64,000 nucleotides of DNA from Halovivax cerinus (lineage in GTDB: Archaea > Halobacteriota > Halobacteria > Halobacteriales > Natrialbaceae): positions 3,410,001-3,474,000 of the forward strand of contig NZ_CP101824.1 in NCBI RefSeq assembly GCF_024498195.1, read 5' to 3'. The stretch's first letter is position 1. The number at the start of each line of letters is the position of its first letter. Under the pieces are notes generated by a model. It ran no database searches, had not been told where the DNA came from, and worked only from the letters and a program-made list of their open reading frames with translations. Both the position numbers and the translations under genes were made by a program. Positions 1 through 64,000 of the stretch are shown in pieces.

Positions 1-1
1 A

Positions 2-265
2 CACGCCCTCCTCTCCGGTGACACCCCGCCGCGAGAGGTCCTCGAGAACCAGGTGGACGGGGAGTTCCTGGTCGCGGACGATCCCCGGACCACGGACGCT
101 CTCGAGGGCTACGTGCTGCAAACCGTCCACTACCTCGAAACGGGAGAGGCCTTCTGCGACGACGACAGCTGTCGGCTCTTCAACGCACACTACCACGAGG
201 ACCTCGTCTCGGCGCAGCTACGAGGGACGGACTTCTGCCCCCGCCACGCGGAGCGATACCGCTGA
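2..265 (+). CDS. C-terminal end of a putative zinc metalloprotease (archaemetzincin-like, DUF6775-type); 5' end outside window
   Basis: An open frame enters from the left edge and ends at TGA 263-265, leaving 87 residues. The visible part ends with a cysteine/histidine pattern: FCDDDSCRLF (a C-x4-C pair) followed about 21 residues later by FCPRH. This resembles the second, structural zinc site of archaemetzincins (C-x4-C-x-M, about 17 residues, C-x2-C), with the last Cys replaced by His. The catalytic HExxH motif would lie upstream of the window and cannot be checked. The family assignment (haloarchaeal DUF6775 putative metallopeptidase) is from memory of the motif spacing. A GTG at 53 could be mistaken for a start, but the frame is open to base 2 and coding-like throughout. 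Confidence 0.6.
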   Translation, partial: HALLSGDTPPREVLENQVDGEFLVADDPRTTDALEGYVLQTVHYLETGEAFCDDDSCRLFNAHYHEDLVSAQLRGTDFCPRHAERYR

Positions 266-325
266 ACCGCGTGGCGACCGACCGCCGACCGGTAGGAGCG
301 GTTCGCACCGGTCCGTCCGCCGCGC

Positions 326-1345
326 TCAGAACAGGTTCGCCTGCTGGTGCACCGAGATGCCTTCGTTCGTGATCTCGTAGGGTTTTTTCTCCCGGGAGTG
401 ATTGGCGTCGCGGATCTTCTGTATCTCGACCGCGAGTCGGGTTTCCCGGAAGTCGTCGGGCCGGACGTACTGGAGGACGAATACGGCGTCTGTGAGGTAC
501 TCGACGATGCCGTGTCTGGACGCGTACGCGGTATCCCGCGCCGCCTCGCTCGTCATGAGGGCCGTCACACCGGCGGCCTTGAGGCTCGCCGTGAACTCGT
601 AGACCTCGTTGCGCCGCCTGGCCTGATCGTCGTACATCATCTCGAGGAGTGAGACGGAATCGAGCACCAGTCGGCTCGCGCCGAAATCCTCGATGAGGGT
701 GGGAAGCTCGTCCTGGATGGCGTCGAGATGAGTCGACATCTCGATCGGGTCGACGTCCACCACGGCGAGGTCGCCGGCATCGACGAACTCGTCGAAGCGC
801 CACCCCTTCTCCGTCGCGCTGTTCACGACGCGTTCGCGGGTCTCCTCCAGGGTAATGTAGACCGCTCGTTCGCCGTTCTCGAGGCCGTGATTCAAAAACT
901 GAAGACCGAGCGTCGTCTTTCCCGTCCCTGCGCTACCGATGGCGACCATGAGCGAGCGTTCGGGAATACCACCCTGAATCATCCCATCGAGACCGTCGAC
1001 GCCGAGTTCGATGCGCGGAAGAGCGGACTCGACCGCTTCGTCGAAGTCGGGTTCGTCCGTATCGAGACCGAAATCCACGTCCGAGAACCCGTCCGGAGCG
1101 CTCGTCTCGTCGAGCTGTGGGACCGATACCTCCGAGAGAGCGTCGCCGAATCCCTGGTCGAACAGGGTCTCCTCATCCGCGTCCGACGCCGGCGTGTCGT
1201 CGGCGGCATCGCTCGCCGCCTCGCCGATGTCGTCGGACTCGGCGGAGGAGGATTCGCCCTCGTCCTCGGGGTCCGGATCGGTCGAATCACCGGTTTCCGT
1301 CAGGGCTCGCTCGAACCAGTCGTCGGTGAGTTCCTTCTCGGTCAT
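326..1345 (-). CDS. KaiC/RAD55-family RecA-like ATPase (HTR-like protein)
   Basis: 339 residues. Residues 1-110 are an extremely acidic, low-complexity leader rich in Asp, Glu and Ser. Residues 111-339 are one RecA/KaiC-type ATPase domain with Walker A GSAGTGKT (137-144) and a Walker B strand RLVLDSVS. Haloarchaea carry many single-domain KaiC/GvpD/RAD55-like proteins that bind ATP and are thought to act in signalling or regulation; the target here is unknown. There is only one ATPase domain, so it is not a full two-domain circadian KaiC. Start chosen at the ATG before TEKELTDDW. The frame stays open upstream (to about 1999), but that part has the look of non-coding GC-rich DNA full of degenerate repeats. 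It is transcribed away from the gene at 1954. Confidence 0.8.
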   Translation of the reverse strand: MTEKELTDDWFERALTETGDSTDPDPEDEGESSSAESDDIGEAASDAADDTPASDADEETLFDQGFGDALSEVSVPQLDETSAPDGFSDVDFGLDTDEPDFDEAVESALPRIELGVDGLDGMIQGGIPERSLMVAIGSAGTGKTTLGLQFLNHGLENGERAVYITLEETRERVVNSATEKGWRFDEFVDAGDLAVVDVDPIEMSTHLDAIQDELPTLIEDFGASRLVLDSVSLLEMMYDDQARRRNEVYEFTASLKAAGVTALMTSEAARDTAYASRHGIVEYLTDAVFVLQYVRPDDFRETRLAVEIQKIRDANHSREKKPYEITNEGISVHQQANLF

Positions 1346-1953
1346 CGGTTGATGGGGTCCGCCGGTGAGTGCCACGACGATGGGCGCCCGCGACCGGTCG
1401 TGACGGTGGGAGCACGTGGCCTGTCGCGATGGGGTCCGCCCGCGACCGGTCGCGACGGCGAGGTGATCCGTATCCGTTCGCGACGGTTGGGAGTACGTGC
1501 CCGGGCGCGACGGTGGGCCGGCTGTGTCCGTCCGAGACGAGGGGTTCGTCCGTGGCTGGTAGAGCGGCCAGTAGCCGTTCACGAACGTGGATGTGGGCGA
1601 CGAAGTTATACGTTGTTGCCGTTCGTCGCAAATCGGTCGGTCACACCACTCGGACGGTATCCCTTTCGCGTGGGGCTCTCGATGCGATTTCCCCGAGGGC
1701 AGGGCTCTCGATGCGATTTCCCCGAGGGTAGGGCTGTTTCGGCACGAACTGGCGTATCGAACGAACCCAGGATCACATCGAACCGATTCTCCGTGCGCGT
1801 CGTCCACTGATCCCGACGGCATCATCGCCATCGATGGCGACGTGCCAGCAGACGGAGTACCCCGATATTCAGGGCGATTGATACTGGGCCAATCCGTTCG
1901 ATCGAACCAGGCCAACAGATTTTTCACTGCCCGACTCTGCCCCACGGACGACC
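1346..1953. other. 608-base divergent intergenic region with degenerate repeats, no supported gene
   Basis: The region lies between the starts of two divergent genes. Open frames run through it on both strands but are basic or arginine-rich and not protein-like. From about 1351 to 1520 it holds an imperfect repeat series: GATGGGGTCCGCC occurs at 1351 and 1428, and a block reading CGCGACCGGTCG(T/C)GACGG occurs twice about 51 bases apart, with further diverged copies. A cleaner 29-base tandem pair follows at 1673-1730. Confidence 0.55.
1673..1730 (+). repeat. 29-bp tandem repeat, two copies
   Basis: Copies at 1673-1701 and 1702-1730 differ at one base (28/29 identical). Each begins GGGCTCTCGATGCGATTTCC. 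The first five bases of a third copy (GGGCT) follow at 1731. The repeat is in a spacer, not in a supported gene. Confidence 0.95.
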
Positions 1954-2367
1954 GTGCGATCCGAGCGATTTCCGCAGCGTCGTCGACGGTGGCTCGCACT
2001 CGTCGGGTCGACTGGCTGTTTCCTCGGGGTCAGCGCCGCAGCGTCAGTCGACCCGACGTCCGCGACACACCACGTCGCCGCGTTTGGTCTGGCGGGCGTC
2101 GGCGTCGCACTCGCCGGTGTGTCAGTTCGGCAGCTGAAGCGACGAACGCACGCGAGCGTGTCACTCGTGCTGTGGGGGTTCGTTCTCGCCGTCGCGATGG
2201 GGCTGGCTATCGTCCGGGGCCCGGCGGCCGGGAATACCGGTCAGCCACTCAGTTGGACGACAGTCCTCTGGACCGTCGCACTCTGGGCGGGCGTCAGCAC
2301 CGTCTACCTCGGCTGTCGGGAGTACGGATCGACGAGGCCGCCGACCAGTGCGGAAGACGCCCTGTAG
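1954..2367 (+). CDS. Small membrane protein of unknown function
   Basis: 137 residues starting at GTG 1954. The N-terminus is very basic (RSERFPQRRRR), followed by four likely membrane-spanning stretches: about residues 13-30, 40-56, 68-87 and 100-118. The C-terminal tail is short and polar. The positive-inside rule puts the N-terminus in the cytoplasm. I do not recognise a family. The start is uncertain because no ATG is available near the N-terminus; the GTG directly before RSERF gives the full first helix. It lies alone between a long repeat-bearing spacer and the dUTPase-like gene. Confidence 0.6.
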   Translation: MRSERFPQRRRRWLALVGSTGCFLGVSAAASVDPTSATHHVAAFGLAGVGVALAGVSVRQLKRRTHASVSLVLWGFVLAVAMGLAIVRGPAAGNTGQPLSWTTVLWTVALWAGVSTVYLGCREYGSTRPPTSAEDAL

Positions 2368-2525
2368 ACACCGGACTCGACTATCACACGGAGTGCGCTG
2401 TGAACACTCATCCGAGCTCTCCGAGCCGTACCTGGCGCCACGAACGTTGGTCCGGTTCGGGACGTAGAGACAACAACGTCGACGAAGACGGCACGACACC
2501 GCCCAGGTTTCACTCGGTGATCAGA

Positions 2526-2534
2526 CGTTTTTTG
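2526..2534 (+). promoter_or_regulatory. TATA-like box for the dUTPase-like gene
   Basis: A T-run (CGTTTTTTGAG) is centred about 31 bases before the ATG at 2563, the usual spacing for a leaderless haloarchaeal transcript. Confidence 0.45.
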
Positions 2535-2562
2535 AGACCGTCCGTCGTAGGAGCCACCTGAG

Positions 2563-3030
2563 ATGGCTTCGCAGTCGTCCACGACGCCCGTCGAGAACTT
2601 CGTCCACGAACCGACGCAGGTCCACGATGGTGGCATCGATCTCACGGTGAGTGCGGTCTACGAGGTCAGCGCGCCCGGTCGCGTAGACTTCGGCGGCGAC
2701 GAACTCCAGGACGCCGACCTGGAGCCCGTCCCGACCACGTCACACGATCCGGGAGACACCTACGAGTGGTGGCACCTGGATGGCGGCCAGTACGTCCTCC
2801 AGTACAACGAGTTCCTCGCCACCGACGAGGACACCCCGCTGTTTCTCCAGCCTCGAAACGAACTACTCGCCCGCGGCGTGACGCACCCGTCCGTTCGCGT
2901 CGGATCGCACCTGCCGCTCGTCTCGGTGACCGTACCCGACGGCGGGATCGAGATCAAAGAAAACGCGAGAGTCTCGACGCTCGTCGGCCTCGACGACCGC
3001 TCGACCGACGCCGCAGACGCACCCGAGTGA
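2563..3030 (+). CDS. dCTP deaminase/dUTPase-family protein
   Basis: 155 residues. The middle carries features of the trimeric dUTPase/dCTP deaminase fold: a stretch ending EWWHLDGGQYVLQYNEFL, then LFLQPRNELLARGV, matching the family's 'P-R-S/N-(x)-L-A-R' region. The ending is a beta-rich SVTVPDGGIEIKENARVSTL. Known relatives hydrolyse dUTP or deaminate dCTP to keep uracil out of DNA. The canonical dUTPase Ser in 'PRSG/S' is Asn here, so the exact substrate is not assured. It ends 66 bases before the stop of the opposing thioredoxin-like gene. Confidence 0.7.
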   Translation: MASQSSTTPVENFVHEPTQVHDGGIDLTVSAVYEVSAPGRVDFGGDELQDADLEPVPTTSHDPGDTYEWWHLDGGQYVLQYNEFLATDEDTPLFLQPRNELLARGVTHPSVRVGSHLPLVSVTVPDGGIEIKENARVSTLVGLDDRSTDAADAPE

Positions 3031-3096
3031 CTACAAACCCGCCATCGCCACTGTGGGGTCGGACAGGTGGCAGATCACGACGGACGACGCGACCGA

Positions 3097-3669
3097 CTAC
3101 GGCGACTGGTCACCGGACCACTTGATCGAACAGCCACGCGAGGGGTTCCACTCGAGGTCGACTGGATCGCCCGCAACGACCGCGTCCAGGGCCTCGCGGA
3201 CGTGGAACCGCGTCGGGGTCGCGTCGGGGTCCAGCGCGTCGTCGAGTCGACCGTGGTACGAGAGGCGCCACTCGCCCTCACGTCGGGCGAACAGGAACGG
3301 ATCTGGTGTACAGACTGCGTCGAAGGCTGCGGCGACGTCCTGTGTGTCGTCCCTGAGGTAGGCGTCCCAGTCGATCGTTCCGTCCTCGACGCGTTCGACC
3401 ATGCGATCGAACGAGTCCTCCGGGTACGCGTCGGCGTCGTTCGGGTTGACACCGACGACCGCAGCGTCATCGTACTCGGCTGCGAGTTCGTTCAGCAGGT
3501 CGAACTTCGCCTTCGCGTACGGGCAGTGATTACAGGTAAAGACGACGAGAAGCGCAGCCGCGTCGGTGAACGATTCGGGCGTGTACATCTCGCCATCGAC
3601 TCCGGTGAGTTCGAACGGTGGTATCACATCGCCGGGGTCGAGCGCCGACGACGATTCCGTTTCGACCAT
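3097..3669 (-). CDS. Thioredoxin-fold (redoxin/AhpC-TSA type) protein
   Basis: 190 residues. After a short leader (PGDVIPPFELTGVDG, the usual opening of redoxin domains), the motif VVFTCNHCPYAKAK gives a CxxC-type active site, CNHC, next to the first long helix. Later come NPNDADAYPEDSFDRM and CTPDPFLF, typical of the thioredoxin-like 'redoxin domain' family in which a cis-Pro precedes the last strands. Likely a cytoplasmic thiol-disulfide oxidoreductase or peroxiredoxin-like protein. Start taken at the ATG before VETESSSAL; an open extension upstream (to 3876) is arginine-rich and runs into the promoter of the divergent gene at 3844. Confidence 0.8.
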   Translation of the reverse strand: MVETESSSALDPGDVIPPFELTGVDGEMYTPESFTDAAALLVVFTCNHCPYAKAKFDLLNELAAEYDDAAVVGVNPNDADAYPEDSFDRMVERVEDGTIDWDAYLRDDTQDVAAAFDAVCTPDPFLFARREGEWRLSYHGRLDDALDPDATPTRFHVREALDAVVAGDPVDLEWNPSRGCSIKWSGDQSP

Positions 3670-3843
3670 GCGATGGCGTAGGCCCGCCCGTCGTATCAGC
3701 ATACCGGATCCAGGGCAGTCTACTGTCACATCGAATTTGCGGTGTCGGAACAGCCGACCACCCCGCCACGCGACCGCCGATGGGGCGGACGAATGCCGGT
3801 TCCGAATCGAAGTATTATGTACCTGCCGCGTCATCGCTGGGAC

Positions 3844-4314
3844 ATGCAAACGATCGAGGTGACGGACGAACAGCACGCCTACCTGGAACAGGTCCGATCG
3901 ACCCTCCAGGACGAGGTCGTCGGTCGGTACGGCACCTGTCGCGACTGCGACGCGGTCCAGTTTTTGATCGACAACTTCGACGACGAGCGGAGCCTCTCGG
4001 AGGCGTTCGATACGGACGCCCTCGTCGAAAACGGCGAACTGCGATACACGGAAGACGTCTCGTCTACCGAGCCGTCCGACGCCGGTGACCAGTCAGACGC
4101 CGACGGCGAAGACGACTCCGATGCCGGTGGAGATGGGGCGACCGACGACGAGATGCTCGACGAGATGATGAACCTGCTCGACACCCACGACGACAAGTGG
4201 GACGAGTCTCCCTCCGGCGACCATCGATACCGCGTCGAGCTACCGGACGGTGGGAGTGAGGACGTCCAGACGAAAGACGACGTACGTGCCATCCTGTTCA
4301 GGGAGTACCGGTGA
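3844..4314 (+). CDS. Acidic conserved haloarchaeal protein, function unknown
   Basis: 156 residues. Residues 1-50 form an alpha-helical module (TIEVTDEQHAYLEQVR, then a CRDC pair and DAVQFLIDNF). Residues about 75-105 are a hyperacidic linker. The last 40 residues form a small beta module (HRYRVELPDGGSEDVQTKDD). The N-terminal piece resembles short haloarchaeal proteins with ribbon-helix-type openings, but I cannot name the family. ATG 3844 is preferred because the AT-rich box AGTATTATG lies about 26-34 bases upstream, fitting a leaderless start. A longer frame from 3742 would run through that box. Confidence 0.65.
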   Translation: MQTIEVTDEQHAYLEQVRSTLQDEVVGRYGTCRDCDAVQFLIDNFDDERSLSEAFDTDALVENGELRYTEDVSSTEPSDAGDQSDADGEDDSDAGGDGATDDEMLDEMMNLLDTHDDKWDESPSGDHRYRVELPDGGSEDVQTKDDVRAILFREYR

Positions 4315-4682
4315 CGGTGCGCCGACGGTGACACGACCCTGAGTACCAGCACGGTCGACACCGACTGCACCCGCTTACCGGAGGCCCCACGACGGCGAGA
4401 ACCCGGTTCGATTCGACGAGACGCCGCTCGATCGGACCAGGTCGAAGCCGAACCGGTGTGGATCGACGACGCACCGGATCGGGAACCAGATCGTCGAGAC
4501 AGCGACGCCGGCCGACCGGAGCGGACGACACCGACGCCGGCCGGCCGGAGCGGACGACACCAGTCGGGCGGCCACGACACTCAAATACCCGCACCCGAAT
4601 ACCACGATACCGAGCCGATGAGTCGAGTGATCCGAAGGAGAAAGCGGACCGATACGCGGCCGCTAGAGCGTCGGAGGGGGCA
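4315..4682. other. 368-base spacer before the sensor gene, contains a tandem repeat
   Basis: The downstream frame remains open here, and a longer start for the sensor protein cannot be fully excluded, but the stretch is GC-rich and repetitive. It contains the 29-base tandem pair at 4503-4560 and no independent gene. Confidence 0.5.
4503..4560 (+). repeat. 29-bp tandem repeat, two copies
   Basis: Copies at 4503-4531 and 4532-4560 differ at one base (28/29 identical), beginning CGACGCCGGCCG and ending GGACGACAC. It lies about 120 bases before the sensor start. The period happens to equal that of the repeat at 1673, but the sequence is different. Confidence 0.95.
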
Positions 4683-6548
4683 GTGACCGATCGTACCGTT
4701 CCGATGGTCGAGCGCGTTACGGACGTCTTCTTCGCCGTCGATAGCGACCTCTGTCTCTCGTACCTCAATCGGTCCGCTGAGTGGCTCTTCGACGGTTCGC
4801 GAGAGGAACTTCTGGGTCGAGTCTGCTGGGACGTGATGCCGCCCGAGGTCGACCAACACGTCTCGGATACGCTCTACGAGGCCCGACTCGCCGGTGGCCT
4901 GGTGACGTCGGAGTGGTATCACGAGGAGAGCGACGTCTGGTTCGAAACGCGCGTCTATCCGACGGAGGACGGGCTCTCGGTCTACATGCTGGACGTGACC
5001 GCCGGGAAACGCCACACTGACGAACTCGCACGGAGCGCTGCAGCAGTAGACGCGATGGACGACGGCGTCGTCATGCTCGACGAGAACTACGAAGCCGTCT
5101 CCGTCAACGACGTCATCACCGATACCCTCGAGGTCGAGACGGACGATCTCGTCGGCGAGCACCTGGACCGGCTCACCGATTTCGCGGAGATCCCCGACGA
5201 CGACGTCGTGAAAATCGGGAGGGCGATCGACGAGGTCTCCACTGGAATCGCGTCCCGACGAACGCTCGCCGTGCCGTACACGACGGGATCCGGGCGGTCT
5301 CGCCGGTGTGAAGTACGGATCGCCTCCGCAACCGTCGAGTCGGCCAGCCTCGCGCTCGTCTTTCGCGACGTCACGGACCAGCACGATTACGAACGACTCG
5401 TCCACTCGCTGCACGAGATCACACGCTGGCTCCTGGAATCGACAGATCCCGCCGAAATCTGCGCCGTCGCGGTCCACGCCGGTAGCGACCTGCTCGACTT
5501 GCCGATAAGCGGCGTGTGGTTGCTCGACGACGAACAGGGCTATCTCGATCCGATCGCGGGCACCGCCGGCGCTCACGAACGCTTCGGCGGGTTGCCGACG
5601 TTCTATCCCGGAGAGGGGCTGGTCTGGGACGTCTTCGAAGCCGGCGAAGCGACGTTGTTCGACGATCTGCAGGCAGAAACCGGGCTGTACAACCCGGATA
5701 CGCCACTCGAAAGCGAGATCATCGCACCGATCGGCACACACGGAGTCTTGATGACCGGGTCGCTCGAACCGAACCGCTTCGACGAGACCGACCTCCAGTT
5801 ACTCACCACGTTGACCGAGAACACCAGTGCGGCGCTCGATCGATCGGAGCGCGAACGGACGCTCCGCGAACGAACCGCCCGACTCGAACGACAGTCCGAA
5901 CGGCTGGAAGCGGTCGCTACCGTCCTCTCCGAGGACTTAAAGACGCAACTGACAGCCGTCGAGAACGCGCTCACCACCGACGACGAACCAGCAGACTGGG
6001 AGTTCCCGTTCGCCGAAGACGACGTCTCTGTGACGCTCGATCGGACCGAACGACTCATCGACGACATCCGCGAGTACGCCCGGAACACGACCTCGGTCGG
6101 CAGCCGTGCACCCGTCGACCTCGAGACGGCCATCGAGGACGCGGTCGACCAGTCCCGTCTCGAGAGTGCCGCCATCGTCGTCGAAGACGGAGCGACGCTC
6201 CGGGCCGACCCGGATCGATTTCGCTACCTGCTCGAAACCGTCTTCGACGATGCCGCGGCCCGATCCAGCGGAGACGTGACGATCCAGATCGGAACAGTCG
6301 GCGTCGAGAACCGGGCGGACGGCCCACGGGGCTTTTACATCCTCGACGACGCCTCGATGAATCCGCCGACGGCCACCGACGGGCTACCCGACTTCTCGAT
6401 CGACGGCTCCGAATCGGGCGACGGCCTCGGACTCGCCGTCGCCCGGGCCATCGCCGAGGCTCACGACTGGTCAGTCTCGATCGGCGTCGGCGAGAACGGC
6501 GGAACGAGGTTCGAAGTGAGAGACGTGACGACGCTCGATAGCCTGTGA
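4683..6548 (+). CDS. PAS-PAS-GAF sensor protein with a degenerate histidine kinase core
   Basis: 621 residues from GTG 4683 (ATG 4704 is an alternative). Order: PAS 1 (about 8-115, starting MVERVTDVFFAVD), PAS 2 (about 120-235), GAF (about 245-390), a helical linker, then a kinase-like core (about 400-620). The core keeps a good G-box (SGDGLGLAVARAIAEAHDW). Where haloarchaeal kinases have 'S-H-D-L-R-x-P-L', this protein has LSEDLKTQL, so the phospho-acceptor His is Glu417. The N-box reads LLETVFDDAAARS, with Asp523 for the usual Asn. It is therefore probably unable to autophosphorylate by the standard route. No membrane segment is visible, so it is cytoplasmic. It converges on a HalX response regulator. 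The name 'histidine kinase' will be applied automatically but may be wrong in function. Confidence 0.8.
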   Translation: MTDRTVPMVERVTDVFFAVDSDLCLSYLNRSAEWLFDGSREELLGRVCWDVMPPEVDQHVSDTLYEARLAGGLVTSEWYHEESDVWFETRVYPTEDGLSVYMLDVTAGKRHTDELARSAAAVDAMDDGVVMLDENYEAVSVNDVITDTLEVETDDLVGEHLDRLTDFAEIPDDDVVKIGRAIDEVSTGIASRRTLAVPYTTGSGRSRRCEVRIASATVESASLALVFRDVTDQHDYERLVHSLHEITRWLLESTDPAEICAVAVHAGSDLLDLPISGVWLLDDEQGYLDPIAGTAGAHERFGGLPTFYPGEGLVWDVFEAGEATLFDDLQAETGLYNPDTPLESEIIAPIGTHGVLMTGSLEPNRFDETDLQLLTTLTENTSAALDRSERERTLRERTARLERQSERLEAVATVLSEDLKTQLTAVENALTTDDEPADWEFPFAEDDVSVTLDRTERLIDDIREYARNTTSVGSRAPVDLETAIEDAVDQSRLESAAIVVEDGATLRADPDRFRYLLETVFDDAAARSSGDVTIQIGTVGVENRADGPRGFYILDDASMNPPTATDGLPDFSIDGSESGDGLGLAVARAIAEAHDWSVSIGVGENGGTRFEVRDVTTLDSL

Positions 6549-6556
6549 CCGCGGTG

Positions 6557-6588
6557 ACCAGTCCCCTCGGTCACCAGCCCCCTCGGTC
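6557..6588 (+). repeat. 16-bp tandem repeat just after the sensor stop codon
   Basis: ACCAGTCCCCTCGGTC (6557-6572) is followed directly by ACCAGCCCCCTCGGTC (6573-6588), 15/16 identical. It starts 9 bases after the stop codon. Confidence 0.9.
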
Positions 6589-6689
6589 ACGATGCTCGAA
6601 TTCGGCGCGACTGGATCGGAGACGGCGTCAGGGACGGAGCCATCCACGCGAGGCTGCAACCGGTACGCGTGGAATCGGGACCCGACTCG

Positions 6690-7271
6690 CTAGGAGGGCG
6701 AGGGATTTCGAGAGATGTCCTGACAGAGGCGATGGTAGACGTCCTGATCGAACAGCTCCTCCATCGTATCGTCGACTTTCGTTCGGACGACGGCCAGCCG
6801 GTCTTCAAGGCGCTCGTACTCCCGACTCGACGAGCGTTCGGCCTCGGTCTTCTGGGCGTCGAGTAGCGCCTTCTTCGCCGCCAGGGCGAAGTACTCCTGA
6901 AGCTGCTCGTCGTACGTCGAGCGCAAGAGGAGTTGGTCGACGACCGTCGTGAGGTCGGTCTTGGAGACCGGTTTGACGAGGTAGTCGTCGAACCCCATCT
7001 CGACGATGTCGAAGTCGGGTTCGACGGCGGTGACCATCGCAATCCGACAGTCGACGTGTTGCTCCCTGATCGTATCGAGGACGGTATCGCCCGACAGCCC
7101 CGGCATCCGCCGATCGAGTAGCACGACGTCGACTGATTCGTCGATCGCATCGAGCCCCGTAGTTCCGTCGTACGCCGTTTCGACCGCGTAGCCGTCGGTG
7201 AGCCAGGCGGCGTAGAGATTCGCCAGATCGGGCTCGTCCTCGACGATCAGCACGTGCGGATTGCGTGACAT
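6690..7271 (-). CDS. HalX-type response regulator
   Basis: 193 residues. Residues 5-125 are a CheY-like receiver: acidic pair E11/D12, phospho-acceptor Asp53 (in VVLLDRRMPG), Thr81 and Lys100 (DYLVKPVS), so the phosphorylation site is intact. Residues about 125-190 are a helical HalX domain, with LQEYFALAAKKALLDAQ and a long charged helix. HalX regulators are typical of haloarchaea and usually pair with soluble PAS/GAF kinases; the output is unknown because HalX is not a recognised DNA-binding fold. It converges with the sensor gene at 4683 (141 bases between stops), so the two are neighbours but not an operon. Start ATG precedes SRNPHVLIVEDE. Confidence 0.88.
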   Translation of the reverse strand: MSRNPHVLIVEDEPDLANLYAAWLTDGYAVETAYDGTTGLDAIDESVDVVLLDRRMPGLSGDTVLDTIREQHVDCRIAMVTAVEPDFDIVEMGFDDYLVKPVSKTDLTTVVDQLLLRSTYDEQLQEYFALAAKKALLDAQKTEAERSSSREYERLEDRLAVVRTKVDDTMEELFDQDVYHRLCQDISRNPSPS

Positions 7272-7463
7272 TTCTCGTGTCCCCACCGATATCTCAACCG
7301 AGACGACGGACAACCAAGAAGATATCGGGCATTCGACCCCACACCAGCGACGCGATTCGACGTCACTGGAACGACGCCGGATGAGTCGTCGGTTGCGAGA
7401 GCGGCCCGCTCGCAGGTTCCGTCGAGAGGCGGTCGTCAATCGAGCGCGTCGGAGAGGCGGTAT

Positions 7464-9695
7464 TCACTCGAGCGCGTCGGTGATCGTCGATCGAAGTTCA
7501 CACAGCCGGGAGGCAGCGCACTCGATCGTCGCGTCACCGACGTCGATCGAGAGTGTTCCGTCGTCGGACGGTCGACCGATGGACCGAACGGCTCCGGCGT
7601 CGCCGACGAGATCGCGGACGCGATCCGGATCGGTCGACTGCACGACGACGCGGCCCGGTCCTTCGGCAAAGAGGATGCCAGCGGCACCGGCGGCCGTCGT
7701 CGGGTCGGGAAGTGTGACGGACACGCCGATTTCGTCGGTGCACATCTCCGCGAGCGAGACGGCCAGGCCGCCCTGGCTGACGTCGTGGACGGCTCGGGTC
7801 GAGGGATCTCGGGCGACCGCGACGATCGCGTCGACGCGCGCACCGGGGTCGCGTGGCAGGTCCGGCCCCTCGTCCGTACCACCGAACTGCGCCAGATACT
7901 CGGAGCCGCCGAGTGCAGCGCTCGGGCCATCGTCGTTTCCGATCAGCAGTAAAGCTCCCTCCGGTTCGACGGCCGCCGTCGGCGCGTCGACGCCCGGCCG
8001 GGAACCGACCATGGCCAGCGTCGGCGTCGGTGGAATCGGCCCACTCACGGAGTCGTTGTACAGCGAGACGTTCCCGCCCACGACCGGGACGTCGAGCGTC
8101 GAACACATCGACGCGAGTCCGTCGACGATGCCGGCGAACCCGCCGTAGACGTCCGGCTTTTCGGGGTTGCCACCGTTCAGACAGTCGACGGCCGCCAGCG
8201 GTCGCGCGCCCGTCGCCGCGAGGTTGGTCGCGTTCTCGAGCGCGACGCCTTTCGCACCGACCACCGGATGGGACGCGGTCCAGTTGGGTGCCGCGCCCGC
8301 GGAGATCGCGAGACCGACCGGTTCGTCGGCCACGGAGGCGGCGTCGCGGCTCGGGTCTCGCTCCGCGACCGGGGCAGTCACCTCCGGGAGCGCGAGGACA
8401 GCCGCGTCGTCTCCTGGACCCACACTCGTCCGAACGCCGACCTCGTGGTCGTACTGACGGTAGATCCACCGCTTCGAGGCCGCGTTCGGGCTGGCGAGGA
8501 CGGCTTCGAACGCCTCCATCAGGTCGGGTTCGGGATCGGGCAGAGCGGTGGGCGGCGCCTCCGGCGCGACCGATTCGAGGTCGTTCATCGGCGCACCCTC
8601 ACCGAGGAACTCGGCGTCGACGTCGACGACGGTCTCTCGCTCGCCCGAGTCGTCGCGGTAGGTGCAGACGTAGTTGCCCTCCGTCACGTCGCCGATAACG
8701 GAACAGCCGAGATCGAACCGTTCGGCGATCTCGGCCACCCGATCGACGTTCTCGGGACGCACCTCGTAGCACATCCGCTCCTGGGATTCGGCCAGGAGGA
8801 TCTCCATCGGGGACATGTTCGGCTCACGCTGGTGGACGCGTTCGAGTTCGATCCGCGCGCCCAGACCGCCTTTTGCGACGAGTTCGCTCGAGGCACCGCC
8901 GAGTCCGGCTGCGCCGAGGTCGCGAGCGGATTCGACCAGGTCTTCGGAGACCAGCCGCTCGTTGGTCTCGATGAGGAGCTTCTCGGCGTAGGGATCGCCG
9001 ACCTGGACCGCTGGACGGTCTTCGGTCTCTGCGTCCTCGTCCAGATCCTCGCTCGCGAAGCTTGCGCCCCCGAGACCGTCCCGACCGGTCGCGTTGCCGA
9101 CGAGGACGAGTTTGTTCCCTGCCTCCTGAGCGACCGCGGTAAGCAGGTTCTCTGGGGGAAGGAGTCCGACGCAGGCGACGTTGACCAGCGGGTTCCCCTC
9201 GTAGTCCGGGTGGAAGTCGACGCTGCCGCCAACCGTCGGGACGCCGATGCAATTTCCGTAGTGGCTGATCCCTTCGACGACGCCCTCTAGTAGATACTTC
9301 GAGTGTTCGTCTTCGAACGACCCGAAGTAGAGACTGTCCGCGAGCGCGATGGGGTAGGCCCCCATCGACAGGGTGTCACGAACGATCCCGCCGACGCCGG
9401 TCGCGGCGCCGTCGAACGGGTCCACGTACGACGGGTGGTTGTGACTCTCGATGCCGAACGTGAGGTAGCGATCGTCGCCGTCGGACGCGGTCGGGACCTC
9501 GACGACGGCGGCGTCGTCCCCGGGCCCGATGACGACGTGTGCTCCCTCGCTCTCGAACGCCGGAAGGAGCGGTCGCGACGAGCGATACGCACAGTGTTCG
9601 CTCCAGAGATTCTCGAACAACGCGGACTCCGCCGGCGTGGGCTCGCGGCCAAGTTCCTCGACGACGAGGTCGCGGTCGGACTCGGGAAGACTCAT
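7464..9695 (-). CDS. purL: Phosphoribosylformylglycinamidine synthase subunit PurL
   Basis: 743 residues, the short archaeal/Gram-positive type of FGAM synthase that works with separate PurQ and PurS. It converts FGAR, glutamine and ATP to FGAM in step 4 of purine synthesis. Diagnostic motifs: [21 protein letters not shown] near the N-terminus, [27 protein letters not shown] (nucleotide/metal site), PGDDAAVV repeated in both halves (the AIRS-like duplication), and a C-terminal [14 protein letters not shown]. PurQ and PurS are not in the window. A TATA-like CTTTACT box lies about 27 bases upstream of the ATG, suggesting a leaderless transcript. Confidence 0.95.
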
Positions 9696-9718
9696 TACCT
9701 GAGTGGTGCGAGCGACGG

Positions 9719-9725
9719 AGTAAAG
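9719..9725 (-). promoter_or_regulatory. TATA-like box for purL
   Basis: CTTTACT on the minus strand, 24-30 bases upstream of the purL ATG at 9695. The divergent PHP gene has its own box at about 9790, so the 125-base spacer holds back-to-back promoters. Confidence 0.5.
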
Positions 9726-9789
9726 GGGTTTCTAAACGGGCGGCCGGTCCGACCTCGACGGGGGTTGCGCCTGGCCGGCGGACCGGGGC

Positions 9790-9797
9790 GCTTTTCT
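9790..9797 (+). promoter_or_regulatory. TATA-like box for the PHP-domain gene
   Basis: GCTTTTCT is centred 28 bases upstream of the GTG at 9821. This supports that GTG as a leaderless start rather than the longer arginine-rich frame from 9539. Confidence 0.45.
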
Positions 9798-9820
9798 TCG
9801 AGCGCTCTGAAGAGTACGTC

Positions 9821-10507
9821 GTGCAGACGGTCGAGCTCCACACCCACTCGTCGCGGTCGTACGACGGTCGCGATCCGGTGGACCTCATTCTCGAACAGGC
9901 CGCAGCCATCGGCCTCGACGCGATCGCGATCACGGACCACGACGAGATCGATGCGAGCCTCGAAGCCGTCGATCTGGCACCGGAGTACGGTCTGACCGCT
10001 ATCCCCGGGATCGAAATTTCGAGTAAGGCCGGTCACGTACTGGGTATCGGGATCGAACGCGCCGTCCCACCGGGGCTCTCCTTCGGTGAGACGATCGATC
10101 GTATCCACGACCGCGGCGGCATCGCCGTCGTTCCACACCCCTTCCAGGAGTCGAGACACGGCGTCATGGCCCGGATCGCCCGGGACGAACTCGCCGCAGC
10201 AGATGCCGTCGAGGTGTACAACTCCCGCCTGCTCACCGGACGGGCAAACCGACAGGCGAGACGCTTCGCCATCGAACACGGGATGCCAATGACCGCCGGC
10301 AGCGACGCCCACATCAGCGAGATGGTCGGACAGGCGATCACCTACGTCAACACCGAGGACCGATCGGCCGACGCGATCGTCGACGCCATCGCCGACGGTC
10401 GGACGGCCATCGAGGGGAAGCGGACCCCCTGGCGCATCAGTTTCCAGCAGGCCGCGGGGGCCGTAAAGCGTCGCGTCGTCGCCATGCTCAGTCAGTTCGG
10501 GCCATGA
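9821..10507 (+). CDS. PHP-domain phosphoesterase
   Basis: 228 residues from GTG 9821. The four PHP metal-binding motifs are visible in order: ELHTHSSRSYDGR, AITDHDEID, GIEISS with VVPHPF further on, and AGSDAH near the end. PHP enzymes use a trinuclear metal site to hydrolyse phosphate esters (for example histidinol phosphate or 3',5'-bisnucleotides); the substrate cannot be told from sequence. Its last four bases (ATGA) overlap the start of the asparagine-synthase-like gene, so the two are translationally coupled. The region upstream of the GTG is arginine-rich and overlaps the purL promoter, so the shorter start is preferred. Confidence 0.85.
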   Translation: MQTVELHTHSSRSYDGRDPVDLILEQAAAIGLDAIAITDHDEIDASLEAVDLAPEYGLTAIPGIEISSKAGHVLGIGIERAVPPGLSFGETIDRIHDRGGIAVVPHPFQESRHGVMARIARDELAAADAVEVYNSRLLTGRANRQARRFAIEHGMPMTAGSDAHISEMVGQAITYVNTEDRSADAIVDAIADGRTAIEGKRTPWRISFQQAAGAVKRRVVAMLSQFGP

Positions 10508-11679
10508 CCGACGGACTCGCGTTCGGGTCAGGCGATGGATCGCGTGACGCCGTCAACCGGGCACTCGGGACAGGAGAGTCACTGCCGGGAACGGGCGGAT
10601 TCGCGGGTCTGATCGACGGCCACCTCGTTCGGGACGTGCTCGGTCGCGTCCCGCTGTTCGTCGATGGGGTCGCGATGGACGGCTCGTCGATCGACGGACA
10701 CGTCGCTCGGACCTCATTGTCGAGAGGCCGAACGATCGCGACAGACAGACGCTCCGCAACCGTCGACGCTGCCGACTGGAGCCGGCGTCCAACGGCGCTC
10801 GACGACCCGATTCCGGTTCCATCCGGCACCGTCGACCTCGAACCGCGCTGGACGCTTCCGGAACCAGCCCCCGTCGACGATCGCGGTCGGATAGTGAACC
10901 AACTCGATCAGGCGATCACCGACGCCACCAGACGCCAGGCAACCGGCGCCGTCGGCGTTGCGTTCTCTGGCGGGCTCGACTCGGCACTGCTCGCTGCGCA
11001 CCTCGATGCACCCCTGTATACGGTCGGCTTCCCGGACAGTCACGACGTCGAGGCTGCCCAGGCCGCCGCCGAGGCACTCGGTAGACGTGACGACCTCACC
11101 GTCATCGAACTCTCGATAGACGACGTCGAACGAGCCGTCCCGATCGTCGCCCGGGCCATCGGGCGTACGAACGCGATGGACGTCGCGATCGCCACCTCGC
11201 TGTACCTCGTCGCCGACGCCGCCGCGTCGGACGGCGCGGAGTCACTCGTCATCGGGCAGGGTGCTGACGAACTGTTCGGCGGCTACGAGAAGATCCACCG
11301 GCTCGACCACCGTGTCGAATCGGACACCAAACGCGAGGCCGTTCGGGAACTCCTCGCATCGATCCCAGAACAGCTCTCGCGTGACGTCCTCGCCGTCGAA
11401 GCTGGCGGCGTCCGCCCGGTCACACCGTACCTCCACGACGACGTCGTCGCGACGGCGCTCCGGCTCCCGGCTGCGCTCTACGGGACTGAGACGACTCGGA
11501 AACGTGCCCTCAGACACGTCGCCCGCGAGTACCTCCCGGAGTCGATCGCCGATCGTCGGAAGAAGGCGTTCCAGTACGGCAGTCTCGTCTCACGTGAACT
11601 CGACCGACTCGCCAGGCAGGCGGGGTACAAACGACGGATGGACGACCACGTGCGGCGGTACGTCGAATCGCGACTCTAA
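10504..11679 (+). CDS. Asparagine synthase-like PP-loop ATPase with reduced N-terminal domain
   Basis: 391 residues. The C-terminal part (about 140-391) is an AsnB-type synthetase domain: PP-loop AFSGGLDSALLAAHL, then VIGQGADELFGGYEKIHR (the family's 'GxGADELFGGY') and RKKAFQYGS near the end. The N-terminal 130 residues look like a shrunken glutamine amidotransferase: LVRDVLGRVPLFVD matches the 'RDxxGxxPLYY' segment and PVPSGTVDLEP the 'PPG' segment, but residue 2 is Thr, so the catalytic Cys is missing. The protein probably adenylates a carboxylate and uses free ammonia or another amine. The start overlaps the PHP gene by 4 bases (ATGA). The substrate may not be aspartate. Confidence 0.85.
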   Translation: MTDGLAFGSGDGSRDAVNRALGTGESLPGTGGFAGLIDGHLVRDVLGRVPLFVDGVAMDGSSIDGHVARTSLSRGRTIATDRRSATVDAADWSRRPTALDDPIPVPSGTVDLEPRWTLPEPAPVDDRGRIVNQLDQAITDATRRQATGAVGVAFSGGLDSALLAAHLDAPLYTVGFPDSHDVEAAQAAAEALGRRDDLTVIELSIDDVERAVPIVARAIGRTNAMDVAIATSLYLVADAAASDGAESLVIGQGADELFGGYEKIHRLDHRVESDTKREAVRELLASIPEQLSRDVLAVEAGGVRPVTPYLHDDVVATALRLPAALYGTETTRKRALRHVAREYLPESIADRRKKAFQYGSLVSRELDRLARQAGYKRRMDDHVRRYVESRL

Positions 11680-11773
11680 CGTGAGAGGGGCGGGATAGAC
11701 CGAGTGAACTGAGACGCACCGGACGATCGGCGACGAGAGACGCTTTATCACGGGTCCCGAACGACCGAGCCGT

Positions 11774-12901
11774 TCAATCGAAGACGTCGTACTCGCTCTT
11801 GATCGGGGTCGATTCGTCGTCTTCGCCGTCGCTCTCGGTCGTCCCACGGTGTGCGGCGACGCGTCGACGGTTGATCTCGCCGATCCGATCGGCGATCGCC
11901 GTGACCGTGTCGTCGACGCGCCCCTGCACCTCGCTCCCGTCGTGCTTCACGACGGGACCCGATCCGTCCGTCTCGCCGAAGTCCGGATGCATCGGGAGCG
12001 AGCCGACGAGCGGAATGTCGTAATCCGACAGTGTCTGTTCGACGCCCTGGCTATCACCGAGCAGTCGGTGTTCGTCACCGCAACTGGGGCAGACGAAACT
12101 GCTCATGTTCTCGACGACGCCGATCACCGGCGTGTCGTGTTCGTTGTACATCTCGATCCCCTTTCGGGTGTCGTCGAGTGCCATGTCCTGTGGCGTCGTG
12201 ACGATGACGGTGCCGGTGACGGGCATGGCCTGCAGGAGGTTCAGCGTCGCGTCGCCGGTCCCCGGCGGCAGGTCGACGACGAGGTAGTCGAGTCGACCCC
12301 ACTCGACGCCCTCGAAGAACTTCATCATGAACTTGTTGACCATCGGACCGCGGAGCATCGCGGGGTCGTCGTCGTTCTCCAGGAGGAATCCGGTGGAGAT
12401 AATCCGGACGCCGTCCGACCGTGGCGGGACGAGATCGTCGTCCGGCGTCACACCCGGTTCGCTCTCGACCGGGAGAATCCGGGGGACGTTCGGACCGTGA
12501 ATGTCGGCGTCCAGAAGGCCGACCATCGCACCGCGTTTCTCGAGTCCGGCCGCGAGATTCGCCGCGACGGTCGTCTTCCCGACGCCGCCCTTCCCCGACG
12601 AAACTGCGATCACGTTCTTCACCCGTGGCAAGACTTCCGCGTCGAATCCGATATCCTCTCCGACGCGAGCGCGCAAGTCCGGTTCGGCGCCCAGGTCCTC
12701 GATGGCGTCCCTGATAGCGTTTCCGAGCTCCGCCTCCGTCTCGGCGAACGGCGTGTTGAGAGCGAGCGAAACGGTGACCGTCTCGTCAGTAATCTCGACC
12801 TCGTTGACCAGGCCCAGGGACACGACGTCGTCGCCGAGCACCGGATCGTCGATGGATTCGAGGGCGTCGTAGACGGCTTCTTCGGACGGTTGTGAACTCA
12901 T
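11774..12901 (-). CDS. mrp: Mrp/NBP35-family ATP-binding Fe-S cluster carrier
   Basis: 375 residues. N-terminal MIP18/DUF59-like domain (about 1-85, SLGLVNEVEITDETVTVSL), then a deviant Walker A P-loop (SSGKGGVGKTTVAANLA, 101-117) and the MinD/Mrp motifs DADIHGPNVPRI and YLVVDLPPGTGD. A CxxC pair (FVCPSCGDEH) is the expected bridging Fe-S ligand. Known family members assemble or transfer [4Fe-4S] clusters in the cytosol. The C-terminus is an acidic tail. It converges with the asparagine-synthase-like gene. Confidence 0.92.
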   Translation of the reverse strand: MSSQPSEEAVYDALESIDDPVLGDDVVSLGLVNEVEITDETVTVSLALNTPFAETEAELGNAIRDAIEDLGAEPDLRARVGEDIGFDAEVLPRVKNVIAVSSGKGGVGKTTVAANLAAGLEKRGAMVGLLDADIHGPNVPRILPVESEPGVTPDDDLVPPRSDGVRIISTGFLLENDDDPAMLRGPMVNKFMMKFFEGVEWGRLDYLVVDLPPGTGDATLNLLQAMPVTGTVIVTTPQDMALDDTRKGIEMYNEHDTPVIGVVENMSSFVCPSCGDEHRLLGDSQGVEQTLSDYDIPLVGSLPMHPDFGETDGSGPVVKHDGSEVQGRVDDTVTAIADRIGEINRRRVAAHRGTTESDGEDDESTPIKSEYDVFD

Positions 12902-13278
12902 GAATTCTCGTAGACGAACTAGCCGGCGACGACTCTTGTATGTTTGCTAATCGACCGATGCGGCCGGCGCGAAACGCGACCATCCCATCGGCGAAAACGC
13001 GATCGAGCGTCGCGGCGGTCCGCGACCGGGGTTCGATCGCACCCGATACCTGACGGTCGACATCGTCGCACGTGCACACGAATGGGCTCCGATACGAAGC
13101 CCGGTTCGGACGGTCACCTGAGACAGCGTCCGCGCAACCGATGGACCGAGTACCGTCTCTCGGGAATTTGACATACACACACATACATCCATACAGCGGT
13201 GTCGGCTGACCGACCTGTCGGACTCGATCGGTCAGCGATGCACGAGAGCCACAGAAAAGGGGCGGTCGTCCGCGACGA
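12902..13278. other. 377-base spacer, no gene; AC-rich stretch near 13171
   Basis: The spacer lies upstream of mrp and downstream of the FeS/NrfD operon. It holds only arginine-rich shadow frames. An alternating AC-rich stretch (ACATACACACACATACATCC onward) sits at 13171-13195, that is T/G-rich on the transcribed minus strand just past the operon, where a terminator would be expected. An AT-rich box at about 12938-12950 may be the mrp promoter. Confidence 0.45.
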
Positions 13279-13596
13279 CTACGGGAGCGGTGACGGCGCC
13301 CCGCCGTAGAAGACGAGTCCGAGCAGGACGGTGAGGATGAACATGCCGACCCACATGTTCGCCGTGACGCCGACGAGGTAGAGGACGCCGACCAGCCCGG
13401 TCTTCTCGTCGCTCGGATTCCCCACGAACCACGAGATCGTCATGACGTAGATCGGCATCAGGATGATGCCGAAGATCATCCACGATCCGGGACCGGGGAA
13501 ACCGGTCGTTCCGCTCGTGGGTTCGTAGCCGTGATACAGCGGCCAGTCGAGCAGTGCGTACGTCGTCGCGTCGAGTGCGGATGCGAGTAGGCTCAT
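13279..13596 (-). CDS. Small membrane subunit of the FeS/NrfD operon
   Basis: 105 residues with two to three likely membrane helices: about 38-60 (WMIFGIILMPIYVMTISWFVG) and 68-100 (a long segment through NMWVGMFILTVLLGLVFYGG). No family recognised. It overlaps the end of the NrfD-like gene by 4 bases (ATGA), so it is the last gene of a tightly packed three-gene operon. It is probably a small anchor or accessory subunit of the membrane complex. Terminal Pro-rich tail GGAPSPLP. Confidence 0.75.
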   Translation of the reverse strand: MSLLASALDATTYALLDWPLYHGYEPTSGTTGFPGPGSWMIFGIILMPIYVMTISWFVGNPSDEKTGLVGVLYLVGVTANMWVGMFILTVLLGLVFYGGAPSPLP

Positions 13597-14939
13597 GCTT
13601 CTACCTCCGTCGGAGCGTCGTCGTGTCCGTGCTCACCGTTCAGGTGCTCGATGGCGTGCAGTTCGACGATCGGTACGATCTTCGAGACCACCAGGAAGAT
13701 CAACGAGACCATCCCGATGGTACCGAGGACGGACGCGATCTCGATCAGGCTCGGCATGTACGTGCCGGGAACGGCCTCGTACATGCTGAACTGCACGTAG
13801 AGGAACCCTTCGACGACGAACAGGATCTTCTCGATCAGCGTCGCCGACAGCACCGCGAACGCGGTGATGATCGCCCGCGTCTTGGTGAACAGGGCGGGAC
13901 GAATACCCTGTGCGAAGATGTAGATCATGGAACCGGCCACGAGACCGAGCGAGAGGATGTATCCCGGGTGGTGGAGCTTTCCGTGCGTGGCCTCCCCGCC
14001 CGCGACACCGGGCAGGAAGACGCCGTTGATGACCTGCTGAAGCTGGAACCAGAGGAACATCAGACAGAAGAACCCGAGCCAGAGCAAGAGGCCGCGGAAG
14101 ACGTCGCGGGTGATGATGTGCTCCCAGTCGTAGGCCTTCGTGAAGGCGGCTGCGGCGATGATGACGCCGCTGATCGCGGAGGTGAGCGCGATCGAGAGGA
14201 ACTGCGGGCCCTGGATGCCGCCGTCCCAGACTGGGTAGGTCGCCAGCAGCGAGAACAGCCACGGGATGACCCCGCCGTGGAGCAAGAGCGGCGCCATGAT
14301 GATGATCGCCGCGGCGATCCACCAGACCATCCGCTCTATGATCTCGTCTTCGGCTTCGGTGTAGCCGAGCGTGAGGAACTTGTAGACCGGCTCCAGGATG
14401 TCGGGGAGATCGTCGCGCAACCTGACGATGTCGTATCTGATGGTCAACCCGAGGTAGGTCGCCGTCAGCACGAAGTAGGCCGTGATGACGGTGACGTCCC
14501 ACACCAGCGGCGAGTTGTGAACCGTGATGTGGTAGTGGCCGAGGACGCTCGTGACCATGCGGTCCGGTCGGCCCATGTGGACGATGATGTAGAAGCCCGC
14601 TGCGGAGAGCCCACCGAGGGTCAAGAGCTCCGCCATCCGGGCGACCGGCATGTACCGTTCCATGCCGAGCAGTCTGACGGCCGCCGAGAGGATGATACCG
14701 CCGTGGGCGATCCCGACCCACCAGATGAAAGCGCCGATATAGACGCCCCAGGTCACGCCGCCGCCGCTCCCCCAGTCACCGAGGCCGGTTACGACCAGCC
14801 CCTTCTCGAGCTGGTAGGCCCAGCCGACCAGGAATACCAGGAACGCGAGCCCGGCGATGCCAGCGAGGGCGACCCACTTTGCGGTAAACGTGTTGATTGG
14901 CCGGAGGATGTCCCCTTCAGATGGTGTCTCGGCGCTCAT
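13593..14939 (-). CDS. NrfD/PsrC-family polytopic quinone-interacting membrane subunit
   Basis: 448 residues with about nine to ten hydrophobic helices. It belongs to the NrfD/PsrC family, whose members pass electrons between the menaquinone pool and an FeS partner in DMSO, polysulfide and tetrathionate reductases and in alternative complex III. Visible hallmarks: the N-terminal helix region WVALAGIAGLAFLVFLVGWAYQ, a WWVGIAHGGI loop, and HMGRPDRM, a conserved-type segment near the quinone site. Its ATG follows directly after the stop codon of the FeS gene with no spacer, and its own stop overlaps the small membrane gene. No molybdopterin or heme catalytic subunit is present in the window. Confidence 0.85.
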   Translation of the reverse strand: MSAETPSEGDILRPINTFTAKWVALAGIAGLAFLVFLVGWAYQLEKGLVVTGLGDWGSGGGVTWGVYIGAFIWWVGIAHGGIILSAAVRLLGMERYMPVARMAELLTLGGLSAAGFYIIVHMGRPDRMVTSVLGHYHITVHNSPLVWDVTVITAYFVLTATYLGLTIRYDIVRLRDDLPDILEPVYKFLTLGYTEAEDEIIERMVWWIAAAIIIMAPLLLHGGVIPWLFSLLATYPVWDGGIQGPQFLSIALTSAISGVIIAAAAFTKAYDWEHIITRDVFRGLLLWLGFFCLMFLWFQLQQVINGVFLPGVAGGEATHGKLHHPGYILSLGLVAGSMIYIFAQGIRPALFTKTRAIITAFAVLSATLIEKILFVVEGFLYVQFSMYEAVPGTYMPSLIEIASVLGTIGMVSLIFLVVSKIVPIVELHAIEHLNGEHGHDDAPTEVEA

Positions 14940-16634
14940 TTAGATCCCCCTGACCGTCTCTTCGTCGGTGACGTCCATGCGGTTGCTCACGAGCGAGACA
15001 CTGTCGCCGTTCGCACGCGGGTACGTGACGTCCGCGTACTTCGTCACCGGCTTGTTCTCGGGCAGTTCGTCGCTCGAAAGCTCCTGGGCGTGTGGTCCGG
15101 GCTGATTGCCGAGGTAGGTGACGTTCGGGTTGGTTCCGATATCCTCGAGGAGGTTGAACGTCGAGTCCGGCGAGCCGTAGACGGATTGAAGGACGGCGAG
15201 CGCATCGTCCACGTTCTCCTCCCAGAGGTTGAGCAGTTGCCGGTTCTCGGTCGACTCGAAGTCGATACCGGCCGCCTCGAGGGCGTCGTTGTACTCGCGA
15301 ACCTTCGCGACGTCCGTCGCGAACGACCGCTCGTGGGTGTGTTGTTCGGAGATGTCGATCTCGTCGGCCACGATGACGATCGAACGGATGATCGCGATCC
15401 GCTCGTATCCGTTCGCGCCGAAGTACGTCGCGGCTGCGTTGTCCGAGTGGAAGAGTTCGAAGGCGTCCTCGAGCGTCGCGTCACCGGACGTGCCGAGTTC
15501 CGCTTCGACGTCTTCGAGGGCCGGCAGTCCGAATCCGCTTCCACCGGGGCCGTCGAAGAAGTGTTCGACCGCTCGACCGAACGCCGGATACTCCTTGTAG
15601 ACGCTCGGGTCGCTCCCCTCGTCGTTGACGTCGCCGAACTGGATCGCACCCGGCGGACAGGCGTCCATGCACGCGGTCGTGCCGACCTTCTCGTCGCCGC
15701 CGTAGCCGTCCTGACGGCTCGGACAGAACGTACACTTGCTCATGACGCCGCGCGGGGAGCGGCTGTCGACGGGGCGACCACGCTCGTCGTGGATGTGGTC
15801 GCCGTCCATGTCGGCGTGTTGCTCCTTGATCGCCTGCTGACTGATGTCGGGTTCGTCCCACTGGAAGTAGTTGACACCGTACGGGCAGGCGACCTGGCAG
15901 TACCGGCAGCCGATACAGACGTCGTAGTCCGTCAGCACGATGCCGTCCTTGCCGCGAGTGTGACGGGCCGTCGTCGGACAGACCTTCTCACACGGCGCGT
16001 CGGTACAGTGCTGACACGGTCGAACGAGGTAGGGCCAGTCCTTGACGTTGGCTTCGTCGGGATTCTCCGGCGCGCCCACCGTGTCGTCCTCGTAGGCCAT
16101 GACGTACATCCAGTTGACCCCCTGGTCGAGGTTGTTCTCCTCGCCACAGGCCTGCATGCACGAGAGACAGCCGTCACAGACCTCCAGGTCGATCGTCATC
16201 CCCCACTGCTTGCCCTGGGGTTCGTCGCCTCCGGAAGAGGCGGATGTCGCGGGTCGTTCACGGTTCTCGGCCAGTGCCCCGACACCGAGCGCGGCGCCGC
16301 CAACGCCCATCTTCTTCATCACGTCGCGTCGGCTCTGGTCGCCGTCTCCGAGGGACGTGAGCGCGTCGAAGAACCCGCCGTCCGAGTCGTCGAGGTCCTC
16401 GATGGCAGCCGCCGTCGGCCGCTCGTCCTCGCCGAACTCGGCTTCGACCTGTTCGTGGTACTTCTCGTGGAACTCGGCTTCGGTCAGCTCACCAGCGACC
16501 AGTCGCTGGGCGTCTTCGGCCATGGCGAGTCCGAGGTCGGTGTCGTACTCGGTGTCGTCGAGCATCGACTCGAGTTCGGACTCCCACTCCGCGCCGAGCG
16601 GATGGAACGATTCGTCCTCTGTATTCGTACTCAT
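14940..16634 (-). CDS. Four-cluster 4Fe-4S electron-transfer protein with internal Tat motif
   Basis: 564 residues. Residues 1-100 are an acidic domain without cysteines. A twin-arginine motif SRRDVMKK (RR at 102-103) and a short hydrophobic stretch follow. The core (about 140-350) has four cysteine groups: CDGCLSCMQAC, CQHCTDAPCEKVC, CIGCRYCQVAC and CTFC...CMDAC, as in DmsB/PsrB/NrfC/ActB proteins that carry four [4Fe-4S] clusters. The last 200 residues are an extra helical domain. The Tat motif lies inside the protein rather than at the start, which is odd; it suggests either an unusual export signal or a relic. First gene of the operon with the NrfD-like and small membrane proteins. Start at the ATG before STNTEDESF. 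Confidence 0.88.
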   Translation of the reverse strand: MSTNTEDESFHPLGAEWESELESMLDDTEYDTDLGLAMAEDAQRLVAGELTEAEFHEKYHEQVEAEFGEDERPTAAAIEDLDDSDGGFFDALTSLGDGDQSRRDVMKKMGVGGAALGVGALAENRERPATSASSGGDEPQGKQWGMTIDLEVCDGCLSCMQACGEENNLDQGVNWMYVMAYEDDTVGAPENPDEANVKDWPYLVRPCQHCTDAPCEKVCPTTARHTRGKDGIVLTDYDVCIGCRYCQVACPYGVNYFQWDEPDISQQAIKEQHADMDGDHIHDERGRPVDSRSPRGVMSKCTFCPSRQDGYGGDEKVGTTACMDACPPGAIQFGDVNDEGSDPSVYKEYPAFGRAVEHFFDGPGGSGFGLPALEDVEAELGTSGDATLEDAFELFHSDNAAATYFGANGYERIAIIRSIVIVADEIDISEQHTHERSFATDVAKVREYNDALEAAGIDFESTENRQLLNLWEENVDDALAVLQSVYGSPDSTFNLLEDIGTNPNVTYLGNQPGPHAQELSSDELPENKPVTKYADVTYPRANGDSVSLVSNRMDVTDEETVRGI

Positions 16635-17414
16635 TGTGCCGGCCTCACTGAGGTAGGCTCGTCGTGGTGCCATTGAAAAGGTGTCGACTTGGCCCCGTCG
16701 CCGGACCGAACGGCCCGAGACCGGTCGGACACGGTCCGTTGGCCGGTCGGTCGACGCTCCACACCGGCCGTCCGGCAGTCGATCCACCGTTGACAGTCGA
16801 TCCACAGCTGACTAACGATACTGGACGTACGCATTAGATGAAGCTCCTCGACTCCAGTTCGGTTAATCGTTCCCCCATTCCCACCGGCTGGGAATTGCAT
16901 TACCGATGGAACTCGACGTCAGACGGTTGATCGGGCCGGTGAGAGGAATTCCGAACCGACGACGTGGGCCCACGATGGTCGGACCGGATCCAGAGGTCCA
17001 GGACGTCGTTCGACACCTGTTCCGACGATTTGAACGGCGGTCGGGTCTGATCCGGCGTACGTCGAACCGATCACGAGGACACCCCGATCGCACACCCCAG
17101 GAACGAGGATAAGACACCTGACCCGGAGACGATACTGAACTGGAGGCGGACTCATCCGAAGACTGGTGGCGGACTCGTCCTGAAAACTGGTGGCAGGACC
17201 ATCCTGGAAACGTGGGGCGGGCCCGTCCTGGAGACGGCTCCCCCGACAGAAGGTACCTCCCCGGCAGGATTCGCCGCTCGGACCGATCTGCCTGCGGAGA
17301 GCGTGAGACACTCACGCGGTTCGTCACAGACGGGTTCGACACAGGGTGGTCGACTTGGCGGCGCGAGCGCGGTGTATCGAAACCCTTACTCCCGGCAGAA
17401 TCGTCTCACCGCGC
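16635..17414. other. 780-base divergent spacer with a degenerate 24-bp repeat, no supported gene
   Basis: The spacer separates the starts of the FeS operon (minus) and gatC (plus). The open frames are short, basic and low complexity. The clearest structure is the imperfect 23-24 base repeat at 17139-17233. A box reading CCCTTACTCCC about 30 bases before the gatC ATG may be its promoter. Confidence 0.5.
17139..17233 (+). repeat. Degenerate tandem repeat, about 24 bp, four copies
   Basis: Copies start at 17139, 17162, 17186 and 17210, with the first bases of a fifth at 17234. The shared core reads ACTGGTGGCGGACTCGTCCT with several substitutions per copy. The translated minus strand gives an eight-residue repeat (FQDGPATS-like), but the surrounding frame is not convincing as a gene. 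Confidence 0.8.
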
Positions 17415-17693
17415 ATGAGCGACGACGCCGTCAGCGAGGACGAGGTCCGACACGTGGCACGTCTGGCCAGGGTTTCACTCGCGGACGAAGAAGTCGATCG
17501 ATTCGCCGCGCAGTTCGAGGAGATTACAGACGCGTTCGACGCCCTCGAAGACGTTCCGTCCGTCGACGGATCGACCGAGTTGACCAACGTGTTGCGTCCG
17601 GACGTCACCCGCGCCTCGCTGACCAACGAGGAGGCGCTACGGAACGCACCGGAGACCGAAGACGGCCGGTTCAAAGGGCCGAACGTCTCCTGA
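17415..17693 (+). CDS. gatC: Asp/Glu-tRNA amidotransferase subunit GatC
   Basis: 92 residues. It opens with the GatC signature EDEVRHVARLARVSLADEEVDRFAAQFEEI and ends with the characteristic LRPDVTRASLTNEEALRNAPETEDGRFKGPNV, which wraps around GatA. GatCAB converts Glu-tRNA(Gln) and Asp-tRNA(Asn) to the amide forms; GatC is the small scaffold between GatA and GatB. The gatA ATG is 2 bases after its stop. gatB lies about 29 kb away at 46424. ATG 17415 chosen; a longer frame upstream is arginine-rich. Confidence 0.95.
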   Translation: MSDDAVSEDEVRHVARLARVSLADEEVDRFAAQFEEITDAFDALEDVPSVDGSTELTNVLRPDVTRASLTNEEALRNAPETEDGRFKGPNVS

Positions 17694-17695
17694 TC

Positions 17696-18961
17696 ATGTC
17701 GGACGCGTTCATCACCGAAACCGAACTCGACGGCCGCGACGACGGGCCGCTCGCCGGGCGGACGATCGCCGTCAAGGACAACATCTCCACGGAAGGGGTC
17801 CGGACGACCTGCGGGTCGGCCATGCTCGAAGACTACGTTCCGCCGTACGACGCGACCGTCGTCGAACGGGTTCGCGACGCCGGCGCGACGATCGTCGGAA
17901 AGGCGAACATGGACGAGTTCGGAATGGGGACGACCACGGAGACGTCGTTCGTCGGACCGACGGACAACCCCGCAGCACCCGGTCACGTGCCGGGCGGGTC
18001 CTCCGGGGGGTCGGCCGCGGCCGTCGCCTCCGGAGCGGCCGACCTCGCCCTCGGCAGCGATACGGGCGGGTCGATCCGCTGTCCCGCCGCGTTCTGCGGC
18101 GTCGTCGGCATCAAACCGACCTACGGGCTCGTCTCGCGGTACGGGCTCGTCGCGTACGCGAACAGTTTAGAACAGATCGGCCCACTGGCGCCGACCGTCG
18201 CCGACGCAGCGACGCTGCTAGACGTGATCGCCGGCCCCGACGAGCGCGACGCGACCACCCGTGAGGATCCCGGCGACGGATCGTACGCGACGGCCGCCGA
18301 CGGCGACGTCCACGGAGCAACGATCGGTATTCCGACACAGCTCGTCGAGGGAGCAGACGAGGGCGTCGTCGAGACGTTCCAAGCGGCAGTCGACGACCTG
18401 GAATCCCAGGGAGCGGAGACGACCGACGTGGACCTTCCCTCGGTCGAACGAGCCGTCGAGGCGTACTACGTCATCGCGATGTCCGAGGCGTCCTCGAACC
18501 TCGCCCGGTACGACGGGGTCCGATACGGTCACTCGAGCGACGCCGATGGGAACTGGAACGAGGCCTTCGCACAGACACGCGCCGAGGGCTTCGGCGAGGA
18601 GGTAACGCGCCGCATCCTGCTCGGGACGTACGCCCTCTCTGCCGGGTACCACGACAAGTACTACGCGAAAGCCCAGCAGGCCCGCGACTGGATCAAACAG
18701 GACTTCGATCGCGTCCTGGACGAAGTGGACGTACTCGCGTCACCGACCATGCCCGTCCCGCCGTTCGAACTCGGTGAGAGTCTCGACGATCCACTCGCGC
18801 TCTACCTCGCCGACGCGAACACAGTCCCCGCCAACCTGGCCGACCTGCCGGCCATCTCCGTCCCGGCGGGCGAGACGGACGGACTGCCAGTCGGCATCCA
18901 GTTCGTCGGCCCGGCCTTTGGCGAACGGACGATCATCTCGATCGCCAGCGCGCTCGAGTGA
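17696..18961 (+). CDS. gatA: Asp/Glu-tRNA amidotransferase subunit GatA
   Basis: 421 residues, amidase-signature family. It releases ammonia from glutamine for tRNA amidation. The Ser-cisSer-Lys triad is intact: Lys27 (TIAVKDN), Ser102 ([11 protein letters not shown]) and Ser126 (GSDTGGSIR), with the same 75- and 24-residue spacings as in well-studied GatA. The N-terminus before the Lys is about 50 residues shorter than in bacterial GatA. Because gatC stops 3 bases before this ATG, a longer start would overlap gatC, so the short N-terminus appears genuine. Co-transcribed with gatC. Confidence 0.95.
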
Positions 18962-19192
18962 GACGGACAACCGACGATCGATCGACCGAGACCGATCGGT
19001 CGGCACTGGACCGGTCACCAGATCGCCGTCGTATTCGACGAGCGAGGGACGCGACGCGATCCGGCCGGACTACGTGTCGGCTCGGTACTGGCGGCGGGTG
19101 CATCGAACTCACCCCTGTCAGCGAACGGACCGGTACAAGGGTAGATTTTTATCCTCCGTCTCCGAATCCTGCCAGCAACGCGCTGGTCGACG

Positions 19193-19606
19193 ATGATTCA
19201 CGAACCCACACAGGATGTCGCCTTCGACGAGTTTTCGCGAGCGTGCGACCTCGTCGAAGCGTACTTCGGTGACACGATCGACGACGTCGCCCTGCACGCA
19301 CCGGTCTCGCGTCGACAGCTGGTCGCAGTCCTCGCCAGGGCGCAACTCGTGGGTCGACAACTCGCCGCGGGCGAGGGGCTCGCCGAGAGTGACGTGGTAC
19401 ACCGGTCGAACGACGAGACGCTCTACTGGCTCGACGACGGATTCTGGGACGACGTCCGCGGCCGCCACCACCTCTCGCCAGACGAAGGGCGAGCCGCACG
19501 CGAGGTACACCGCCGGATCATCGAAGCGATCGCCGGTGACGTCCCGTACTACAATCGCGAACGCGACCCGTACGTGCTCGTGGAACGACAGCTGCCACGC
19601 TCGTGA
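19193..19606 (+). CDS. Conserved haloarchaeal-type protein, function unknown
   Basis: 137 residues, soluble and acidic. Largely helical: helices around residues 9-27 (FDEFSRACDLVEAYFGD), 40-60 (RRQLVAVLARAQLVGRQLAAG) and 95-115 (DEGRAAREVHRRIIEAIAG), then a short polar tail. No recognised domain, cysteine motif or membrane segment. ATG 19193 is the natural start. An AT-rich run (TAGATTTTTATCC) about 40-50 bases upstream may be the promoter, which would leave a short leader. Confidence 0.6.
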   Translation: MIHEPTQDVAFDEFSRACDLVEAYFGDTIDDVALHAPVSRRQLVAVLARAQLVGRQLAAGEGLAESDVVHRSNDETLYWLDDGFWDDVRGRHHLSPDEGRAAREVHRRIIEAIAGDVPYYNRERDPYVLVERQLPRS

Positions 19607-19875
19607 GTTCTCGTCCGAACCCTCGGTCGTGTCGTATCGTCGGCGCCCGCGTCCCCTGTCCGCGTTCCACTCAGTCGTGCGGTATCCTCGGCCCCGAGTC
19701 CCCGCTTCGTCCTCGATCACGGTTCCTCGTTCGTCTCCGGTCACGTCGCCCTGATCGTCACCGACGACGGCGGGTGATAGTGACGATCGGCGATCGACGT
19801 TTCACGGAGTGCGGACGACGGCGGTCCGCGCGCGGATCGATCGGGGGTACGCGAGTTCGACCGATCGAGTCGCCG

Positions 19876-20226
19876 TCACTCCTCGTAGGCGAGGTTCATG
19901 ATCCACTGCGAGAAGGCGTCGCTGTTCGGGTCGACCTCCTCTTCGCCGATGAACGGCGAGAGCATGTCACCGGCCATCAGCAGGGTGAAGTCTAGATCAC
20001 GAGCAGTCGGCGCGACGTAGTACGTGTTGTGGCCGTCGTAGACCGCCTCCTCGCGATCGACGAGTTCCTTCTCGACCAGGCTCTCGACGATTCGACTGCC
20101 CTTGCGAGAGGACACGCCGAGTTCCTTCCAGAAGTCACTCTGGTGGATACCGCCAGACTCCCGAACGAGTTCGAGACCGGCCCGCTCGTCCTCAGAGAGG
20201 TCGGCCTCGACTTCTGCGAGACTCAC
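19876..20226 (-). CDS. Winged-helix (MarR/Lrp-like) transcriptional regulator
   Basis: 116 residues. A single winged helix-turn-helix: SEDERAGLELVRESGGIHQSDFWKELGVSSRKGSRIVESLVEKELVDREE covers helices 1-3 and the start of the wing. The C-terminal half (FTLLMAGDMLSPFIGEEEVDP, then QWIMNLAYEE) is strongly conserved among haloarchaea in my recollection. No ligand or target is known. GTG 20226 is chosen because a GAGGTGG ribosome site lies 4 bases upstream; an ATG further up (20283) would add a non-conserved arginine-rich piece. Confidence 0.78.
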   Translation of the reverse strand: MSLAEVEADLSEDERAGLELVRESGGIHQSDFWKELGVSSRKGSRIVESLVEKELVDREEAVYDGHNTYYVAPTARDLDFTLLMAGDMLSPFIGEEEVDPNSDAFSQWIMNLAYEE

Positions 20227-20298
20227 CGTTCCACCTCGTCGACGCGTCGTCGTACCCGGAACCCTGTCTCCATACGTCAACAAGGGGTACCAATCCGC

Positions 20299-21042
20299 TT
20301 AAATGTGGCTTTCGAGACCGACCGGCTCGACGGGTGCCTCGCACGGCGGGCCGTCCGCGTACTCGTAGGAGGTCGTGGCACCGACCGAAACGAGTGACGC
20401 CGATCGCGTGCCGTACGACTCGCCGTGCCTGCAGACGCCGTAGTCGTGGTCGGCCATCACCCGGCGCGCGCGATCGAGCCAGTCGGTCGGCGAGTCGTCC
20501 GCATCGGGCGCGAGCGCGGTCCGAACCAGCCTGGCGTTCTCGGCGTGCTCCCGACCCACCGATTCGCGACGGGACGGCACCGCGGGATCCGCCGCTAATC
20601 CGACGTTGACGAGGACGTGAACGCCCGGATCGAGGTCGATGCGGTCGAGCGTTCCGTCCCACGCACAGACGATCGCGTCCGACGAGTCCGCGAGGGCCAG
20701 GTAGAATCCGTCGTACTCGTCCGTTTCGACCGCATCGGCCACGAGGTTGGCCGCCGCGGCCGCCGACGCTGATGCGAGGGCGTCGGCCACGAGCGATCCG
20801 CGCGACCGGTCACCGGCGAGTTCGGCGTCCGTCCACCGATTCGTAACCGCGACGAGGAGGCCGTGTTCGTTGACACCGATCCAGGTACCGCCGGCCTCGG
20901 CGTCGCGCGGAGCGACGACGATCGGATCGTCGCTGTACCGCGCCGGTGGCTCCGACGGCCGATCGAGGGATTCGTCGCGCGTCGCCGCGGCGACGACTGG
21001 TGTGTCGTCGAACACCCGCCAGGCCAGGATGAACGTACACAC
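20299..21042 (-). CDS. NRDE-family (TANGO2-like) protein
   Basis: 247 residues. The N-terminus reads MCTFILAWRVFDDTPVVAAATRDESLDRP, matching the family in which Cys2 and an N/T-R-D-E motif follow the first strand, as in Ntn-fold proteins. Later GGTWIGVNEHGLLVAVTNR is the second hallmark. TANGO2/NRDE proteins occur in all domains; their biochemical role is debated (heme or lipid homeostasis has been proposed). An A/T-rich CTTAAG box lies about 28 bases upstream of the ATG. It shares direction with the HTH gene (72 bases apart). Confidence 0.88.
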   Translation of the reverse strand: MCTFILAWRVFDDTPVVAAATRDESLDRPSEPPARYSDDPIVVAPRDAEAGGTWIGVNEHGLLVAVTNRWTDAELAGDRSRGSLVADALASASAAAAANLVADAVETDEYDGFYLALADSSDAIVCAWDGTLDRIDLDPGVHVLVNVGLAADPAVPSRRESVGREHAENARLVRTALAPDADDSPTDWLDRARRVMADHDYGVCRHGESYGTRSASLVSVGATTSYEYADGPPCEAPVEPVGLESHI

Positions 21043-21083
21043 GCTAGAACGCAGGCATCGAACGACCTTAAGTGCGGCTCCGA

Positions 21084-21164
21084 ATCGAGACGGCGATGCG
21101 GTCGAGAGAGATCGAGGCGGCGATGCGGTCAGGCGAGATCGAGGCGGCGGGTTCGATCAGACGG
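21084..21164 (+). repeat. 27-bp tandem repeat, three copies, spanning the epimerase stop codon
   Basis: Copies start at 21084, 21111 and 21138. Copies 1 and 2 are 23/27 identical (ATCGAG(A/G)CGGCGATGCGGTC); copy 3 shares the first 12 bases. The epimerase stop codon (21157-21159, minus strand) lies inside copy 3, so copies 1 and 2 are downstream of it. Confidence 0.85.
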
Positions 21165-22164
21165 TATCGAGGACGCCCAGCACGCGTTCCTCGTCTTCCC
21201 TGTCGGGGCCGTTCTCGCGGCCGGTCCGATCCGACTCGAGGTGGTCGGCCACCGTCCGTTCCATCGCCTCGGAGAGCGGCGTCGACTCCCAGCCGAGGGC
21301 CGCAACCTTCTCCGTCGAGAGCATGTGCGGCGGGTCGCGATACAGGACGAAGTCGTCGAGTTCGAGGTCCGCGGTGGCGAGCTCGCGCGGACCCGCGGTG
21401 ACGATCTCGACGCCGGCCTCGTGGTCGGGATCGACCGCCGCGAGCGACTCGTCGATCAGTTCCACCATGCCGCGCATCGTGACCGCCCGCTGATCGCCGA
21501 CGTTGTAGATGTCGCCGGCCTCGCCCGCTTCCGCGACGACGCGCAGGCCGCTCGCGACGTCCTCGACGTAGACGCGGTGCCAGAGGTTCGTTCCATCGCC
21601 GGGGACGAGCACCCGATCGAAGCGGTGAACGCGATCGATCCAGTAGTCCAGGCGTTCCGTGTAATCGTGCGGCCCGTAGACGATCGGGGGCCGCACACCC
21701 ATCGCGTTGACTCCATCGGCGGCTGCCTCGAAGACGGCGCGGTCGCCTTCCGCCTTCCGCGGACCGTAGGTCTCCGGTTCGTCGGTCGTGGCCTGCTCGT
21801 CGGTGCACTCACACAGCGGCGTGAATCCCTCCCGCTTCGGGATGTCCTCCCGACCGTAGGCGGATCCGCTGGAGATGTAGACGTAGGCGTCGACGTCGTC
21901 GAAGACCCGCGTTGCCTGACGAACGTCGCGCGGGAAGTACGCGACACAGTCGAAGACGACGTCGGGGTCCACCGCGGCCGCCGCGGCGAGGTCACCGTCG
22001 TCTGTCCGGTCGCCCTGGACGTGCTCGACGCCGTCGGTGGCGGCGAACGGATTCTCGTGGGTGCCGCGATTGAACAACGTCACCTCGTAGTCGTGGGCGA
22101 GCAGGTCGTCGACCAGGTGGCGGCCGATGAACCGGGTGCCGCCGATGACGAGCGCGTGTGCCAT
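21157..22164 (-). CDS. NAD-dependent epimerase/dehydratase (extended SDR)
   Basis: 335 residues. Rossmann opening ALVIGGTRFIGRHLVDDLL (GGxxFIG dinucleotide motif), Asp-rich second strand, YISSGSAYGRE with the catalytic Ser/Tyr region, and YGPRKAEGD. Here the usual YxxxK Tyr/Lys pair reads Y-G-P-R-K. Then RPPIVYGPHDYTERLDYW is typical of nucleotide-sugar epimerases and isoflavone-reductase-like SDRs. The substrate cannot be assigned. The last codons and stop lie within a 27-bp tandem repeat, and a 31-bp repeat sits upstream of its promoter, so both flanks are repetitive. A TATTGTC-like box about 25 bases upstream supports the ATG. Confidence 0.85.
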   Translation of the reverse strand: MAHALVIGGTRFIGRHLVDDLLAHDYEVTLFNRGTHENPFAATDGVEHVQGDRTDDGDLAAAAAVDPDVVFDCVAYFPRDVRQATRVFDDVDAYVYISSGSAYGREDIPKREGFTPLCECTDEQATTDEPETYGPRKAEGDRAVFEAAADGVNAMGVRPPIVYGPHDYTERLDYWIDRVHRFDRVLVPGDGTNLWHRVYVEDVASGLRVVAEAGEAGDIYNVGDQRAVTMRGMVELIDESLAAVDPDHEAGVEIVTAGPRELATADLELDDFVLYRDPPHMLSTEKVAALGWESTPLSEAMERTVADHLESDRTGRENGPDREDEERVLGVLDTV

Positions 22165-22194
22165 ACGAACGGATCTTCCCTGCGGACAATAACG

Positions 22195-22256
22195 GTGCCG
22201 GATCCGGGAGCGGGTCGGTGCCTCAGTGCCGGGTCCGAGAGCGGGCCGATGTCTCG
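22195..22256 (+). repeat. 31-bp imperfect tandem repeat, two copies
   Basis: Copies at 22195-22225 and 22226-22256 match at 25/31 bases (GTGCCGG(A/G)TCCG(G/A)GAGCGGG...). It lies upstream of the epimerase promoter and after the stop of the membrane gene at 22370. Confidence 0.8.
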
Positions 22257-22369
22257 ACGACGGTTACACCCAGGGGATAGTCGCGACGGCGGACGGATGC
22301 TCACGTGACGAGACACGGCTCCCTCGTCGACTCCCGGTCGCTCACTCGTGTAGGTCGTGTGGGCGGCGC

Positions 22370-22798
22370 TCACTCGAGCGTTGGGGAACACTCGACGTAC
22401 GCGCCGGCCCACGCCCAGATGTACAGCCCGATCGAAATCGCGACCCAGAGCCGAACGACCGGTGCCATCGGATCTCGGACGACCGCCAGCGCGACCCGTG
22501 GGCCCTCGAGCCAGCCCCAGATCGCGACCCCCTCGACGAGCACCCATCCGAGGACGAACGTGAATCCGAGTCGGCGACCCGGGGCCCATCGCCCCCACAC
22601 GCCGACGGCGGCGGCGACGCCAGCTACGCCCGTCAGTGCCGCGAGGATCGAGAGTGTACCGACCCACGGCTGGGTCGCCTGACCGTCGACGACAGTCGTT
22701 CCGGACCGGATCGCGGCACCGTATGTAACGGGAAGGTACAGCCCCCAGCCGAGGAGGACCAGACAGAGGCCGACGTGGCCGAGCGAACGGTCGAACAT
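22370..22798 (-). CDS. Four-helix membrane protein of unknown function
   Basis: 142 residues with four clear hydrophobic segments: about 8-28 (VGLCLVLLGWGLYLPVTYGA), 48-68, 78-98 (LGFTFVLGWVLVEGVAIWGW) and 112-132 (LWVAISIGLYIWAWAGAYV). Short loops, very few charged residues. No known family recognised. Start at the ATG before FDRSLGHVG; open frame further upstream is Arg/Ser-rich and unlikely. It sits 100 bases after the amidohydrolase stop in the same orientation and could be co-transcribed. Confidence 0.65.
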   Translation of the reverse strand: MFDRSLGHVGLCLVLLGWGLYLPVTYGAAIRSGTTVVDGQATQPWVGTLSILAALTGVAGVAAAVGVWGRWAPGRRLGFTFVLGWVLVEGVAIWGWLEGPRVALAVVRDPMAPVVRLWVAISIGLYIWAWAGAYVECSPTLE

Positions 22799-22898
22799 TG
22801 ACACAACGTCGACCGAACGGACCGATAAAGCCGGTCGGTCAGTCACAGCACGTGCGACGGCCGGCCCACCGTCGATTGCGCCCGGCGGAGTCACTACG

Positions 22899-24530
22899 TC
22901 ACAACCGATCGTGAACGAGCGACCCGTCGACAAGCGTCGCCGCGACGTCGATCTCGTCGATCGAGTCGGGCTCGGCCCACGGGGAGTCCTCGAGGACGGC
23001 GAGGTCCGCACGTTTGCCGACTTCGATCGTCCCGAGACGATCGTCGTCGAACCCGGCGTACGCGGCGCCGATCGTGTACGCCCGGATGGCCTCTGTCACG
23101 GAGAGGCGCTGGGACGCGCCCGGTGCATTGACCGCGTGGTGGACGCCGAGCAAGGGGTCGAGCGGCATACTGTCCGACCCGAACGCCAGGTGGACGCCGG
23201 CGTCCACGACGGTTCGAAGTCGGTTGGATCGCGTCCGACGCCGCTCCCCGAGACGCTGATCGTACAACCCACCCGGGTTCGCCCACTGGTGGAAGTTCGG
23301 CTGCATCGACGCGACGATCCCGGCGTCGGCCATCCGCCCTAGTTGCTCGTCGGTGGCAAGTTCGACGTGTTCGATGCGGTGGCGCGCGGACCCGACGGTG
23401 TCCGTGTCGGCGAGGACGTCGATCGCGGCGCCGATCGCCTCGTCGCCAATCGCGTGGACGGTCAGCTGAAAGTCGTGATCGACGGCTCGGTCGGCGATCT
23501 CGCGGAGTTCGTCGGGCTCGACGACCCACTGGCCGCGGCCGTCGTCGGCGTCGCCGGCGGACGCGCTCTCCGTGGCGTCGTCGGCCGACACGTCGGCTTC
23601 GGCGTCCACGTCCTCGTACGGTTCGAACAGCTTCGCCGTCCGGGCGCCGATGCTCCCGTCGGTGAAGGATTTGATCCCGCCGGTCCGGACGAAGTCGCTT
23701 CCGGCGTTCGTCGCCAGCCCCACGTCGATCGCCGTCTCCAGGTGGTCGCTCCAGTAATCGAGGCGAACCCGACAGTCCAGGTCGCCGTCGCGATCCAGTT
23801 CGCGGTAGATCCGTGGCGCGCGAGAGTTTCGAACCTTCTCGTGGACGCTGGTGACGCCGAGTGAGGTGGCGTGGTCGATCGCGGCGGTCACGAGTTCGCG
23901 CGTCTCGGCGTCACTGTCCTCCGAACCGCTCCAGACTTCTGTGGCGGCGTCCTCGACGACCACGCCAGTCGGCTCGCCGTTTTCCGTCCGAACGTCCTCG
24001 GCGGGGAGTTTGGGACGCATCCGATCGAGCGCAACCGAGTTGAGCGACGCGGTGTGCATGTCGACACGCATCGCGACGACCGGCCGCTCCTCGCTGACGG
24101 CGTCCAGATCCTCGCGAGTCGGATAGCGTGACTCCGGCCACCCGCTCTCGTCGTACCCGAACCCGAGGATCCACTCGCGGCCCGTCTCCGCCTGGCGCTC
24201 TAGTGCGGCGAGCGCGTCCGAGAGGCTCTCGGCATCGGAGAGGTCGGCGTGGACGAGGTAGAGCCCCTGCGTCTCCATGTGCGTGTGTGCATCGACGAAG
24301 CCCGGGACGACGGTCCGGCCCGCACAGTCGATCACGGTCGTTTCGACTCCCTGGAGGTGTTCTACCTCGACCGTCCGCCCGACGCGAACGATCTCTCCGT
24401 CGCGGATCGCGACGGCCTCGTGGACGTCGACGACGTCCCCGACCGCCGCATCGGTACTGTCATCGGTCGACGATCCGGCCAACGTGTGGACTTCACCGTC
24501 GAGCAGGACGACGTCTGCAGCCTCGGTCAT
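22899..24530 (-). CDS. Amidohydrolase family protein (YtcJ-like)
   Basis: 543 residues. Composite domain at both ends (about 1-60 and 490-543) around a TIM-barrel. Metal motif VVPGFVDAHTHMETQGLYL (HxH), then TDGSIGARTAKLF, VHAIGDEAI, RHRIEHVELAT and GSDSMPLDPLLG, the order seen in YtcJ-type N-substituted amide hydrolases (amidohydrolase_3). It probably hydrolyses a C-N bond in a small amide; the substrate is unknown. An acidic insert (about 323-350, Asp/Ala/Ser-rich) is absent from most bacterial relatives. ATG before TEAADVVLL. It diverges from hmgA with 137 bases between starts. Confidence 0.88.
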   Translation of the reverse strand: MTEAADVVLLDGEVHTLAGSSTDDSTDAAVGDVVDVHEAVAIRDGEIVRVGRTVEVEHLQGVETTVIDCAGRTVVPGFVDAHTHMETQGLYLVHADLSDAESLSDALAALERQAETGREWILGFGYDESGWPESRYPTREDLDAVSEERPVVAMRVDMHTASLNSVALDRMRPKLPAEDVRTENGEPTGVVVEDAATEVWSGSEDSDAETRELVTAAIDHATSLGVTSVHEKVRNSRAPRIYRELDRDGDLDCRVRLDYWSDHLETAIDVGLATNAGSDFVRTGGIKSFTDGSIGARTAKLFEPYEDVDAEADVSADDATESASAGDADDGRGQWVVEPDELREIADRAVDHDFQLTVHAIGDEAIGAAIDVLADTDTVGSARHRIEHVELATDEQLGRMADAGIVASMQPNFHQWANPGGLYDQRLGERRRTRSNRLRTVVDAGVHLAFGSDSMPLDPLLGVHHAVNAPGASQRLSVTEAIRAYTIGAAYAGFDDDRLGTIEVGKRADLAVLEDSPWAEPDSIDEIDVAATLVDGSLVHDRL

Positions 24531-24667
24531 GACTGGACCGGTGCGGGGCAGTCCCAAAACGATTGCGCCATCGGCGAACCGAGGGCACCATCGGTACGAA
24601 CGGGCCACCGCCACCGCGGTGAATCGAATCAGCAACTGTTAGGACCCGGCCACGTCTCCACTCACGC

Positions 24668-25897
24668 ATGACCGACTCCGAGACCCTCGCCGAGCGCCTT
24701 CGGGACGGCGACCTCCGACTCTACGAACTGGACGACCACGCGGACCACGACACCGCCGCCGAAGCCCGTCGCCGGTTCGTCGAAGGGGAAACCGGCGCGA
24801 CGCTCGAGACGATCGGCGACTACTCGTTCCCGGCCGAAGCGGCCGAGTCGAACGTCGAGAACATGGTCGGCGCCGCGCAGGTACCCATGGGCGTCGCCGG
24901 CCCGGTCGCCGTCGCCGGTGGCGCTGCGAGCGGCGACTACTACCTGCCCCTCGCGACGACCGAAGGGGCACTGCTGGCCTCGGTCAATCGCGGCCTCTCG
25001 GTCATCGACGCCTCGGGCGGCTCGACCGCTCGCGTAACCAAGAACGGAATGACCCGCGCGCCCGTGTTCCGGGTCGACGGCGTCGTCGAAGCGGCCGAGA
25101 CCGTCGAGTGGGTGGCGGAGAACGAGCCCCGGTTGCGAGCGGCCGCCGAATCGACGACCAGTCACGGGGAGCTGCTCGGGATCGAACCGTACGTCGTCGG
25201 GGACTCGGTGTACCTGCGGTTTTCCTACGACACGAAGGACGCGATGGGGATGAACATGGCCACGATCGCGACCGGCGAGGCGTGCGACGTCGTTGAGGCG
25301 GAGACGCCGGCCTCCCTCGTGGCCCTCTCCGGCAACCTCTGCTCGGACAAGAAGCCGGCCGCCGTCAACGCCGTCGAGGGCCGCGGCCGGTCGGTCACGG
25401 CGGAGGTCGTGGTACCGGGCGACCTCGTCGAGGAGCGGCTGGGAACCACGGCCGACGGGATCGTCGAGGCCAACACGCGGAAGAACCTGATCGGCAGCGC
25501 GAAGGCCGGCAGCCTGGGATTCAACGCCCACGCCGCAAACGTCGTCGCGGCCGCCTTCCTCGCGACTGGGCAGGACGAAGCCCACGTCGTCGAGGGTTCG
25601 AACGCAATCACGACCATGGAAACACGCGAACGCGACGGGCAGGGATCGGCAGACCTCTACGCGAGTATCTCGCTCGCGTCCCTCCAGGTCGGAACCGTCG
25701 GCGGCGGCACGAACCTCCCGACCCAGGCGGAGGCGCTCGACGTCCTCGGGCTCCGCGGCGGCGGCGAACCGGCCGGCGAGAACGCCGAGGCATTGGCCGA
25801 AGTCATCGCCGTCGGCGCGCTGGCCGGCGAACTCTCCCTGCTCGCCGCGCTCTCCTCGCGACACCTCGCGAGCGCACACGAATCACTCGGTCGATAG
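24668..25897 (+). CDS. hmgA: Hydroxymethylglutaryl-CoA reductase (NADPH)
   Basis: 409 residues, class I archaeal type. It reduces HMG-CoA to mevalonate, the committed step for archaeal isoprenoid lipids. Motifs: ENMVGAAQVPMGVAGP (substrate), TTEGALLASVNRG with the catalytic Glu, DAMGMNM, SDKKPAAVN with the catalytic Lys, GTVGGGT (NADPH side), and a C-terminal SRHLASAHES carrying the catalytic His. The final codons and stop lie in the first copy of a 20-bp duplication. Target of statins in haloarchaea. No other mevalonate gene is adjacent, although a thiolase/DUF35 pair lies at 58986-60600. Confidence 0.96.
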   Translation: MTDSETLAERLRDGDLRLYELDDHADHDTAAEARRRFVEGETGATLETIGDYSFPAEAAESNVENMVGAAQVPMGVAGPVAVAGGAASGDYYLPLATTEGALLASVNRGLSVIDASGGSTARVTKNGMTRAPVFRVDGVVEAAETVEWVAENEPRLRAAAESTTSHGELLGIEPYVVGDSVYLRFSYDTKDAMGMNMATIATGEACDVVEAETPASLVALSGNLCSDKKPAAVNAVEGRGRSVTAEVVVPGDLVEERLGTTADGIVEANTRKNLIGSAKAGSLGFNAHAANVVAAAFLATGQDEAHVVEGSNAITTMETRERDGQGSADLYASISLASLQVGTVGGGTNLPTQAEALDVLGLRGGGEPAGENAEALAEVIAVGALAGELSLLAALSSRHLASAHESLGR

Positions 25898-25921
25898 GCC
25901 GATCACTCGATCGATAGACCG
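25882..25921 (+). repeat. 20-bp tandem duplication including the hmgA stop codon
   Basis: Copy 1 (25882-25901) covers the last hmgA codons and TAG. Copy 2 (25902-25921) repeats it downstream with 18/20 identity, including a second in-register TAG. Confidence 0.92.
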
Positions 25922-26310
25922 GTACCCGAGTATCTCGCCGGTCGGTAGCCGGTGACACGCAACCCATCGGTACGCTTTCAGTCGCATCCCATCCTGACGC
26001 CGACACTCGCGGCCCCAGTCGTCCCTCGTCGCCCGTTCGATTCGGCGACGGTGTCGAACGTCCCCCGTCGAGGCGACGACGTACCGCGTACCTCCCGGGT
26101 GTGGAGACGGCCTGGCGTCCGTTCGAGTCGGTACGGGTCGGTTCAGTGACACGAAATTCGTCGTCGAAACGATGGTCTACGCGCCGGTCACGTCGAACGG
26201 CGATGGTGCAAATATTGCGCTACACTGGAGACTCAGGCGCCGAAGAAGCCTCGCGAGCGGGGGTGCCTTCGGAAGCTTCTTTATTCAGTCCGTCAAGCAC
26301 ACAGACACAG
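25898..26310. other. 413-base spacer between hmgA and ppsA, no gene
   Basis: Only arginine-rich shadow frames. It begins with the second copy of the 20-bp duplication and ends with the ppsA TATA-like box. A small self-complementary segment (CTTCGGAAG) at about 26268 precedes the box. Confidence 0.5.
26280..26285 (+). promoter_or_regulatory. TATA-like box for ppsA
   Basis: TTTATT 26-31 bases upstream of ATG 26311; fits a leaderless transcript and supports that start over the longer open frame from 26101. Confidence 0.55.
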
Positions 26311-28641
26311 ATGGCTGTACTCTGGCTGGACGAGATCGGCGCCGACGACCTGGAATCCGTCGGGGGCAAGGGCGCGTCCCTGGGGGAACTCACCGGGGCG
26401 GGGTTGCCGGTCCCGCCTGGCTTCGTCGTCACCGCCAAGACCTACCGCGAGTTCATCGAGAACGCCGGTATCGACGAGGAACTGTTCGAAGTGGTCGACG
26501 TGGACGTCGAGGACTCGGCCGCCCTCGCCGACGCCGCCGACCGAGCGCAAGCACTCATCGAAGACACGCCGTTCCCGGACGAGTTGCGAGCGGAGATCCT
26601 CGCCGCCTACCGTGAGGTCGGTACGTCCGACGAAGAGGCGTTCGTCGCCGTCCGTTCGTCGGCGACAGCGGAGGACCTCCCCGATGCGTCGTTCGCCGGC
26701 CAACAGGAGACCTTCCTGAACGTCACCGAATCCGAGTTGCTCGACCGGGTTCGGCGCTGCTGGGCTTCGCTGTTCACACAGCGAGCGATCTACTACCGCC
26801 AGGAGCAGGGGTTCGACCACTCGGCGGTCAACATCGCCGTCGTCGTCCAGCAGATGGTCGACGCCGAGAAGTCCGGTGTCATGTTCACCAGTCACCCGTC
26901 CACGGGCGATCCGACGATGATCGTCGAGGCCGCCTGGGGGCTCGGTGAAGCCGTCGTCTCGGGCGCGGTTTCGCCCGACAACTACGTCGTCGACCGAGAG
27001 AACGGCGCGATCGACGTGACGATCGCCGACAAGAAGGTCAAACACGAGAAGGACGCAGAAACCGGCGAGACAGTCGAGGTCGAGGTCGCTCCCGAAAAAC
27101 GCGAAGAGCGAGTCCTCTCTGATGCGGACATCGACCGGCTCGTCCAGCTGGGCGAGCGCGTCGAAGACCACTACGAGACGCCGCAGGACGTCGAGTGGGC
27201 GATCGTCGACGGTGACGTCTACATGCTTCAGTCGCGTCCGATCACGACGATTTCGAACGCCGACGGGATCAGCGACGCGACCGATACCGCTAGTGCCAAG
27301 AGCGTCACGGACGGCAGCGGCGTCGAAGCAGCAGGCGTCGAGTCGGTCGATGGAACGGCCACCGAAGGCGAACTGCTCGTCGACGGCCTCGGATCGAGCC
27401 CCGGACGCGTCGCCGGTCCGGCGCGACTCGTCGAGAAGTTAGACGACCTCGACAAGGTTCGCCAGGGCGACGTCATCGTCACAGAGATGACCACGCCGGA
27501 CATGGTCCCGGCGATGAAGCGGGCCACGGGGATCGTCACCGACGAGGGTGGGATGACGAGTCACGCGGCGATCGTCTCGCGCGAACTCGGGGTCCCGGCC
27601 ATCGTCGGGACGACGAACGCGACGACCGTACTCGAGGACGGCCAGCAGATCACCCTGGACGGCGACAAGGGCCAGATTCTCGCCGGGAAGACGGTCGAAA
27701 CGGACGAGGAGACCGAACCGGTCGAAGACGTCCGCCCGCAGTCGCCGGTCAAGCCGATGACCGCGACGGAAGTGAAGGTCAACGTCTCCATCCCTGAAGC
27801 GGCCGAACGCGCCGCCGCGACCGGCGCCGACGGCGTCGGTCTCCTTCGCACCGAGCACATGATCCTCTCGCTCAACCGGACGCCGGCGAAGTTCATCGCC
27901 GACGAGGGTGTCGACGCCTACGTCGAGGAGTTAGTCGACGGGATCCGCGGCGTCGCCGACGAGTTCTACCCGCGCCCCGTCCGGGTTCGTACCCTCGACG
28001 CCCCGACCGACGAGTTCCGCCAGCTCGAAGGTGGCGAGGAAGAACCGGACGAGCACAATCCGATGCTCGGGTACCGGGGCATCCGCCGTAGCCTCGACCG
28101 TCCGGACGTCTTCGCCCACGAACTCGAAGCGTTCCGACGGCTCTACGACCTCGGCTACGACAACGTCGAGATCATGCTGCCGCTGGTCAACGACGCCGAA
28201 GACGTCTACCGCTCGAAGCGGCTCATGGAGGAGGCCGGAATCGATACCGAAAAGCGCACCTGGGGCGTCATGATCGAGACGCCGGCATCCGCACTCGGCG
28301 TCGAGGAGATGGCCGACGCGGGCATCGACTTCGCCTCCTTCGGAACGAACGACCTCACCCAGTACACCCTCGCGGTCGACCGCAACAACGAACACGTCGC
28401 CGATCGCTTCGACGAGCTCCACCCGGCGGTCCTTCGACTGATCGGCGACGTCATCGAGCGCTGTCGCGAACACGACGTCGACACCTCCATCTGCGGGCAG
28501 GCCGGCTCGAAACCCGAGATGGTCCGCTTCCTCGTCAACGAGGGGGTCAGCTCGATCTCGGCGAACATCGACGCCGTCCGCGACGTCCAGCACGAAGTCA
28601 AGCGCGTCGAGCAGAAGTTGCTGCTCGATTCGGTTCGGTAA
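26311..28641 (+). CDS. ppsA: Phosphoenolpyruvate synthase
   Basis: 776 residues. It makes PEP from pyruvate and ATP (gluconeogenesis). Order: ATP-grasp-type PPDK N-terminal domain (about 1-330, GGKGASLGELTGAGLPVPPGF and VRSSATAEDLPDASFAGQQ), an acidic linker (about 335-370), the mobile phosphohistidine domain with GGMTSHAAIVSRELGVPAIVG (catalytic His intact), then the PEP-binding TIM barrel (LLRTEHM, PMLGYRG, SFGTNDLTQY, CGQAGS). Complete in all parts. Pyruvate kinase, which works in the opposite direction, lies 5 kb away at 33723. Start ATG 26311 is supported by the TATA-like box. Confidence 0.95.
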   Translation: MAVLWLDEIGADDLESVGGKGASLGELTGAGLPVPPGFVVTAKTYREFIENAGIDEELFEVVDVDVEDSAALADAADRAQALIEDTPFPDELRAEILAAYREVGTSDEEAFVAVRSSATAEDLPDASFAGQQETFLNVTESELLDRVRRCWASLFTQRAIYYRQEQGFDHSAVNIAVVVQQMVDAEKSGVMFTSHPSTGDPTMIVEAAWGLGEAVVSGAVSPDNYVVDRENGAIDVTIADKKVKHEKDAETGETVEVEVAPEKREERVLSDADIDRLVQLGERVEDHYETPQDVEWAIVDGDVYMLQSRPITTISNADGISDATDTASAKSVTDGSGVEAAGVESVDGTATEGELLVDGLGSSPGRVAGPARLVEKLDDLDKVRQGDVIVTEMTTPDMVPAMKRATGIVTDEGGMTSHAAIVSRELGVPAIVGTTNATTVLEDGQQITLDGDKGQILAGKTVETDEETEPVEDVRPQSPVKPMTATEVKVNVSIPEAAERAAATGADGVGLLRTEHMILSLNRTPAKFIADEGVDAYVEELVDGIRGVADEFYPRPVRVRTLDAPTDEFRQLEGGEEEPDEHNPMLGYRGIRRSLDRPDVFAHELEAFRRLYDLGYDNVEIMLPLVNDAEDVYRSKRLMEEAGIDTEKRTWGVMIETPASALGVEEMADAGIDFASFGTNDLTQYTLAVDRNNEHVADRFDELHPAVLRLIGDVIERCREHDVDTSICGQAGSKPEMVRFLVNEGVSSISANIDAVRDVQHEVKRVEQKLLLDSVR

Positions 28642-28691
28642 GAGAGAGCACTCGAATTTGGACTACTTCCGCGCTCGTTGGATTGGTGCTC

Positions 28692-29033
28692 TCAGTCCGA
28701 CCGACCGGCGAGATACGACGTGAGCGTCGACGTGACCTGGTCGACGAGTGATGCTTCGAGCGTTCCCTGCCAGAACTCGATATCGGCCTCGTCGATGGTG
28801 TGGACGGTCCACGGAACGAGATTACTCGGTTCCGGCGTCCCACCGTTGATCCACGCGCGTTCAGGGATAGGAACGAGCCCGTCGTACCAATTTTTCGTCG
28901 TCAATGGCACGACGAGATACTGGTCTCCGTGAAACGGGTACTGTTCGTCGGTCAGGATACACCAGGGTCTCGAATACTGGTCACCTTTGAACGGGTCCGC
29001 ACCGTACACGACGTCAGTTCGGTCCCGCGTCAT
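28692..29033 (-). CDS. PemK/MazF-like toxin-family protein
   Basis: 113 residues. An SH3-like beta-barrel pattern: KGDQYSRPWCILTDEQYP matches the PemK/MazF opening 'G-x-x-x-x-R-P-x-x-I/V', followed by YLVVPLTTK, the conserved second strand and Thr/Ser position. Family members are usually sequence-specific endoribonucleases. Its ATG overlaps the stop of the upstream HTH gene by 4 bases (ATGA), the arrangement of a toxin-antitoxin operon with the partner first. Toxic activity is not shown; the family also has stand-alone haloarchaeal members. Confidence 0.75.
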   Translation of the reverse strand: MTRDRTDVVYGADPFKGDQYSRPWCILTDEQYPFHGDQYLVVPLTTKNWYDGLVPIPERAWINGGTPEPSNLVPWTVHTIDEADIEFWQGTLEASLVDQVTSTLTSYLAGRSD

Positions 29034-29392
29034 TCGTCTTCATCAGTCGACGGTGTCCCGGCTGCATGTTCCTGCCAGGCCTCTCGGTCCTCGGTCCCGA
29101 ATCGCTCGTTCAAACGCTCGGTGACGCGGCGGTATTGACCGAACGACGCGATGCGCTCCGGTTCTCCGATCGCCCAGTACGCCGCCTTGTGGCGAACGAG
29201 CCCTCGGTCTTCGAGGCGGCCGAGAACAGTCGCGATCGAGTTCGATGGGATACCAGTTTCGTCCGCAATTTCGGCAGCTTTGAACGCTTTGTCGTCGTTC
29301 GAGAGGAGAAACTGGAGGACTCTTTCCGGATTGCTCAGGTCCCCCAGTTCCGGTTCTGGAGTTTCTTCGAACGTATCGATATCGATGACCAT
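29030..29392 (-). CDS. Helix-turn-helix protein, likely partner (antitoxin) of the PemK-like protein
   Basis: 120 residues. A winged helix covers about 20-75: NPERVLQFLLSNDDKAFKAAEIADETGIPSNSIATVLGRLEDRGLVRHKAAYW, MarR-like. The C-terminal 45 residues are charged, possibly flexible (TERLNERFGTEDREAWQEHA), and could wrap the toxin as antitoxin tails do. The stop overlaps the toxin start (ATGA). An auto-repressing HTH antitoxin is the expected role. Start at the ATG before VIDIDTFEE; longer frames upstream are arginine-rich. Confidence 0.75.
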   Translation of the reverse strand: MVIDIDTFEETPEPELGDLSNPERVLQFLLSNDDKAFKAAEIADETGIPSNSIATVLGRLEDRGLVRHKAAYWAIGEPERIASFGQYRRVTERLNERFGTEDREAWQEHAAGTPSTDEDE

Positions 29393-29526
29393 GATGGCAC
29401 TACGGGAGCGACTGTGGTAAGCGTTTCCGACGTAACCTATGTAATCGATGTGTTCAACTATCAATGACGCCAACGGTTGTGCGTTCGTCCGCTGAAGGCA
29501 GTCATCCCCTGCCCGAGAACACAACA

Positions 29527-29534
29527 GATAAAGT
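29527..29534 (+). promoter_or_regulatory. TATA-like box for mfnA
   Basis: GATAAAGT, 23-30 bases upstream of ATG 29557, in the 164-base spacer shared with the divergent HTH/PemK operon. Confidence 0.5.
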
Positions 29535-29556
29535 CGGCACGCTCCTGTTCTGATGC

Positions 29557-30651
29557 ATGCAGGCCGAGCCGGAGGGGTTCGACCGGGTCCTCTCGTCGAT
29601 GTGTACGGAACCGCACCCGGTCGCCCGGGAGGCCGCCGAACGGTTTCTCGCGACGAATCCCGGCGACCCAGGGACCTACCCGACCGTCGCCGAGCTCGAG
29701 GATCGTGCAATCACGATGCTCGGTGACATCGCGGGCCTGGACGACCCTTCGGGGTACGTCGCCAGCGGCGGGACCGAGGCGAACATTCAGGCGGTTCGGA
29801 TCGCCCGCGAGCGCGCGAGAACGGATGGTATCGAGTCACCGACCGTCGTCGTGCCCGAATCGGGTCACTTCAGTTTTCGGAAAGCCGCTGACCTCCTCGA
29901 CGTCGAACTGATTCTCGCCCCGACCGACGAAACCCACCGCGTGGAACTCGACGCAGTACGCGAACGCGTCGACGATGCGACGGCGCTCGTCGTCGGCGTC
30001 GCCGGCAGCACCGAGTACGGTCGCGTCGACCCGCTGGGGGAACTCGGCGAGATCGCCCACGAGGCCGGCGCACTCTTACACGTCGACGCCGCCTGGGGCG
30101 GGTTCGTCCTCCCCTTTACTGACCACGAGTGGACCTTCGCCCAGGCGCCTGTCGACACGATGACGATCGATCCGCACAAGATGGGACAGGCGGCGATTCC
30201 CGCTGGCGGGCTGCTCGTCCGGGACGAGGCGCTCCTCGACGAACTCGCCGTCGACACCCCGTACCTGGAGACGACCTCGCAGGCGACGCTGACCGGCACC
30301 CGCTCGGGCGCCGGCGTCGCGAGCGCGGTCGCCGCGATGGACGAGCTGTGGCCCGGCGGCTACGCCGCCCAGTACGATCGATCACAGGCCAACGCCGACT
30401 GGCTCGCGACGCGGCTCGCCGACCTCGGCTACGACGTCGTCGATCCGACACTACCGCTGGTCGCTGCGGACGTGCCGACACCGACCTTCGAGGCGCTCCG
30501 GGACGAGGGCTGGCGAATCTCGCGTACCGGGACGGGCGAACTCCGCGTCGTCTGCATGCCCCACGTGAGCCGATCGATGCTCGAATCGTTCGTCGAGGAC
30601 CTGGCAGCCGTCAGCGGGCGAACGCCAACGGCGGTACCAACGGACGATTGA
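29557..30651 (+). CDS. mfnA: L-tyrosine/L-aspartate decarboxylase MfnA
   Basis: 364 residues, PLP-dependent group II decarboxylase. Landmarks: [57 protein letters not shown] and TIDPHKMGQ, where Lys208 binds PLP. In methanogens MfnA makes tyramine for methanofuran; in non-methanogenic archaea the homologue is thought to decarboxylate aspartate to beta-alanine for CoA. The latter role is more likely here. An imperfect 20-bp repeat follows 21 bases after its stop. Start ATG 29557, with a TATA-like box at the right distance. Confidence 0.93.
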
Positions 30652-30981
30652 GCCCCGGTGGTTCCCGGAGGCGAGTACCCGCGACTCGTCGGGAGTACCC
30701 CCGCGACCCGTCACTATACCGGAACGTCCTTCAGAAGCGTTTAATACGGCCTCGGCGAACGATTCTGTGATCGATGGCTGCAGGACGTCGGTGGTGTCGA
30801 CCCATGCGTTCGCGCCGATAGCCAGCGGGCGGACCGTCACGGGGCCGGTCATACGGCGCGCGACCGCGACGCGGAAACCCGATTTCTGGATCTGGATTGC
30901 GGCCGGAGTAGCGTGTATCGCTCTCGACCGAAACCGGCGGGTTTTACGCCCGTCACGCAAACAGACAGCCAAGACCAACAC
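30652..30981. other. 330-base spacer between mfnA and metG
   Basis: Contains the imperfect 20-bp repeat at 30673-30712, a good TATA-like box TTTAATA at about 30740, a weakly supported 72-codon frame (30767-30985), and a second TATA-like box (GTTTTACG, about 30950) 27 bases before the metG start. Confidence 0.5.
30673..30712 (+). repeat. Imperfect 20-bp tandem repeat after the mfnA stop
   Basis: GAGTACCCGCGACTCGTCGG at 30673 is followed by GAGTACCCCCGCGACCCGTC at 30693; the match improves if one base is slipped. It starts 21 bases after the mfnA stop. Confidence 0.65.
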
Positions 30982-30985
30982 ATGA
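30767..30985 (+). CDS. Candidate small protein upstream of metG (weak)
   Basis: 72 codons from a GTG. Two things favour it: a clean TATA-like TTTAATA box 21-28 bases upstream, as for a leaderless start, and a stop codon that overlaps the metG ATG (ACATGA). The protein has one hydrophobic stretch (FWIWIAAGVACIAL) between basic segments, with an Arg/Lys-rich tail unlike the acidic neighbours. That composition argues against it, and metG seems to have its own promoter inside this frame. The same TATA box could instead drive a longer metG leader. Confidence 0.25.
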   Translation: MIDGCRTSVVSTHAFAPIASGRTVTGPVIRRATATRKPDFWIWIAAGVACIALDRNRRVLRPSRKQTAKTNT

Positions 30986-33096
30986 GTCACGAAGACTTCC
31001 CGACGGACCGACAGGCGGTGGTGACCTGCGGGCTCCCGTACGCGAACGGAGACTTACACATCGGCCACCTCCGTGGCTACATCGGCGCGGATGCGTTCAC
31101 GCGCGCGCTCGAAACGCTCGGCCAGAAGACGGCGTACGTTTCGGGGTCGGACATGCACGGCACGCCCGTCGCCGTCAACGCCGAGCAGGAGGGCGTCGAC
31201 CCCGAGGACTTCGCCCTGGAGTGGCACGAACAGTACGAGGAGACGTTCCCGAAGTTCGACGTCGACTTCGACAACTACGGGCACACCCACGACGAGACGA
31301 ACACCGAACTGACCCAGGATATCGTCCGGACGCTGGACGAAGAGGGGTACATCTACGAGAAGGAGATCCAGGTGGCGTACGATCCACAAGCCGACCAGCA
31401 CCTGCCGGACCGGTACGTCGAGGGGACCTGTCCCTACTGCGGCGCGAAGGCCCGCGGCGACGAGTGCGACGAGGGGTGCCAGCGCCACCTCGAACCCGGC
31501 GAGGTCGAAGATCCGAAGAGTACGATCACCGGTAATCCGGCCGAGTACCGCGAACGGAGCCACAAGTTCTTCGCCGTCTCGGAGTTCGCCGACTACCTCA
31601 CCGAATTCCTAGACGGCCTCGAAGGCACCTCGAACGCGCGCAATCAGCCTCGTCAGTGGATCGAAGACGGCCTGCAGGACTGGTGTATCACGCGCGACAT
31701 GGACTGGGGGATCGAGTATCCAACCGGCGACGACAGCGAGACCGACCTCGTCCTCTACGTCTGGGTCGACGCGCCGATCGAGTACATCGCGAGCACGAAG
31801 CAGTACACCGAGCGGGTCGGCGCCGACGAGTACGACTGGGAACAGGTCTGGACGGGAGACGGCGAGATCGTCCACGTGATCGGCCGGGACATCATCCAGC
31901 ACCACACGATCTTCTGGCCAGCGATGCTCGAAGGGGCGGGGTACACCGCTCCCAGGGCCGTGGCCGCGACCGGGTTCATCACCATCAACGGCAAGGGCCT
32001 CTCGACGAGTCGAAACCGCGCCATCTGGGCCAAAGAGTACCTCGACGAGGGCTTTCACCCCGACCTGCTGCGCTACTACCTGACGACGACCGGCGGCCTC
32101 CAGCAGGACGTCGACTTCTCCTGGGACGCCTTCCAGGAGAAGGTCAACGGCGAACTCGTCGGCACCGTCGGCAACTTCTGGTACCGGAGCCTGCTGTTCG
32201 CCCAGCGCAATTACGACGGGACGCCCGATACGGACGTCTCCGGAGAGGTCGAAGCGCGCATCGAGGACGCCATCGACGAGTTCCGTGAGGCGGTCAACGA
32301 GTACTCGCTGCGCGGCGTCGGTCAGGCCGCGGCGCGCCTCGCCCAGTTCGGTAACGAGTACATCCAGCGTAACGAGCCGTGGAAGCTCACCGACGACGAT
32401 CCCGATCGGGCTGCACAGGTCATCCGGGACTGTGTGCAACTCGCGAAAGCTGTCGGCGTCCTCCTGTACCCGATCGCGCCCGGGAAGGCCCGGGCACTCT
32501 GGAACCAACTGGGCGAGAACGGCGACGTCGCCGATGCACACGTCGAGGATGCGCTCGATGCACCGCCGCAAACCTTCGACGAACCTGGCGAGCTCTTCGA
32601 GAAGATCGAGGACGACCGGGTCCAGGAACTGAACGAAGCGCTCGAAACGCGGATCGAGGAAGCGGCAAGCGACGACGAAGCGACGACCGAGGGGAGCGAC
32701 GAAACCGAAAGCGACGACACTGCAGGCGAACAATCCACGAGCATGACCGACACAGACGACCTCGAACCGTTGACGGAGGATCGCATCAGCTTCGAAGACT
32801 TCCAGGAACTCGACATCCGCGTCGGGCAGATCGAGTCGGCCGAGGGCATCGACGGCGCCGACGATCTCGCCCGGCTCGACGTCAACATCGGCTTCGAGAC
32901 GCGACAGGTCGTCGCCGGTATCAAACGGCTGCACGACCTGGACGAGCTCCCTGGGACGCGATGCGTTCTGCTCGCAAACATGGAACCGGCCGAGTTGTTC
33001 GGCGTCGAGTCGAACGGCATGATCCTCGCCGCCGGAGAAGAGGCCGACCTGCTCACCACCCACGACGACGCCGAACTCGGCGAGAAGATCCGATAG
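30982..33096 (+). CDS. metG: Methionyl-tRNA synthetase
   Basis: 704 residues, class Ia synthetase. HIGH signature in YANGDLHIGHLRGY, zinc knuckle CPYCGAKARGDECDEGC (about 148-164), KMSKS-equivalent GKGLSTSRN, an anticodon-binding helical domain (about 400-560), an acidic linker (Asp/Glu/Thr-rich, about 555-590), and a C-terminal tRNA-binding OB domain of the Trbp111/EMAP type (FEDFQELDIRVGQIESAEGI, to the end). In some archaea the last domain is a separate protein; here it is fused. ATG 30982 is chosen; the frame is open further up but basic. Confidence 0.95.
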   Translation: MSHEDFPTDRQAVVTCGLPYANGDLHIGHLRGYIGADAFTRALETLGQKTAYVSGSDMHGTPVAVNAEQEGVDPEDFALEWHEQYEETFPKFDVDFDNYGHTHDETNTELTQDIVRTLDEEGYIYEKEIQVAYDPQADQHLPDRYVEGTCPYCGAKARGDECDEGCQRHLEPGEVEDPKSTITGNPAEYRERSHKFFAVSEFADYLTEFLDGLEGTSNARNQPRQWIEDGLQDWCITRDMDWGIEYPTGDDSETDLVLYVWVDAPIEYIASTKQYTERVGADEYDWEQVWTGDGEIVHVIGRDIIQHHTIFWPAMLEGAGYTAPRAVAATGFITINGKGLSTSRNRAIWAKEYLDEGFHPDLLRYYLTTTGGLQQDVDFSWDAFQEKVNGELVGTVGNFWYRSLLFAQRNYDGTPDTDVSGEVEARIEDAIDEFREAVNEYSLRGVGQAAARLAQFGNEYIQRNEPWKLTDDDPDRAAQVIRDCVQLAKAVGVLLYPIAPGKARALWNQLGENGDVADAHVEDALDAPPQTFDEPGELFEKIEDDRVQELNEALETRIEEAASDDEATTEGSDETESDDTAGEQSTSMTDTDDLEPLTEDRISFEDFQELDIRVGQIESAEGIDGADDLARLDVNIGFETRQVVAGIKRLHDLDELPGTRCVLLANMEPAELFGVESNGMILAAGEEADLLTTHDDAELGEKIR

Positions 33097-33150
33097 TCAG
33101 CCGCTTCCGTTTTCCCGATGTTCCGGTATGATAGGGGACGATAACGAAAC

Positions 33151-33160
33151 GAATTTTTAA
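33151..33160 (+). promoter_or_regulatory. TATA-like box for the small membrane gene at 33182
   Basis: GAATTTTTAA, 22-31 bases before ATG 33182, in an otherwise GC-rich spacer. Confidence 0.55.
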
Positions 33161-33181
33161 CATCTACAGAACGTATCAGTG

Positions 33182-33508
33182 ATGGCTGGCTGGTACCTCG
33201 ATCGGCGAATTCGAACCTGCGTGGTCGTCGTCCTCATCGTCTCGGTCACGTTTTTCTACCTGCCGACGATATTCTTCGTCGACGTCACGCACTCGGCCGC
33301 CGGGTTCCTGGCCGGCCGGCTCGGCGGGACGACACTGAAGGGCGTAATTTCGGGATTCGTCGGCGGATTGCTCGTGGCAGCCGGCTGGCTCGCCCTGACC
33401 ACAATCACGGGCGACCTGTCGGGGGCGACGCTGCTTTCGATCGCCCTCATTCCGTTCTATACGACCCTCTTCGGGACGATCGGGGGCGCGACCGGAAAAG
33501 TCGTGTGA
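33182..33508 (+). CDS. Small three-helix membrane protein (DUF5518-like)
   Basis: 108 residues. Helix 1 about 10-32 (TCVVVVLIVSVTFFYLPTIFF), helix 2 about 38-65 with a glycine-rich pattern GFLAGRLGGTTLKGVISGFVGGLL, helix 3 about 80-105 with GTIGGATG. The GGxxxGAxxG-type glycine zipper and size match the haloarchaeal DUF5518 membrane family; the match is from memory. Function unknown. ATG 33182 preferred over the GTG three bases earlier. Followed by the GA microsatellite. Confidence 0.65.
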   Translation: MAGWYLDRRIRTCVVVVLIVSVTFFYLPTIFFVDVTHSAAGFLAGRLGGTTLKGVISGFVGGLLVAAGWLALTTITGDLSGATLLSIALIPFYTTLFGTIGGATGKVV

Positions 33509-33538
33509 GGATCCAGCGGGTCGACCGGTTCGTTCGTT

Positions 33539-33581
<43 letters not shown>

Positions 33582-33722
33582 CGGCACGTAATCGAACCGT
33601 TCGAGACTTGCAGGCTGGAACCGGACGACGGGTCCGACGACGCGAGGAGTGGAAGATGACACACGACACATGGGGCGGATGGCGAACGGACCTTTTTCCT
33701 GCGGTCGCGCGTAGGCATCGAT

Positions 33723-35474
33723 ATGAGAAACGCCAAGATCGTCTGCACGCTCGGCCCGGCCTCGAGCGACCGCGAGACGATCCATCGGCTGGCCGACGCG
33801 GGTATGTCCGTCGCGCGGCTGAACGCGAGCCACGGCGACACCGAGGACAGAGCCGCCTTCATCGAGCGACTCAGAGCGGTCGACGAGGAACGCGACCGCC
33901 CGATCGCCGTCATGCTCGACCTGCAGGGGCCGGAGGTGCGCACCGCTCCGCTCGAGCGTGACGGACCCGTACCGCTCGAGACCGGGCGGACGGTGCGGCT
34001 CGAAGCGGGGCCGAGCGTGTCGCCGGAGACGATCGGCCTCTCTGAGTCGCTCGTCGGAGTTACCGCCGGCGATCGAATCCTGCTCGACGACGGGCTGATC
34101 GAACTCGAAGTCACCGAAGCCGATGGGGAGACGGTCGTCGCTCGCGTCGAGAGCGGAGGCGACCTCGGCAGTCGAAAGGGGGTGAACGTGCCCGGGGTCG
34201 ACCTCGGCCTCGAGACGGTCACGGCGGACGACCGCGCGGAACTCGAACTGGCCGCCGAGTACGACGTCGACTACGTCGCGGCGAGTTTCGTTCGCGATGC
34301 GGACGACGTCTACGCAGTCAACGAAGTACTCGAAGCGCTCGGCGCAGACGTTCCCCTCGTCTCGAAGATCGAGCGCGCGGACGCCGTGGATAACCTGGAC
34401 GAGTTGATCGACGCGTCGTCGGGCATCATGGTCGCCCGCGGCGATCTCGGCGTCGAACTGCCGATGGAGGACGTCCCGATGATCCAGAAGCGGATCATCC
34501 GACGTGGACACGAAGGCGGCGTCCCGGTCATCACGGCGACCGAGATGCTCGACTCGATGGTTCACTCACGCCGGCCGACGCGTGCAGAGGCCTCGGACGT
34601 CGCGAACGCGGTGCTCGACGGGACGGACGCCGTCATGCTCTCGGCGGAGACGGCCGTCGGCGACCACCCCGTGCGCGTCGTCGAGACGATGGACCGGATC
34701 GTCCGTGAGGTCGAGCGATCGGGAGAGTACGCGAACGTCCTCGAGAACCGTGTCCCGAAGTCGGGACCGTCTCGTACCGACGCCCTCGCCAGGGCGTCGC
34801 GCTACCTCGCGCGTGACGTCGGCGCCGACGCGATCGTCGCCGCGACCGAGTCGGGCTACACCGCCCGGAAGGCGGCGAAGTACCGGCCGTCCATCCCGAT
34901 CGTCGCCTCGACCCCTCACGACGACGTTCGCCGGGAGCTCGCGCTCTCCTGGGGTGTCACACCCGTCTGGGCGCCCGTCGGCGACCAGGGGGCCGACGCA
35001 GTCATCGAACGAGCGGTTCAGTCGGCGATCGATGCCGGCGTCGCATCGAGCGGTGATACGGTCGTCGTTCTCTGCGGCATGATGACCGATCTGGAGGGGG
35101 CGAACACGACTAACATGCTGAAGGTCCACGTGGCCGCAGACACCATCGAGACCGGCCGGGTCGTCGTCGAGGGGCGAGCGACGGGACCCATCGCGCACGC
35201 ACCGGGAGGTGACCTGACGGACGTGCCGAACGGAGCGATCCTCGCGGTCGACGACGTCGCCGAATTCCACGGCGACGTCTCGAAGGTGGCCGGTATCGTC
35301 GACGGACGACCGGGAATGACGGGCTACACCGCACTGGTCGCGCGTGAACTCGGTATCCCCATGCTCAGCGACGCCGACTGCACCGACCTCGAAGCCGGTC
35401 GAACGGTGACCATCGACGGCGGGCGCGGCGTCGTCTACGACGGCAACATCGCGACGGACACCACAGGGCGGTGA
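33723..35474 (+). CDS. pyk: Pyruvate kinase with extra C-terminal phosphotransfer-like domain
   Basis: 583 residues. It converts PEP and ADP to pyruvate and ATP. Core: KIVCTLGPASSDRETI, MSVARLNASHGD, MLDLQGPEVRT, the catalytic-region VSKIERADAVDNLDEL and IMVARGDLGVELP, then TATEMLDSMVHSRRPTRAEASDVANAVLDGTDAVMLS. Residues about 470-583 are an extra domain like the PEP-utilising mobile domain (ECTS) seen in some bacilli: GRPGMTGYTALVARELGIPML. There the usual 'TSH' phosphohistidine is T-G-Y (Tyr535), so it cannot carry a phosphohistidine. A TTTTTCC box about 28 bases upstream of ATG 33723 may be the promoter. Confidence 0.95.
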   Translation: MRNAKIVCTLGPASSDRETIHRLADAGMSVARLNASHGDTEDRAAFIERLRAVDEERDRPIAVMLDLQGPEVRTAPLERDGPVPLETGRTVRLEAGPSVSPETIGLSESLVGVTAGDRILLDDGLIELEVTEADGETVVARVESGGDLGSRKGVNVPGVDLGLETVTADDRAELELAAEYDVDYVAASFVRDADDVYAVNEVLEALGADVPLVSKIERADAVDNLDELIDASSGIMVARGDLGVELPMEDVPMIQKRIIRRGHEGGVPVITATEMLDSMVHSRRPTRAEASDVANAVLDGTDAVMLSAETAVGDHPVRVVETMDRIVREVERSGEYANVLENRVPKSGPSRTDALARASRYLARDVGADAIVAATESGYTARKAAKYRPSIPIVASTPHDDVRRELALSWGVTPVWAPVGDQGADAVIERAVQSAIDAGVASSGDTVVVLCGMMTDLEGANTTNMLKVHVAADTIETGRVVVEGRATGPIAHAPGGDLTDVPNGAILAVDDVAEFHGDVSKVAGIVDGRPGMTGYTALVARELGIPMLSDADCTDLEAGRTVTIDGGRGVVYDGNIATDTTGR

Positions 35475-35516
35475 ACCGCCCGCGGTTTTTTGACGACGAA
35501 ACCCGTACGCCGTCCC

Positions 35517-35801
35517 ATGACCGGCTCCCGGGACTCGACGAACCGGAGTGACCGCGCACGTGACGACCGTCGATCGGACGACGCGTCCGGCATGGAATCG
35601 GACGACGCGTCCCGCTGGACGTACGACGGACACGATGGCGGCGAATCCGACGACTCGACCGAGACGGAGGGCGTCGTCCCAGAACCGCTCTCGACCCCTA
35701 TTCCGTCGGGCGTCATCGACGAAGAGAACGCCGCGTTCGTCGTACTCGGTGCGCTGACGACCGTCGCCGTCTTCGTTCGAATGGCAGGCGTCGCCGTCTG
35801 A
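35517..35801 (+). CDS. Small acidic protein with C-terminal membrane anchor
   Basis: 94 residues. Residues 1-65 are hydrophilic and very acidic, with an internal duplication in which a 15-base unit (TCGGACGACGCGTCC) occurs twice 24 bases apart, giving SDDAS twice. Residues about 70-94 hold one membrane segment (AAFVVLGALTTVAVFVRMAGV). Similar short haloarchaeal proteins (DUF7312-like, from memory) end with such an anchor. Function unknown. The T-run 26-31 bases upstream of ATG 35517 is a possible promoter and also lies just after the pyk stop, where it could help termination. Confidence 0.6.
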   Translation: MTGSRDSTNRSDRARDDRRSDDASGMESDDASRWTYDGHDGGESDDSTETEGVVPEPLSTPIPSGVIDEENAAFVVLGALTTVAVFVRMAGVAV

Positions 35802-35874
35802 CCGGCGGGTGAACCGAACGCGTCGTTCGATCACTCGGTAAACAGTTAATTACGGTGACGCCCTAGCCTCCGGT

Positions 35875-36480
35875 ATGCTCCAGACGCTGGCGTCGAACGC
35901 CGCGCTCGTTCTGCTCGCCACGGGTCTCGTCCTCATGGTCCTAGAGGCTATCTCGCCGGGCGCGTACATCATCGTCATCGGCGTCGCCCTCGCGGGAGCC
36001 GGTCTGATCGGGACGCTCGCCGGCGGACTCGGACTCTTTGCGCTGGCGGCGCTGACTCTGGTGATCGGCGTCGCCGCGACCTGGGTGTACCACGAGTTCG
36101 ATTTCTACGGCGGGAAGGGTCGCGCCCAGACGACCAGTTCGAGTAGCCTCACCGGGGCGAGCGGATACGTCACGAAACCGGTGACCGAACGCGGCGGCGA
36201 AGTGAAACTCGAACGTGGCGGGTTCGCGCCGTACTACAGCGCCAGAACGAGTCGTGGCCGAATCGAAGAGGGGACGGAGGTGATCGTGATGGATCCGGGC
36301 GGCGGGAACGTCCTCACCGTCGAACCGATCGAATCGGTCGAGCAAGACGAGATCGACAGAGCGCTCGCGCGCGATGCGGATGCGTCCGGAGATCCAGCCC
36401 GACCGGAGGATAGCCGCGACGACGACGCCAGCGACCGAACCGTCCTCGACGAAGACGCCGAGACGGAGCGATCCGGGTAG
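35875..36480 (+). CDS. NfeD-family membrane protein
   Basis: 201 residues. Two to three membrane segments at the N-terminus (about 7-28, 33-50, 52-72), then a small beta-barrel OB-type domain (about 90-145: GASGYVTKPVTERGGEVKLERG...GTEVIVMDPGGGNVLTVEPI), which is the NfeD soluble domain. The tail from 150 on is acidic and disordered. NfeD proteins are usually encoded beside SPFH/stomatin proteins and work with them in membrane organisation; the SPFH gene follows at 36692. The start is at ATG 35875. Confidence 0.85.
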   Translation: MLQTLASNAALVLLATGLVLMVLEAISPGAYIIVIGVALAGAGLIGTLAGGLGLFALAALTLVIGVAATWVYHEFDFYGGKGRAQTTSSSSLTGASGYVTKPVTERGGEVKLERGGFAPYYSARTSRGRIEEGTEVIVMDPGGGNVLTVEPIESVEQDEIDRALARDADASGDPARPEDSRDDDASDRTVLDEDAETERSG

Positions 36481-36691
36481 GATCGATCCGGCACGCACAC
36501 CGTCGACGGGCCCGTCCGATCGACAGCCCTGGTATCGGCGAGCCGACTTGTTCGAGACCGGTCGCTCGGATATACGCCCAGCCGTCCGGAGAGCGACGAA
36601 TATCCGAACTCGACGCAGGACAGGCCATATCGAGGATCATTCACATTCACGAACGACAACACTTTTGAGCCGTCCGATGGTAGGGAACCAT

Positions 36692-37798
36692 ATGGCAACA
36701 GTATCAGCGCTGATCATCGGCGCACTCCTCCTGGTGGTCGTTGTCGCAGCGCTCCTGAGTGCGATCGAGATCGTCAACGCGTACGAGAAACGGGCGTTGA
36801 CCGTCTTCGGGGAGTACCGAAAACTCCTGGAGCCGGGGATCAACATCGTCCCGCCGTTCGTCTCGAAGACGTACACCTTCGACATGCGAACCCAGACGCT
36901 AGACGTCCCCCGTCAGGAGGCGATCACCCGGGACAACTCGCCCGTGACCGCCGACGCCGTCGTCTACATCAAGGTGATGGACGCCAAGAAGGCCTTCCTC
37001 GAGGTGGACAACTACAAGAAGGCAGTCTCGAACCTCGCCCAGACGACGCTGCGGGCCGTCCTCGGTGACATGGAACTCGACGACACGCTGAACAAGCGCC
37101 AGCAGATTAACGCACACATCCGCGAGGAACTCGACGAGCCCACCGACGAGTGGGGGATCCGCGTCGAGAGCGTCGAGGTCCGCGAAGTCAATCCCTCGAA
37201 GGACGTCCAGCAGGCCATGGAGCAACAGACCTCCGCGGAGCGCAAACGCCGCGCCATGATCCTCGAAGCCCAGGGTGAACGACGCAGCGCCGTCGAGAAG
37301 GCCGAAGGTGACAAACAGAGCGACATCATCCGCGCTCAGGGGGAAAAACAGAGTCAGATCCTGGAAGCGCAGGGTGACTCGATTTCGACGGTCCTTCGGG
37401 CCAAATCTGCCGAATCCATGGGCGAACGCGCGGTCATCGACAAGGGGATGGAGACGCTCTCGGAGATCGGTCAGGGCGAATCCACGACGTTCGTCCTCCC
37501 GCAGGAGCTATCCTCGCTCGTCGGTCGCTACGGCAAGCACCTAAGCGGGAGCGACGTCTCCGAGGGGGAGGAATCCCTGGAGAGTCTCGAGTTCGACGAG
37601 GAGACCCGCGAACTGATCGGCCTCGACGACATCGCGGAGATCATCGGCGAGATCGACGAGGAAGCGGACATGGACGTCGAAGCCATGGAACAGGAGGCCC
37701 AGGCCATCAAGCAGGGGAAGGACCCGGCCAACATCGCCGACCCGGACGAAGTCATCGAGGAGATGGATCAGGAGTTCGGCGCCGATTCGAGCGAGTGA
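36692..37798 (+). CDS. SPFH/band 7 (stomatin-like) membrane protein
   Basis: 368 residues. One N-terminal membrane anchor (about 4-25), then the SPFH domain (about 28-200: VNAYEKRALTVFGEYRKLLEPGINIVPPFVSKTYTFDMRTQTLDVPRQEAITRDN...), followed by a long coiled coil rich in Glu, Ala and Arg (about 175-250) that drives ring formation, and an acidic tail (about 270-368). Stomatin-like proteins assemble on the cytoplasmic face of the membrane. The pair with NfeD upstream is the classic arrangement. ATG 36677, five codons earlier, is an alternative start. The 211-base gap to NfeD suggests a separate promoter. Confidence 0.9.
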   Translation: MATVSALIIGALLLVVVVAALLSAIEIVNAYEKRALTVFGEYRKLLEPGINIVPPFVSKTYTFDMRTQTLDVPRQEAITRDNSPVTADAVVYIKVMDAKKAFLEVDNYKKAVSNLAQTTLRAVLGDMELDDTLNKRQQINAHIREELDEPTDEWGIRVESVEVREVNPSKDVQQAMEQQTSAERKRRAMILEAQGERRSAVEKAEGDKQSDIIRAQGEKQSQILEAQGDSISTVLRAKSAESMGERAVIDKGMETLSEIGQGESTTFVLPQELSSLVGRYGKHLSGSDVSEGEESLESLEFDEETRELIGLDDIAEIIGEIDEEADMDVEAMEQEAQAIKQGKDPANIADPDEVIEEMDQEFGADSSE

Positions 37799-37916
37799 GT
37801 CGGTCGACCACCCGCTCCGGTCGAACGCGTCGGTCACCGCGACAATTTCTCTTCGCGACGTGAGAATCGAACGAAACGTGTTTTACCGTGGAGTCCGAGT
37901 GGACGGTAGAACGCGC

Positions 37917-38534
37917 ATGGCTGGTGACGAACGCGTCGACGAAGACAAACGCGCCACACTCCGCCGATTCGCCACCGTCGGCACGAGCGCGTCGCTCGTC
38001 GGATCCACGGGCACCGCAGCCGCCTCGACCGGGGAGAGCGAACCCCGCGACGCCATCACCGGCTACCTCGCCACGACGCCGGGTGCACACTTCTCGAAGA
38101 TTCGAGACGACCTCAAACTGGGGACGGGCGAGACCCAGCACCACCTCAGGACGCTCACGACAGCCGGCACCGTCGAAGGGTTCCGCGACGGCGACTACCG
38201 CCGCTACGTACAAGCGAACCGGTTCGACGACTTCGAGAAGCACGCCCTCGGCTACCTCCGTCGCGACACGCCACGAGGGATGATCATCGAGTTGCTCAAA
38301 TCGCCCAACGCGGGAGCGAGCGAGCTCGCCGAGACGCTCGACGTCTCGGCGCCGACGGTGAGTAAGTACGCAGGCGAACTCGAATCACAGGGGCTTCTCT
38401 CTCGCGAGGACGGCTACGCGTTGCTCCGACCCGAATCGATCTTGCTCTTACTCGTCAGCCACGCCGATTCGTTCGGGTCGGACGCAATTTCGCTCGCCAA
38501 AGAGGCGGATCGATTCGTCGTCTACGACGGCTGA
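37917..38534 (+). CDS. Winged-helix transcriptional regulator with two HTH modules
   Basis: 205 residues. Two winged-helix modules: about 50-105 (ITGYLATTPGAHFSKIRDDLKLGTGETQHHLRTLTTAGTV) and about 118-170 (RRDTPRGMIIELLKSPNAGASELAETLDVSAPTVSKYAGELESQGLLSREDG). Tandem winged helices of this type are a conserved haloarchaeal regulator family with no known target. Oddly, residues 9-38 look like a Tat signal (KRATLRRFATVGTSASLVGSTGTAAAS), which is unexpected in a DNA-binding protein. ATG 37917 is used; a longer frame upstream overlaps a TTTTACC promoter-like box. Confidence 0.8.
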   Translation: MAGDERVDEDKRATLRRFATVGTSASLVGSTGTAAASTGESEPRDAITGYLATTPGAHFSKIRDDLKLGTGETQHHLRTLTTAGTVEGFRDGDYRRYVQANRFDDFEKHALGYLRRDTPRGMIIELLKSPNAGASELAETLDVSAPTVSKYAGELESQGLLSREDGYALLRPESILLLLVSHADSFGSDAISLAKEADRFVVYDG

Positions 38535-38605
38535 TCACCCGCCACAGGGTCGCAATCGGTCACCCGTGGGGAACGCTTTTGGCACCTCCCGCCAACCTCG
38601 GTGAC

Positions 38606-38902
38606 ATGAGCGACTTCGATCTCGATCTGCGAGCGATGGAAGAACACATCGCAGACGACGAAGACGATCCCGAAGGGACCGATATCGTCCTCGACGTCCT
38701 CGACGGATCGACCCCGCCGGCCGAACGTATCGAGACCGTGGCGGAGGGATGCGTCCTCCTGCTCGACGTCGACGGTGACGTCAACGAACTGGCCGCCGGC
38801 TTCGCCCGCGAGGTGGCAGATATGGGTGGGAACCTCGTTCACTTCCGGGGGTTTCTCGTCGTGACCCCACCGGGCACCACTGTCGACAACAGCCGGTTGT
38901 GA
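38606..38902 (+). CDS. DUF5779-type small conserved protein
   Basis: 98 residues. Acidic N-terminal helix (SDFDLDLRAMEEHIADDEDD), then two beta/alpha units: GTDIVLDVLDGSTPPAER and GCVLLLDVDGDVNELAAGFAREVADMGGNLVHFRGFLVVTPPG. The last segment, with MGG..VHFRGFL, is what I recall from haloarchaeal DUF5779. Function unknown; the small alpha/beta shape is compatible with a ligand-binding or adaptor protein. The start is ATG 38606; the frame extends a few codons further upstream but without conservation. Confidence 0.72.
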   Translation: MSDFDLDLRAMEEHIADDEDDPEGTDIVLDVLDGSTPPAERIETVAEGCVLLLDVDGDVNELAAGFAREVADMGGNLVHFRGFLVVTPPGTTVDNSRL

Positions 38903-38921
38903 GCGATCGAATCCGTCTCGA

Positions 38922-39608
38922 TCAGGCCGATCGTCGCAGTGTCAGGTGATGGCCGTCGGGGTCGACGATCACGCATCCGTCGTCCGTTTCCGCCGTCGAA
39001 CACGAACGAGCAGCCACGGCTTCCGCGAGGGCCGCCGGCTCGTCAGCGGTGAACCCGAGCGCTACGTGGACCCCACCGCGGGCGTCGGCGATCCCGAGGT
39101 GAGGCTCCCACAGTTCGAGCGCGACGGGTCCGTCCATTCTGACCCGGCGACGTCCGGTGCCCCTGTCGACCGTCTCGAACCCGAGATCGGCGTACAGCGA
39201 TTCCGATCGCGCCAGCGACGACACCTCGAGTGCGACCTCGAAGATTCCGTCGATGCCGGGTCCCGAAACGTCTCGCTGGCCGAGTTCCACGCAATTTCCG
39301 TCCGGATCGTAGCAGTACAGCGATTTCGCGTCACCGAACCGCTCCTCCGCTACGTCGAGCGACGCCGCGAGTCGATCCCACCACTCGTCGTACTCCGAGG
39401 CGGGAATCGAACAGGCGAAGTGCGTGTGAATCCCGCCACGCGGAATCCCGGTCGGTCGGCGCAGGACCAGTGCCGACGGACCCGTCGCGAACCGAAGCAC
39501 GTTGGAACGGCGATCCACGACCGACAGGTCCAGCAGCTCCTCGTAGAACGCGGCGGCCTGGTCGAGATACTTCACTTCGAGGGCCAGCCAGTCGAAGTCG
39601 GTAGGCAT
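38922..39608 (-). CDS. VOC-superfamily protein (glyoxalase/dioxygenase-like)
   Basis: 228 residues containing two betaalphabetabetabeta VOC modules (about 3-115 and 120-228). The first opens DWLALEVKYLDQAAAFYEELLDLSVVDRR and holds GGIHTHFACSIP and YCYDPDGNCVELGQ. The second has FEVALEVSSLARSESLYADLGFETVDRG, GGVHVALGF and VIVDPDGHHLTL. Candidate metal ligands are the His in HTHF and GGVHVALG and the Glu in CVELGQ, as in extradiol dioxygenases such as 2,3-dihydroxybiphenyl dioxygenase. The substrate is not predictable. It converges on the DUF5779 gene with 19 bases between stops. Confidence 0.85.
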   Translation of the reverse strand: MPTDFDWLALEVKYLDQAAAFYEELLDLSVVDRRSNVLRFATGPSALVLRRPTGIPRGGIHTHFACSIPASEYDEWWDRLAASLDVAEERFGDAKSLYCYDPDGNCVELGQRDVSGPGIDGIFEVALEVSSLARSESLYADLGFETVDRGTGRRRVRMDGPVALELWEPHLGIADARGGVHVALGFTADEPAALAEAVAARSCSTAETDDGCVIVDPDGHHLTLRRSA

Positions 39609-39764
39609 ACGGTGGGTTCGACCACCTGAAAGGTATGGCTAGGGGTCGCCCGCTCGACCGAGCGCAGACACGGTTCGGCGGACGTATCACCGGCGGAGAC
39701 CCCGGCGCCGGGACAACGGATGACTTAACAGACGGTGCTCCGTCACGTCTTCACAGAGCACACG

Positions 39765-40460
39765 ATGTCCGAGTTACCGGAGGACTTCAGCTGTACGATA
39801 ACCAACTGGGAGTACATCTACAGCCTCTGTCGAGACGTGAGCGAGCAGGTCAGACGGGACACGTTCGAGCCGGACGTGATCGTCGCGCTGGCGCGGGGCG
39901 GCTGGTTCGCCGGTCGGTGTCTCTGTGATTTCCTCGGGCTGGACGACCTGACGAGCCTGAAGATGGAACACTACGTCGGCGCCGCCGAGAAAGCCGACGA
40001 GCCCACCGTCAGGTACCCGATGCCGGAGGGGAGCGTCGAGGGCAAGGACGTCCTGATCATCGACGATATCGCCGACACCGGCGGGTCGATCGAGCACGCC
40101 TACGAGTACGTCACCGACCGCGGGGCCGACACCGTTCGCACCGCCACGCTCCAGTTGCTCGGAACGAGCGAGTTCGAACCCGAGTACGTCGGCGAACGCC
40201 TGGCAGAGTGGGCCTGGATCGTCTATCCGTGGAACTTCATCGAGGACATGATCGACCTGATCTCCGGCGTCATGGAAACGGCCGAACAGGAGACGTTCAC
40301 TGCCGATGAGATCCGACACTACCTCGCGAGTTTCCACGACATCCAGCGCATCGAGATGGAGATCGCCCAGCCCGACCGGTTGTCCGAGGTGCTCACCGAG
40401 ATGGAACGCCGCGGCGTCGTCGAGACGGTCCGCGGCGAGGAGTGGCGGCTGGCCACCTGA
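39765..40460 (+). CDS. Phosphoribosyltransferase with C-terminal winged helix
   Basis: 231 residues. Type I PRTase core (about 1-160): DVIVALARGGWFAGRCLCDFLGL, and the PRPP loop VLIIDDIADTGGS. A second part (about 175-231) is helical with a probable winged-helix shape (FTADEIRHYLASFHDIQRIEMEIAQPDRLSEVLTEMERRGVVETVRGEEWRL). Homologues are annotated as hypoxanthine/xanthine-guanine phosphoribosyltransferases for purine salvage; the added HTH-like tail hints at regulation or dimer contact. ATG 39765; a TTAACA box lies about 40 bases upstream. Confidence 0.85.
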   Translation: MSELPEDFSCTITNWEYIYSLCRDVSEQVRRDTFEPDVIVALARGGWFAGRCLCDFLGLDDLTSLKMEHYVGAAEKADEPTVRYPMPEGSVEGKDVLIIDDIADTGGSIEHAYEYVTDRGADTVRTATLQLLGTSEFEPEYVGERLAEWAWIVYPWNFIEDMIDLISGVMETAEQETFTADEIRHYLASFHDIQRIEMEIAQPDRLSEVLTEMERRGVVETVRGEEWRLAT

Positions 40461-40478
40461 CCCCGGCTCCGGGTTCGA

Positions 40479-40967
40479 TCACTCCAGCGCGCGGTCGAGT
40501 TCTCTGGCCGCGGATTCGTCCTGCCGCCTGACCCACCCGGTCGACGAATCCGGATCGGTCGCCGACGGTGCCGAGCAGTCGAGACAGTAGTCGTTGATCC
40601 CCCACTCGAGCGTGTGAAACGGGACGCCGAACAGCACGACCTGCCGCGCATACCGACGGCGCAGGCCCTTCGTTGCCGTGTCGCCACACTCGACGCAGTG
40701 CTTTCGCGGTCCGTCGAACGTGTCGTAATCGACGCGATGTTTCATCCCGAACACGTGGGCGGGATAGAGCGAAAGCGGGCGCGCGCCGGCGAGCGCGATG
40801 AGGGCGATCAGAAACAGCAATATACCCGCCAGTATCGCGGGTCCGGAACCGAACAGGAGGGCCGGGCCGAGGAGTAAACCGAGCAGAAACCCGATGACGA
40901 TCACGACGCGAAGGACCGCGAAGCTGGCGACACGGAACCGATACAGGAGGTCTACGGGGCGGGACAC
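40479..40967 (-). CDS. Two-helix membrane protein with zinc-ribbon-like cysteines
   Basis: 162 residues. Membrane helices at about 15-38 and 42-60 (VVIVIGFLLGLLLGPALLF, AILAGILLFLIALIAL). The soluble C-terminal part has two CxxC pairs: KHCVECGDTATKG and NDYCLDCSAP, about 40 residues apart, which could bind one zinc. No known family recognised. The C-terminus is acidic and probably cytoplasmic. It converges with the phosphoribosyltransferase (18 bases between stops), and its start faces the scpA stop in the same orientation as the smc operon. Confidence 0.65.
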   Translation of the reverse strand: MSRPVDLLYRFRVASFAVLRVVIVIGFLLGLLLGPALLFGSGPAILAGILLFLIALIALAGARPLSLYPAHVFGMKHRVDYDTFDGPRKHCVECGDTATKGLRRRYARQVVLFGVPFHTLEWGINDYCLDCSAPSATDPDSSTGWVRRQDESAARELDRALE

Positions 40968-41036
40968 GCTGTGGAAATGTTTCCGAGAGAAGTAATAGAA
41001 ATTTCGGATCAGAGAGTCGGAGAGAACGGCCTGCTC

Positions 41037-42305
41037 TCAATCCGCCACCGCTTCGCTCGGTTCGGCGTCCACCGTCACCTGTTGCACCCAGAGGTCCCCG
41101 AAGAGTTCGTCCTGTTCTAATCGAATCTGGCCACGGTGGGCCAGAAACAGCAACGCGAGATAGGTCATCACGCGCGAGCCGCCGGCGTCCTCGATCTCTG
41201 CGAACAGGACCTCCTCGCGACCGGCCTCGTAGTGCGGTTCCAGCGCCGCCTCGACGTCCGCGATGACGGCGTCGATCTCCTCGTCGTGCTGGGTGTGCGT
41301 GACGTCGTCCGCCGTCGGTTCGTCGACGCCGCGGTAGGCGTCTTCGGAGTGGTAGCTGAGTTCCTGCACCCCGCGATTGAACCCGCTCGGGGAGTTGGAC
41401 GTGTCGTACTCCCGGGAGCGTTTCCACCAGGAGCCACGTTCGGCGTCCCTGAGTTCGCGGACGAGTTCGTCCAGCGTCTCCGGCTTGCCACGGGCGTGCT
41501 GGCGTTCGAGTCGGCGGTCCATCTCCGCCTCCAACCGTTCGACCGGATCGAAACCGGACGGTCCATCGTCAGCCTCGACCGGCGCCCCGTCGTCGACGAA
41601 CGCCGCCTCCCAGGGCGGCACCTCCTCGTCGTCAGGTTCGTCAGGGCTGAAGAGTACGTCGCTCTTCATCCGCAACAGCACGCTCGCGTAGAACAGCGCC
41701 CGGCCCGACGTCCGAAGATCCGCCTCGTCTAGCGCGTCGAGAAACGCATCCGTCACTTGCACGATGTCGATGTCCCACGGATCGATCTGGCCCCGCTTTG
41801 CCAGCTGGACGAGTAACTCCACCGGCTGGACGTCATCGTCCTCGTCGTCCGTTTCGTCGGGAACCGAATCGGGGTACGGATCGTCCGACTCGGCCTCGTC
41901 GGCGAACGCGAGCCCATCCGACGACGTACCCGACGGCGGTTCTCGATCCTCGTGACCGGCGATCGTCAGTGGCACGTCGTCCGCCGCCGACGAAGGCTCG
42001 TCGCTCCGCCCCGGCGACGGTTCCTCCGCGGCTCCACCGGCAGATCGTCGACTCTCAGCGTCGCCGGCGTCGTCCGCTTCCGTCGTCTGCGTCGGCTCCT
42101 CGCCTGAATTCCCCGACGCTTCCGTCGTCGACATCGGCTCCTCGGAGCCCTCGCTTCGCTCACGGGTCGCTTCGTTCACGGGTCGCTGACGCTCCCCGTT
42201 CACAGTCCCGAGGTCTTCGCTTCCCTCAGACCTCGCCTCGCTCCCCGTTCGCGTTTCCGAGGATGGCGTCGTCGGCGTAGCCTCCTCGGTATCCTCGCTA
42301 GTCAT
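41037..42305 (-). CDS. scpA: Segregation and condensation protein A (kleisin)
   Basis: 422 residues. The kleisin bridges the heads of the Smc dimer. The recognisable ScpA part begins about residue 145 (VELLVQLAKRGQIDPWDIDIVQVTDAFLDAL, then GRALFYASVLLRMKSDVLF) and ends with a winged helix at about 360-422 (RVMTYLALLFLAHRGQIRLEQDELFGDLWVQ). The first 140 residues are a low-complexity acidic leader. Within it, about residues 22-58 (SEARSEGSEDLGTVNGERQ... RERSEGSEEP) carry a repetitive element typical of haloarchaeal insertions. ATG 42305 overlaps the end of smc by 8 bases (ATGACTAG), so translation is coupled. Third gene of the coiled-coil/smc/scpA operon. Confidence 0.93.
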   Translation of the reverse strand: MTSEDTEEATPTTPSSETRTGSEARSEGSEDLGTVNGERQRPVNEATRERSEGSEEPMSTTEASGNSGEEPTQTTEADDAGDAESRRSAGGAAEEPSPGRSDEPSSAADDVPLTIAGHEDREPPSGTSSDGLAFADEAESDDPYPDSVPDETDDEDDDVQPVELLVQLAKRGQIDPWDIDIVQVTDAFLDALDEADLRTSGRALFYASVLLRMKSDVLFSPDEPDDEEVPPWEAAFVDDGAPVEADDGPSGFDPVERLEAEMDRRLERQHARGKPETLDELVRELRDAERGSWWKRSREYDTSNSPSGFNRGVQELSYHSEDAYRGVDEPTADDVTHTQHDEEIDAVIADVEAALEPHYEAGREEVLFAEIEDAGGSRVMTYLALLFLAHRGQIRLEQDELFGDLWVQQVTVDAEPSEAVAD

Positions 42306-45300
42306 CAGCAACGACCTCCTCCTCACCGCTCAGGTCGATGCCGGTCACCGCGCTGACGTTGTCCTGTTGCATCGTCACGCCGATGGCGCGTTCGGAGCGG
42401 TCGAGCATGGCCTGGCGGTGTGAGACGACGACGAACTGGGCGTCGCCCGCCAACTCGTCGACCATCCGGCCGACGCGTTCTGCGTTGACCGCGTCGAGGA
42501 AGGCGTCGACCTCGTCGAGCGCGTAGAACGGCGCCGGGTTGTGTCGCTGGATGGCGAAGATGAAGGCGAGGGCGGTGAGGGACTTCTCGCCGCCGGACAT
42601 CGCGTCCAGGCGCTGGATGGGTTTGTCGCCCGGCTGGGCCTTCATCGTGAGGCCGCCGTCGAATGGATCGTCCTCGTTCTCCAGGTGGAGCGACCCGGTC
42701 CCTTCGGAGAGTTGCTCGAAGATCTCCGTGAAGTGGGCGTTGATCGACTCGTAGGCGTCCATGAAGGTGGCCCGTTTCTGCTTCTCGTAGCGCTCGATGC
42801 GCTCGCGGATCCCGTCGGCCTCCTCGACGAGCGTCTCCCGGTTCGCCTCGAGTTCGTCGAGGTCGCTTCGAACCTCGTCGTACTCCTCGATCGCGAGCAT
42901 GTTCACCGGTTCGAGTGCCTCCATGTCGGTGGTGAGGAGATCGACCATTTCGACGACAGTGTCGTGGTCCGGCACGTCTTCGGGGTCGTACTCGCCGACT
43001 TCCTCTTCGAGGGCCTCGATCTCCCACTCGAGTGCCTCCAGGCGGTCGCGCGCGTTCGTGAGTTCGCCCTTGGTGTCAGTGACCGCGTCCTGGGCCTCGT
43101 CGCGCGCTCGACGCGCCTCCTCTACGTCCTCGCGAAGCGACGTCCGTTCGTCTTTGAGTTCGGCGAGTTCCTCCTCTAACTGGGCGACCGCCTCGCGCTT
43201 CTCGTCGAGAACGCCCTCCTGGGACTCGATCTCGTCCTCGTAGGTCTCGATCCGTTCTTCGTACTCCGCCTTCTGGTTCTGGGCCGACTCGATGTCGTCG
43301 TGGAGGTCCTCGATGGCGTCCTCGGCGTAGGTCTTCTCGAGTTCGAGCTCGTTCAGTTGACTGCTGAGATCCGCGATGCGTTCCTCCCGTTCGTCGATCT
43401 CGGCTTCTACCTCCTCGATCCGGGCGGTGAGTTCGGGAATCTTCGAATCGGCCAGCTCGGCCTCGAGGTCCGCGATCGACGCCTCGATATCCTCGATAGC
43501 CTCCTGCTTTGCCTCGATCTGCCCGGAGATATCGGTCATCTCCTCGTCGACCGACTCGCGTTCGGATCGGAGCTCTTCCAGTTCGGCTTCGTCTGACTCG
43601 ATCTCCCCTTCGAGCCGGTCGCGCTGTTCGTCAACCTTCTCGATCTCGTTCTCGATAGAGCGAACCTCGTCGGCCGCGTCGGTCTGGCGGTCGCGAGCGT
43701 CGTCGAGGCGGGACTCGACGTCTCGCAATTCGTCACGCAGGTCGTCGCGCTGGTCCTGCAACTCGGTGATCTGGGTCGCGACGCGTTCGAGTTTGCCGCG
43801 GCCGTCCGTCGAGAACGAGTAGCGCGATCCTTTTCGTGAGCCACCGGTCATCGCACCGCTCTTCTCGACCAGGTCGCCGTCGAGCGTCACCATGCGGTAG
43901 TCGCCCATGTACGACCGGGCCGTCTCGATGTCCTCGACGACGAGGGTGTCCCCGAGCACGTACGAGAAGATCCCGTCGTACTGATCGTCGAAGTCGACGA
44001 GGTTGTACGCGAAGTCGACGACGCCGGGATCCGACGGGGCGGACGGAAGACTCCGGGAGTACATCTCCGTCATCGGGAGGAACGTGGCCCGGCCGGCATT
44101 CTTCGATTTGAGGTGATCGATACAGCGCTGGCCGACGCCGTCGTCGTCGACGACGACGTTCGCGAGTCGCCCACCCGCCGCAGTTTCACACGCCGTAGCG
44201 TAGGCACCGTCGACGCTCCCGAGCTGGGCGACCGCACCGTGGACGCCGTCGAATCCAGAATTGAGGATGGTCGTCACCGCGCGGCCGAACGACGAATCGC
44301 CGCTCTGGCCCGCCTTCGCCTCGAGTTCGGCGTACTCCTGTTGTTTGGCCTGCAGTTCGTCTTCAAGGTCGTCCAGGTCGTCCTGTAACTGGAATCGCTC
44401 GCGCTTGAGATCGGTGACGACCTCCTCGATGTTCTCGCTGTTCGCCGCTGCCTTCTCCAGTTCGCGCTCGAGTTCGGCCCGTTCGTCCGCCAGTTCGGGA
44501 AGGAGCGACTCGGTCTCCTCGATCGAGGACTCGAGTTCCGCTATCTGGTTCGACCGGCGGCGGGCCTCGTCGAGCAGGCGATCCTGCTCGCGCTGGAGGT
44601 CGTTCTTCTCCGTCTTGGCCGTCTCCAGTTCGTCCTTGTGTTCGGCGAGGTCGGCCTTCACCTCGTCGTACTCGGTGTCGACGTTCTCGAGTTCCGTCTC
44701 GAGCGACTCGATCTCCGCCTCGCGCTCCTGAATTTCCGAGGCGATCGAGCCCTTCTCGAGTTTGCACTCGCGCATCTCGTCCCCAAGTTCGTCGACGCGC
44801 TCTTGCTTGCGGTCGATCTGGACGAACGCGTCGCGGCGGTCGGCCTCCGCTTCCTCGATCCGCTCGCCGCAGGTCTCGATCTTGTCCTCGAGACGGGCGA
44901 TCTCGCCTTTGACCGCCTCGATCTCGCTTTTGATCTGTAGTTGTTCGTCCTCGCCCTTCTGCTCGATCTCGTCGTTCAAATCCTCCAGGTCTTCTTGCAG
45001 TCGGACGACGGCGCCCTGCTTCTCGTCGAGTTCCCGCTGGAGGGATTCGAGTTCGGCCGCGAGATCGGTGACTCGCTCCGCGACGTCGTCGTGTTCGTCG
45101 CGCTTGTCTTCGAGTTCGCTCGCTTTGAGGTACCCCTCGTACTCCGCCTTCTCGCGCCTGAGACGGCGATACCGGAGGGCCGTACGCCGCTCGTCTTCGA
45201 GCTGGTCGAGGCGGGTCCGCTTCTCCTCGATGCGCAGTTCTGCCTCGTCGATGCGTTCTTCGACGACCTCTAGTTCCTCGAACGCGTCTTCTTTCTTCGC

Positions 45301-45873
45301 GTCGAACTCGGCCACGCCCGCGATCTCGTCGATGATCTCGCGGCGGCTGTGGGGTGTCGTGTTGATGATCTCGGTGACGTCACCCTGCATGACGACGTTG
45401 TAGCCCTCCGGCGTCACGCCGGCCTGGGCGAGCAGGTCCTTGATGTCCGCGAGGTTGACCGACCGACCGTTCAGGTAGTAGTAGGAGTAGTAGTTGTCCT
45501 CGGTCTGTTTGACCCGTCGGCGGATGCGTATCTCGTCGCACTCGCCCACGTCGTCGGAGCCGGCAGCGGTCGCGACCTGGGATCGCTCCAGCGTCCGGTC
45601 GGCGTTGTCGAGGACGACCTCGACCTCGGCCTCCCGGGTGCCCGGTGGTCGATCGCCGTCGTCGTAGCCGGGGTTGTAGATCAGGTCGGTGAGTTTCTCG
45701 GCGCGGATGCCTCGCGTCCGGGCGAGCCCGAGCGCGAAGAGGACGGCGTCGATGATGTTCGACTTGCCGGAGCCGTTCGGTCCGGTAATAACGGTGAAGT
45801 CCTCGTAGAAGGGGATCCGGGTCTTGCGACCGAAACTCTTGAAATTGTCCAGGACGAGGGCTTTGATGTGCAT
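42298..45873 (-). CDS. smc: Chromosome segregation ATPase Smc
   Basis: 1191 residues, full length. Head domain N-terminal half with Walker A ITGPNGSGKSNIID (about 30-43). Long coiled coil about 165-510. Hinge about 530-660 (GFDGVHGAVAQLGSVDGAY, GGSRKGSRYSFS at the end). Second coiled coil about 690-1030. Then the C-terminal head half with signature LDAMSGGEKSLTALAF (about 1088-1103) and Walker B YALDEVDAFLDAVN (about 1110-1123). It compacts and segregates DNA with ScpA. The gene lies between the small coiled-coil gene and scpA; the latter overlaps by 8 bases. The many long opposite-strand frames are codon-bias artefacts. Confidence 0.97.
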   Translation of the reverse strand: MHIKALVLDNFKSFGRKTRIPFYEDFTVITGPNGSGKSNIIDAVLFALGLARTRGIRAEKLTDLIYNPGYDDGDRPPGTREAEVEVVLDNADRTLERSQVATAAGSDDVGECDEIRIRRRVKQTEDNYYSYYYLNGRSVNLADIKDLLAQAGVTPEGYNVVMQGDVTEIINTTPHSRREIIDEIAGVAEFDAKKEDAFEELEVVEERIDEAELRIEEKRTRLDQLEDERRTALRYRRLRREKAEYEGYLKASELEDKRDEHDDVAERVTDLAAELESLQRELDEKQGAVVRLQEDLEDLNDEIEQKGEDEQLQIKSEIEAVKGEIARLEDKIETCGERIEEAEADRRDAFVQIDRKQERVDELGDEMRECKLEKGSIASEIQEREAEIESLETELENVDTEYDEVKADLAEHKDELETAKTEKNDLQREQDRLLDEARRRSNQIAELESSIEETESLLPELADERAELERELEKAAANSENIEEVVTDLKRERFQLQDDLDDLEDELQAKQQEYAELEAKAGQSGDSSFGRAVTTILNSGFDGVHGAVAQLGSVDGAYATACETAAGGRLANVVVDDDGVGQRCIDHLKSKNAGRATFLPMTEMYSRSLPSAPSDPGVVDFAYNLVDFDDQYDGIFSYVLGDTLVVEDIETARSYMGDYRMVTLDGDLVEKSGAMTGGSRKGSRYSFSTDGRGKLERVATQITELQDQRDDLRDELRDVESRLDDARDRQTDAADEVRSIENEIEKVDEQRDRLEGEIESDEAELEELRSERESVDEEMTDISGQIEAKQEAIEDIEASIADLEAELADSKIPELTARIEEVEAEIDEREERIADLSSQLNELELEKTYAEDAIEDLHDDIESAQNQKAEYEERIETYEDEIESQEGVLDEKREAVAQLEEELAELKDERTSLREDVEEARRARDEAQDAVTDTKGELTNARDRLEALEWEIEALEEEVGEYDPEDVPDHDTVVEMVDLLTTDMEALEPVNMLAIEEYDEVRSDLDELEANRETLVEEADGIRERIERYEKQKRATFMDAYESINAHFTEIFEQLSEGTGSLHLENEDDPFDGGLTMKAQPGDKPIQRLDAMSGGEKSLTALAFIFAIQRHNPAPFYALDEVDAFLDAVNAERVGRMVDELAGDAQFVVVSHRQAMLDRSERAIGVTMQQDNVSAVTGIDLSGEEEVVADD

Positions 45874-45916
45874 TTCCGGGCGAACCTCCGCGCCACTTCG
45901 CTAGCGGGCGGACTGT

Positions 45917-46255
45917 TTATGCGACGATGATTTCGTCGGTACCTGACTCTTGTGGTTCGGACTCTTCGACTGACTCCGATTCGGCGGGCGCCTCGTCGGT
46001 CGTGGGCTCGTCCAGCCCGAGGTCCGCCGGATCGGCGTCCGCCTGGGCGGTCGCCGCCGCGACGTCGTCAGGGGCGGCCTCCCGTCGCTCGCTCGAGCGG
46101 CGGTCCGGAACTCGGGTCTGCGGTTCGGCATCGAGCAGTTCCTCGAGCACGCGGATTCGCTCCTTCGACTCGACCAGTTCTTCCGTGAGCCCTTCGACCG
46201 TCGACTCGAGTTCGCGAACCGTCGACTCGAGTTCCTCGACGCGATTTCTCGGCAT
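45917..46255 (-). CDS. Small coiled-coil protein upstream of smc
   Basis: 112 residues. Residues 3-42 are a leucine-zipper-type coiled coil: RNRVEELESTVRELESTVEGLTEELVESKERIRVLEELLDAE, with a 21-base internal duplication encoding ELESTV twice. The rest is an acidic, disordered tail. It is the first gene of the smc-scpA operon (43 bases to smc), a position that suggests a role with condensin, perhaps as an adaptor. The family (DUF7518-like, from memory) has no known function. A TATA-like box CGTTTATGTG sits 23-32 bases upstream. Confidence 0.72.
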   Translation of the reverse strand: MPRNRVEELESTVRELESTVEGLTEELVESKERIRVLEELLDAEPQTRVPDRRSSERREAAPDDVAAATAQADADPADLGLDEPTTDEAPAESESVEESEPQESGTDEIIVA

Positions 46256-46277
46256 ACGCGCTAGGGGCATCTCGGGC

Positions 46278-46287
46278 CACATAAACG
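46278..46287 (-). promoter_or_regulatory. TATA-like box for the coiled-coil/smc/scpA operon
   Basis: CGTTTATGTG on the minus strand, 23-32 bases upstream of ATG 46255; fits a leaderless transcript. Confidence 0.55.
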
Positions 46288-46394
46288 TGCGTCAGACAAA
46301 CTAATTAATTCTGATGGGTTTTGGACGGCGGGGACCGGCCGCAATCCGGGACCCGTCGCCGATCGGCCCGACGACGCGAGCTGCTCCGTTATCC

Positions 46395-46400
46395 TTTAAG
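46395..46400 (+). promoter_or_regulatory. TATA-like box for gatB
   Basis: TTTAAG, 24-29 bases before ATG 46424. The spacer also contains an AATTAATT palindrome at 46303-46310 between the two divergent promoters. Confidence 0.5.
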
Positions 46401-46423
46401 CCGCGGACTCCGAAGCGAGGACG

Positions 46424-47914
46424 ATGAGTGCCCAGACCGTCCAGCAGGGCGAGCTCGTGACCGTCATCGGGCTCGAGGTCCACGTCCAGCTGGAGACCGA
46501 GACGAAGATCTTCTGTGGGTGTTCGACGGGCGACGCGGACGGGCCGAACGAACACGTCTGCCCCGTCTGCCTCGGACTCCCTGGCGCGCTGCCGGTCGTC
46601 AACGAGGCCGCCGTCGAAGCCGCGGTGAAGATCGGGAAGGCCATCGACGCGGAGATACCCCGGGAGACGCGCTTTCACCGGAAGAATTACTACTATCCCG
46701 ACCTCCCGAAGAACTTCCAGATCACGCAGTACGACGAGCCGATCTGCCAGTCTGGCGAGCTCGAAGTGCGCGTCGAGGGCGAGCGACGCCCCATCGAGAT
46801 CGAACGCGCCCACCTCGAAGAGGATCCGGGCAGCCTCCAGCACGTCGGAGGCGGCGGCGGTATCGACTCCGCCGAGTACACCCTGATCGACTACAACCGC
46901 GCCGGCACGCCGCTGATGGAGATCGTCACGGCGCCCGACTTCCGTAGCCCCGCCGAAGTTCGAGCCTTCCTCGCCGAACTCGAGGAGGTACTCGAGTACC
47001 TGGGTGTCTTCGACGCCGAGCGCGACGGCAGCCTTCGCGTCGACGCGAACCTCTCGATCGTCGAGGCCGAGGAAACCGACGATAACGGCGAGCTCTCGAC
47101 GGCGGCGCTCGAATCGGCGAACCGGACCGAAGTCAAGAATATCTCGAGTCACAAGGGCGCGGAGAAGGCCCTGGCCTACGAGGAGACGCGACAGAAAAAC
47201 GCGATCCAGCGCGGGCGCGCCGTCGAACAGGAGACGCGCCACTGGGACGAGAGTCGCGGCATTACAGTCTCGATGCGATCGAAGGCCGAGGAGAAGGACT
47301 ACCGTTACTTCGAGGAAGCCGACATTCCGCCGCTGCAGGTCGCCCACTGGCGCGAGGAGATCGAGATTCCGGAACTGCCACGGGCCCGCCGCGAGCGCTT
47401 CCGCGAGGAGTACGCTCTCGGCGAGGAAGCCGCCTCGAAACTCACCTCGACCAAACAGGTCGCCGACTTCTACGAGGATCTTGCGAGCGAGTTCGATCCC
47501 GATCTGGCGGCCACCTGGGTCGCAGACGAACTGCTGGGCGAACTCAACTACCGCAACATGGCGATCACGGACCTCGCGGGGCGACTCGACGAGGTCTCCC
47601 GACTGGTCGAACTCGTCGCGACCGACGAGATCACCGCGAAGAACGCCAGAGAGGTCGTCCTGCGGACGATGCTCGACGAGAACGCCGATCCGGACGCGAT
47701 CGTCGAGGCCGAGGACCTCGGCAAGACCGGCGAGGGCGAGGTGCAGGCCGCCGTCGAAGCCGCGATCGACGAGAACCCCGACGCCGTCGCGGACTACGCC
47801 GAGGGTGACGACGGCGCGATCAACTTCCTCGTCGGCCAGGTCATGCAGGCCACCGGCGGCAGCGCCGATCCGGGAACCGTCAACCAGCTCCTGCGGGCAG
47901 AACTCGACGACTGA
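46424..47914 (+). CDS. gatB: Asp/Glu-tRNA amidotransferase subunit GatB
   Basis: 496 residues. It uses the ammonia from GatA to amidate Glu-tRNA(Gln)/Asp-tRNA(Asn). Opens VIGLEVHVQLETETKIFCGC with the zinc ligands in CGCSTGD and HVCPVCLGLPG; then IGKAIDAEIPRETRFHRKNYYYPDLPKNFQITQYDEPIC, the kinase-like cradle with HLEEDPGSLQH and DYNRAGTPLMEIVT. The helical and YqeY-like tail domains (about 300-496) bind tRNA and end NFLVGQVMQATGGSADPGTVNQLL. The partner genes gatC and gatA are at 17415. Confidence 0.97.
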   Translation: MSAQTVQQGELVTVIGLEVHVQLETETKIFCGCSTGDADGPNEHVCPVCLGLPGALPVVNEAAVEAAVKIGKAIDAEIPRETRFHRKNYYYPDLPKNFQITQYDEPICQSGELEVRVEGERRPIEIERAHLEEDPGSLQHVGGGGGIDSAEYTLIDYNRAGTPLMEIVTAPDFRSPAEVRAFLAELEEVLEYLGVFDAERDGSLRVDANLSIVEAEETDDNGELSTAALESANRTEVKNISSHKGAEKALAYEETRQKNAIQRGRAVEQETRHWDESRGITVSMRSKAEEKDYRYFEEADIPPLQVAHWREEIEIPELPRARRERFREEYALGEEAASKLTSTKQVADFYEDLASEFDPDLAATWVADELLGELNYRNMAITDLAGRLDEVSRLVELVATDEITAKNAREVVLRTMLDENADPDAIVEAEDLGKTGEGEVQAAVEAAIDENPDAVADYAEGDDGAINFLVGQVMQATGGSADPGTVNQLLRAELDD

Positions 47915-47959
47915 GCCCGATACCAGCTCGCCAGGCCGTTCGGCGCTCGCCCGGCAGAC

Positions 47960-48532
47960 TCACCACTCACCGTCGATCGGCGGTCGATCGAACGTCGATC
48001 CGCAGTCTTGACAGGCTGCAACCGGTTCGTTCCCGTCGTCGAGGACCACCCGAAGATCCGCTCCGGAGCACGACGGACAGGGGGCCGGTTCCCGCTCGAC
48101 GCCACAGCCCGGGCAGGTAAACGAGAGCGAGTCGCCAGCGGTATCGAGCCGAAGGTTGCCGTGCTCGCACGCGGAGCACACGATCGGGATGCGGATATCA
48201 GCGCTCTCTCGGGGCGCCCCGATGGCCAGCACGTCGAGCGGTTCGTCTCCGTCGTTCCGACCGGCCTGGTAGTCGCCTGGAGCGAATCGAATCGCCTCGT
48301 CGCTCGAGACGGACACGTCTCCGGCGAGCGTCTCGAACGTCGCTTCACCGGAGTGGACGACGAACACTTCCTCCTGATCGGAGTGGGTGTGCACTCCGGA
48401 CGGCAGTCGGCCTCCGGGTGGCACCCGGTAGTGAGTTACCGCGAGGTCCGTCGTCCCGAGCGGATCACTCAGCCGAGAAACGGTGAGGGAGCCGTCGTCC
48501 GCCGTCGATACGTCGAACGCCTCACGTTCCAT
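47960..48532 (-). CDS. Cupin domain fused to a C-terminal zinc-ribbon region
   Basis: 190 residues. Residues about 25-105 form a single cupin barrel: YRVPPGGRLPSGVHTHSDQEEVFVVHSGEATFE holds motif 1 (H-x-H, then E), and FAPGDYQAGRNDGDEPLDVLAIGAP corresponds to motif 2, although the motif 2 His is not obvious. Residues about 118-185 contain four CxxC pairs: CSACEHGN, CPGCGVE, CPSCSGA and CQDCGST, so probably two zinc ribbons. Fusion of a small-molecule sensing barrel with zinc ribbons suggests binding or regulation rather than catalysis. Function unknown. It converges on gatB (45 bases). Confidence 0.8.
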   Translation of the reverse strand: MEREAFDVSTADDGSLTVSRLSDPLGTTDLAVTHYRVPPGGRLPSGVHTHSDQEEVFVVHSGEATFETLAGDVSVSSDEAIRFAPGDYQAGRNDGDEPLDVLAIGAPRESADIRIPIVCSACEHGNLRLDTAGDSLSFTCPGCGVEREPAPCPSCSGADLRVVLDDGNEPVAACQDCGSTFDRPPIDGEW

Positions 48533-48596
48533 ACTCGGTCGTTGGACGGGTACGTGAAAAGCGATGGGGCATCTATCGACTACGGAGGGGTCGGCC

Positions 48597-48692
48597 GGGT
48601 CTACGGGCGGTCAATCGTCCACGGAGTGTGGATCGTCCGGGTCTGCGGGCGGTCAATCGTCCACGGAGTGTGGATCGTCCGGGTCTGCGGGC
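48597..48692 (+). repeat. 42-bp tandem repeat spanning the MATE-gene stop codon
   Basis: Copy A 48597-48638 and copy B 48639-48680 are 41/42 identical; copy C starts at 48681 for 12 bases. The MATE stop codon (48653-48655, minus strand) lies inside copy B; copy A repeats the end of the gene, including DDPHSVDD and a stop, downstream. Confidence 0.95.
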
Positions 48693-50152
48693 ACGTCGTC
48701 GCCGCGCTCGCGGCCGCCCTCGGCGGATTCCTCCTCGATGACGGACTCGGTCCAATCACCGAATCGGAACCACGCGAGGGCGACGACGAAGGTGGCGGCC
48801 ATCCCGAACGAGTAGGCGATCCAGATGCCGTTTACGCCGAGGTCGATCGACGGGACGAGCGGGATCGTGATCGCAAGATACGGGATCGTAATCGAGGTGA
48901 ACGCGAGGACGAGCGCGACGGGGATGCGGAGGATCCACCGCGAGAGAAGCGAGAGGACCATCGCGGCGCGGGTGTTCCCGGCGCCCCGGAACGCCCCCTG
49001 GATGACCATCACCGCCGAGAAGAGCGCCCAGAACGGGGAGATGACGCGGAGGAAGACGACGCCTTCGCGAACGATCTGGGGGTTGTCTACGAAGACGCCG
49101 ATGGCCCGGAAGGGGAAGGCAAACACCAGCGCCGCGCAGGCGGCGATAAACCCCATCGTGCCGACAATAGCCATCCTGGCTACGGAGCGCGCCCGATCCG
49201 GCAGGCTGGCGCCGAGGTTCTGTCCGACGCCGGTCGCGGTCGCCTGGCCGACCGCCCCCGAGACCGACCAGGTGACCGACATCAGCCGAATGCCGATCCC
49301 GTAGGCGGCGGTCGCCGTGTAGCCGAATCGCGCGACGAAGCCCGCCATCGCGACCGACGCGAAACTTCGCACCCAGCCGTCGAACGTCGCGGGATAGCCG
49401 ATGTCGATCAGTTTGTACAGGAGCGTGGCGTCAGGGGCGAGGTCGCGTACGTAGAGTTTGACGCCGTACGTCCCGTCTAACAGGACGTAGATACCGGCGA
49501 CCGTCGCGACGCCCCGCGAGAGGAACGTGGCGACGGCAGCGCCGCGGGTGCCCCAGGCCGGGAACGGACCCCACCCGAGGATGAGAAACGGGTCGATGAC
49601 GACGTTCAGCCCGGCCGATATCAGGACGAGCCACATCGCCGTTCTGGTGTCACCGGCTCCCTGGAGCGACGCCCGGAACGCGAAGAACAGGAAGGTAAGC
49701 GGCAGCGTGAGGAAGATTACCTCGATGTAGACGAGCGAGTCGTAGAACACCGGTCCCTGCGCGCCCATGATGTGTAGAATCGGCCGTCTGAACGTCAGGC
49801 CGAGCCCGGCGAGGACGACCGAGACGGCGATCGCCAGCAGGATCGACTGGGCGACGACGCGGTCTGCGACCCGCCGTCGGTCGGCGCCCACGTACTGAGA
49901 GACGAGCGAGATGGTCGACGCCGTCAGCCCCATCGCCGTCGAGACGAACATCCACGAGAGCGGAAACATGAGCGAGACCGCGGCGACGCCGACACCCTCG
50001 TCGCCGGGGATCTGCCCGACCCAGAACATATCTGCCAGGTTGTAGACTGTCTGGAGCAGGTTACCGAGGACGAGGGGCCACGACAGGTGAAACAGTTTGG
50101 GCGTGATCGCCCCCGTCGTCATGTCGATTCCCTTTCGGTCTGACTGGGACAC
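48653..50152 (-). CDS. MATE-family efflux transporter
   Basis: 499 residues with about 12 membrane helices in two six-helix halves, the MATE/MOP layout. Opening: ITPKLFHLSWPLVLGNLLQTVYNLADMFWVGQI, the usual MATE TM1. It exports cationic compounds with a sodium or proton gradient; the substrate is unknown. The acidic tail from about 470 ends in DPDDPHSVDD, and the stop codon is inside a 42-bp tandem repeat. The start is uncertain: GTG 50152, or ATG 50122 ten codons later (before TTGAITPKL). Divergent from topA. Confidence 0.9.
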   Translation of the reverse strand: MSQSDRKGIDMTTGAITPKLFHLSWPLVLGNLLQTVYNLADMFWVGQIPGDEGVGVAAVSLMFPLSWMFVSTAMGLTASTISLVSQYVGADRRRVADRVVAQSILLAIAVSVVLAGLGLTFRRPILHIMGAQGPVFYDSLVYIEVIFLTLPLTFLFFAFRASLQGAGDTRTAMWLVLISAGLNVVIDPFLILGWGPFPAWGTRGAAVATFLSRGVATVAGIYVLLDGTYGVKLYVRDLAPDATLLYKLIDIGYPATFDGWVRSFASVAMAGFVARFGYTATAAYGIGIRLMSVTWSVSGAVGQATATGVGQNLGASLPDRARSVARMAIVGTMGFIAACAALVFAFPFRAIGVFVDNPQIVREGVVFLRVISPFWALFSAVMVIQGAFRGAGNTRAAMVLSLLSRWILRIPVALVLAFTSITIPYLAITIPLVPSIDLGVNGIWIAYSFGMAATFVVALAWFRFGDWTESVIEEESAEGGRERGDDVPADPDDPHSVDD

Positions 50153-50589
50153 GAATAGCTCTCCGTTGGAGCGTCGGCGAGTCGGTAGTTAAAAGGTCGC
50201 AAACCACGGCGACGTTGCCGGGACGATCGATCGGCCTCTCGAACCCATCGACGGACGCCGTACACACTGCGCGTCGAACTCCCGCTGCTCGTCGAAATCG
50301 GGAACCCGGCCTTCAGAAACAGGGCGACCCGTGGAGTTCACCCATGCTCGACATCGCAGTCGTCGCCGAGTGAGGTCCCACCACTCCTGGACAGGCGAAG
50401 TGTCGGACGAGGGGTGGAACTGTGGAGTCACAGCGAGACCACAACGGGGTCGTTCGCGCAGGCGCGCAACGCCCGCGTACGCCGCGCATACCCGCGCTGT
50501 CTTGCGATTTCGCCGAAACGATTATGGGGGCGACCGGCGTAGCACCGGCCGATGCGAACGCGAGTGACGGCCGGCGGAGGTGGGTCGGC
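50153..50589. other. 437-base divergent spacer between MATE and topA, no gene
   Basis: Only shadow frames rich in Arg and Cys. An ATG at 50524 is in frame with topA and could extend it, but the GGAGGTG site at 50576 favours the GTG at 50590. Nothing else recognisable. Confidence 0.5.
50576..50582 (+). promoter_or_regulatory. Ribosome-binding site deciding the topA start
   Basis: GGAGGTG, 7 bases before GTG 50590. It is a strong match to the 16S rRNA 3' end and one of few good sites in the window. Confidence 0.65.
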
Positions 50590-53133
50590 GTGGAACTGAT
50601 CATCACCGAGAAGGACAACGCCGCGAGGCGGATCGCAGAGATCCTGAGCGGCGGCTCCATGCAGGCGACGCGCGAGAGTGGCGTCAACGTCTACGAGTGG
50701 GGCGGCAAACGCTGCGTCGGACTCTCGGGCCACGTCGTGGGCGTCGACTTCCCTCCCGAATACGGCGACTGGCGCGACGTCGAGCCGGTCGAACTGATCG
50801 ACGCGAGCGTCGAGAAGCGTCCGACGAAGGAGGACATCGTCTCGACGCTGCGGATTCTCGCCCGGCGGGCGACCCAGGTGACGATCGCGACCGACTACGA
50901 CCGCGAGGGCGAACTCATCGGCAAAGAGGCCTACGAGATCGTCCGCGACGTCGACGACGACGTCCCGATCCAGCGCGTGCGCTTCTCCTCGATCACGGAG
51001 AACGAGGTCACGCGCGCGTTCGACGAGCCCGAGTCGCTCGACTTCGACCTCGCGGCCGCGGGCGAGGCCCGACAGATCATCGACCTCGTCTGGGGTGCCT
51101 CGCTGACCCGGTTTCTCTCGCTCTCGGCGGGCCAGCTCGGCAACGACTTCATCTCCGTCGGCCGGGTGCAGAGTCCGACCCTGAAGCTGATCGTCGACCG
51201 CGAACGCGAGATCGAGGCGTTCGACCCCGACGACTACTGGGAACTCTTTGCCGATTTGGCGAAAGACGATGGCGCGGGTGACGCCTTCGACGCCCAGTAC
51301 TACTATCTCGACGAGGACGACAACGAGGCCGAACGCGTCTGGGACGAGTCGGTCGCCGACTCCGTCTTCGAAACGCTCTCGTCGGCGAGCGAGGCGACGG
51401 TCACCGACGTCAACCGCCGAACGCGCACCGACGCGCCGCCGGCGCCGTTCAACACCACGCAATTCATCCGGGCGGCCAGCGCGATCGGCTACTCGGCCAA
51501 GCGCGCGATGTCGATCGCTGAGGACCTCTACACCGCGGGGTACATGACGTACCCGCGAACGGACAACACGGTCTACCCCGACGATCTCGATCCGGAAGCG
51601 CTGCTCGACGAGTTCGTCGGCCACCCTACGCTCGGCGAGAGTGCGGAGGAACTCCTCGAGGCCGACGACGACCTCGTGGCCACAGAGGGCGACGAGGAGA
51701 CGACCGACCACCCGCCGATCCACCCGACGGGCGAGATTCCAGCCCGCGGCGACGTCTCGGACGACGAGTGGGAGATCTTCGAGCTCGTCGTCCGGCGGTT
51801 CTACGCGACGTTGGCCGACGCGGCCCGCTGGGAACACCTCAAGGTCGTCGCCGACGTCGAGGATCACTCGCTCAAGGCCAACGGCAAGCGGCTGGTCGAA
51901 CCCGGCTACCACGCGGTCTATCCGTACTTCAACACCAGTGAGAACTTCGTCCCCGCCGTCGACGAGGGCGAGACACTGGCGATCACCGATACGGAACTGG
52001 AGGCCAAGCAAACCCAGCCGCCGCGACGCTACGGCCAGTCCCGACTGATCGAGACCATGGAGGACATGGGGATCGGGACGAAGTCGACGCGACACAACAT
52101 CATCGAGAAGCTCTACGATCGGGGCTACGTCGAGGACGACCCGCCACGACCGACGAAGCTCGCGATGGCGGTCGTCGACGCGGCCGAGCAGTTCGCCGAC
52201 GAGGTCGTCAGCGAGGAGATGACGGCCCAGCTCGAAGCCGACATGGACGCGATCGCGTCCGGCGAGGCCACGCTCGACGACGTGACCGAGGAGTCCCGGG
52301 AGATGCTAGAGGAGATCTTCGAGGAGCTCGCCGACTCGCGCGAGGAGATCGGCGATCACCTCCGCCAGTCGCTGAAGGACGACAAGCGTCTCGGGCCGTG
52401 TCCCGAGTGCGGCGAAGACCTCCTCGTCCGTCGCAGTCGCTACGGCTCGTACTTCGTCGGCTGTGACGGCTACCCCGACTGCGAGTACACCATCCAGCTC
52501 CCCTCCACGGGGAAGCCCCACATCTTAGAGGAGACCTGCGACGAGCACGACCTCAACGAGATCAAGATGCTCGCCGGCCGCCAGACCTTCGTCCACGGCT
52601 GTCCACTGTGTGCGGCCGAGGACGCCGGCGAAGGGCCGATCATCGGGGAGTGTCCCGAGTGTGGGGAAAGCGCGGCGTCGGAGACGCCGCGAGACGAAGG
52701 CGGTGAAACCGCCGAAGCAGAAAGCGGCGAACTCGCGATCAAGACCCTCCAGAGCGGGTCGCGACTGGTCGGCTGTACGCGTTATCCGGACTGCGACTAC
52801 TCACTGCCGCTACCCCGACGCGGCGAGATCGAGGTCACGGACGAACGCTGCGAGGAACACGACCTGCCCGAACTGGTCGTTCACACCGATGACGACGACC
52901 CCTGGGAGCTTGGCTGTCCGATCTGTAACTACCGCGAGTACCAGGCCCGCGAAGCCGAGAGCGGCTCCGACCTGGAGTCCCTCGACGGCATCGGATCGAA
53001 GACCGCGGAGAAACTCGCCGAGGCCGGCATCGAGAGCGTCGACGACCTCTCGGACGCCGATCCGGACGCCGTCGCCGCGGACGTCGACGGCATCAGCGCC
53101 GATCGCGTTCGGGGCTGGCAGGCGAAGGCCTGA
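50590..53133 (+). CDS. topA: DNA topoisomerase I (type IA)
   Basis: 847 residues. It relaxes negatively supercoiled DNA. Toprim domain at the N-terminus: VELIITEKDNAARRIAEIL with Glu7, and TIATDYDREGELIG with Asp102/Asp104. The catalytic Tyr321 is in GYMTYPRTDN. Middle region SRLIETMEDMGIGTKSTRHNIIEKLYDRGYV. From about 600 there are several zinc-finger cysteine groups (CPECGEDLLVRRSRYGSYFVGC, CPLC, CPECGES, CPICNY). The last 55 residues hold helix-hairpin-helix motifs (LDGIGSKTAEKLAEAGIESVDDL). The GTG start is backed by a GGAGGTG site. Confidence 0.95.
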   Translation: MELIITEKDNAARRIAEILSGGSMQATRESGVNVYEWGGKRCVGLSGHVVGVDFPPEYGDWRDVEPVELIDASVEKRPTKEDIVSTLRILARRATQVTIATDYDREGELIGKEAYEIVRDVDDDVPIQRVRFSSITENEVTRAFDEPESLDFDLAAAGEARQIIDLVWGASLTRFLSLSAGQLGNDFISVGRVQSPTLKLIVDREREIEAFDPDDYWELFADLAKDDGAGDAFDAQYYYLDEDDNEAERVWDESVADSVFETLSSASEATVTDVNRRTRTDAPPAPFNTTQFIRAASAIGYSAKRAMSIAEDLYTAGYMTYPRTDNTVYPDDLDPEALLDEFVGHPTLGESAEELLEADDDLVATEGDEETTDHPPIHPTGEIPARGDVSDDEWEIFELVVRRFYATLADAARWEHLKVVADVEDHSLKANGKRLVEPGYHAVYPYFNTSENFVPAVDEGETLAITDTELEAKQTQPPRRYGQSRLIETMEDMGIGTKSTRHNIIEKLYDRGYVEDDPPRPTKLAMAVVDAAEQFADEVVSEEMTAQLEADMDAIASGEATLDDVTEESREMLEEIFEELADSREEIGDHLRQSLKDDKRLGPCPECGEDLLVRRSRYGSYFVGCDGYPDCEYTIQLPSTGKPHILEETCDEHDLNEIKMLAGRQTFVHGCPLCAAEDAGEGPIIGECPECGESAASETPRDEGGETAEAESGELAIKTLQSGSRLVGCTRYPDCDYSLPLPRRGEIEVTDERCEEHDLPELVVHTDDDDPWELGCPICNYREYQAREAESGSDLESLDGIGSKTAEKLAEAGIESVDDLSDADPDAVAADVDGISADRVRGWQAKA

Positions 53134-53218
53134 CCAGCCACGACTGGGTCGTCAGCCGGTTTCGGCCGATTCGACCGCCACCGGGAACCTTTTGTGCGAT
53201 TCGCTCCCAGTGAGAGGC

Positions 53219-53899
53219 GTGTTCGACTCCGTCGGAACGCTGGCCGTGGGTGCCGTGTTCGGACTGGCCCTGGCGGCACCACCCGGCCCGATGAACGCGA
53301 TCATCGCCGAAGAGAGTGTACTCAGGGGGTGGTTCCCGGGATTCAAGGCCGGACTGGGTGCGTTCACGGCCGACGCCCTCTTCTTCGTCCTCACGCTGGT
53401 CGGCGTCGTCGCGATCATCGACGCCCAGCCGGGGATTCGACCGATCCTCTACCTGATCGGTGGGGTTCTCATGTGTTACTTCGCGCTCGACGCGTTCCGA
53501 AGCGCGAAAGACGCCTTCGCGTCGAGCGTCGATGGCGACGATCCGGCTGCCGGATTCCGGAAGACGTTCGTCCTCGCGGCGACGAATCCGTACCAGATCG
53601 GCTTCTGGCTGACGGTCGGCGTCGGGTTGCTCAAAGAAGGGACGCTCGACGTCTTCTCGCACGTTCCGTACGTCGGCGGCGACCTTGCTGGAACGCTCGT
53701 CGTCGAAACCGGATCACCAACGTTACTGATCGGTTTCTTCGCCGGTATCGTCGTCTGGATCGTCAGCTTTCCCGCGACGCTCGTGGGAGTCGGCAATCGG
53801 GTCGACGAACTCGCTCCCGTGATCGCCACACTCAGCGGAATCGTCCTCGCCGGGTTTGGCGTCCTCTTCCTCGGCGTGGGGGCGACCGGTCTCGTCTAG
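53219..53899 (+). CDS. LysE/RhtB-family exporter
   Basis: 226 residues with six likely membrane helices. The family motif is FGLALAAPPGPMNAIIAEE in the first helix/loop, followed by GFKAGLGAFTADALFFVLTLVGV. LysE-type proteins export amino acids such as lysine or homoserine, or other small solutes; the substrate is not predictable. GTG 53219 is chosen as a leaderless start with CCTTTTGTG about 28 bases upstream; a GTG three codons earlier is also possible. It follows topA by 85 bases. Confidence 0.85.
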   Translation: MFDSVGTLAVGAVFGLALAAPPGPMNAIIAEESVLRGWFPGFKAGLGAFTADALFFVLTLVGVVAIIDAQPGIRPILYLIGGVLMCYFALDAFRSAKDAFASSVDGDDPAAGFRKTFVLAATNPYQIGFWLTVGVGLLKEGTLDVFSHVPYVGGDLAGTLVVETGSPTLLIGFFAGIVVWIVSFPATLVGVGNRVDELAPVIATLSGIVLAGFGVLFLGVGATGLV

Positions 53900-53963
53900 C
53901 GAGGCCGGTCTAGCACCCTGCGAAAAAACAGTCCACGACCGTTCGTCGGGAGGGCACGCGCGT

Positions 53964-54521
53964 TCAGCCCAGGACGTACCCGAGCCGCGGGAAGCGCTCC
54001 AGGAGCGGCTGGCCGCCGACGCGTATTCGCTCGATGTAGCCGTCCAGTCCGGCCATTCGGCCGGCTGCGAACGCCCCCAGCGCGAGGAAGACGAACGCGT
54101 AGACCAGCGTCGAGTCGAACAGCGCCAGCCAGTCGCCCGCCCAGCCGCCGAGGTAGAACAGGACCATCTGCATGGCCCCACCCAGGGCGGCCAGTCTGAC
54201 GAACGCGCCCGTGATCAGTGCGATTCCGATCAGGAGCTGGGTCGCCGGCACGATCACGTTGATCGTCTCCAACACGACGGGCGTCTGGGCCATCGTCGCG
54301 TAGATCCCGCTGACGGGACTGGCCGGATCGACGCCGTGGAGCAGGAAGCCGCTCGCGTCGAACGGCCACTCGCTCACCTTCCCCAGGCCGGCGAACAGCA
54401 TCACGCCGCCCATCACGAATCGAAGGGCGACGACCACCCACGCGCTGAGCGCGTGCGGGTACCCCGTGAGGGAAATTCCACCGTACTGGGCCTCGAACCG
54501 GTTCGCAGCGGTCGTTGACAT
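53964..54521 (-). CDS. DoxX-family membrane protein
   Basis: 185 residues, four membrane helices at about 22-45, 85-102, 107-124 and 130-150. The segment VVVALRFVMGGVMLFAGLGKVSEWPFDASGF is the DoxX opening, with a conserved-type Arg and 'F-x-x-x-G-x-x-K'. DoxX proteins began as the thiosulfate:quinone oxidoreductase subunit DoxD/DoxA and are otherwise poorly understood; here it stands alone. It converges with the LysE gene (64 bases between stops). Start at the ATG before STTAANRFE. Confidence 0.85.
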   Translation of the reverse strand: MSTTAANRFEAQYGGISLTGYPHALSAWVVVALRFVMGGVMLFAGLGKVSEWPFDASGFLLHGVDPASPVSGIYATMAQTPVVLETINVIVPATQLLIGIALITGAFVRLAALGGAMQMVLFYLGGWAGDWLALFDSTLVYAFVFLALGAFAAGRMAGLDGYIERIRVGGQPLLERFPRLGYVLG

Positions 54522-54656
54522 TATCGGTCACCTCTACACGTAGAGAGACGGGACGACACTACCTATACCGATACGCCGGTTCTCGCGCCGAAAGAACGGT
54601 TATCAGAATCTGGGAGCGAGCACGTGTACAAATCGATCCCGACAGGGGTCGGACAC

Positions 54657-55331
54657 TCACTCACCCATGTCTGCGATCTCGTCTTCGAGCCACTCCTGGA
54701 ACCACGTGACCCGCTTGAGCCGCTGGTGAGCGATGCTCTCGGCCGTCTCGCTTTCGACCCGACTGGCAGCCTCGATCCCGCGTTCGAGTACCCGTTCGAC
54801 CATCTCGTCGGCGTCCATGTGGACGCGCGACTCGTAGCCCATCCGCAACAACATCAGGGCCGTCCCATTCGCACCGACCTTGTCCAGCAGGTCGGCCTCG
54901 ATCAGACACTGCGTCTCGAGCGGGAGGTCGGTCACCGGCCCCTGATACGAGTGGTTTTCGACGCCCCGGGCGACCTGGTCGACGAACGATTCGGGGTACT
55001 CGCCGCGAGACTGCAGGTACTCCCGCGCGACGCGGGCGCCAGCCTCGGCGTGGCGATCCTGCGCGGTCTCTAGCTTGGCCACGTCGTGGAAGATGGCCGC
55101 CGTCTTCGTGACGTCGACGGCGGCGCCCTCGGACGCGGCGATGTCTTCTGCCAGTTCGGCCACGTTCAGGATGTGATTGTGGCGATACTCCGCGGAGTGC
55201 CACGGATACCAGCGCATGCGGCCGCCGTCGTCCTCTTTTTCGACGCTCGCCGAGAGGTACTCGAAGACGAACCGCTCCATATCCTCGTACTCGGCGTCGT
55301 CGATTCTGGGTTCGGTTATTTCGACGCCCAC
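54657..55331 (-). CDS. HD-domain phosphohydrolase
   Basis: 224 residues. HD motif: RHNHILNVAELAEDIAASEG gives the first His, AAIFHDVAKLETAQDRHAEAGARVA gives the HD pair, and ENHSY and EADLLDKVGANG give the later His and Asp. HD enzymes hydrolyse nucleotides or phosphate esters with a dinuclear metal site. The substrate is unknown. GTG 55331 is taken because GGAGG sits 8 bases upstream (cctcc at 55340-55344 on plus); a longer frame to 55418 would include that site and is not coding-like. Confidence 0.85.
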   Translation of the reverse strand: MGVEITEPRIDDAEYEDMERFVFEYLSASVEKEDDGGRMRWYPWHSAEYRHNHILNVAELAEDIAASEGAAVDVTKTAAIFHDVAKLETAQDRHAEAGARVAREYLQSRGEYPESFVDQVARGVENHSYQGPVTDLPLETQCLIEADLLDKVGANGTALMLLRMGYESRVHMDADEMVERVLERGIEAASRVESETAESIAHQRLKRVTWFQEWLEDEIADMGE

Positions 55332-55339
55332 GAGAGATC

Positions 55340-55344
55340 CCTCC
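55340..55344 (-). promoter_or_regulatory. Ribosome-binding site for the HD-domain gene
   Basis: GGAGG on the minus strand, 8 bases from GTG 55331. It decides the start of this gene. Confidence 0.55.
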
Positions 55345-55517
55345 GATAGTACGTACGTCCGTCGGTCATTACGTGGATATTGGTCAGTTTGGCTCTTTAG
55401 CCTTTGGTTCGGGAACACGTTTGACGATCCGCCGGCGCGATCGCACCGCTACCCGGTCCGATCGGACGACCGGGACAGTCCGTTAAAGTCAAACGCGGGG
55501 CCGACGAATTCACGGTC

Positions 55518-55934
55518 ATGAGTGCAGAACAGGCGGGTAGATCGATCAGGTGTCTCGTCGCGAAGGTGGGACTCGACGGACACGACCGCGGTGCGCACGT
55601 CATCGCCCGAGCGTTCCGGGATGCTGGATTCGAGGTCATCTACTCCGGACTCCACAACGCTCCCGAGGAGATCGTGCAAGCGGCGGTCCAGGAGGACGTC
55701 GACGTCCTCGGCATCTCGATCCTCTCGGGCGCGCACAACACCCTCGTCCCGAAGATCATGGACGGCCTGGAGGAGTACGGCGCGGCGTCCGACACACTCG
55801 TCCTCGTCGGCGGCGTCATTCCGGACGAAGATCGCGACGGACTGGAGGCCGAGGGCGTCTCGGCGATCTTCGGACCCGGCACCTCGATCGAGGAGACGAT
55901 CGAGTTCGTCCGCGAGAACGCACCGGAGCGATGA
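55518..55934 (+). CDS. mcmA2: Methylmalonyl-CoA mutase, cobalamin-binding subunit
   Basis: 138 residues, a stand-alone B12-binding domain. The base-off motif DGHDRG (residues 20-25) supplies the His that ligates cobalt. SILSGAH and VLVGGVIPDEDRDGL complete the Rossmann-like fold (S-x-L and GG motifs). It works with the separate large subunit (not in the window) to isomerise methylmalonyl-CoA and succinyl-CoA in propionate metabolism. Its stop overlaps the meaB start by 4 bases (ATGA). A TTAAAG box lies 20-25 bases upstream of ATG 55518, consistent with a leaderless transcript. Confidence 0.93.
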   Translation: MSAEQAGRSIRCLVAKVGLDGHDRGAHVIARAFRDAGFEVIYSGLHNAPEEIVQAAVQEDVDVLGISILSGAHNTLVPKIMDGLEEYGAASDTLVLVGGVIPDEDRDGLEAEGVSAIFGPGTSIEETIEFVRENAPER

Positions 55935-57133
55935 GTGACGAGCCAGCCGCCGGCGCCACGACGGCGGGCGACGACGCGCCCGGGTCGAAGACCGAGTCGA
56001 CCGACGACGGGCTCGTCGATCGGCTGCTCGCGGGCGACCACCGGGCGCTCGCGCGAACCATCTCTCGGATCGAGAACCGGCGTCAGGGGTACCGCGAACT
56101 CGTCTCCGACCTCTACGATCACACCGGAACCGCCGACGTCATCGGCGTGACCGGATCACCGGGCGCCGGCAAGTCGACCCTCGTCGACAAACTCGCCGAG
56201 ACCTACCGCGAACGCGGCGAGACGGTCGGTGTCATCGCGATCGACCCCTCCTCGCCCTTCACCGGTGGGGCCGTCCTCGGCGACCGCATTCGGATGGCCT
56301 CGACGGTCGGCGACATGGACGTCTTCGTCCGGTCGATGAGCGCCCGCGGCACGCTGGGCGGCCTCTCGACGGCGACGACCGACGCGGTCACGGCCATGGA
56401 CGCCTTCGGCAAAGACAAGGTCATCATCGAGACCGTCGGCGCCGGCCAGAACGAGATCGACATCGTCCGCACCGCCGACACGGTCGCCGTCCTCGTCCCA
56501 CCAGGGTCTGGCGACGCCGTCCAGACGCTGAAGGCAGGCATCCTGGAGATCGCCGACGTCTTCGTCGTCAACAAGGCCGACCGCGACGGCGCCGACCGCA
56601 CCGTCCAGGAGCTCATGGAGATGATCGAACTCGGCGAGGGACCGAGCTTCGGTGCGAGCGCCGGCCACCACGGCCCCGACGCGAGCGGTCACCACGGGAC
56701 AGACGCTGGCGGTCACGACGTCGGAGACGCGGACGGTCACAACGGCGCACACGACGAGCCGGAACGCCAGGAGCCAGTCGACGGTGACGCGTCGGACGCG
56801 ACGCGATCGTGGCAGCCGCCGATCGTGGAAACCGTCGCCACCGAGAGCCGCGGCATCGACGAGCTCCTCGACGCGTTCGCCGATCACCGTACCTACCTGG
56901 TCGACTCCGGCGAGCGTGAGACTCGCAGTCATCGCCGTCACGCAGAGGAGATCCGCACGCTCCTGCGCGAAGACCTCCACGAACTCTTAGAGGGCGAACT
57001 CGACCGCCACGGGGGCGTCGACGGGCTCGCCGAGGCCGTCCAGCGCGGCGAGACCGACCCCTACACGATCGCCGACGACGTCCTGGATCCGGTCGAGCGC
57101 TGTCTCTCGGACCTGGATGCGTCCATCGAATAG
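55931..57133 (+). CDS. meaB: MeaB GTPase (methylmalonyl-CoA mutase chaperone) with His-rich insert
   Basis: 400 residues, G3E-type P-loop GTPase. Walker A GSPGAGKS (75-82), DPSSPFTGGAVLGDRIRM, ETVGAGQNEID and the NKAD specificity motif. It protects and reloads the adenosylcobalamin mutase. Between NKAD and the WQPPIVETVATESRG region, residues about 242-275 form an added Gly/His/Asp-rich stretch of four octapeptide-like repeats with seven His (AGHHGPD, SGHHGTD, GGHDVGD, DGHNGAH). Helical C-terminus (about 310-400) for dimerisation. Translationally coupled to the mutase subunit (ATGA overlap). Confidence 0.93.
   Translation: MSDEPAAGATTAGDDAPGSKTESTDDGLVDRLLAGDHRALARTISRIENRRQGYRELVSDLYDHTGTADVIGVTGSPGAGKSTLVDKLAETYRERGETVGVIAIDPSSPFTGGAVLGDRIRMASTVGDMDVFVRSMSARGTLGGLSTATTDAVTAMDAFGKDKVIIETVGAGQNEIDIVRTADTVAVLVPPGSGDAVQTLKAGILEIADVFVVNKADRDGADRTVQELMEMIELGEGPSFGASAGHHGPDASGHHGTDAGGHDVGDADGHNGAHDEPERQEPVDGDASDATRSWQPPIVETVATESRGIDELLDAFADHRTYLVDSGERETRSHRRHAEEIRTLLREDLHELLEGELDRHGGVDGLAEAVQRGETDPYTIADDVLDPVERCLSDLDASIE
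56654..56752 (+). repeat. 24-bp-period repeat encoding a His-rich segment inside meaB
   Basis: Four imperfect 8-codon units (the first has 9 codons), rich in GGTCAC (Gly-His) and GAC codons. In frame with meaB; expands the GTPase by about 33 residues. Confidence 0.8.
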
Positions 57134-57467
57134 ACCGATTCACGACGCGGATCGGACCTATACACGACCGGGACGGAGACGAGTTGTCGGCCATCGAGGG
57201 TCGAGGAAGACCTCAGACTGGTCGATAGGTACGGTCGCCGAACCGTACTGTCGGCAGCCGTCGCCGGTATCCGGGACGGCCCGGTGGCGTCGATCCGATG
57301 GCGTGCGTACCAGTGAGTGCCTATTCGACCGCTACGGGCCGGTTCCGGAGGTGTATACGCCGCCAGATCCTCGAACTCGCAGAGCACGACGACGAACAGC
57401 GTCCGAGACAGCATCAAATACTGGTGGGAAGGGGAGCCGTTTACTTCGACGAACACCGTGTACGGCC
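57134..57467. other. 334-base spacer between meaB and the symporter gene, no gene
   Basis: Only short basic shadow frames. GTTTACTTCG at about 57439-57448 is a likely TATA box for the symporter (about 26 bases before ATG 57468). No repeat noticed. Confidence 0.5.
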
Positions 57468-58778
57468 ATGTTCTCGACAGTCGGGCCACTGTGGCAGCGG
57501 TATCGATCGGTGCCGTTGATCTATCGGATCTCGCTCGCGTTCGTCCTCGGATCCGCGGCGGGAATCGCGTTCGGCGACCGAATGACCGTGGTCGAACCGC
57601 TCGGCGACCTCTTCCTCCGGTTGCTCAACATGCTGGTGATCCCGATAATCGTCTTCACGCTGTTGACGGGAATCCGCCAGCTCTCACCGGCCCGTCTCGG
57701 CCGGATCGGGGGTGCGACCGTCGGTCTCTACGCCGTGACGACCACCATCGCGGGTGTCGTCGGGCTCGCCGTCGCGAACCTCCTGCAGCCGGGTCGCGGC
57801 GTCGAGTTCACCGGCGGCGACGCCGAGTCCCAGGCGCCACCCTCGCTCACCGAGGTCGTCCTCGGGATCGTCCCGAGCAATCCCGTCACCGCGATGGCGG
57901 ACGGAAACCTGCTCGCGACCGTCTTCTTCGTCATCGTCTTCGGCATCGCGCTCACGTACGTGCGGGCGCAGCAGGACGAACTCGCAGACCGTGTCGATTC
58001 CCTGTTCGAGGCGTTCGAACTCGGTGCCGAGGCGATGTTCGTCGTCGTGCGCGGGGTCCTCGAGTACGGCGTGATCGGCGTCTTCGCGCTCATGGCCGCC
58101 GGCATCGGCACCGAAGGGATCGGCGTGTTCACGTCACTCGGTGCGCTCGTGCTCGCCGTCGCCCTCGCGGTCGTCATCCACATCGTCGGTACGTACCTGT
58201 TCTTCCTGATGGGTGTCGTCGCGGACGTCTCGCCGCTCGCGTTCCTCGACGGCGCGAAGGACGCGATGGTGACCGCCTTCGCCACCCGCTCTTCGGCCGG
58301 CACCCTCCCCGTGACGATGACCAACGCCGAGGAGGACCTTCGGCTCGAAGAGCGCGTCTACTCCTTCGCGCTCCCCGTCGGTGCCACGGCGAACATGGAC
58401 GGTGCCGCGATCCGACAGGCGATCACCGTCGTGTTCGCGGCGAACGTCGTCGGCCAACCGCTCGCGCTCACCGAGCAGGTGCTCGTGTTGATCGTCGCCG
58501 TGCTCATCAGCATCGGCACCGCCGGCGTCCCCGGCGCGGGGATCGTCATGCTCACCGTCGTGCTCACCCAGGTCGGCCTCCCGCTCGCGGTGGTCGGCTT
58601 CGTCGCCGGCGTCGACCCGATCCTCGGCCGCATCGCCACGATGAACAACGTCACCGGCGACCTCGCCGTCGCGACAGTCGTCAGCAAGTGGAACGACGCG
58701 ATCGACCTTGGTGGTGGTGTCTGGTCGGGGACGGGGCCCGACTCCGGCACAGGCGCCGGTGCGGTCAGCGAGGACTAG
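57468..58778 (+). CDS. Dicarboxylate/amino acid:cation symporter (DAACS/GltP family)
   Basis: 436 residues, about eight membrane helices plus two re-entrant hairpins. Signatures of glutamate/aspartate transporter homologues (GltPh type): RLLNMLVIPIIVFTLLTGI, AFATRSSAGTLPVTMTNAE (serine-rich hairpin 1), GATANMDGAAI (the 'NMDG' sodium site), SIGTAGVPGAG (hairpin 2) and DPILGRIATMNNVTGD, where the substrate-binding Asp/Asn/Thr lie. Likely Na+-coupled uptake of C4-dicarboxylates or acidic amino acids. ATG 57468 with a TATA-like box about 26 bases upstream; an open frame before it is arginine-rich. Confidence 0.92.
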   Translation: MFSTVGPLWQRYRSVPLIYRISLAFVLGSAAGIAFGDRMTVVEPLGDLFLRLLNMLVIPIIVFTLLTGIRQLSPARLGRIGGATVGLYAVTTTIAGVVGLAVANLLQPGRGVEFTGGDAESQAPPSLTEVVLGIVPSNPVTAMADGNLLATVFFVIVFGIALTYVRAQQDELADRVDSLFEAFELGAEAMFVVVRGVLEYGVIGVFALMAAGIGTEGIGVFTSLGALVLAVALAVVIHIVGTYLFFLMGVVADVSPLAFLDGAKDAMVTAFATRSSAGTLPVTMTNAEEDLRLEERVYSFALPVGATANMDGAAIRQAITVVFAANVVGQPLALTEQVLVLIVAVLISIGTAGVPGAGIVMLTVVLTQVGLPLAVVGFVAGVDPILGRIATMNNVTGDLAVATVVSKWNDAIDLGGGVWSGTGPDSGTGAGAVSED

Positions 58779-58985
58779 GTCGGGAGCGAAACTATCGGCG
58801 GACCGACAGCGTCGTGAGCTCTCGTCGACTGACTGTATCGCACACATCCGTCGATCGTCACCTCGGTGGGATCCACCACGGGCACCCCGCAGAGAGTCGC
58901 CCGAACCGTTTTGGAACTGGTGTCGGCCCCGATCGGTGGTAGAACGAACGAGGCGAGGGGACGGCGAACGAACGGTTCGATCCGG

Positions 58986-59378
58986 CTACCGCGGCCGGAA
59001 GGCGACGAGTCGCTCGTCGGTCGTCTCGGACTCGATCACGGTCGCCTCGACGGTGAGGCCGACCGCGACCTCGTCCGCGGGGACGTCGATCACGCGCCCC
59101 GTCAGCCGCACTGGGCCGAAGTCGACGATGCCCGTGGTGTAGGGCGCGTCGTCCGCGAACGCGGGGGTCGGAACGTGGGTGACCGTGTACGTGTCGAGTT
59201 CGCCGACGGCGGGCAACGGTTCCTCGGCGAGCTCACGAGCGCCGCACTCGGGGCAGACCCGTCGCGGCGGGAGCGACCCGTGGCCCTCGGGACAGACGAG
59301 GGAGAACGCCTCGTTCGCCTCCAGGGCGTCGAGCCAGTCGTCGTAGCCGTCGTGTCGGGCTCCGGTGTGGTCGCTCAT
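58986..59378 (-). CDS. DUF35 OB-fold protein with rubredoxin-like zinc ribbon
   Basis: 130 residues. Zinc ribbon at about 27-48: LVCPEGHGS, then RRVCPECGARELAE (Cys29, Cys42, Cys45, with His33 as a possible fourth ligand). The OB fold follows (about 55-130: LDTYTVTHVPTPAFADDAPYTTGIVDFG...LTGRVIDVPADEVAVGL). DUF35 proteins pair with thiolases and, in archaea, form a complex with thiolase and HMG-CoA synthase that channels acetoacetyl-CoA. The thiolase gene precedes it by 55 bases. A GGAGGTG site lies 5 bases before the ATG. Confidence 0.9.
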   Translation of the reverse strand: MSDHTGARHDGYDDWLDALEANEAFSLVCPEGHGSLPPRRVCPECGARELAEEPLPAVGELDTYTVTHVPTPAFADDAPYTTGIVDFGPVRLTGRVIDVPADEVAVGLTVEATVIESETTDERLVAFRPR

Positions 59379-59449
59379 GCTCCCACCTCCAGCGCGCCGC
59401 GCTGGCGTACTCGCGGGAGCTCACTGCGTTCGGTCATGCGCCCACCTCC
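59375..59449. repeat. Duplicated ribosome-site/start-codon segment between thiolase and DUF35 genes
   Basis: TCATGCTCCCACCTCC (59375-59390) and TCATGCGCCCACCTCC (59434-59449) are 15/16 identical. On the minus strand each reads GGAGGTGGG(A/C)GCATGA. The first is the DUF35 ribosome site and start; the second is the end of the thiolase gene with its stop. About 43 bases separate them, including GAACGCAGTGAG. Confidence 0.8.
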
Positions 59450-60600
59450 TCCAGTACGTGGACCACGCACGAGGCGACCGTGCCACCCGCATTGTGCGCG
59501 ACGACGGTGTCGCCGTCGATCGCGTCGCTGTGCGGGTGGTCGCCTTCGAGCAAGTGCGTGAGTTCGACCAGCTGGGAGGCACCTGTCGCGCCGACGGGGT
59601 GGCCCTTGGCCTTGAGGCCGCCGGAGAGGTTCACCGGGACGGGGCCGTCGGCGGTCGTGTCGCCCTCGCGTGCGGCCGCAATTCCCTCGCCGGGCTCGGC
59701 GATGCCGAGTGACTCGATCGCTAGCACCTCGGCGATGGTGAAGCAGTCGTGGACTTCGGCCGCCGCGACGTCGTCGGCGGTGATGCCGGCGTCGTCGTAC
59801 GCCTCGGTCGCGGCCTCGTCGGCGGCGGGCGACCGGGCGAGGTGCTCGCGATCGTGCAGTGCCATGCGGTCGCCGCCCTGGCCGGTGCCGGTGATGGCGA
59901 CGGGTGCCGAAACGTCGTGGGCGTCGGCGTACTCGTCGCTGACGAGGACCAGCGCCGCAGCGCCGTCTGAGATCGGACAGGAGTCGTAGAGCCCGAGCGG
60001 TTCGGAGACGGCGGGTGCCTCCAGGACGTCGTCGACCGAGATCGCCCGCTGGTACTGAGCCTTCTCGTTCTCGAGGGCGTTCTCGTGGTTCTTCACGGCG
60101 ACGTGGGCGAGGTCTTCGCGGTCACCGCCGAATCGGTCGAAGTACGCCGTGGCCATCAGCCCGTAGGCGCCGGGGAACGTCACACCGGCGCGGACCTCCC
60201 AGAGGTCGTCGGCCGCGATGGCCAGCGCCTCGGTCGCGCCCGCGGTGCCGAGGTTGGTCATCCGTTCGGCGCCACCGACGAGACAGACGTCCGACTCGCC
60301 GTTGCGGATGCTGACGACGGCGTCGCGAATCGCCGTCGCGCTCGACGCGCAGGCGGACTCGTATCGCGTCGCCGGCGCGGAGACACCAGCCGCCTCGGCC
60401 ATCAGCGGTCCCTGGTGGCCCTGGTGCTCGGCGAGTTCGCCCATGAAGTTGCCGTATCGTACCATCTCGACGTCCGTTCGCGGGACGCCGGCGTCGTCGA
60501 ACGCCACCGCCGCCGCCTCGGCGAACAGGTCACGGCCGGTTCGCTCCGGCGTGCGCCCGAACGACGTCAGCCCGGCGCCCGCTACGCGCACTGCTGTCAT
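59434..60600 (-). CDS. Thiolase-family protein (acetyl-CoA C-acetyltransferase type)
   Basis: 388 residues. Catalytic Cys84 in the ESACASS loop, the VHDCFTIAEVL segment, and GLKAKGHPVGATGAS with the catalytic His; the usual final Cys region reads AHNAGGTVASCVVHVL. Closest in pattern to SCP2-like archaeal thiolases, which act with DUF35 proteins. It condenses two acetyl-CoA (first step toward HMG-CoA and mevalonate) or cleaves 3-ketoacyl-CoA; which one cannot be decided. Followed by the DUF35 gene; hmgA is about 35 kb away. Start at the ATG before TAVRVAGAG. Confidence 0.9.
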   Translation of the reverse strand: MTAVRVAGAGLTSFGRTPERTGRDLFAEAAAVAFDDAGVPRTDVEMVRYGNFMGELAEHQGHQGPLMAEAAGVSAPATRYESACASSATAIRDAVVSIRNGESDVCLVGGAERMTNLGTAGATEALAIAADDLWEVRAGVTFPGAYGLMATAYFDRFGGDREDLAHVAVKNHENALENEKAQYQRAISVDDVLEAPAVSEPLGLYDSCPISDGAAALVLVSDEYADAHDVSAPVAITGTGQGGDRMALHDREHLARSPAADEAATEAYDDAGITADDVAAAEVHDCFTIAEVLAIESLGIAEPGEGIAAAREGDTTADGPVPVNLSGGLKAKGHPVGATGASQLVELTHLLEGDHPHSDAIDGDTVVAHNAGGTVASCVVHVLEEVGA

Positions 60601-60815
60601 ACGATCGGGTACGACCGGGTCCGGTTAATACCTCGTGGTTCACGCAGGTACGACCGGCGTCCGAACGCCAGCACACCACACCGTCCGAGACATCCGGCAC
60701 GACCTACGCGTCCGGCGTCACGTCTTCCGAGGACACCCCCGGGAAGATACCGATCGATCGAGACGCCCCACCGGCGATCCGGGCGCTTTTATCCACGCGG
60801 TCGCGAGTGAGTGCC

Positions 60816-61883
60816 ATGCAGCCGCACACACTGGACGAGTCGCTGGTGGAGACGCTCACCGAGACCAGCGGCGTCCCGGGGTACGAGGATCGAATCCGCG
60901 AACTCGTGCAGGCCGAGTTCGTCGAGTCCGTCGACCGCGTCAGGACCGACGCGATGGGCAACGTCGTGGGGACGATCGAGGGGTCGACCGACCACGAGGT
61001 CGCCGTCGCGGCCCACATGGACGAGATCGGCTTCATGGTCAGTCACATCGAGGGTGACGAAGGTGAGAGCGGCTTCCTCGAACTCGACGCCCTCGGAGGA
61101 TGGGACGCCCGCGTCCTGAAGGCCCAGCGCGTCACCGTTCACACGGAAGATGGCGACCTCCCGGGCGTGATCGGCTCGCCACCGCCGCACACGATGGATC
61201 CAGAAGATCGGGAGACGCCACCGGACGTCGAGGACGTAGTCGTCGACCTCGGGCTCCCCTACGAGGACGTCGACGAACGCGTCTCAGTCGGCGATCTCGT
61301 CACGATGGATCAGTCGACCGAGGTGGTCGGTGAGACGCTCACCGGGAAGGCGATGGACGATCGCATCTGCCTGTACGCCATGCTCCAGGCCGCCGCGGCG
61401 ATCGAAGATCCCGACGCGACGATCCACTTCTGTGCCACTGTCCAGGAGGAAGTCGGCCTCCGCGGCGCCCGCGCGCTCGGCGTCGACGTCGATCCCGACC
61501 TGGCCATCGCGCTCGACGTCACCGTCGCCAACGACGTCCCCGAATTCGACGAGGGCGAACACGTCACCCGTCTCGGGCAGGGAACGGCGATCAAACTCAA
61601 GGACGGCAGCGTCATCACGAGCCCCAAAGTACACCGCCGGCTCAGGTCCATCGCGGAGGTCGAAGGGATCGACTTCCAACTCGAGGTTTTGCCCGCCGGC
61701 GGGACGGACACGGCCGGCTTCCAGCACACCCACGGCGCCAAACCGGTCGGCGCCATCTCCATCCCGAATCGGTACATGCACACCGTCACCGAGGCCGTCC
61801 ACCGCGACGACGTGGAGGCCACCGTGGACCTCCTGACGGCCTTCCTCGAACGCGAGGACGGGACGGCAGACTACATGCTGTAA
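60816..61883 (+). CDS. M42-family metallopeptidase (glutamyl aminopeptidase/endoglucanase-like)
   Basis: 355 residues. Metal ligands in order: VAAHMDEIGFMVSH (His and Asp), GKAMDDRICLYAML (Asp), TVQEEVGLRGA (Glu, Glu), ALDVTVANDVPEF (Asp) and RYMHTVTEAVH (His). M42 enzymes are large tetrahedral aminopeptidases that degrade peptides released by the proteasome. The C-terminus is complete. ATG 60816 is taken: CTTTTATCC 24-32 bases upstream fits a leaderless transcript; GTG 60807 three codons earlier is the alternative. Confidence 0.92.
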   Translation: MQPHTLDESLVETLTETSGVPGYEDRIRELVQAEFVESVDRVRTDAMGNVVGTIEGSTDHEVAVAAHMDEIGFMVSHIEGDEGESGFLELDALGGWDARVLKAQRVTVHTEDGDLPGVIGSPPPHTMDPEDRETPPDVEDVVVDLGLPYEDVDERVSVGDLVTMDQSTEVVGETLTGKAMDDRICLYAMLQAAAAIEDPDATIHFCATVQEEVGLRGARALGVDVDPDLAIALDVTVANDVPEFDEGEHVTRLGQGTAIKLKDGSVITSPKVHRRLRSIAEVEGIDFQLEVLPAGGTDTAGFQHTHGAKPVGAISIPNRYMHTVTEAVHRDDVEATVDLLTAFLEREDGTADYML

Positions 61884-61945
61884 ATCCGGCCGTGAACGAT
61901 CCATACATCGGTTGCTGATTGGACCGTCGGACTGTAGGACCAATA

Positions 61946-61959
61946 CAAATATACATAAA
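61946..61959 (+). promoter_or_regulatory. TATA-like box for the copper lipoprotein gene
   Basis: CAAATATACATAAA lies about 22-35 bases upstream of ATG 61981. It is among the most AT-rich spots in the window. Confidence 0.55.
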
Positions 61960-61980
61960 CGAAAGTCGAATACGTTCCGT

Positions 61981-63066
61981 ATGGAACGTCGATCGGTCCT
62001 CTCCGGAACGGGTCTCGCGCTCGCAACGAGTATCGCCGGATGTCTGGACACCATCGGCGACGAACCGACGTCGGCGACGGCCGGAACGACGTCGGCGTCG
62101 GCCTGCGAAGCGGGCCGCGCGGTCCTCGAAGCGATCGGAAACGAAGAGTACGAAACGGCCGCTGCGTACTACCCGACTGCGCTCGAAGAGAGCGGGCACG
62201 GCCCGAGCCCGGTCGACCGGTACCGGACAGTTCGGACGCCGGACGGGATCGGCGACATCGAGTGCGGAGAGGCCACCTCGGACCCGGACCTCGAAACCCA
62301 GTTCTCCGAGTGGATCGACGGCGACGTGGGAACCGCGAAGACGATCCAGTACACGGCCGACGTCGATGTCGGATCGGTATCGATCGAGACGACTTCACAG
62401 GTCGGCGCCGTCGAGATCGACGGCGACTGGTACGCCTGGCTCGACTCCGAGCTCGTCCCCCGACCGAACGCGGGGGTCACCGTGGACGAAGACGGACTGG
62501 AGACAGCGACCGTCACCTACACCAGCGGCAGCGATGGTGTCTCCGTGTACATCACCGGGGACGGGATCGACGATCCGACGGCGTACCGCCTCGAGTCGCC
62601 CGGCGCATCGACGACCGTCGCGGCGCCAGACCTCCCGCCGGGACGGTACGAGGTCGTCGCCGCGCGCGAACCGTACGACGAGGACGTGGCCACCACCGAG
62701 GTCGCCGTGTTCGAACTCGTCGACCGGGACGCCTGGCGAGACGTCGACGAGATCGTCTTCAGCGCGGAGACGGTCGCGTGGGTGGGACGCGCCCCCGACC
62801 ACGTCGAGGGCGTCGAGAATCCCACGCTCGTCCTGGAGGCTGGACGGACGTACCGAATCGGGTGGGATCGAGGGAACGGACAGGGGCACAATTTCGAGGT
62901 GCACGACGCGGCCGGCACCGTCGTCGACGACTACGAGACAGAGCTCGCGATCGAGCCGGACGACGATCAGTTCCTGACCGTCACCGCGACCGAAGAACTC
63001 TCGACGTACCGATGTAGGCCACATACGGCTATGTCGGGGGCTATCGAGGTCGTCGACGAACTGTAG
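61981..63066 (+). CDS. Secreted lipoprotein with C-terminal cupredoxin (halocyanin-like) domain
   Basis: 361 residues. N-terminal signal with twin Arg (ERRSVLSGTGLALATSIAGC): RR at 3-4 and lipobox ending at Cys21, so it is a Tat-exported lipoprotein. Residues about 40-170 form an alpha/beta region like NTF2-type fold segments (EAIGNEEYETAAAYYPTA...), unassigned. About 180-260 is a beta domain. The last 95 residues are a type 1 copper domain: His303 (GHNFEV), Cys345, His348 and Met351 (YRCRPHTAM), the four expected ligands. It is therefore likely a periplasm-side electron carrier or copper protein. A TATA-like box precedes it. Confidence 0.85.
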   Translation: MERRSVLSGTGLALATSIAGCLDTIGDEPTSATAGTTSASACEAGRAVLEAIGNEEYETAAAYYPTALEESGHGPSPVDRYRTVRTPDGIGDIECGEATSDPDLETQFSEWIDGDVGTAKTIQYTADVDVGSVSIETTSQVGAVEIDGDWYAWLDSELVPRPNAGVTVDEDGLETATVTYTSGSDGVSVYITGDGIDDPTAYRLESPGASTTVAAPDLPPGRYEVVAAREPYDEDVATTEVAVFELVDRDAWRDVDEIVFSAETVAWVGRAPDHVEGVENPTLVLEAGRTYRIGWDRGNGQGHNFEVHDAAGTVVDDYETELAIEPDDDQFLTVTATEELSTYRCRPHTAMSGAIEVVDEL

Positions 63067-63126
63067 CGACGGCCGGTACCCGACCTGCAGGCCGTCCCGG
63101 TCCGCGCGGACGGAACGCCGTACGGT

Positions 63127-63654
63127 TCACCGGCCGGGATGTTCGTGCACCGTCAGGTCCACGTCGCGCGACTCGCCTTCGACGTCGGCGACCAGTCGCC
63201 GCACCACGTTCTCCGCTTCCTCGTACAGGCGCGGCCGAACGAGTCCGATCACCCGGTCGAGCGAGACGAATCGCGGAAGGCTGACCGCGTTCGTATCGGC
63301 GGTATGTGGGTCGTATGCCACGTCGAAGTAGAGCCGGCTCGCGGTCTGCTCGTCCGGGGGTGCCGACTCGGGTTCGGGGTCGACGCGCCACTCGCCGCCG
63401 GCGTCGAGGTCGGCCGTGAGCCGCCACGCGAGTCGAGCGGGTTCCTCCACCGCCGTCACTTCCGACCGGGCGGTGTACGAGAGTTTCCACCACGAGAACG
63501 CGAGTTCGTACCGCGTGCCGGCACCCCCGTCGCCGGTCGCTTCGACCGAGTCGAGAACGGGCGCGTACTGCGGGTAGGCGGTGAAGTCACTGACGGCGCC
63601 GAAGACCGTCTCGGGATCGCGGTGAACGAGCGTGCTGAGGACGATCCGTTCCAC
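63127..63654 (-). CDS. SRPBCC-family (START/polyketide-cyclase-like) protein
   Basis: 175 residues. Opens VERIVLSTLVHRDPETVFGAVSDFTAYPQYAPVLDSVEATG, the typical RatA/Coq10-type SRPBCC start with a strand, 'P-x-x-V-F' and helix. It continues with beta strands (RYELAFSWWKLSYTARSEVTAVEEPARLAWRL) and a long C-terminal helix (VIGLVRPRLYEEAENVVRRLVADVEG). These proteins bind hydrophobic ligands such as quinones or lipids. Function unknown. GTG 63654 is chosen because the fold starts there; the longer frame to 63711 adds a Pro/Gly-rich leader. Confidence 0.78.
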   Translation of the reverse strand: MERIVLSTLVHRDPETVFGAVSDFTAYPQYAPVLDSVEATGDGGAGTRYELAFSWWKLSYTARSEVTAVEEPARLAWRLTADLDAGGEWRVDPEPESAPPDEQTASRLYFDVAYDPHTADTNAVSLPRFVSLDRVIGLVRPRLYEEAENVVRRLVADVEGESRDVDLTVHEHPGR

Positions 63655-63849
63655 ACCCGGAAGTCGATGGCCGGGAGGGTAAGCGTTACTCGTCGGACCG
63701 GCGGCCGGCATCGTGGTCTCGGTCGCCGGCGTCGACCGCGGCTCCGCGCACCAGCAGGCCGTCGTATCACGCGTCTGTCCCCTCGGCGTACGAGGGATTT
63801 TCCGGACCGAACCGACAGCGTTGTCAGCGCACCGGTGTAGGTTCGCCTC

Positions 63850-64000
63850 ATGAGGGACTGCATCATCGTCGGTGGCGGTGTCGCCGGCCTGTCGGCGGGA
63901 CTCTTCGCGGCCCGGGCCGGGCTCGACACGCTCGTCGTCTCCGGAGGCGAGTCGATCCTCGCGCGAAACGCGAGCCTGGAGAACTACCCCGGCTTGCCCG
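63850..64000 (+). CDS. FAD-dependent oxidoreductase, thioredoxin reductase-like; 3' end outside window
   Basis: The first 50 residues are visible. MRDCIIVGGGVAGLSAGLFAARAGLDTLVVSGGES is a Rossmann FAD-binding motif (GGGVAG, the GxGxxG class), followed by LENYPGLP, the segment typical of thioredoxin reductases. Haloarchaea have several such small flavoproteins, some reducing thioredoxin and some of unknown function. The active-site CxxC and the NADPH domain would be beyond the right edge. Confidence 0.75.
   Translation, partial: MRDCIIVGGGVAGLSAGLFAARAGLDTLVVSGGESILARNASLENYPGLP

Follow-up and report, generated by a model that had tools for sequence, protein, structure and literature searches.

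Gene organisation at the locus

We analysed a stretch of 64,000 nucleotides of the Halovivax cerinus genome (hereafter, the window), in which three tightly coupled genes and a linked fourth gene lie on the minus strand, with the following features:

14940..16634, minus strand: FeS subunit P0001, 564 aa, ATG at 16634 and stop at 14940
16410..16604, minus strand: Ferredoxin_N domain (PF16947), FeS residues 11-75, 119 bits
16275..16334, minus strand: Tat signal SRRDVMKKM..., FeS residues 101-120 (TIGR01409, 21.1 bits, cut-off 16.7)
15609..16205, minus strand: four-cluster domain, FeS residues 144-342
15165..15587, minus strand: helical insertion, FeS residues about 350-490
13593..14939, minus strand: NrfD/ActC-like quinone-binding membrane subunit P0002, 448 aa
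13279..13596, minus strand: small membrane protein P0003, 105 aa, two hydrophobic segments
11774..12901, minus strand: Mrp/NUBPL-type P-loop ATPase (iron-sulfur carrier), 375 aa, fourth gene in synteny

The open reading frames of the three coupled genes were found as the first-pass annotation had described them, with a gap of 0 bases between FeS and NrfD and a 4-base overlap between NrfD and the small protein. This arrangement does not reflect chance, since our synteny check on haloarchaeal genomes found the three genes together in 42 named Natrialbaceae loci. The small membrane protein is conserved in the cluster and occurs as tandem duplicates in some relatives. The Mrp gene is present in 40 of the 42 loci, and it is the fourth gene of the cluster, probably encoding a maturation factor. 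The three-gene set originally described is therefore confirmed; what had been overlooked is this fourth gene, as well as the halocyanin partner that relatives have and the complementary distribution of cytochrome b, both presented below.

The NrfD and FeS subunits

NrfD matches PF03916 with 69 bits (cut-off 25.8) and finds its best PDB matches, by sequence and by structure, in ActC chains. Comparison of the NrfD model with ActC gave VIA Z 35-38 and Foldseek TM 0.79-0.82, and the top matches were all from alternative complex III (ACIII). Three residues of the ActC quinone site (His139, Ser164 and Asp169) are retained as His121, Ser143 and Asp148 of NrfD; Asp253 of ActC is not conserved in the alignment. 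The Halovivax genome holds this single NrfD and no second one. Other Natrialbaceae do have a second NrfD, which we rejected as a counterpart of ActF because, unlike ActF, it keeps the quinone-site residues. The NrfD proteins of haloarchaeal operons linked to a MopB catalytic subunit form a distinct clade, 24-31% identical to the Halovivax protein, in which Asp replaces His121 of the quinone site.

The FeS subunit carries four 4Fe-4S motifs (Cys153, 156, 159, 163; Cys207, 210, 215, 219; Cys240, 243, 246, 250; Cys301, 304, 322, 326), with 16 of 16 cysteines invariant among 29 relatives. Because all of them are kept, the cluster closest to the quinone is likely to be of the 4Fe-4S type, as opposed to the 3Fe-4S cluster of ACIII. 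The acidic N-domain noticed in the first-pass annotation is indeed present, but belongs to an already known family, Ferredoxin_N, and is placed before an internal Tat motif. This Tat signal points to export of the FeS cluster domain. Likewise, the supposed C-terminal helical domain is helical, but it is an insertion between the fourth cluster and a conserved tail (LLEDIGTNPNVTYLG). The insertion is found only in FeS1 of Natrialbaceae, and shorter homologs lack it. The structure model of FeS has low overall confidence (pLDDT 57), with only the insertion well predicted and confidently helical; searched as part of this model, the insertion gave no clear fold match.

Distribution relative to cytochrome b and terminal oxidases

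About one third of haloarchaea, chiefly Natrialbales, have no known complex III. In our set, cytochrome b (PF00033) is missing in 69 of 292 haloarchaeal genomes, none of which has a PF13631 cytochrome b over the cut-off, and the Halovivax genome matches neither family. An NrfD ortholog is present in 67 of these 69 genomes versus 29 of the 223 with cytochrome b, although most of the 67 belong to one family and a raw p-value thus overstates how independent the counts are. Within single families, NrfD occurs in 56/56 genomes lacking cytochrome b versus 8/18 possessing it, and in 8/8 versus 5/50. The 29 genomes with both indicate that the complex does more than stand in for cytochrome b. One NrfD (G287) was considered as a possible pseudogene owing to a stop reported inside the match; its ORF is intact at 445 aa, so this case does not speak for NrfD decay in genomes that have cytochrome b. 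Rieske proteins (PF00355) are matched in genomes both with and without cytochrome b and are therefore uninformative.

COX2 was detected in 66 of the 69 cytochrome-b-less genomes, all 66 of which have an NrfD ortholog, and nearly all COX2 loci inspected hold the full CuA motif. The two cytochrome-b-less genomes without NrfD have no COX2 and possess CydA (cytochrome bd only), and a further genome (G128) has the operon and no match to COX2 or CydA. The Halovivax genome encodes five cupredoxins and three COX2 proteins whose CuA motif is complete.

Copper protein genes beside the operon in relatives

In five genera (loci L044, L183, L184, L185 and L186) FeS-NrfD is immediately preceded, on the same strand, by a halocyanin gene whose product scores 115-142 bits against TIGR03102 (cut-off 93.8); in L184 this gene overlaps FeS. 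A divergent halocyanin adjoins the operon in L043 (PF00127 over the cut-off), and the divergent neighbour in L040 is a weak cupredoxin match. In the Halovivax window, no halocyanin gene is next to the operon. At a further locus (L050), FeS-NrfD-Mrp is followed by a cupredoxin-like (blue-copper-like) lipoprotein, COX2 and COX1. Moreover, a paralog of FeS stands tail-to-tail with cox genes in three Halovivax genomes, in one of which a gene for a HiPIP-cupredoxin fusion also adjoins it. Many cupredoxin-HMM matches of about 360-380 aa were not accepted as halocyanins, the three we checked being copper nitrite reductases.

Proposed function and alternatives

Considering all the above results, we believe that the operon is likely to encode a menaquinol:halocyanin oxidoreductase that substitutes for complex III in haloarchaea without cytochrome bc. 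Somewhat less firmly, we regard it as probable that it represents an archaeal complex III architecture free of heme and of a molybdopterin-type domain, made of one NrfD, a four-cluster FeS protein and a small membrane protein, which took the place of cytochrome bc in several lineages of haloarchaea and whose NrfD may serve as a proton pump. The earlier suggestion of an unrecognised quinone-linked complex, or of an electron relay whose partner is encoded elsewhere, finds support in the lack of MopB (see below).

We infer the following for the substrate and acceptor of the complex, the direction in which it works, its proton movement and the parts played in assembly. Menaquinol would be oxidised by NrfD at a site close to the outer face of the membrane, and its electrons would travel singly to halocyanin, a blue copper protein, by way of the four 4Fe-4S clusters in the putatively Tat-exported FeS subunit. 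Halocyanin would in turn feed heme-copper oxidases at their CuA site and, probably, copper nitrite reductase in some relatives. Proton movement by NrfD is possible, as in ACIII. The small protein may serve as an accessory membrane subunit, and the Fe-S clusters would be delivered by Mrp.

A first alternative is that the module works in reverse, with a periplasmic donor reducing FeS and NrfD reducing quinone, as proposed for Qrc. NrfD modules are able to run both ways (PMC8076601), and FeS scores 120 bits against QrcC, far under the cut-off of 400. However, the neighbours in relatives are all electron-accepting (either halocyanin with CuA oxidase or a cupredoxin with copper nitrite reductase), the loci read hold no multiheme cytochrome, hydrogenase or formate dehydrogenase, and the distribution of the operon tracks the loss of complex III, which makes this direction improbable.

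Slightly more doubtful still is that the operon serves a special pathway, either denitrification via NirK or a stress response, and that species lacking cytochrome b rely on quinol oxidases alone for respiration. Several Natrialbaceae do encode NirK at a distance of 2-4 kb upstream of FeS (three identified by TIGR02376 with 355-374 bits, the others by the cupredoxin HMM), and Sorokin et al. 2018 (PMC6176080) concluded that related natronoarchaea use quinol oxidases. CydA is present in the Halovivax genome as well, so that a direct quinol-to-oxygen route, through cytochrome bd, exists there. On the other hand, among 20 genomes sampled that lack cytochrome b and have the operon, 12 are without CydA (including two of Halovivax), no NirK adjoins the operon in the Halovivax window or at certain other loci, and quinol oxidases alone would not account for the near-universal COX2 with its CuA motif.

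With regard to a molybdenum enzyme, which the first-pass annotation had not seen near the operon, PF00384 (molybdopterin) is not matched by any protein in the whole Halovivax genome, and hence no catalytic subunit is displaced. FeS itself has no MopB domain. PF00384 is also absent from two of three Halovivax congeners and from 4 of 16 further genomes sampled. We searched the orthologous operons for a molybdopterin subunit, whose regular occurrence would have spoken against the original reading, and none was found inside the NrfD ortholog loci examined; the reading stands. A weak 'MopB' match in L041 was rejected, the gene being a GHMP kinase, and another lies at the edge of the L042 locus; the query behind both was a long ORF taken whole from L136. 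That the operon is a DMSO/polysulfide-type reductase with its molybdopterin subunit elsewhere in the genome, as the canonical haloarchaeal order (Ferredoxin_N, MopB, FeS, NrfD, chaperone) and the filing of the haloarchaeal ActC-like NrfD group as DmsC by Calisto and Pereira (PMC8076601) might suggest, is highly unlikely given these absences and the separate clade of MopB-linked NrfD, and is already refuted for the Halovivax genome, save for a catalytic protein outside the known MopB families.

We thus favour the complex III substitute. Published analyses describe as unresolved how electrons get from quinol to halocyanin in haloarchaea without complex III (PMC8305020, PMC3403918), and we found no earlier proposal of FeS-NrfD as a haloarchaeal complex III among the open-access papers searched. 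The FeS-NrfD operon offers a specific candidate for this missing step, and one that can be tested. If our proposal is true, a bare FeS-NrfD module can act as complex III, which bears on module sharing between ACIII and molybdopterin enzymes, and archaeal NrfD proteins of this kind would no longer be classed as DmsC or polysulfide reductase.

Comparison with known systems

The cytochrome bc/b6f-type complex (PetABD) of other haloarchaea resembles our system in its proposed role, from quinol to halocyanin, but consists of unrelated proteins, and the Halovivax genome has no cytochrome b. QrcABCD and NrfABCD share the FeS and NrfD quinone module. However, the Halovivax locus has neither the MopB-like and multiheme subunits of Qrc nor the multiheme nitrite reductase of Nrf, and the operon proteins score below the cut-off of the Qrc and Nrf families.

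Haloarchaeal CISM operons of the Dms/Psr type (e.g. L126 and L133) likewise combine Ferredoxin_N, a four-cluster FeS protein and NrfD, in some cases with Mrp nearby. They differ by a Tat-bearing MopB catalytic subunit, a chaperone, an FeS protein without Tat signal and Asp at the position of NrfD His121. Furthermore, in canonical haloarchaeal MopB operons Ferredoxin_N is a separate gene of 77-121 aa just before the Tat-bearing MopB gene.

The DsrOP module of DsrMKJOP is also a four-cluster FeS protein with NrfD and without MopB. The best NCBIfam matches of the operon proteins are DsrO (137 bits, cut-off 200) and DsrP (61 bits, cut-off 350), both below the cut-off, and Lys329 of DsrP1 may correspond to the conserved Lys371 near the C-terminus of NrfD. 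In contrast to DsrMKJOP, no DsrM, DsrK or DsrJ is seen at the Halovivax locus, and the haloarchaeal operon is found in aerobes with CuA oxidases.

The first-pass annotation had suggested a minimal system related to ACIII or Qrc; ACIII is structurally the closer of the two, and Qrc less close. Compared with ACIII (ActABCDEF; PDB 6btm, 6f0k, 6lod, 8k9e), the haloarchaeal FeS lacks the MopB-like domain of ActB, and the complex has a single NrfD and no ActF. None of the three operon proteins has a CxxCH motif, and no gene for a multiheme or monoheme cytochrome c of the ActA and ActE type was recognised beside the operon. Additional features of the haloarchaeal set are its Ferredoxin_N domain, the helical insertion (in Natrialbaceae), the linked Mrp gene and its occurrence in Archaea. 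The two systems nevertheless share an ActC-like NrfD with the His/Ser/Asp quinone site kept, an FeS domain that matches the C-terminal part of ActB and, as predicted here, a role in passing electrons from quinol to a one-electron carrier, which the synteny with halocyanin in relatives supports indirectly. To judge from the title of Majumder et al. 2013, cited in PMC10100899, the carrier served by ACIII in phototrophs is also a blue copper protein, auracyanin.

Results

The source genome is haloarchaeal and consists of one contig (3.90 Mb). The tight coupling of the FeS, NrfD and small genes described in the first-pass annotation was borne out by the open reading frames, which show a 0-base gap and a 4-base overlap, and a fourth syntenic gene follows.

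Genes of the operon and its syntenic neighbor
14940-16634, minus: FeS subunit (P0001), 564 aa
13593-14939, minus: NrfD subunit (P0002), 448 aa
13279-13596, minus: small membrane protein (P0003), 105 aa
11774-12901, minus, same strand as the operon: Mrp/NUBPL iron-sulfur carrier ATPase (PF10609, 283 bits)

The small gene is kept in 42/42 and Mrp in 40/42 named Natrialbaceae loci bearing an NrfD ortholog, and the cluster is also found in distant haloarchaeal families. The FeS protein is 78% identical to that of Halovivax asiaticus (L052; L numbers are loci around a relative's gene, G numbers genomes compared). About a dozen loci hold a tandem duplicate of P0003 between NrfD and Mrp (L058, L063-L066, L069, L071, L073, L074, L081, L085, L097).

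We found that the NrfD ortholog (E < 1e-130) and cytochrome b (PF00033) show complementary distributions in 292 haloarchaeal genomes. Of these, 69 lack PF00033 and also show no match over cut-off to PF13631, confirming the absence of cytochrome b; 67 of the 69 carry the NrfD ortholog, versus 29 among the 223 genomes that have cytochrome b (Fisher p 5e-40, treating genomes as independent of phylogeny). The pattern holds within one family (56/56 without cytochrome b vs 8/18 with, p 6e-8) and within a second (8/8 vs 5/50, p 7e-7), with additional cases in two others. COX2 is encoded in 66 of the 69 cytochrome-b-less genomes (all except G007, G092 and G128). The only two lacking the operon, G007 and G092, both encode CydA; since neither has COX2, the NrfD ortholog is found in every sampled genome that combines a COX2-bearing oxidase with a lack of cytochrome b. 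Halovivax cerinus itself encodes five PF00127 cupredoxins, three COX2 proteins that each have the full CuA motif (CxxxCxxxHxxM), and one cytochrome bd, so that quinol could also be oxidized directly; cytochrome bd is absent in two of its three congeners.

The operon had been annotated as devoid of a catalytic subunit, and this extends to the genome, which encodes a single NrfD and no PF00384 protein. A molybdopterin (MopB) subunit in orthologous operons, merely displaced here, had been named beforehand as the observation that would speak against this reading; MopB matches lay in the loci of a separate NrfD clade (24-31% identity), with none inside the ortholog loci examined. G098 and G256 carry a separate CISM (Dms/Psr-type) operon, with its own FeS subunit, a few kb from the ortholog cluster.

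Electron carriers recur near the cluster in relatives. In five loci from five genera and two families (L044, L183, L184, L185, L186), FeS is immediately preceded by a same-strand gene for a halocyanin that has a Tat motif and a lipobox (TIGR03102, 115-142 bits, cut-off 93.8; gaps -19 to 87 nt). L043 (PF00127 over cut-off) and L040 (weak match) have a related cupredoxin gene as divergent neighbor. The order in L050 is FeS, NrfD, Mrp, a Tat lipoprotein on the opposite strand, COX2 with CuA motif, and COX1; the lipoprotein has no Pfam cupredoxin match and an axial Gln replacing Met, and we assign it as probably cupredoxin-like from its motif and similarity to other cupredoxins. Several Natrialbaceae have copper nitrite reductase 2-4 kb upstream of FeS-NrfD, at some loci together with a cupredoxin.

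Oxidase and reductase genes at loci of this genome (L120) and of relatives
L120:7541-12976 (own genome), L121:1801-8413, L091:6998-12575: Halovivax second FeS paralog without the insertion described below, tail-to-tail with COX4, COX1-3 and COX2
L097:3132-4859, L063:2779-3912, L075:3771-4901: copper nitrite reductase (TIGR02376, over 350 bits)

L121, from one Halovivax genome, also has a gene for a HiPIP-cupredoxin fusion next to this paralog. Many Natrialbaceae have a split paralogous pair, with a second NrfD (NrfD2) alone near uvrC/uvrB (L033, L036, L130, L131) and a second FeS (FeS2) alone near leuA/ppc (L122-L124). In L035 FeS2 and NrfD2 are adjacent with a HiPIP upstream. No halocyanin lies beside the operon within the 64-kb window; at 61912-63066 the plus strand encodes a Tat lipoprotein of 384 aa whose C-terminal domain is cupredoxin-like (PF00127 17.4 bits, below the 21.2 cut-off).

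NrfD has significant sequence matches in the PDB only to ActC from alternative complex III (ACIII) (E 1e-14 to 3e-17). Its AlphaFold model (pLDDT 79, pTM 0.84) can be superposed on ActC over 408-414 residues (VIA Z 35-38; Foldseek TM 0.79-0.82); its matches to ActF (Z 27), bd oxidase subunits (up to 18.6) and PsrC (Z 16) are weaker. His121, Ser143 and Asp148 align with ActC His139, Ser164 and Asp169, which PMC8076601 assigns to the quinone site. His121 is kept across the ortholog group, whereas MopB-linked haloarchaeal NrfD has Asp; Lys371, likewise conserved only in the former, may be the counterpart of the gating Arg/Lys in TMH8. Non-haloarchaeal NrfD relatives are distant, the closest found being G487:C79:4674-5891 from an incomplete genome outside the class (E 3e-77) and the others near 1e-50 or weaker. 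A divergent FeS-NrfD-small cluster (L051:6166-10787; NrfD 43% identical, Ser instead of His121) adjoins an ethylbenzene-dehydrogenase-type heme domain gene (PF09459), possibly a further variant with a heme partner.

FeS residues 11-75 match Ferredoxin_N (PF16947, 119 bits), followed by a Tat motif (101-120) and four 4Fe-4S motifs whose 16 Cys are invariant in 29 sequences. The proposed C-terminal domain is an insertion at about 350-490 without counterpart in shorter homologs.

Discussion

Canonical haloarchaeal molybdopterin operons encode Ferredoxin_N on its own, in a 77-121 aa gene directly before the Tat-bearing MopB gene and often overlapping it (L126:7122-7364, L127:7067-7432, L128:7486-7743, L133:7334-7579, L134:7591-7824). 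This placement suggests a role for the domain in Tat export or maturation; it would then not be a ferredoxin, and its Pfam name is misleading. Here, the FeS subunit itself bears both Ferredoxin_N and the Tat signal, and there is no MopB. On one reading, the FeS-NrfD module derived from a MopB operon through loss of the catalytic part; the opposite direction is also conceivable.

We propose that the operon encodes a menaquinol:halocyanin oxidoreductase. Most likely, menaquinol would be oxidized at NrfD near the outer face, and the exported FeS subunit would relay electrons via its clusters to halocyanin, which would feed CuA oxidases; direction, acceptor and proton translocation are what we infer for the complex.

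Published genome analyses, among them that of Natrialba magadii, left the quinone-to-halocyanin step unresolved (PMC8305020, PMC3403918), and Sorokin et al. described natronoarchaea without complex III or its alternative homologues (PMC6176080). Anyone looking for a full ACIII gene set would overlook the operon, since the MopB-like and cytochrome subunits are absent. Calisto and Pereira grouped 42 archaeal NrfD proteins with ActC, ActF and DsrP, yet named them DmsC (PMC8076601). Among the open-access papers searched, we found no earlier proposal that ties this operon to complex III. A title cited in PMC10100899 provides a precedent, the transfer from ACIII to the blue copper protein auracyanin. 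With MopB domain and ActF both absent and its proteins free of heme c, the operon falls outside the definition of ACIII and is not a member, although in our proposal the two work alike.
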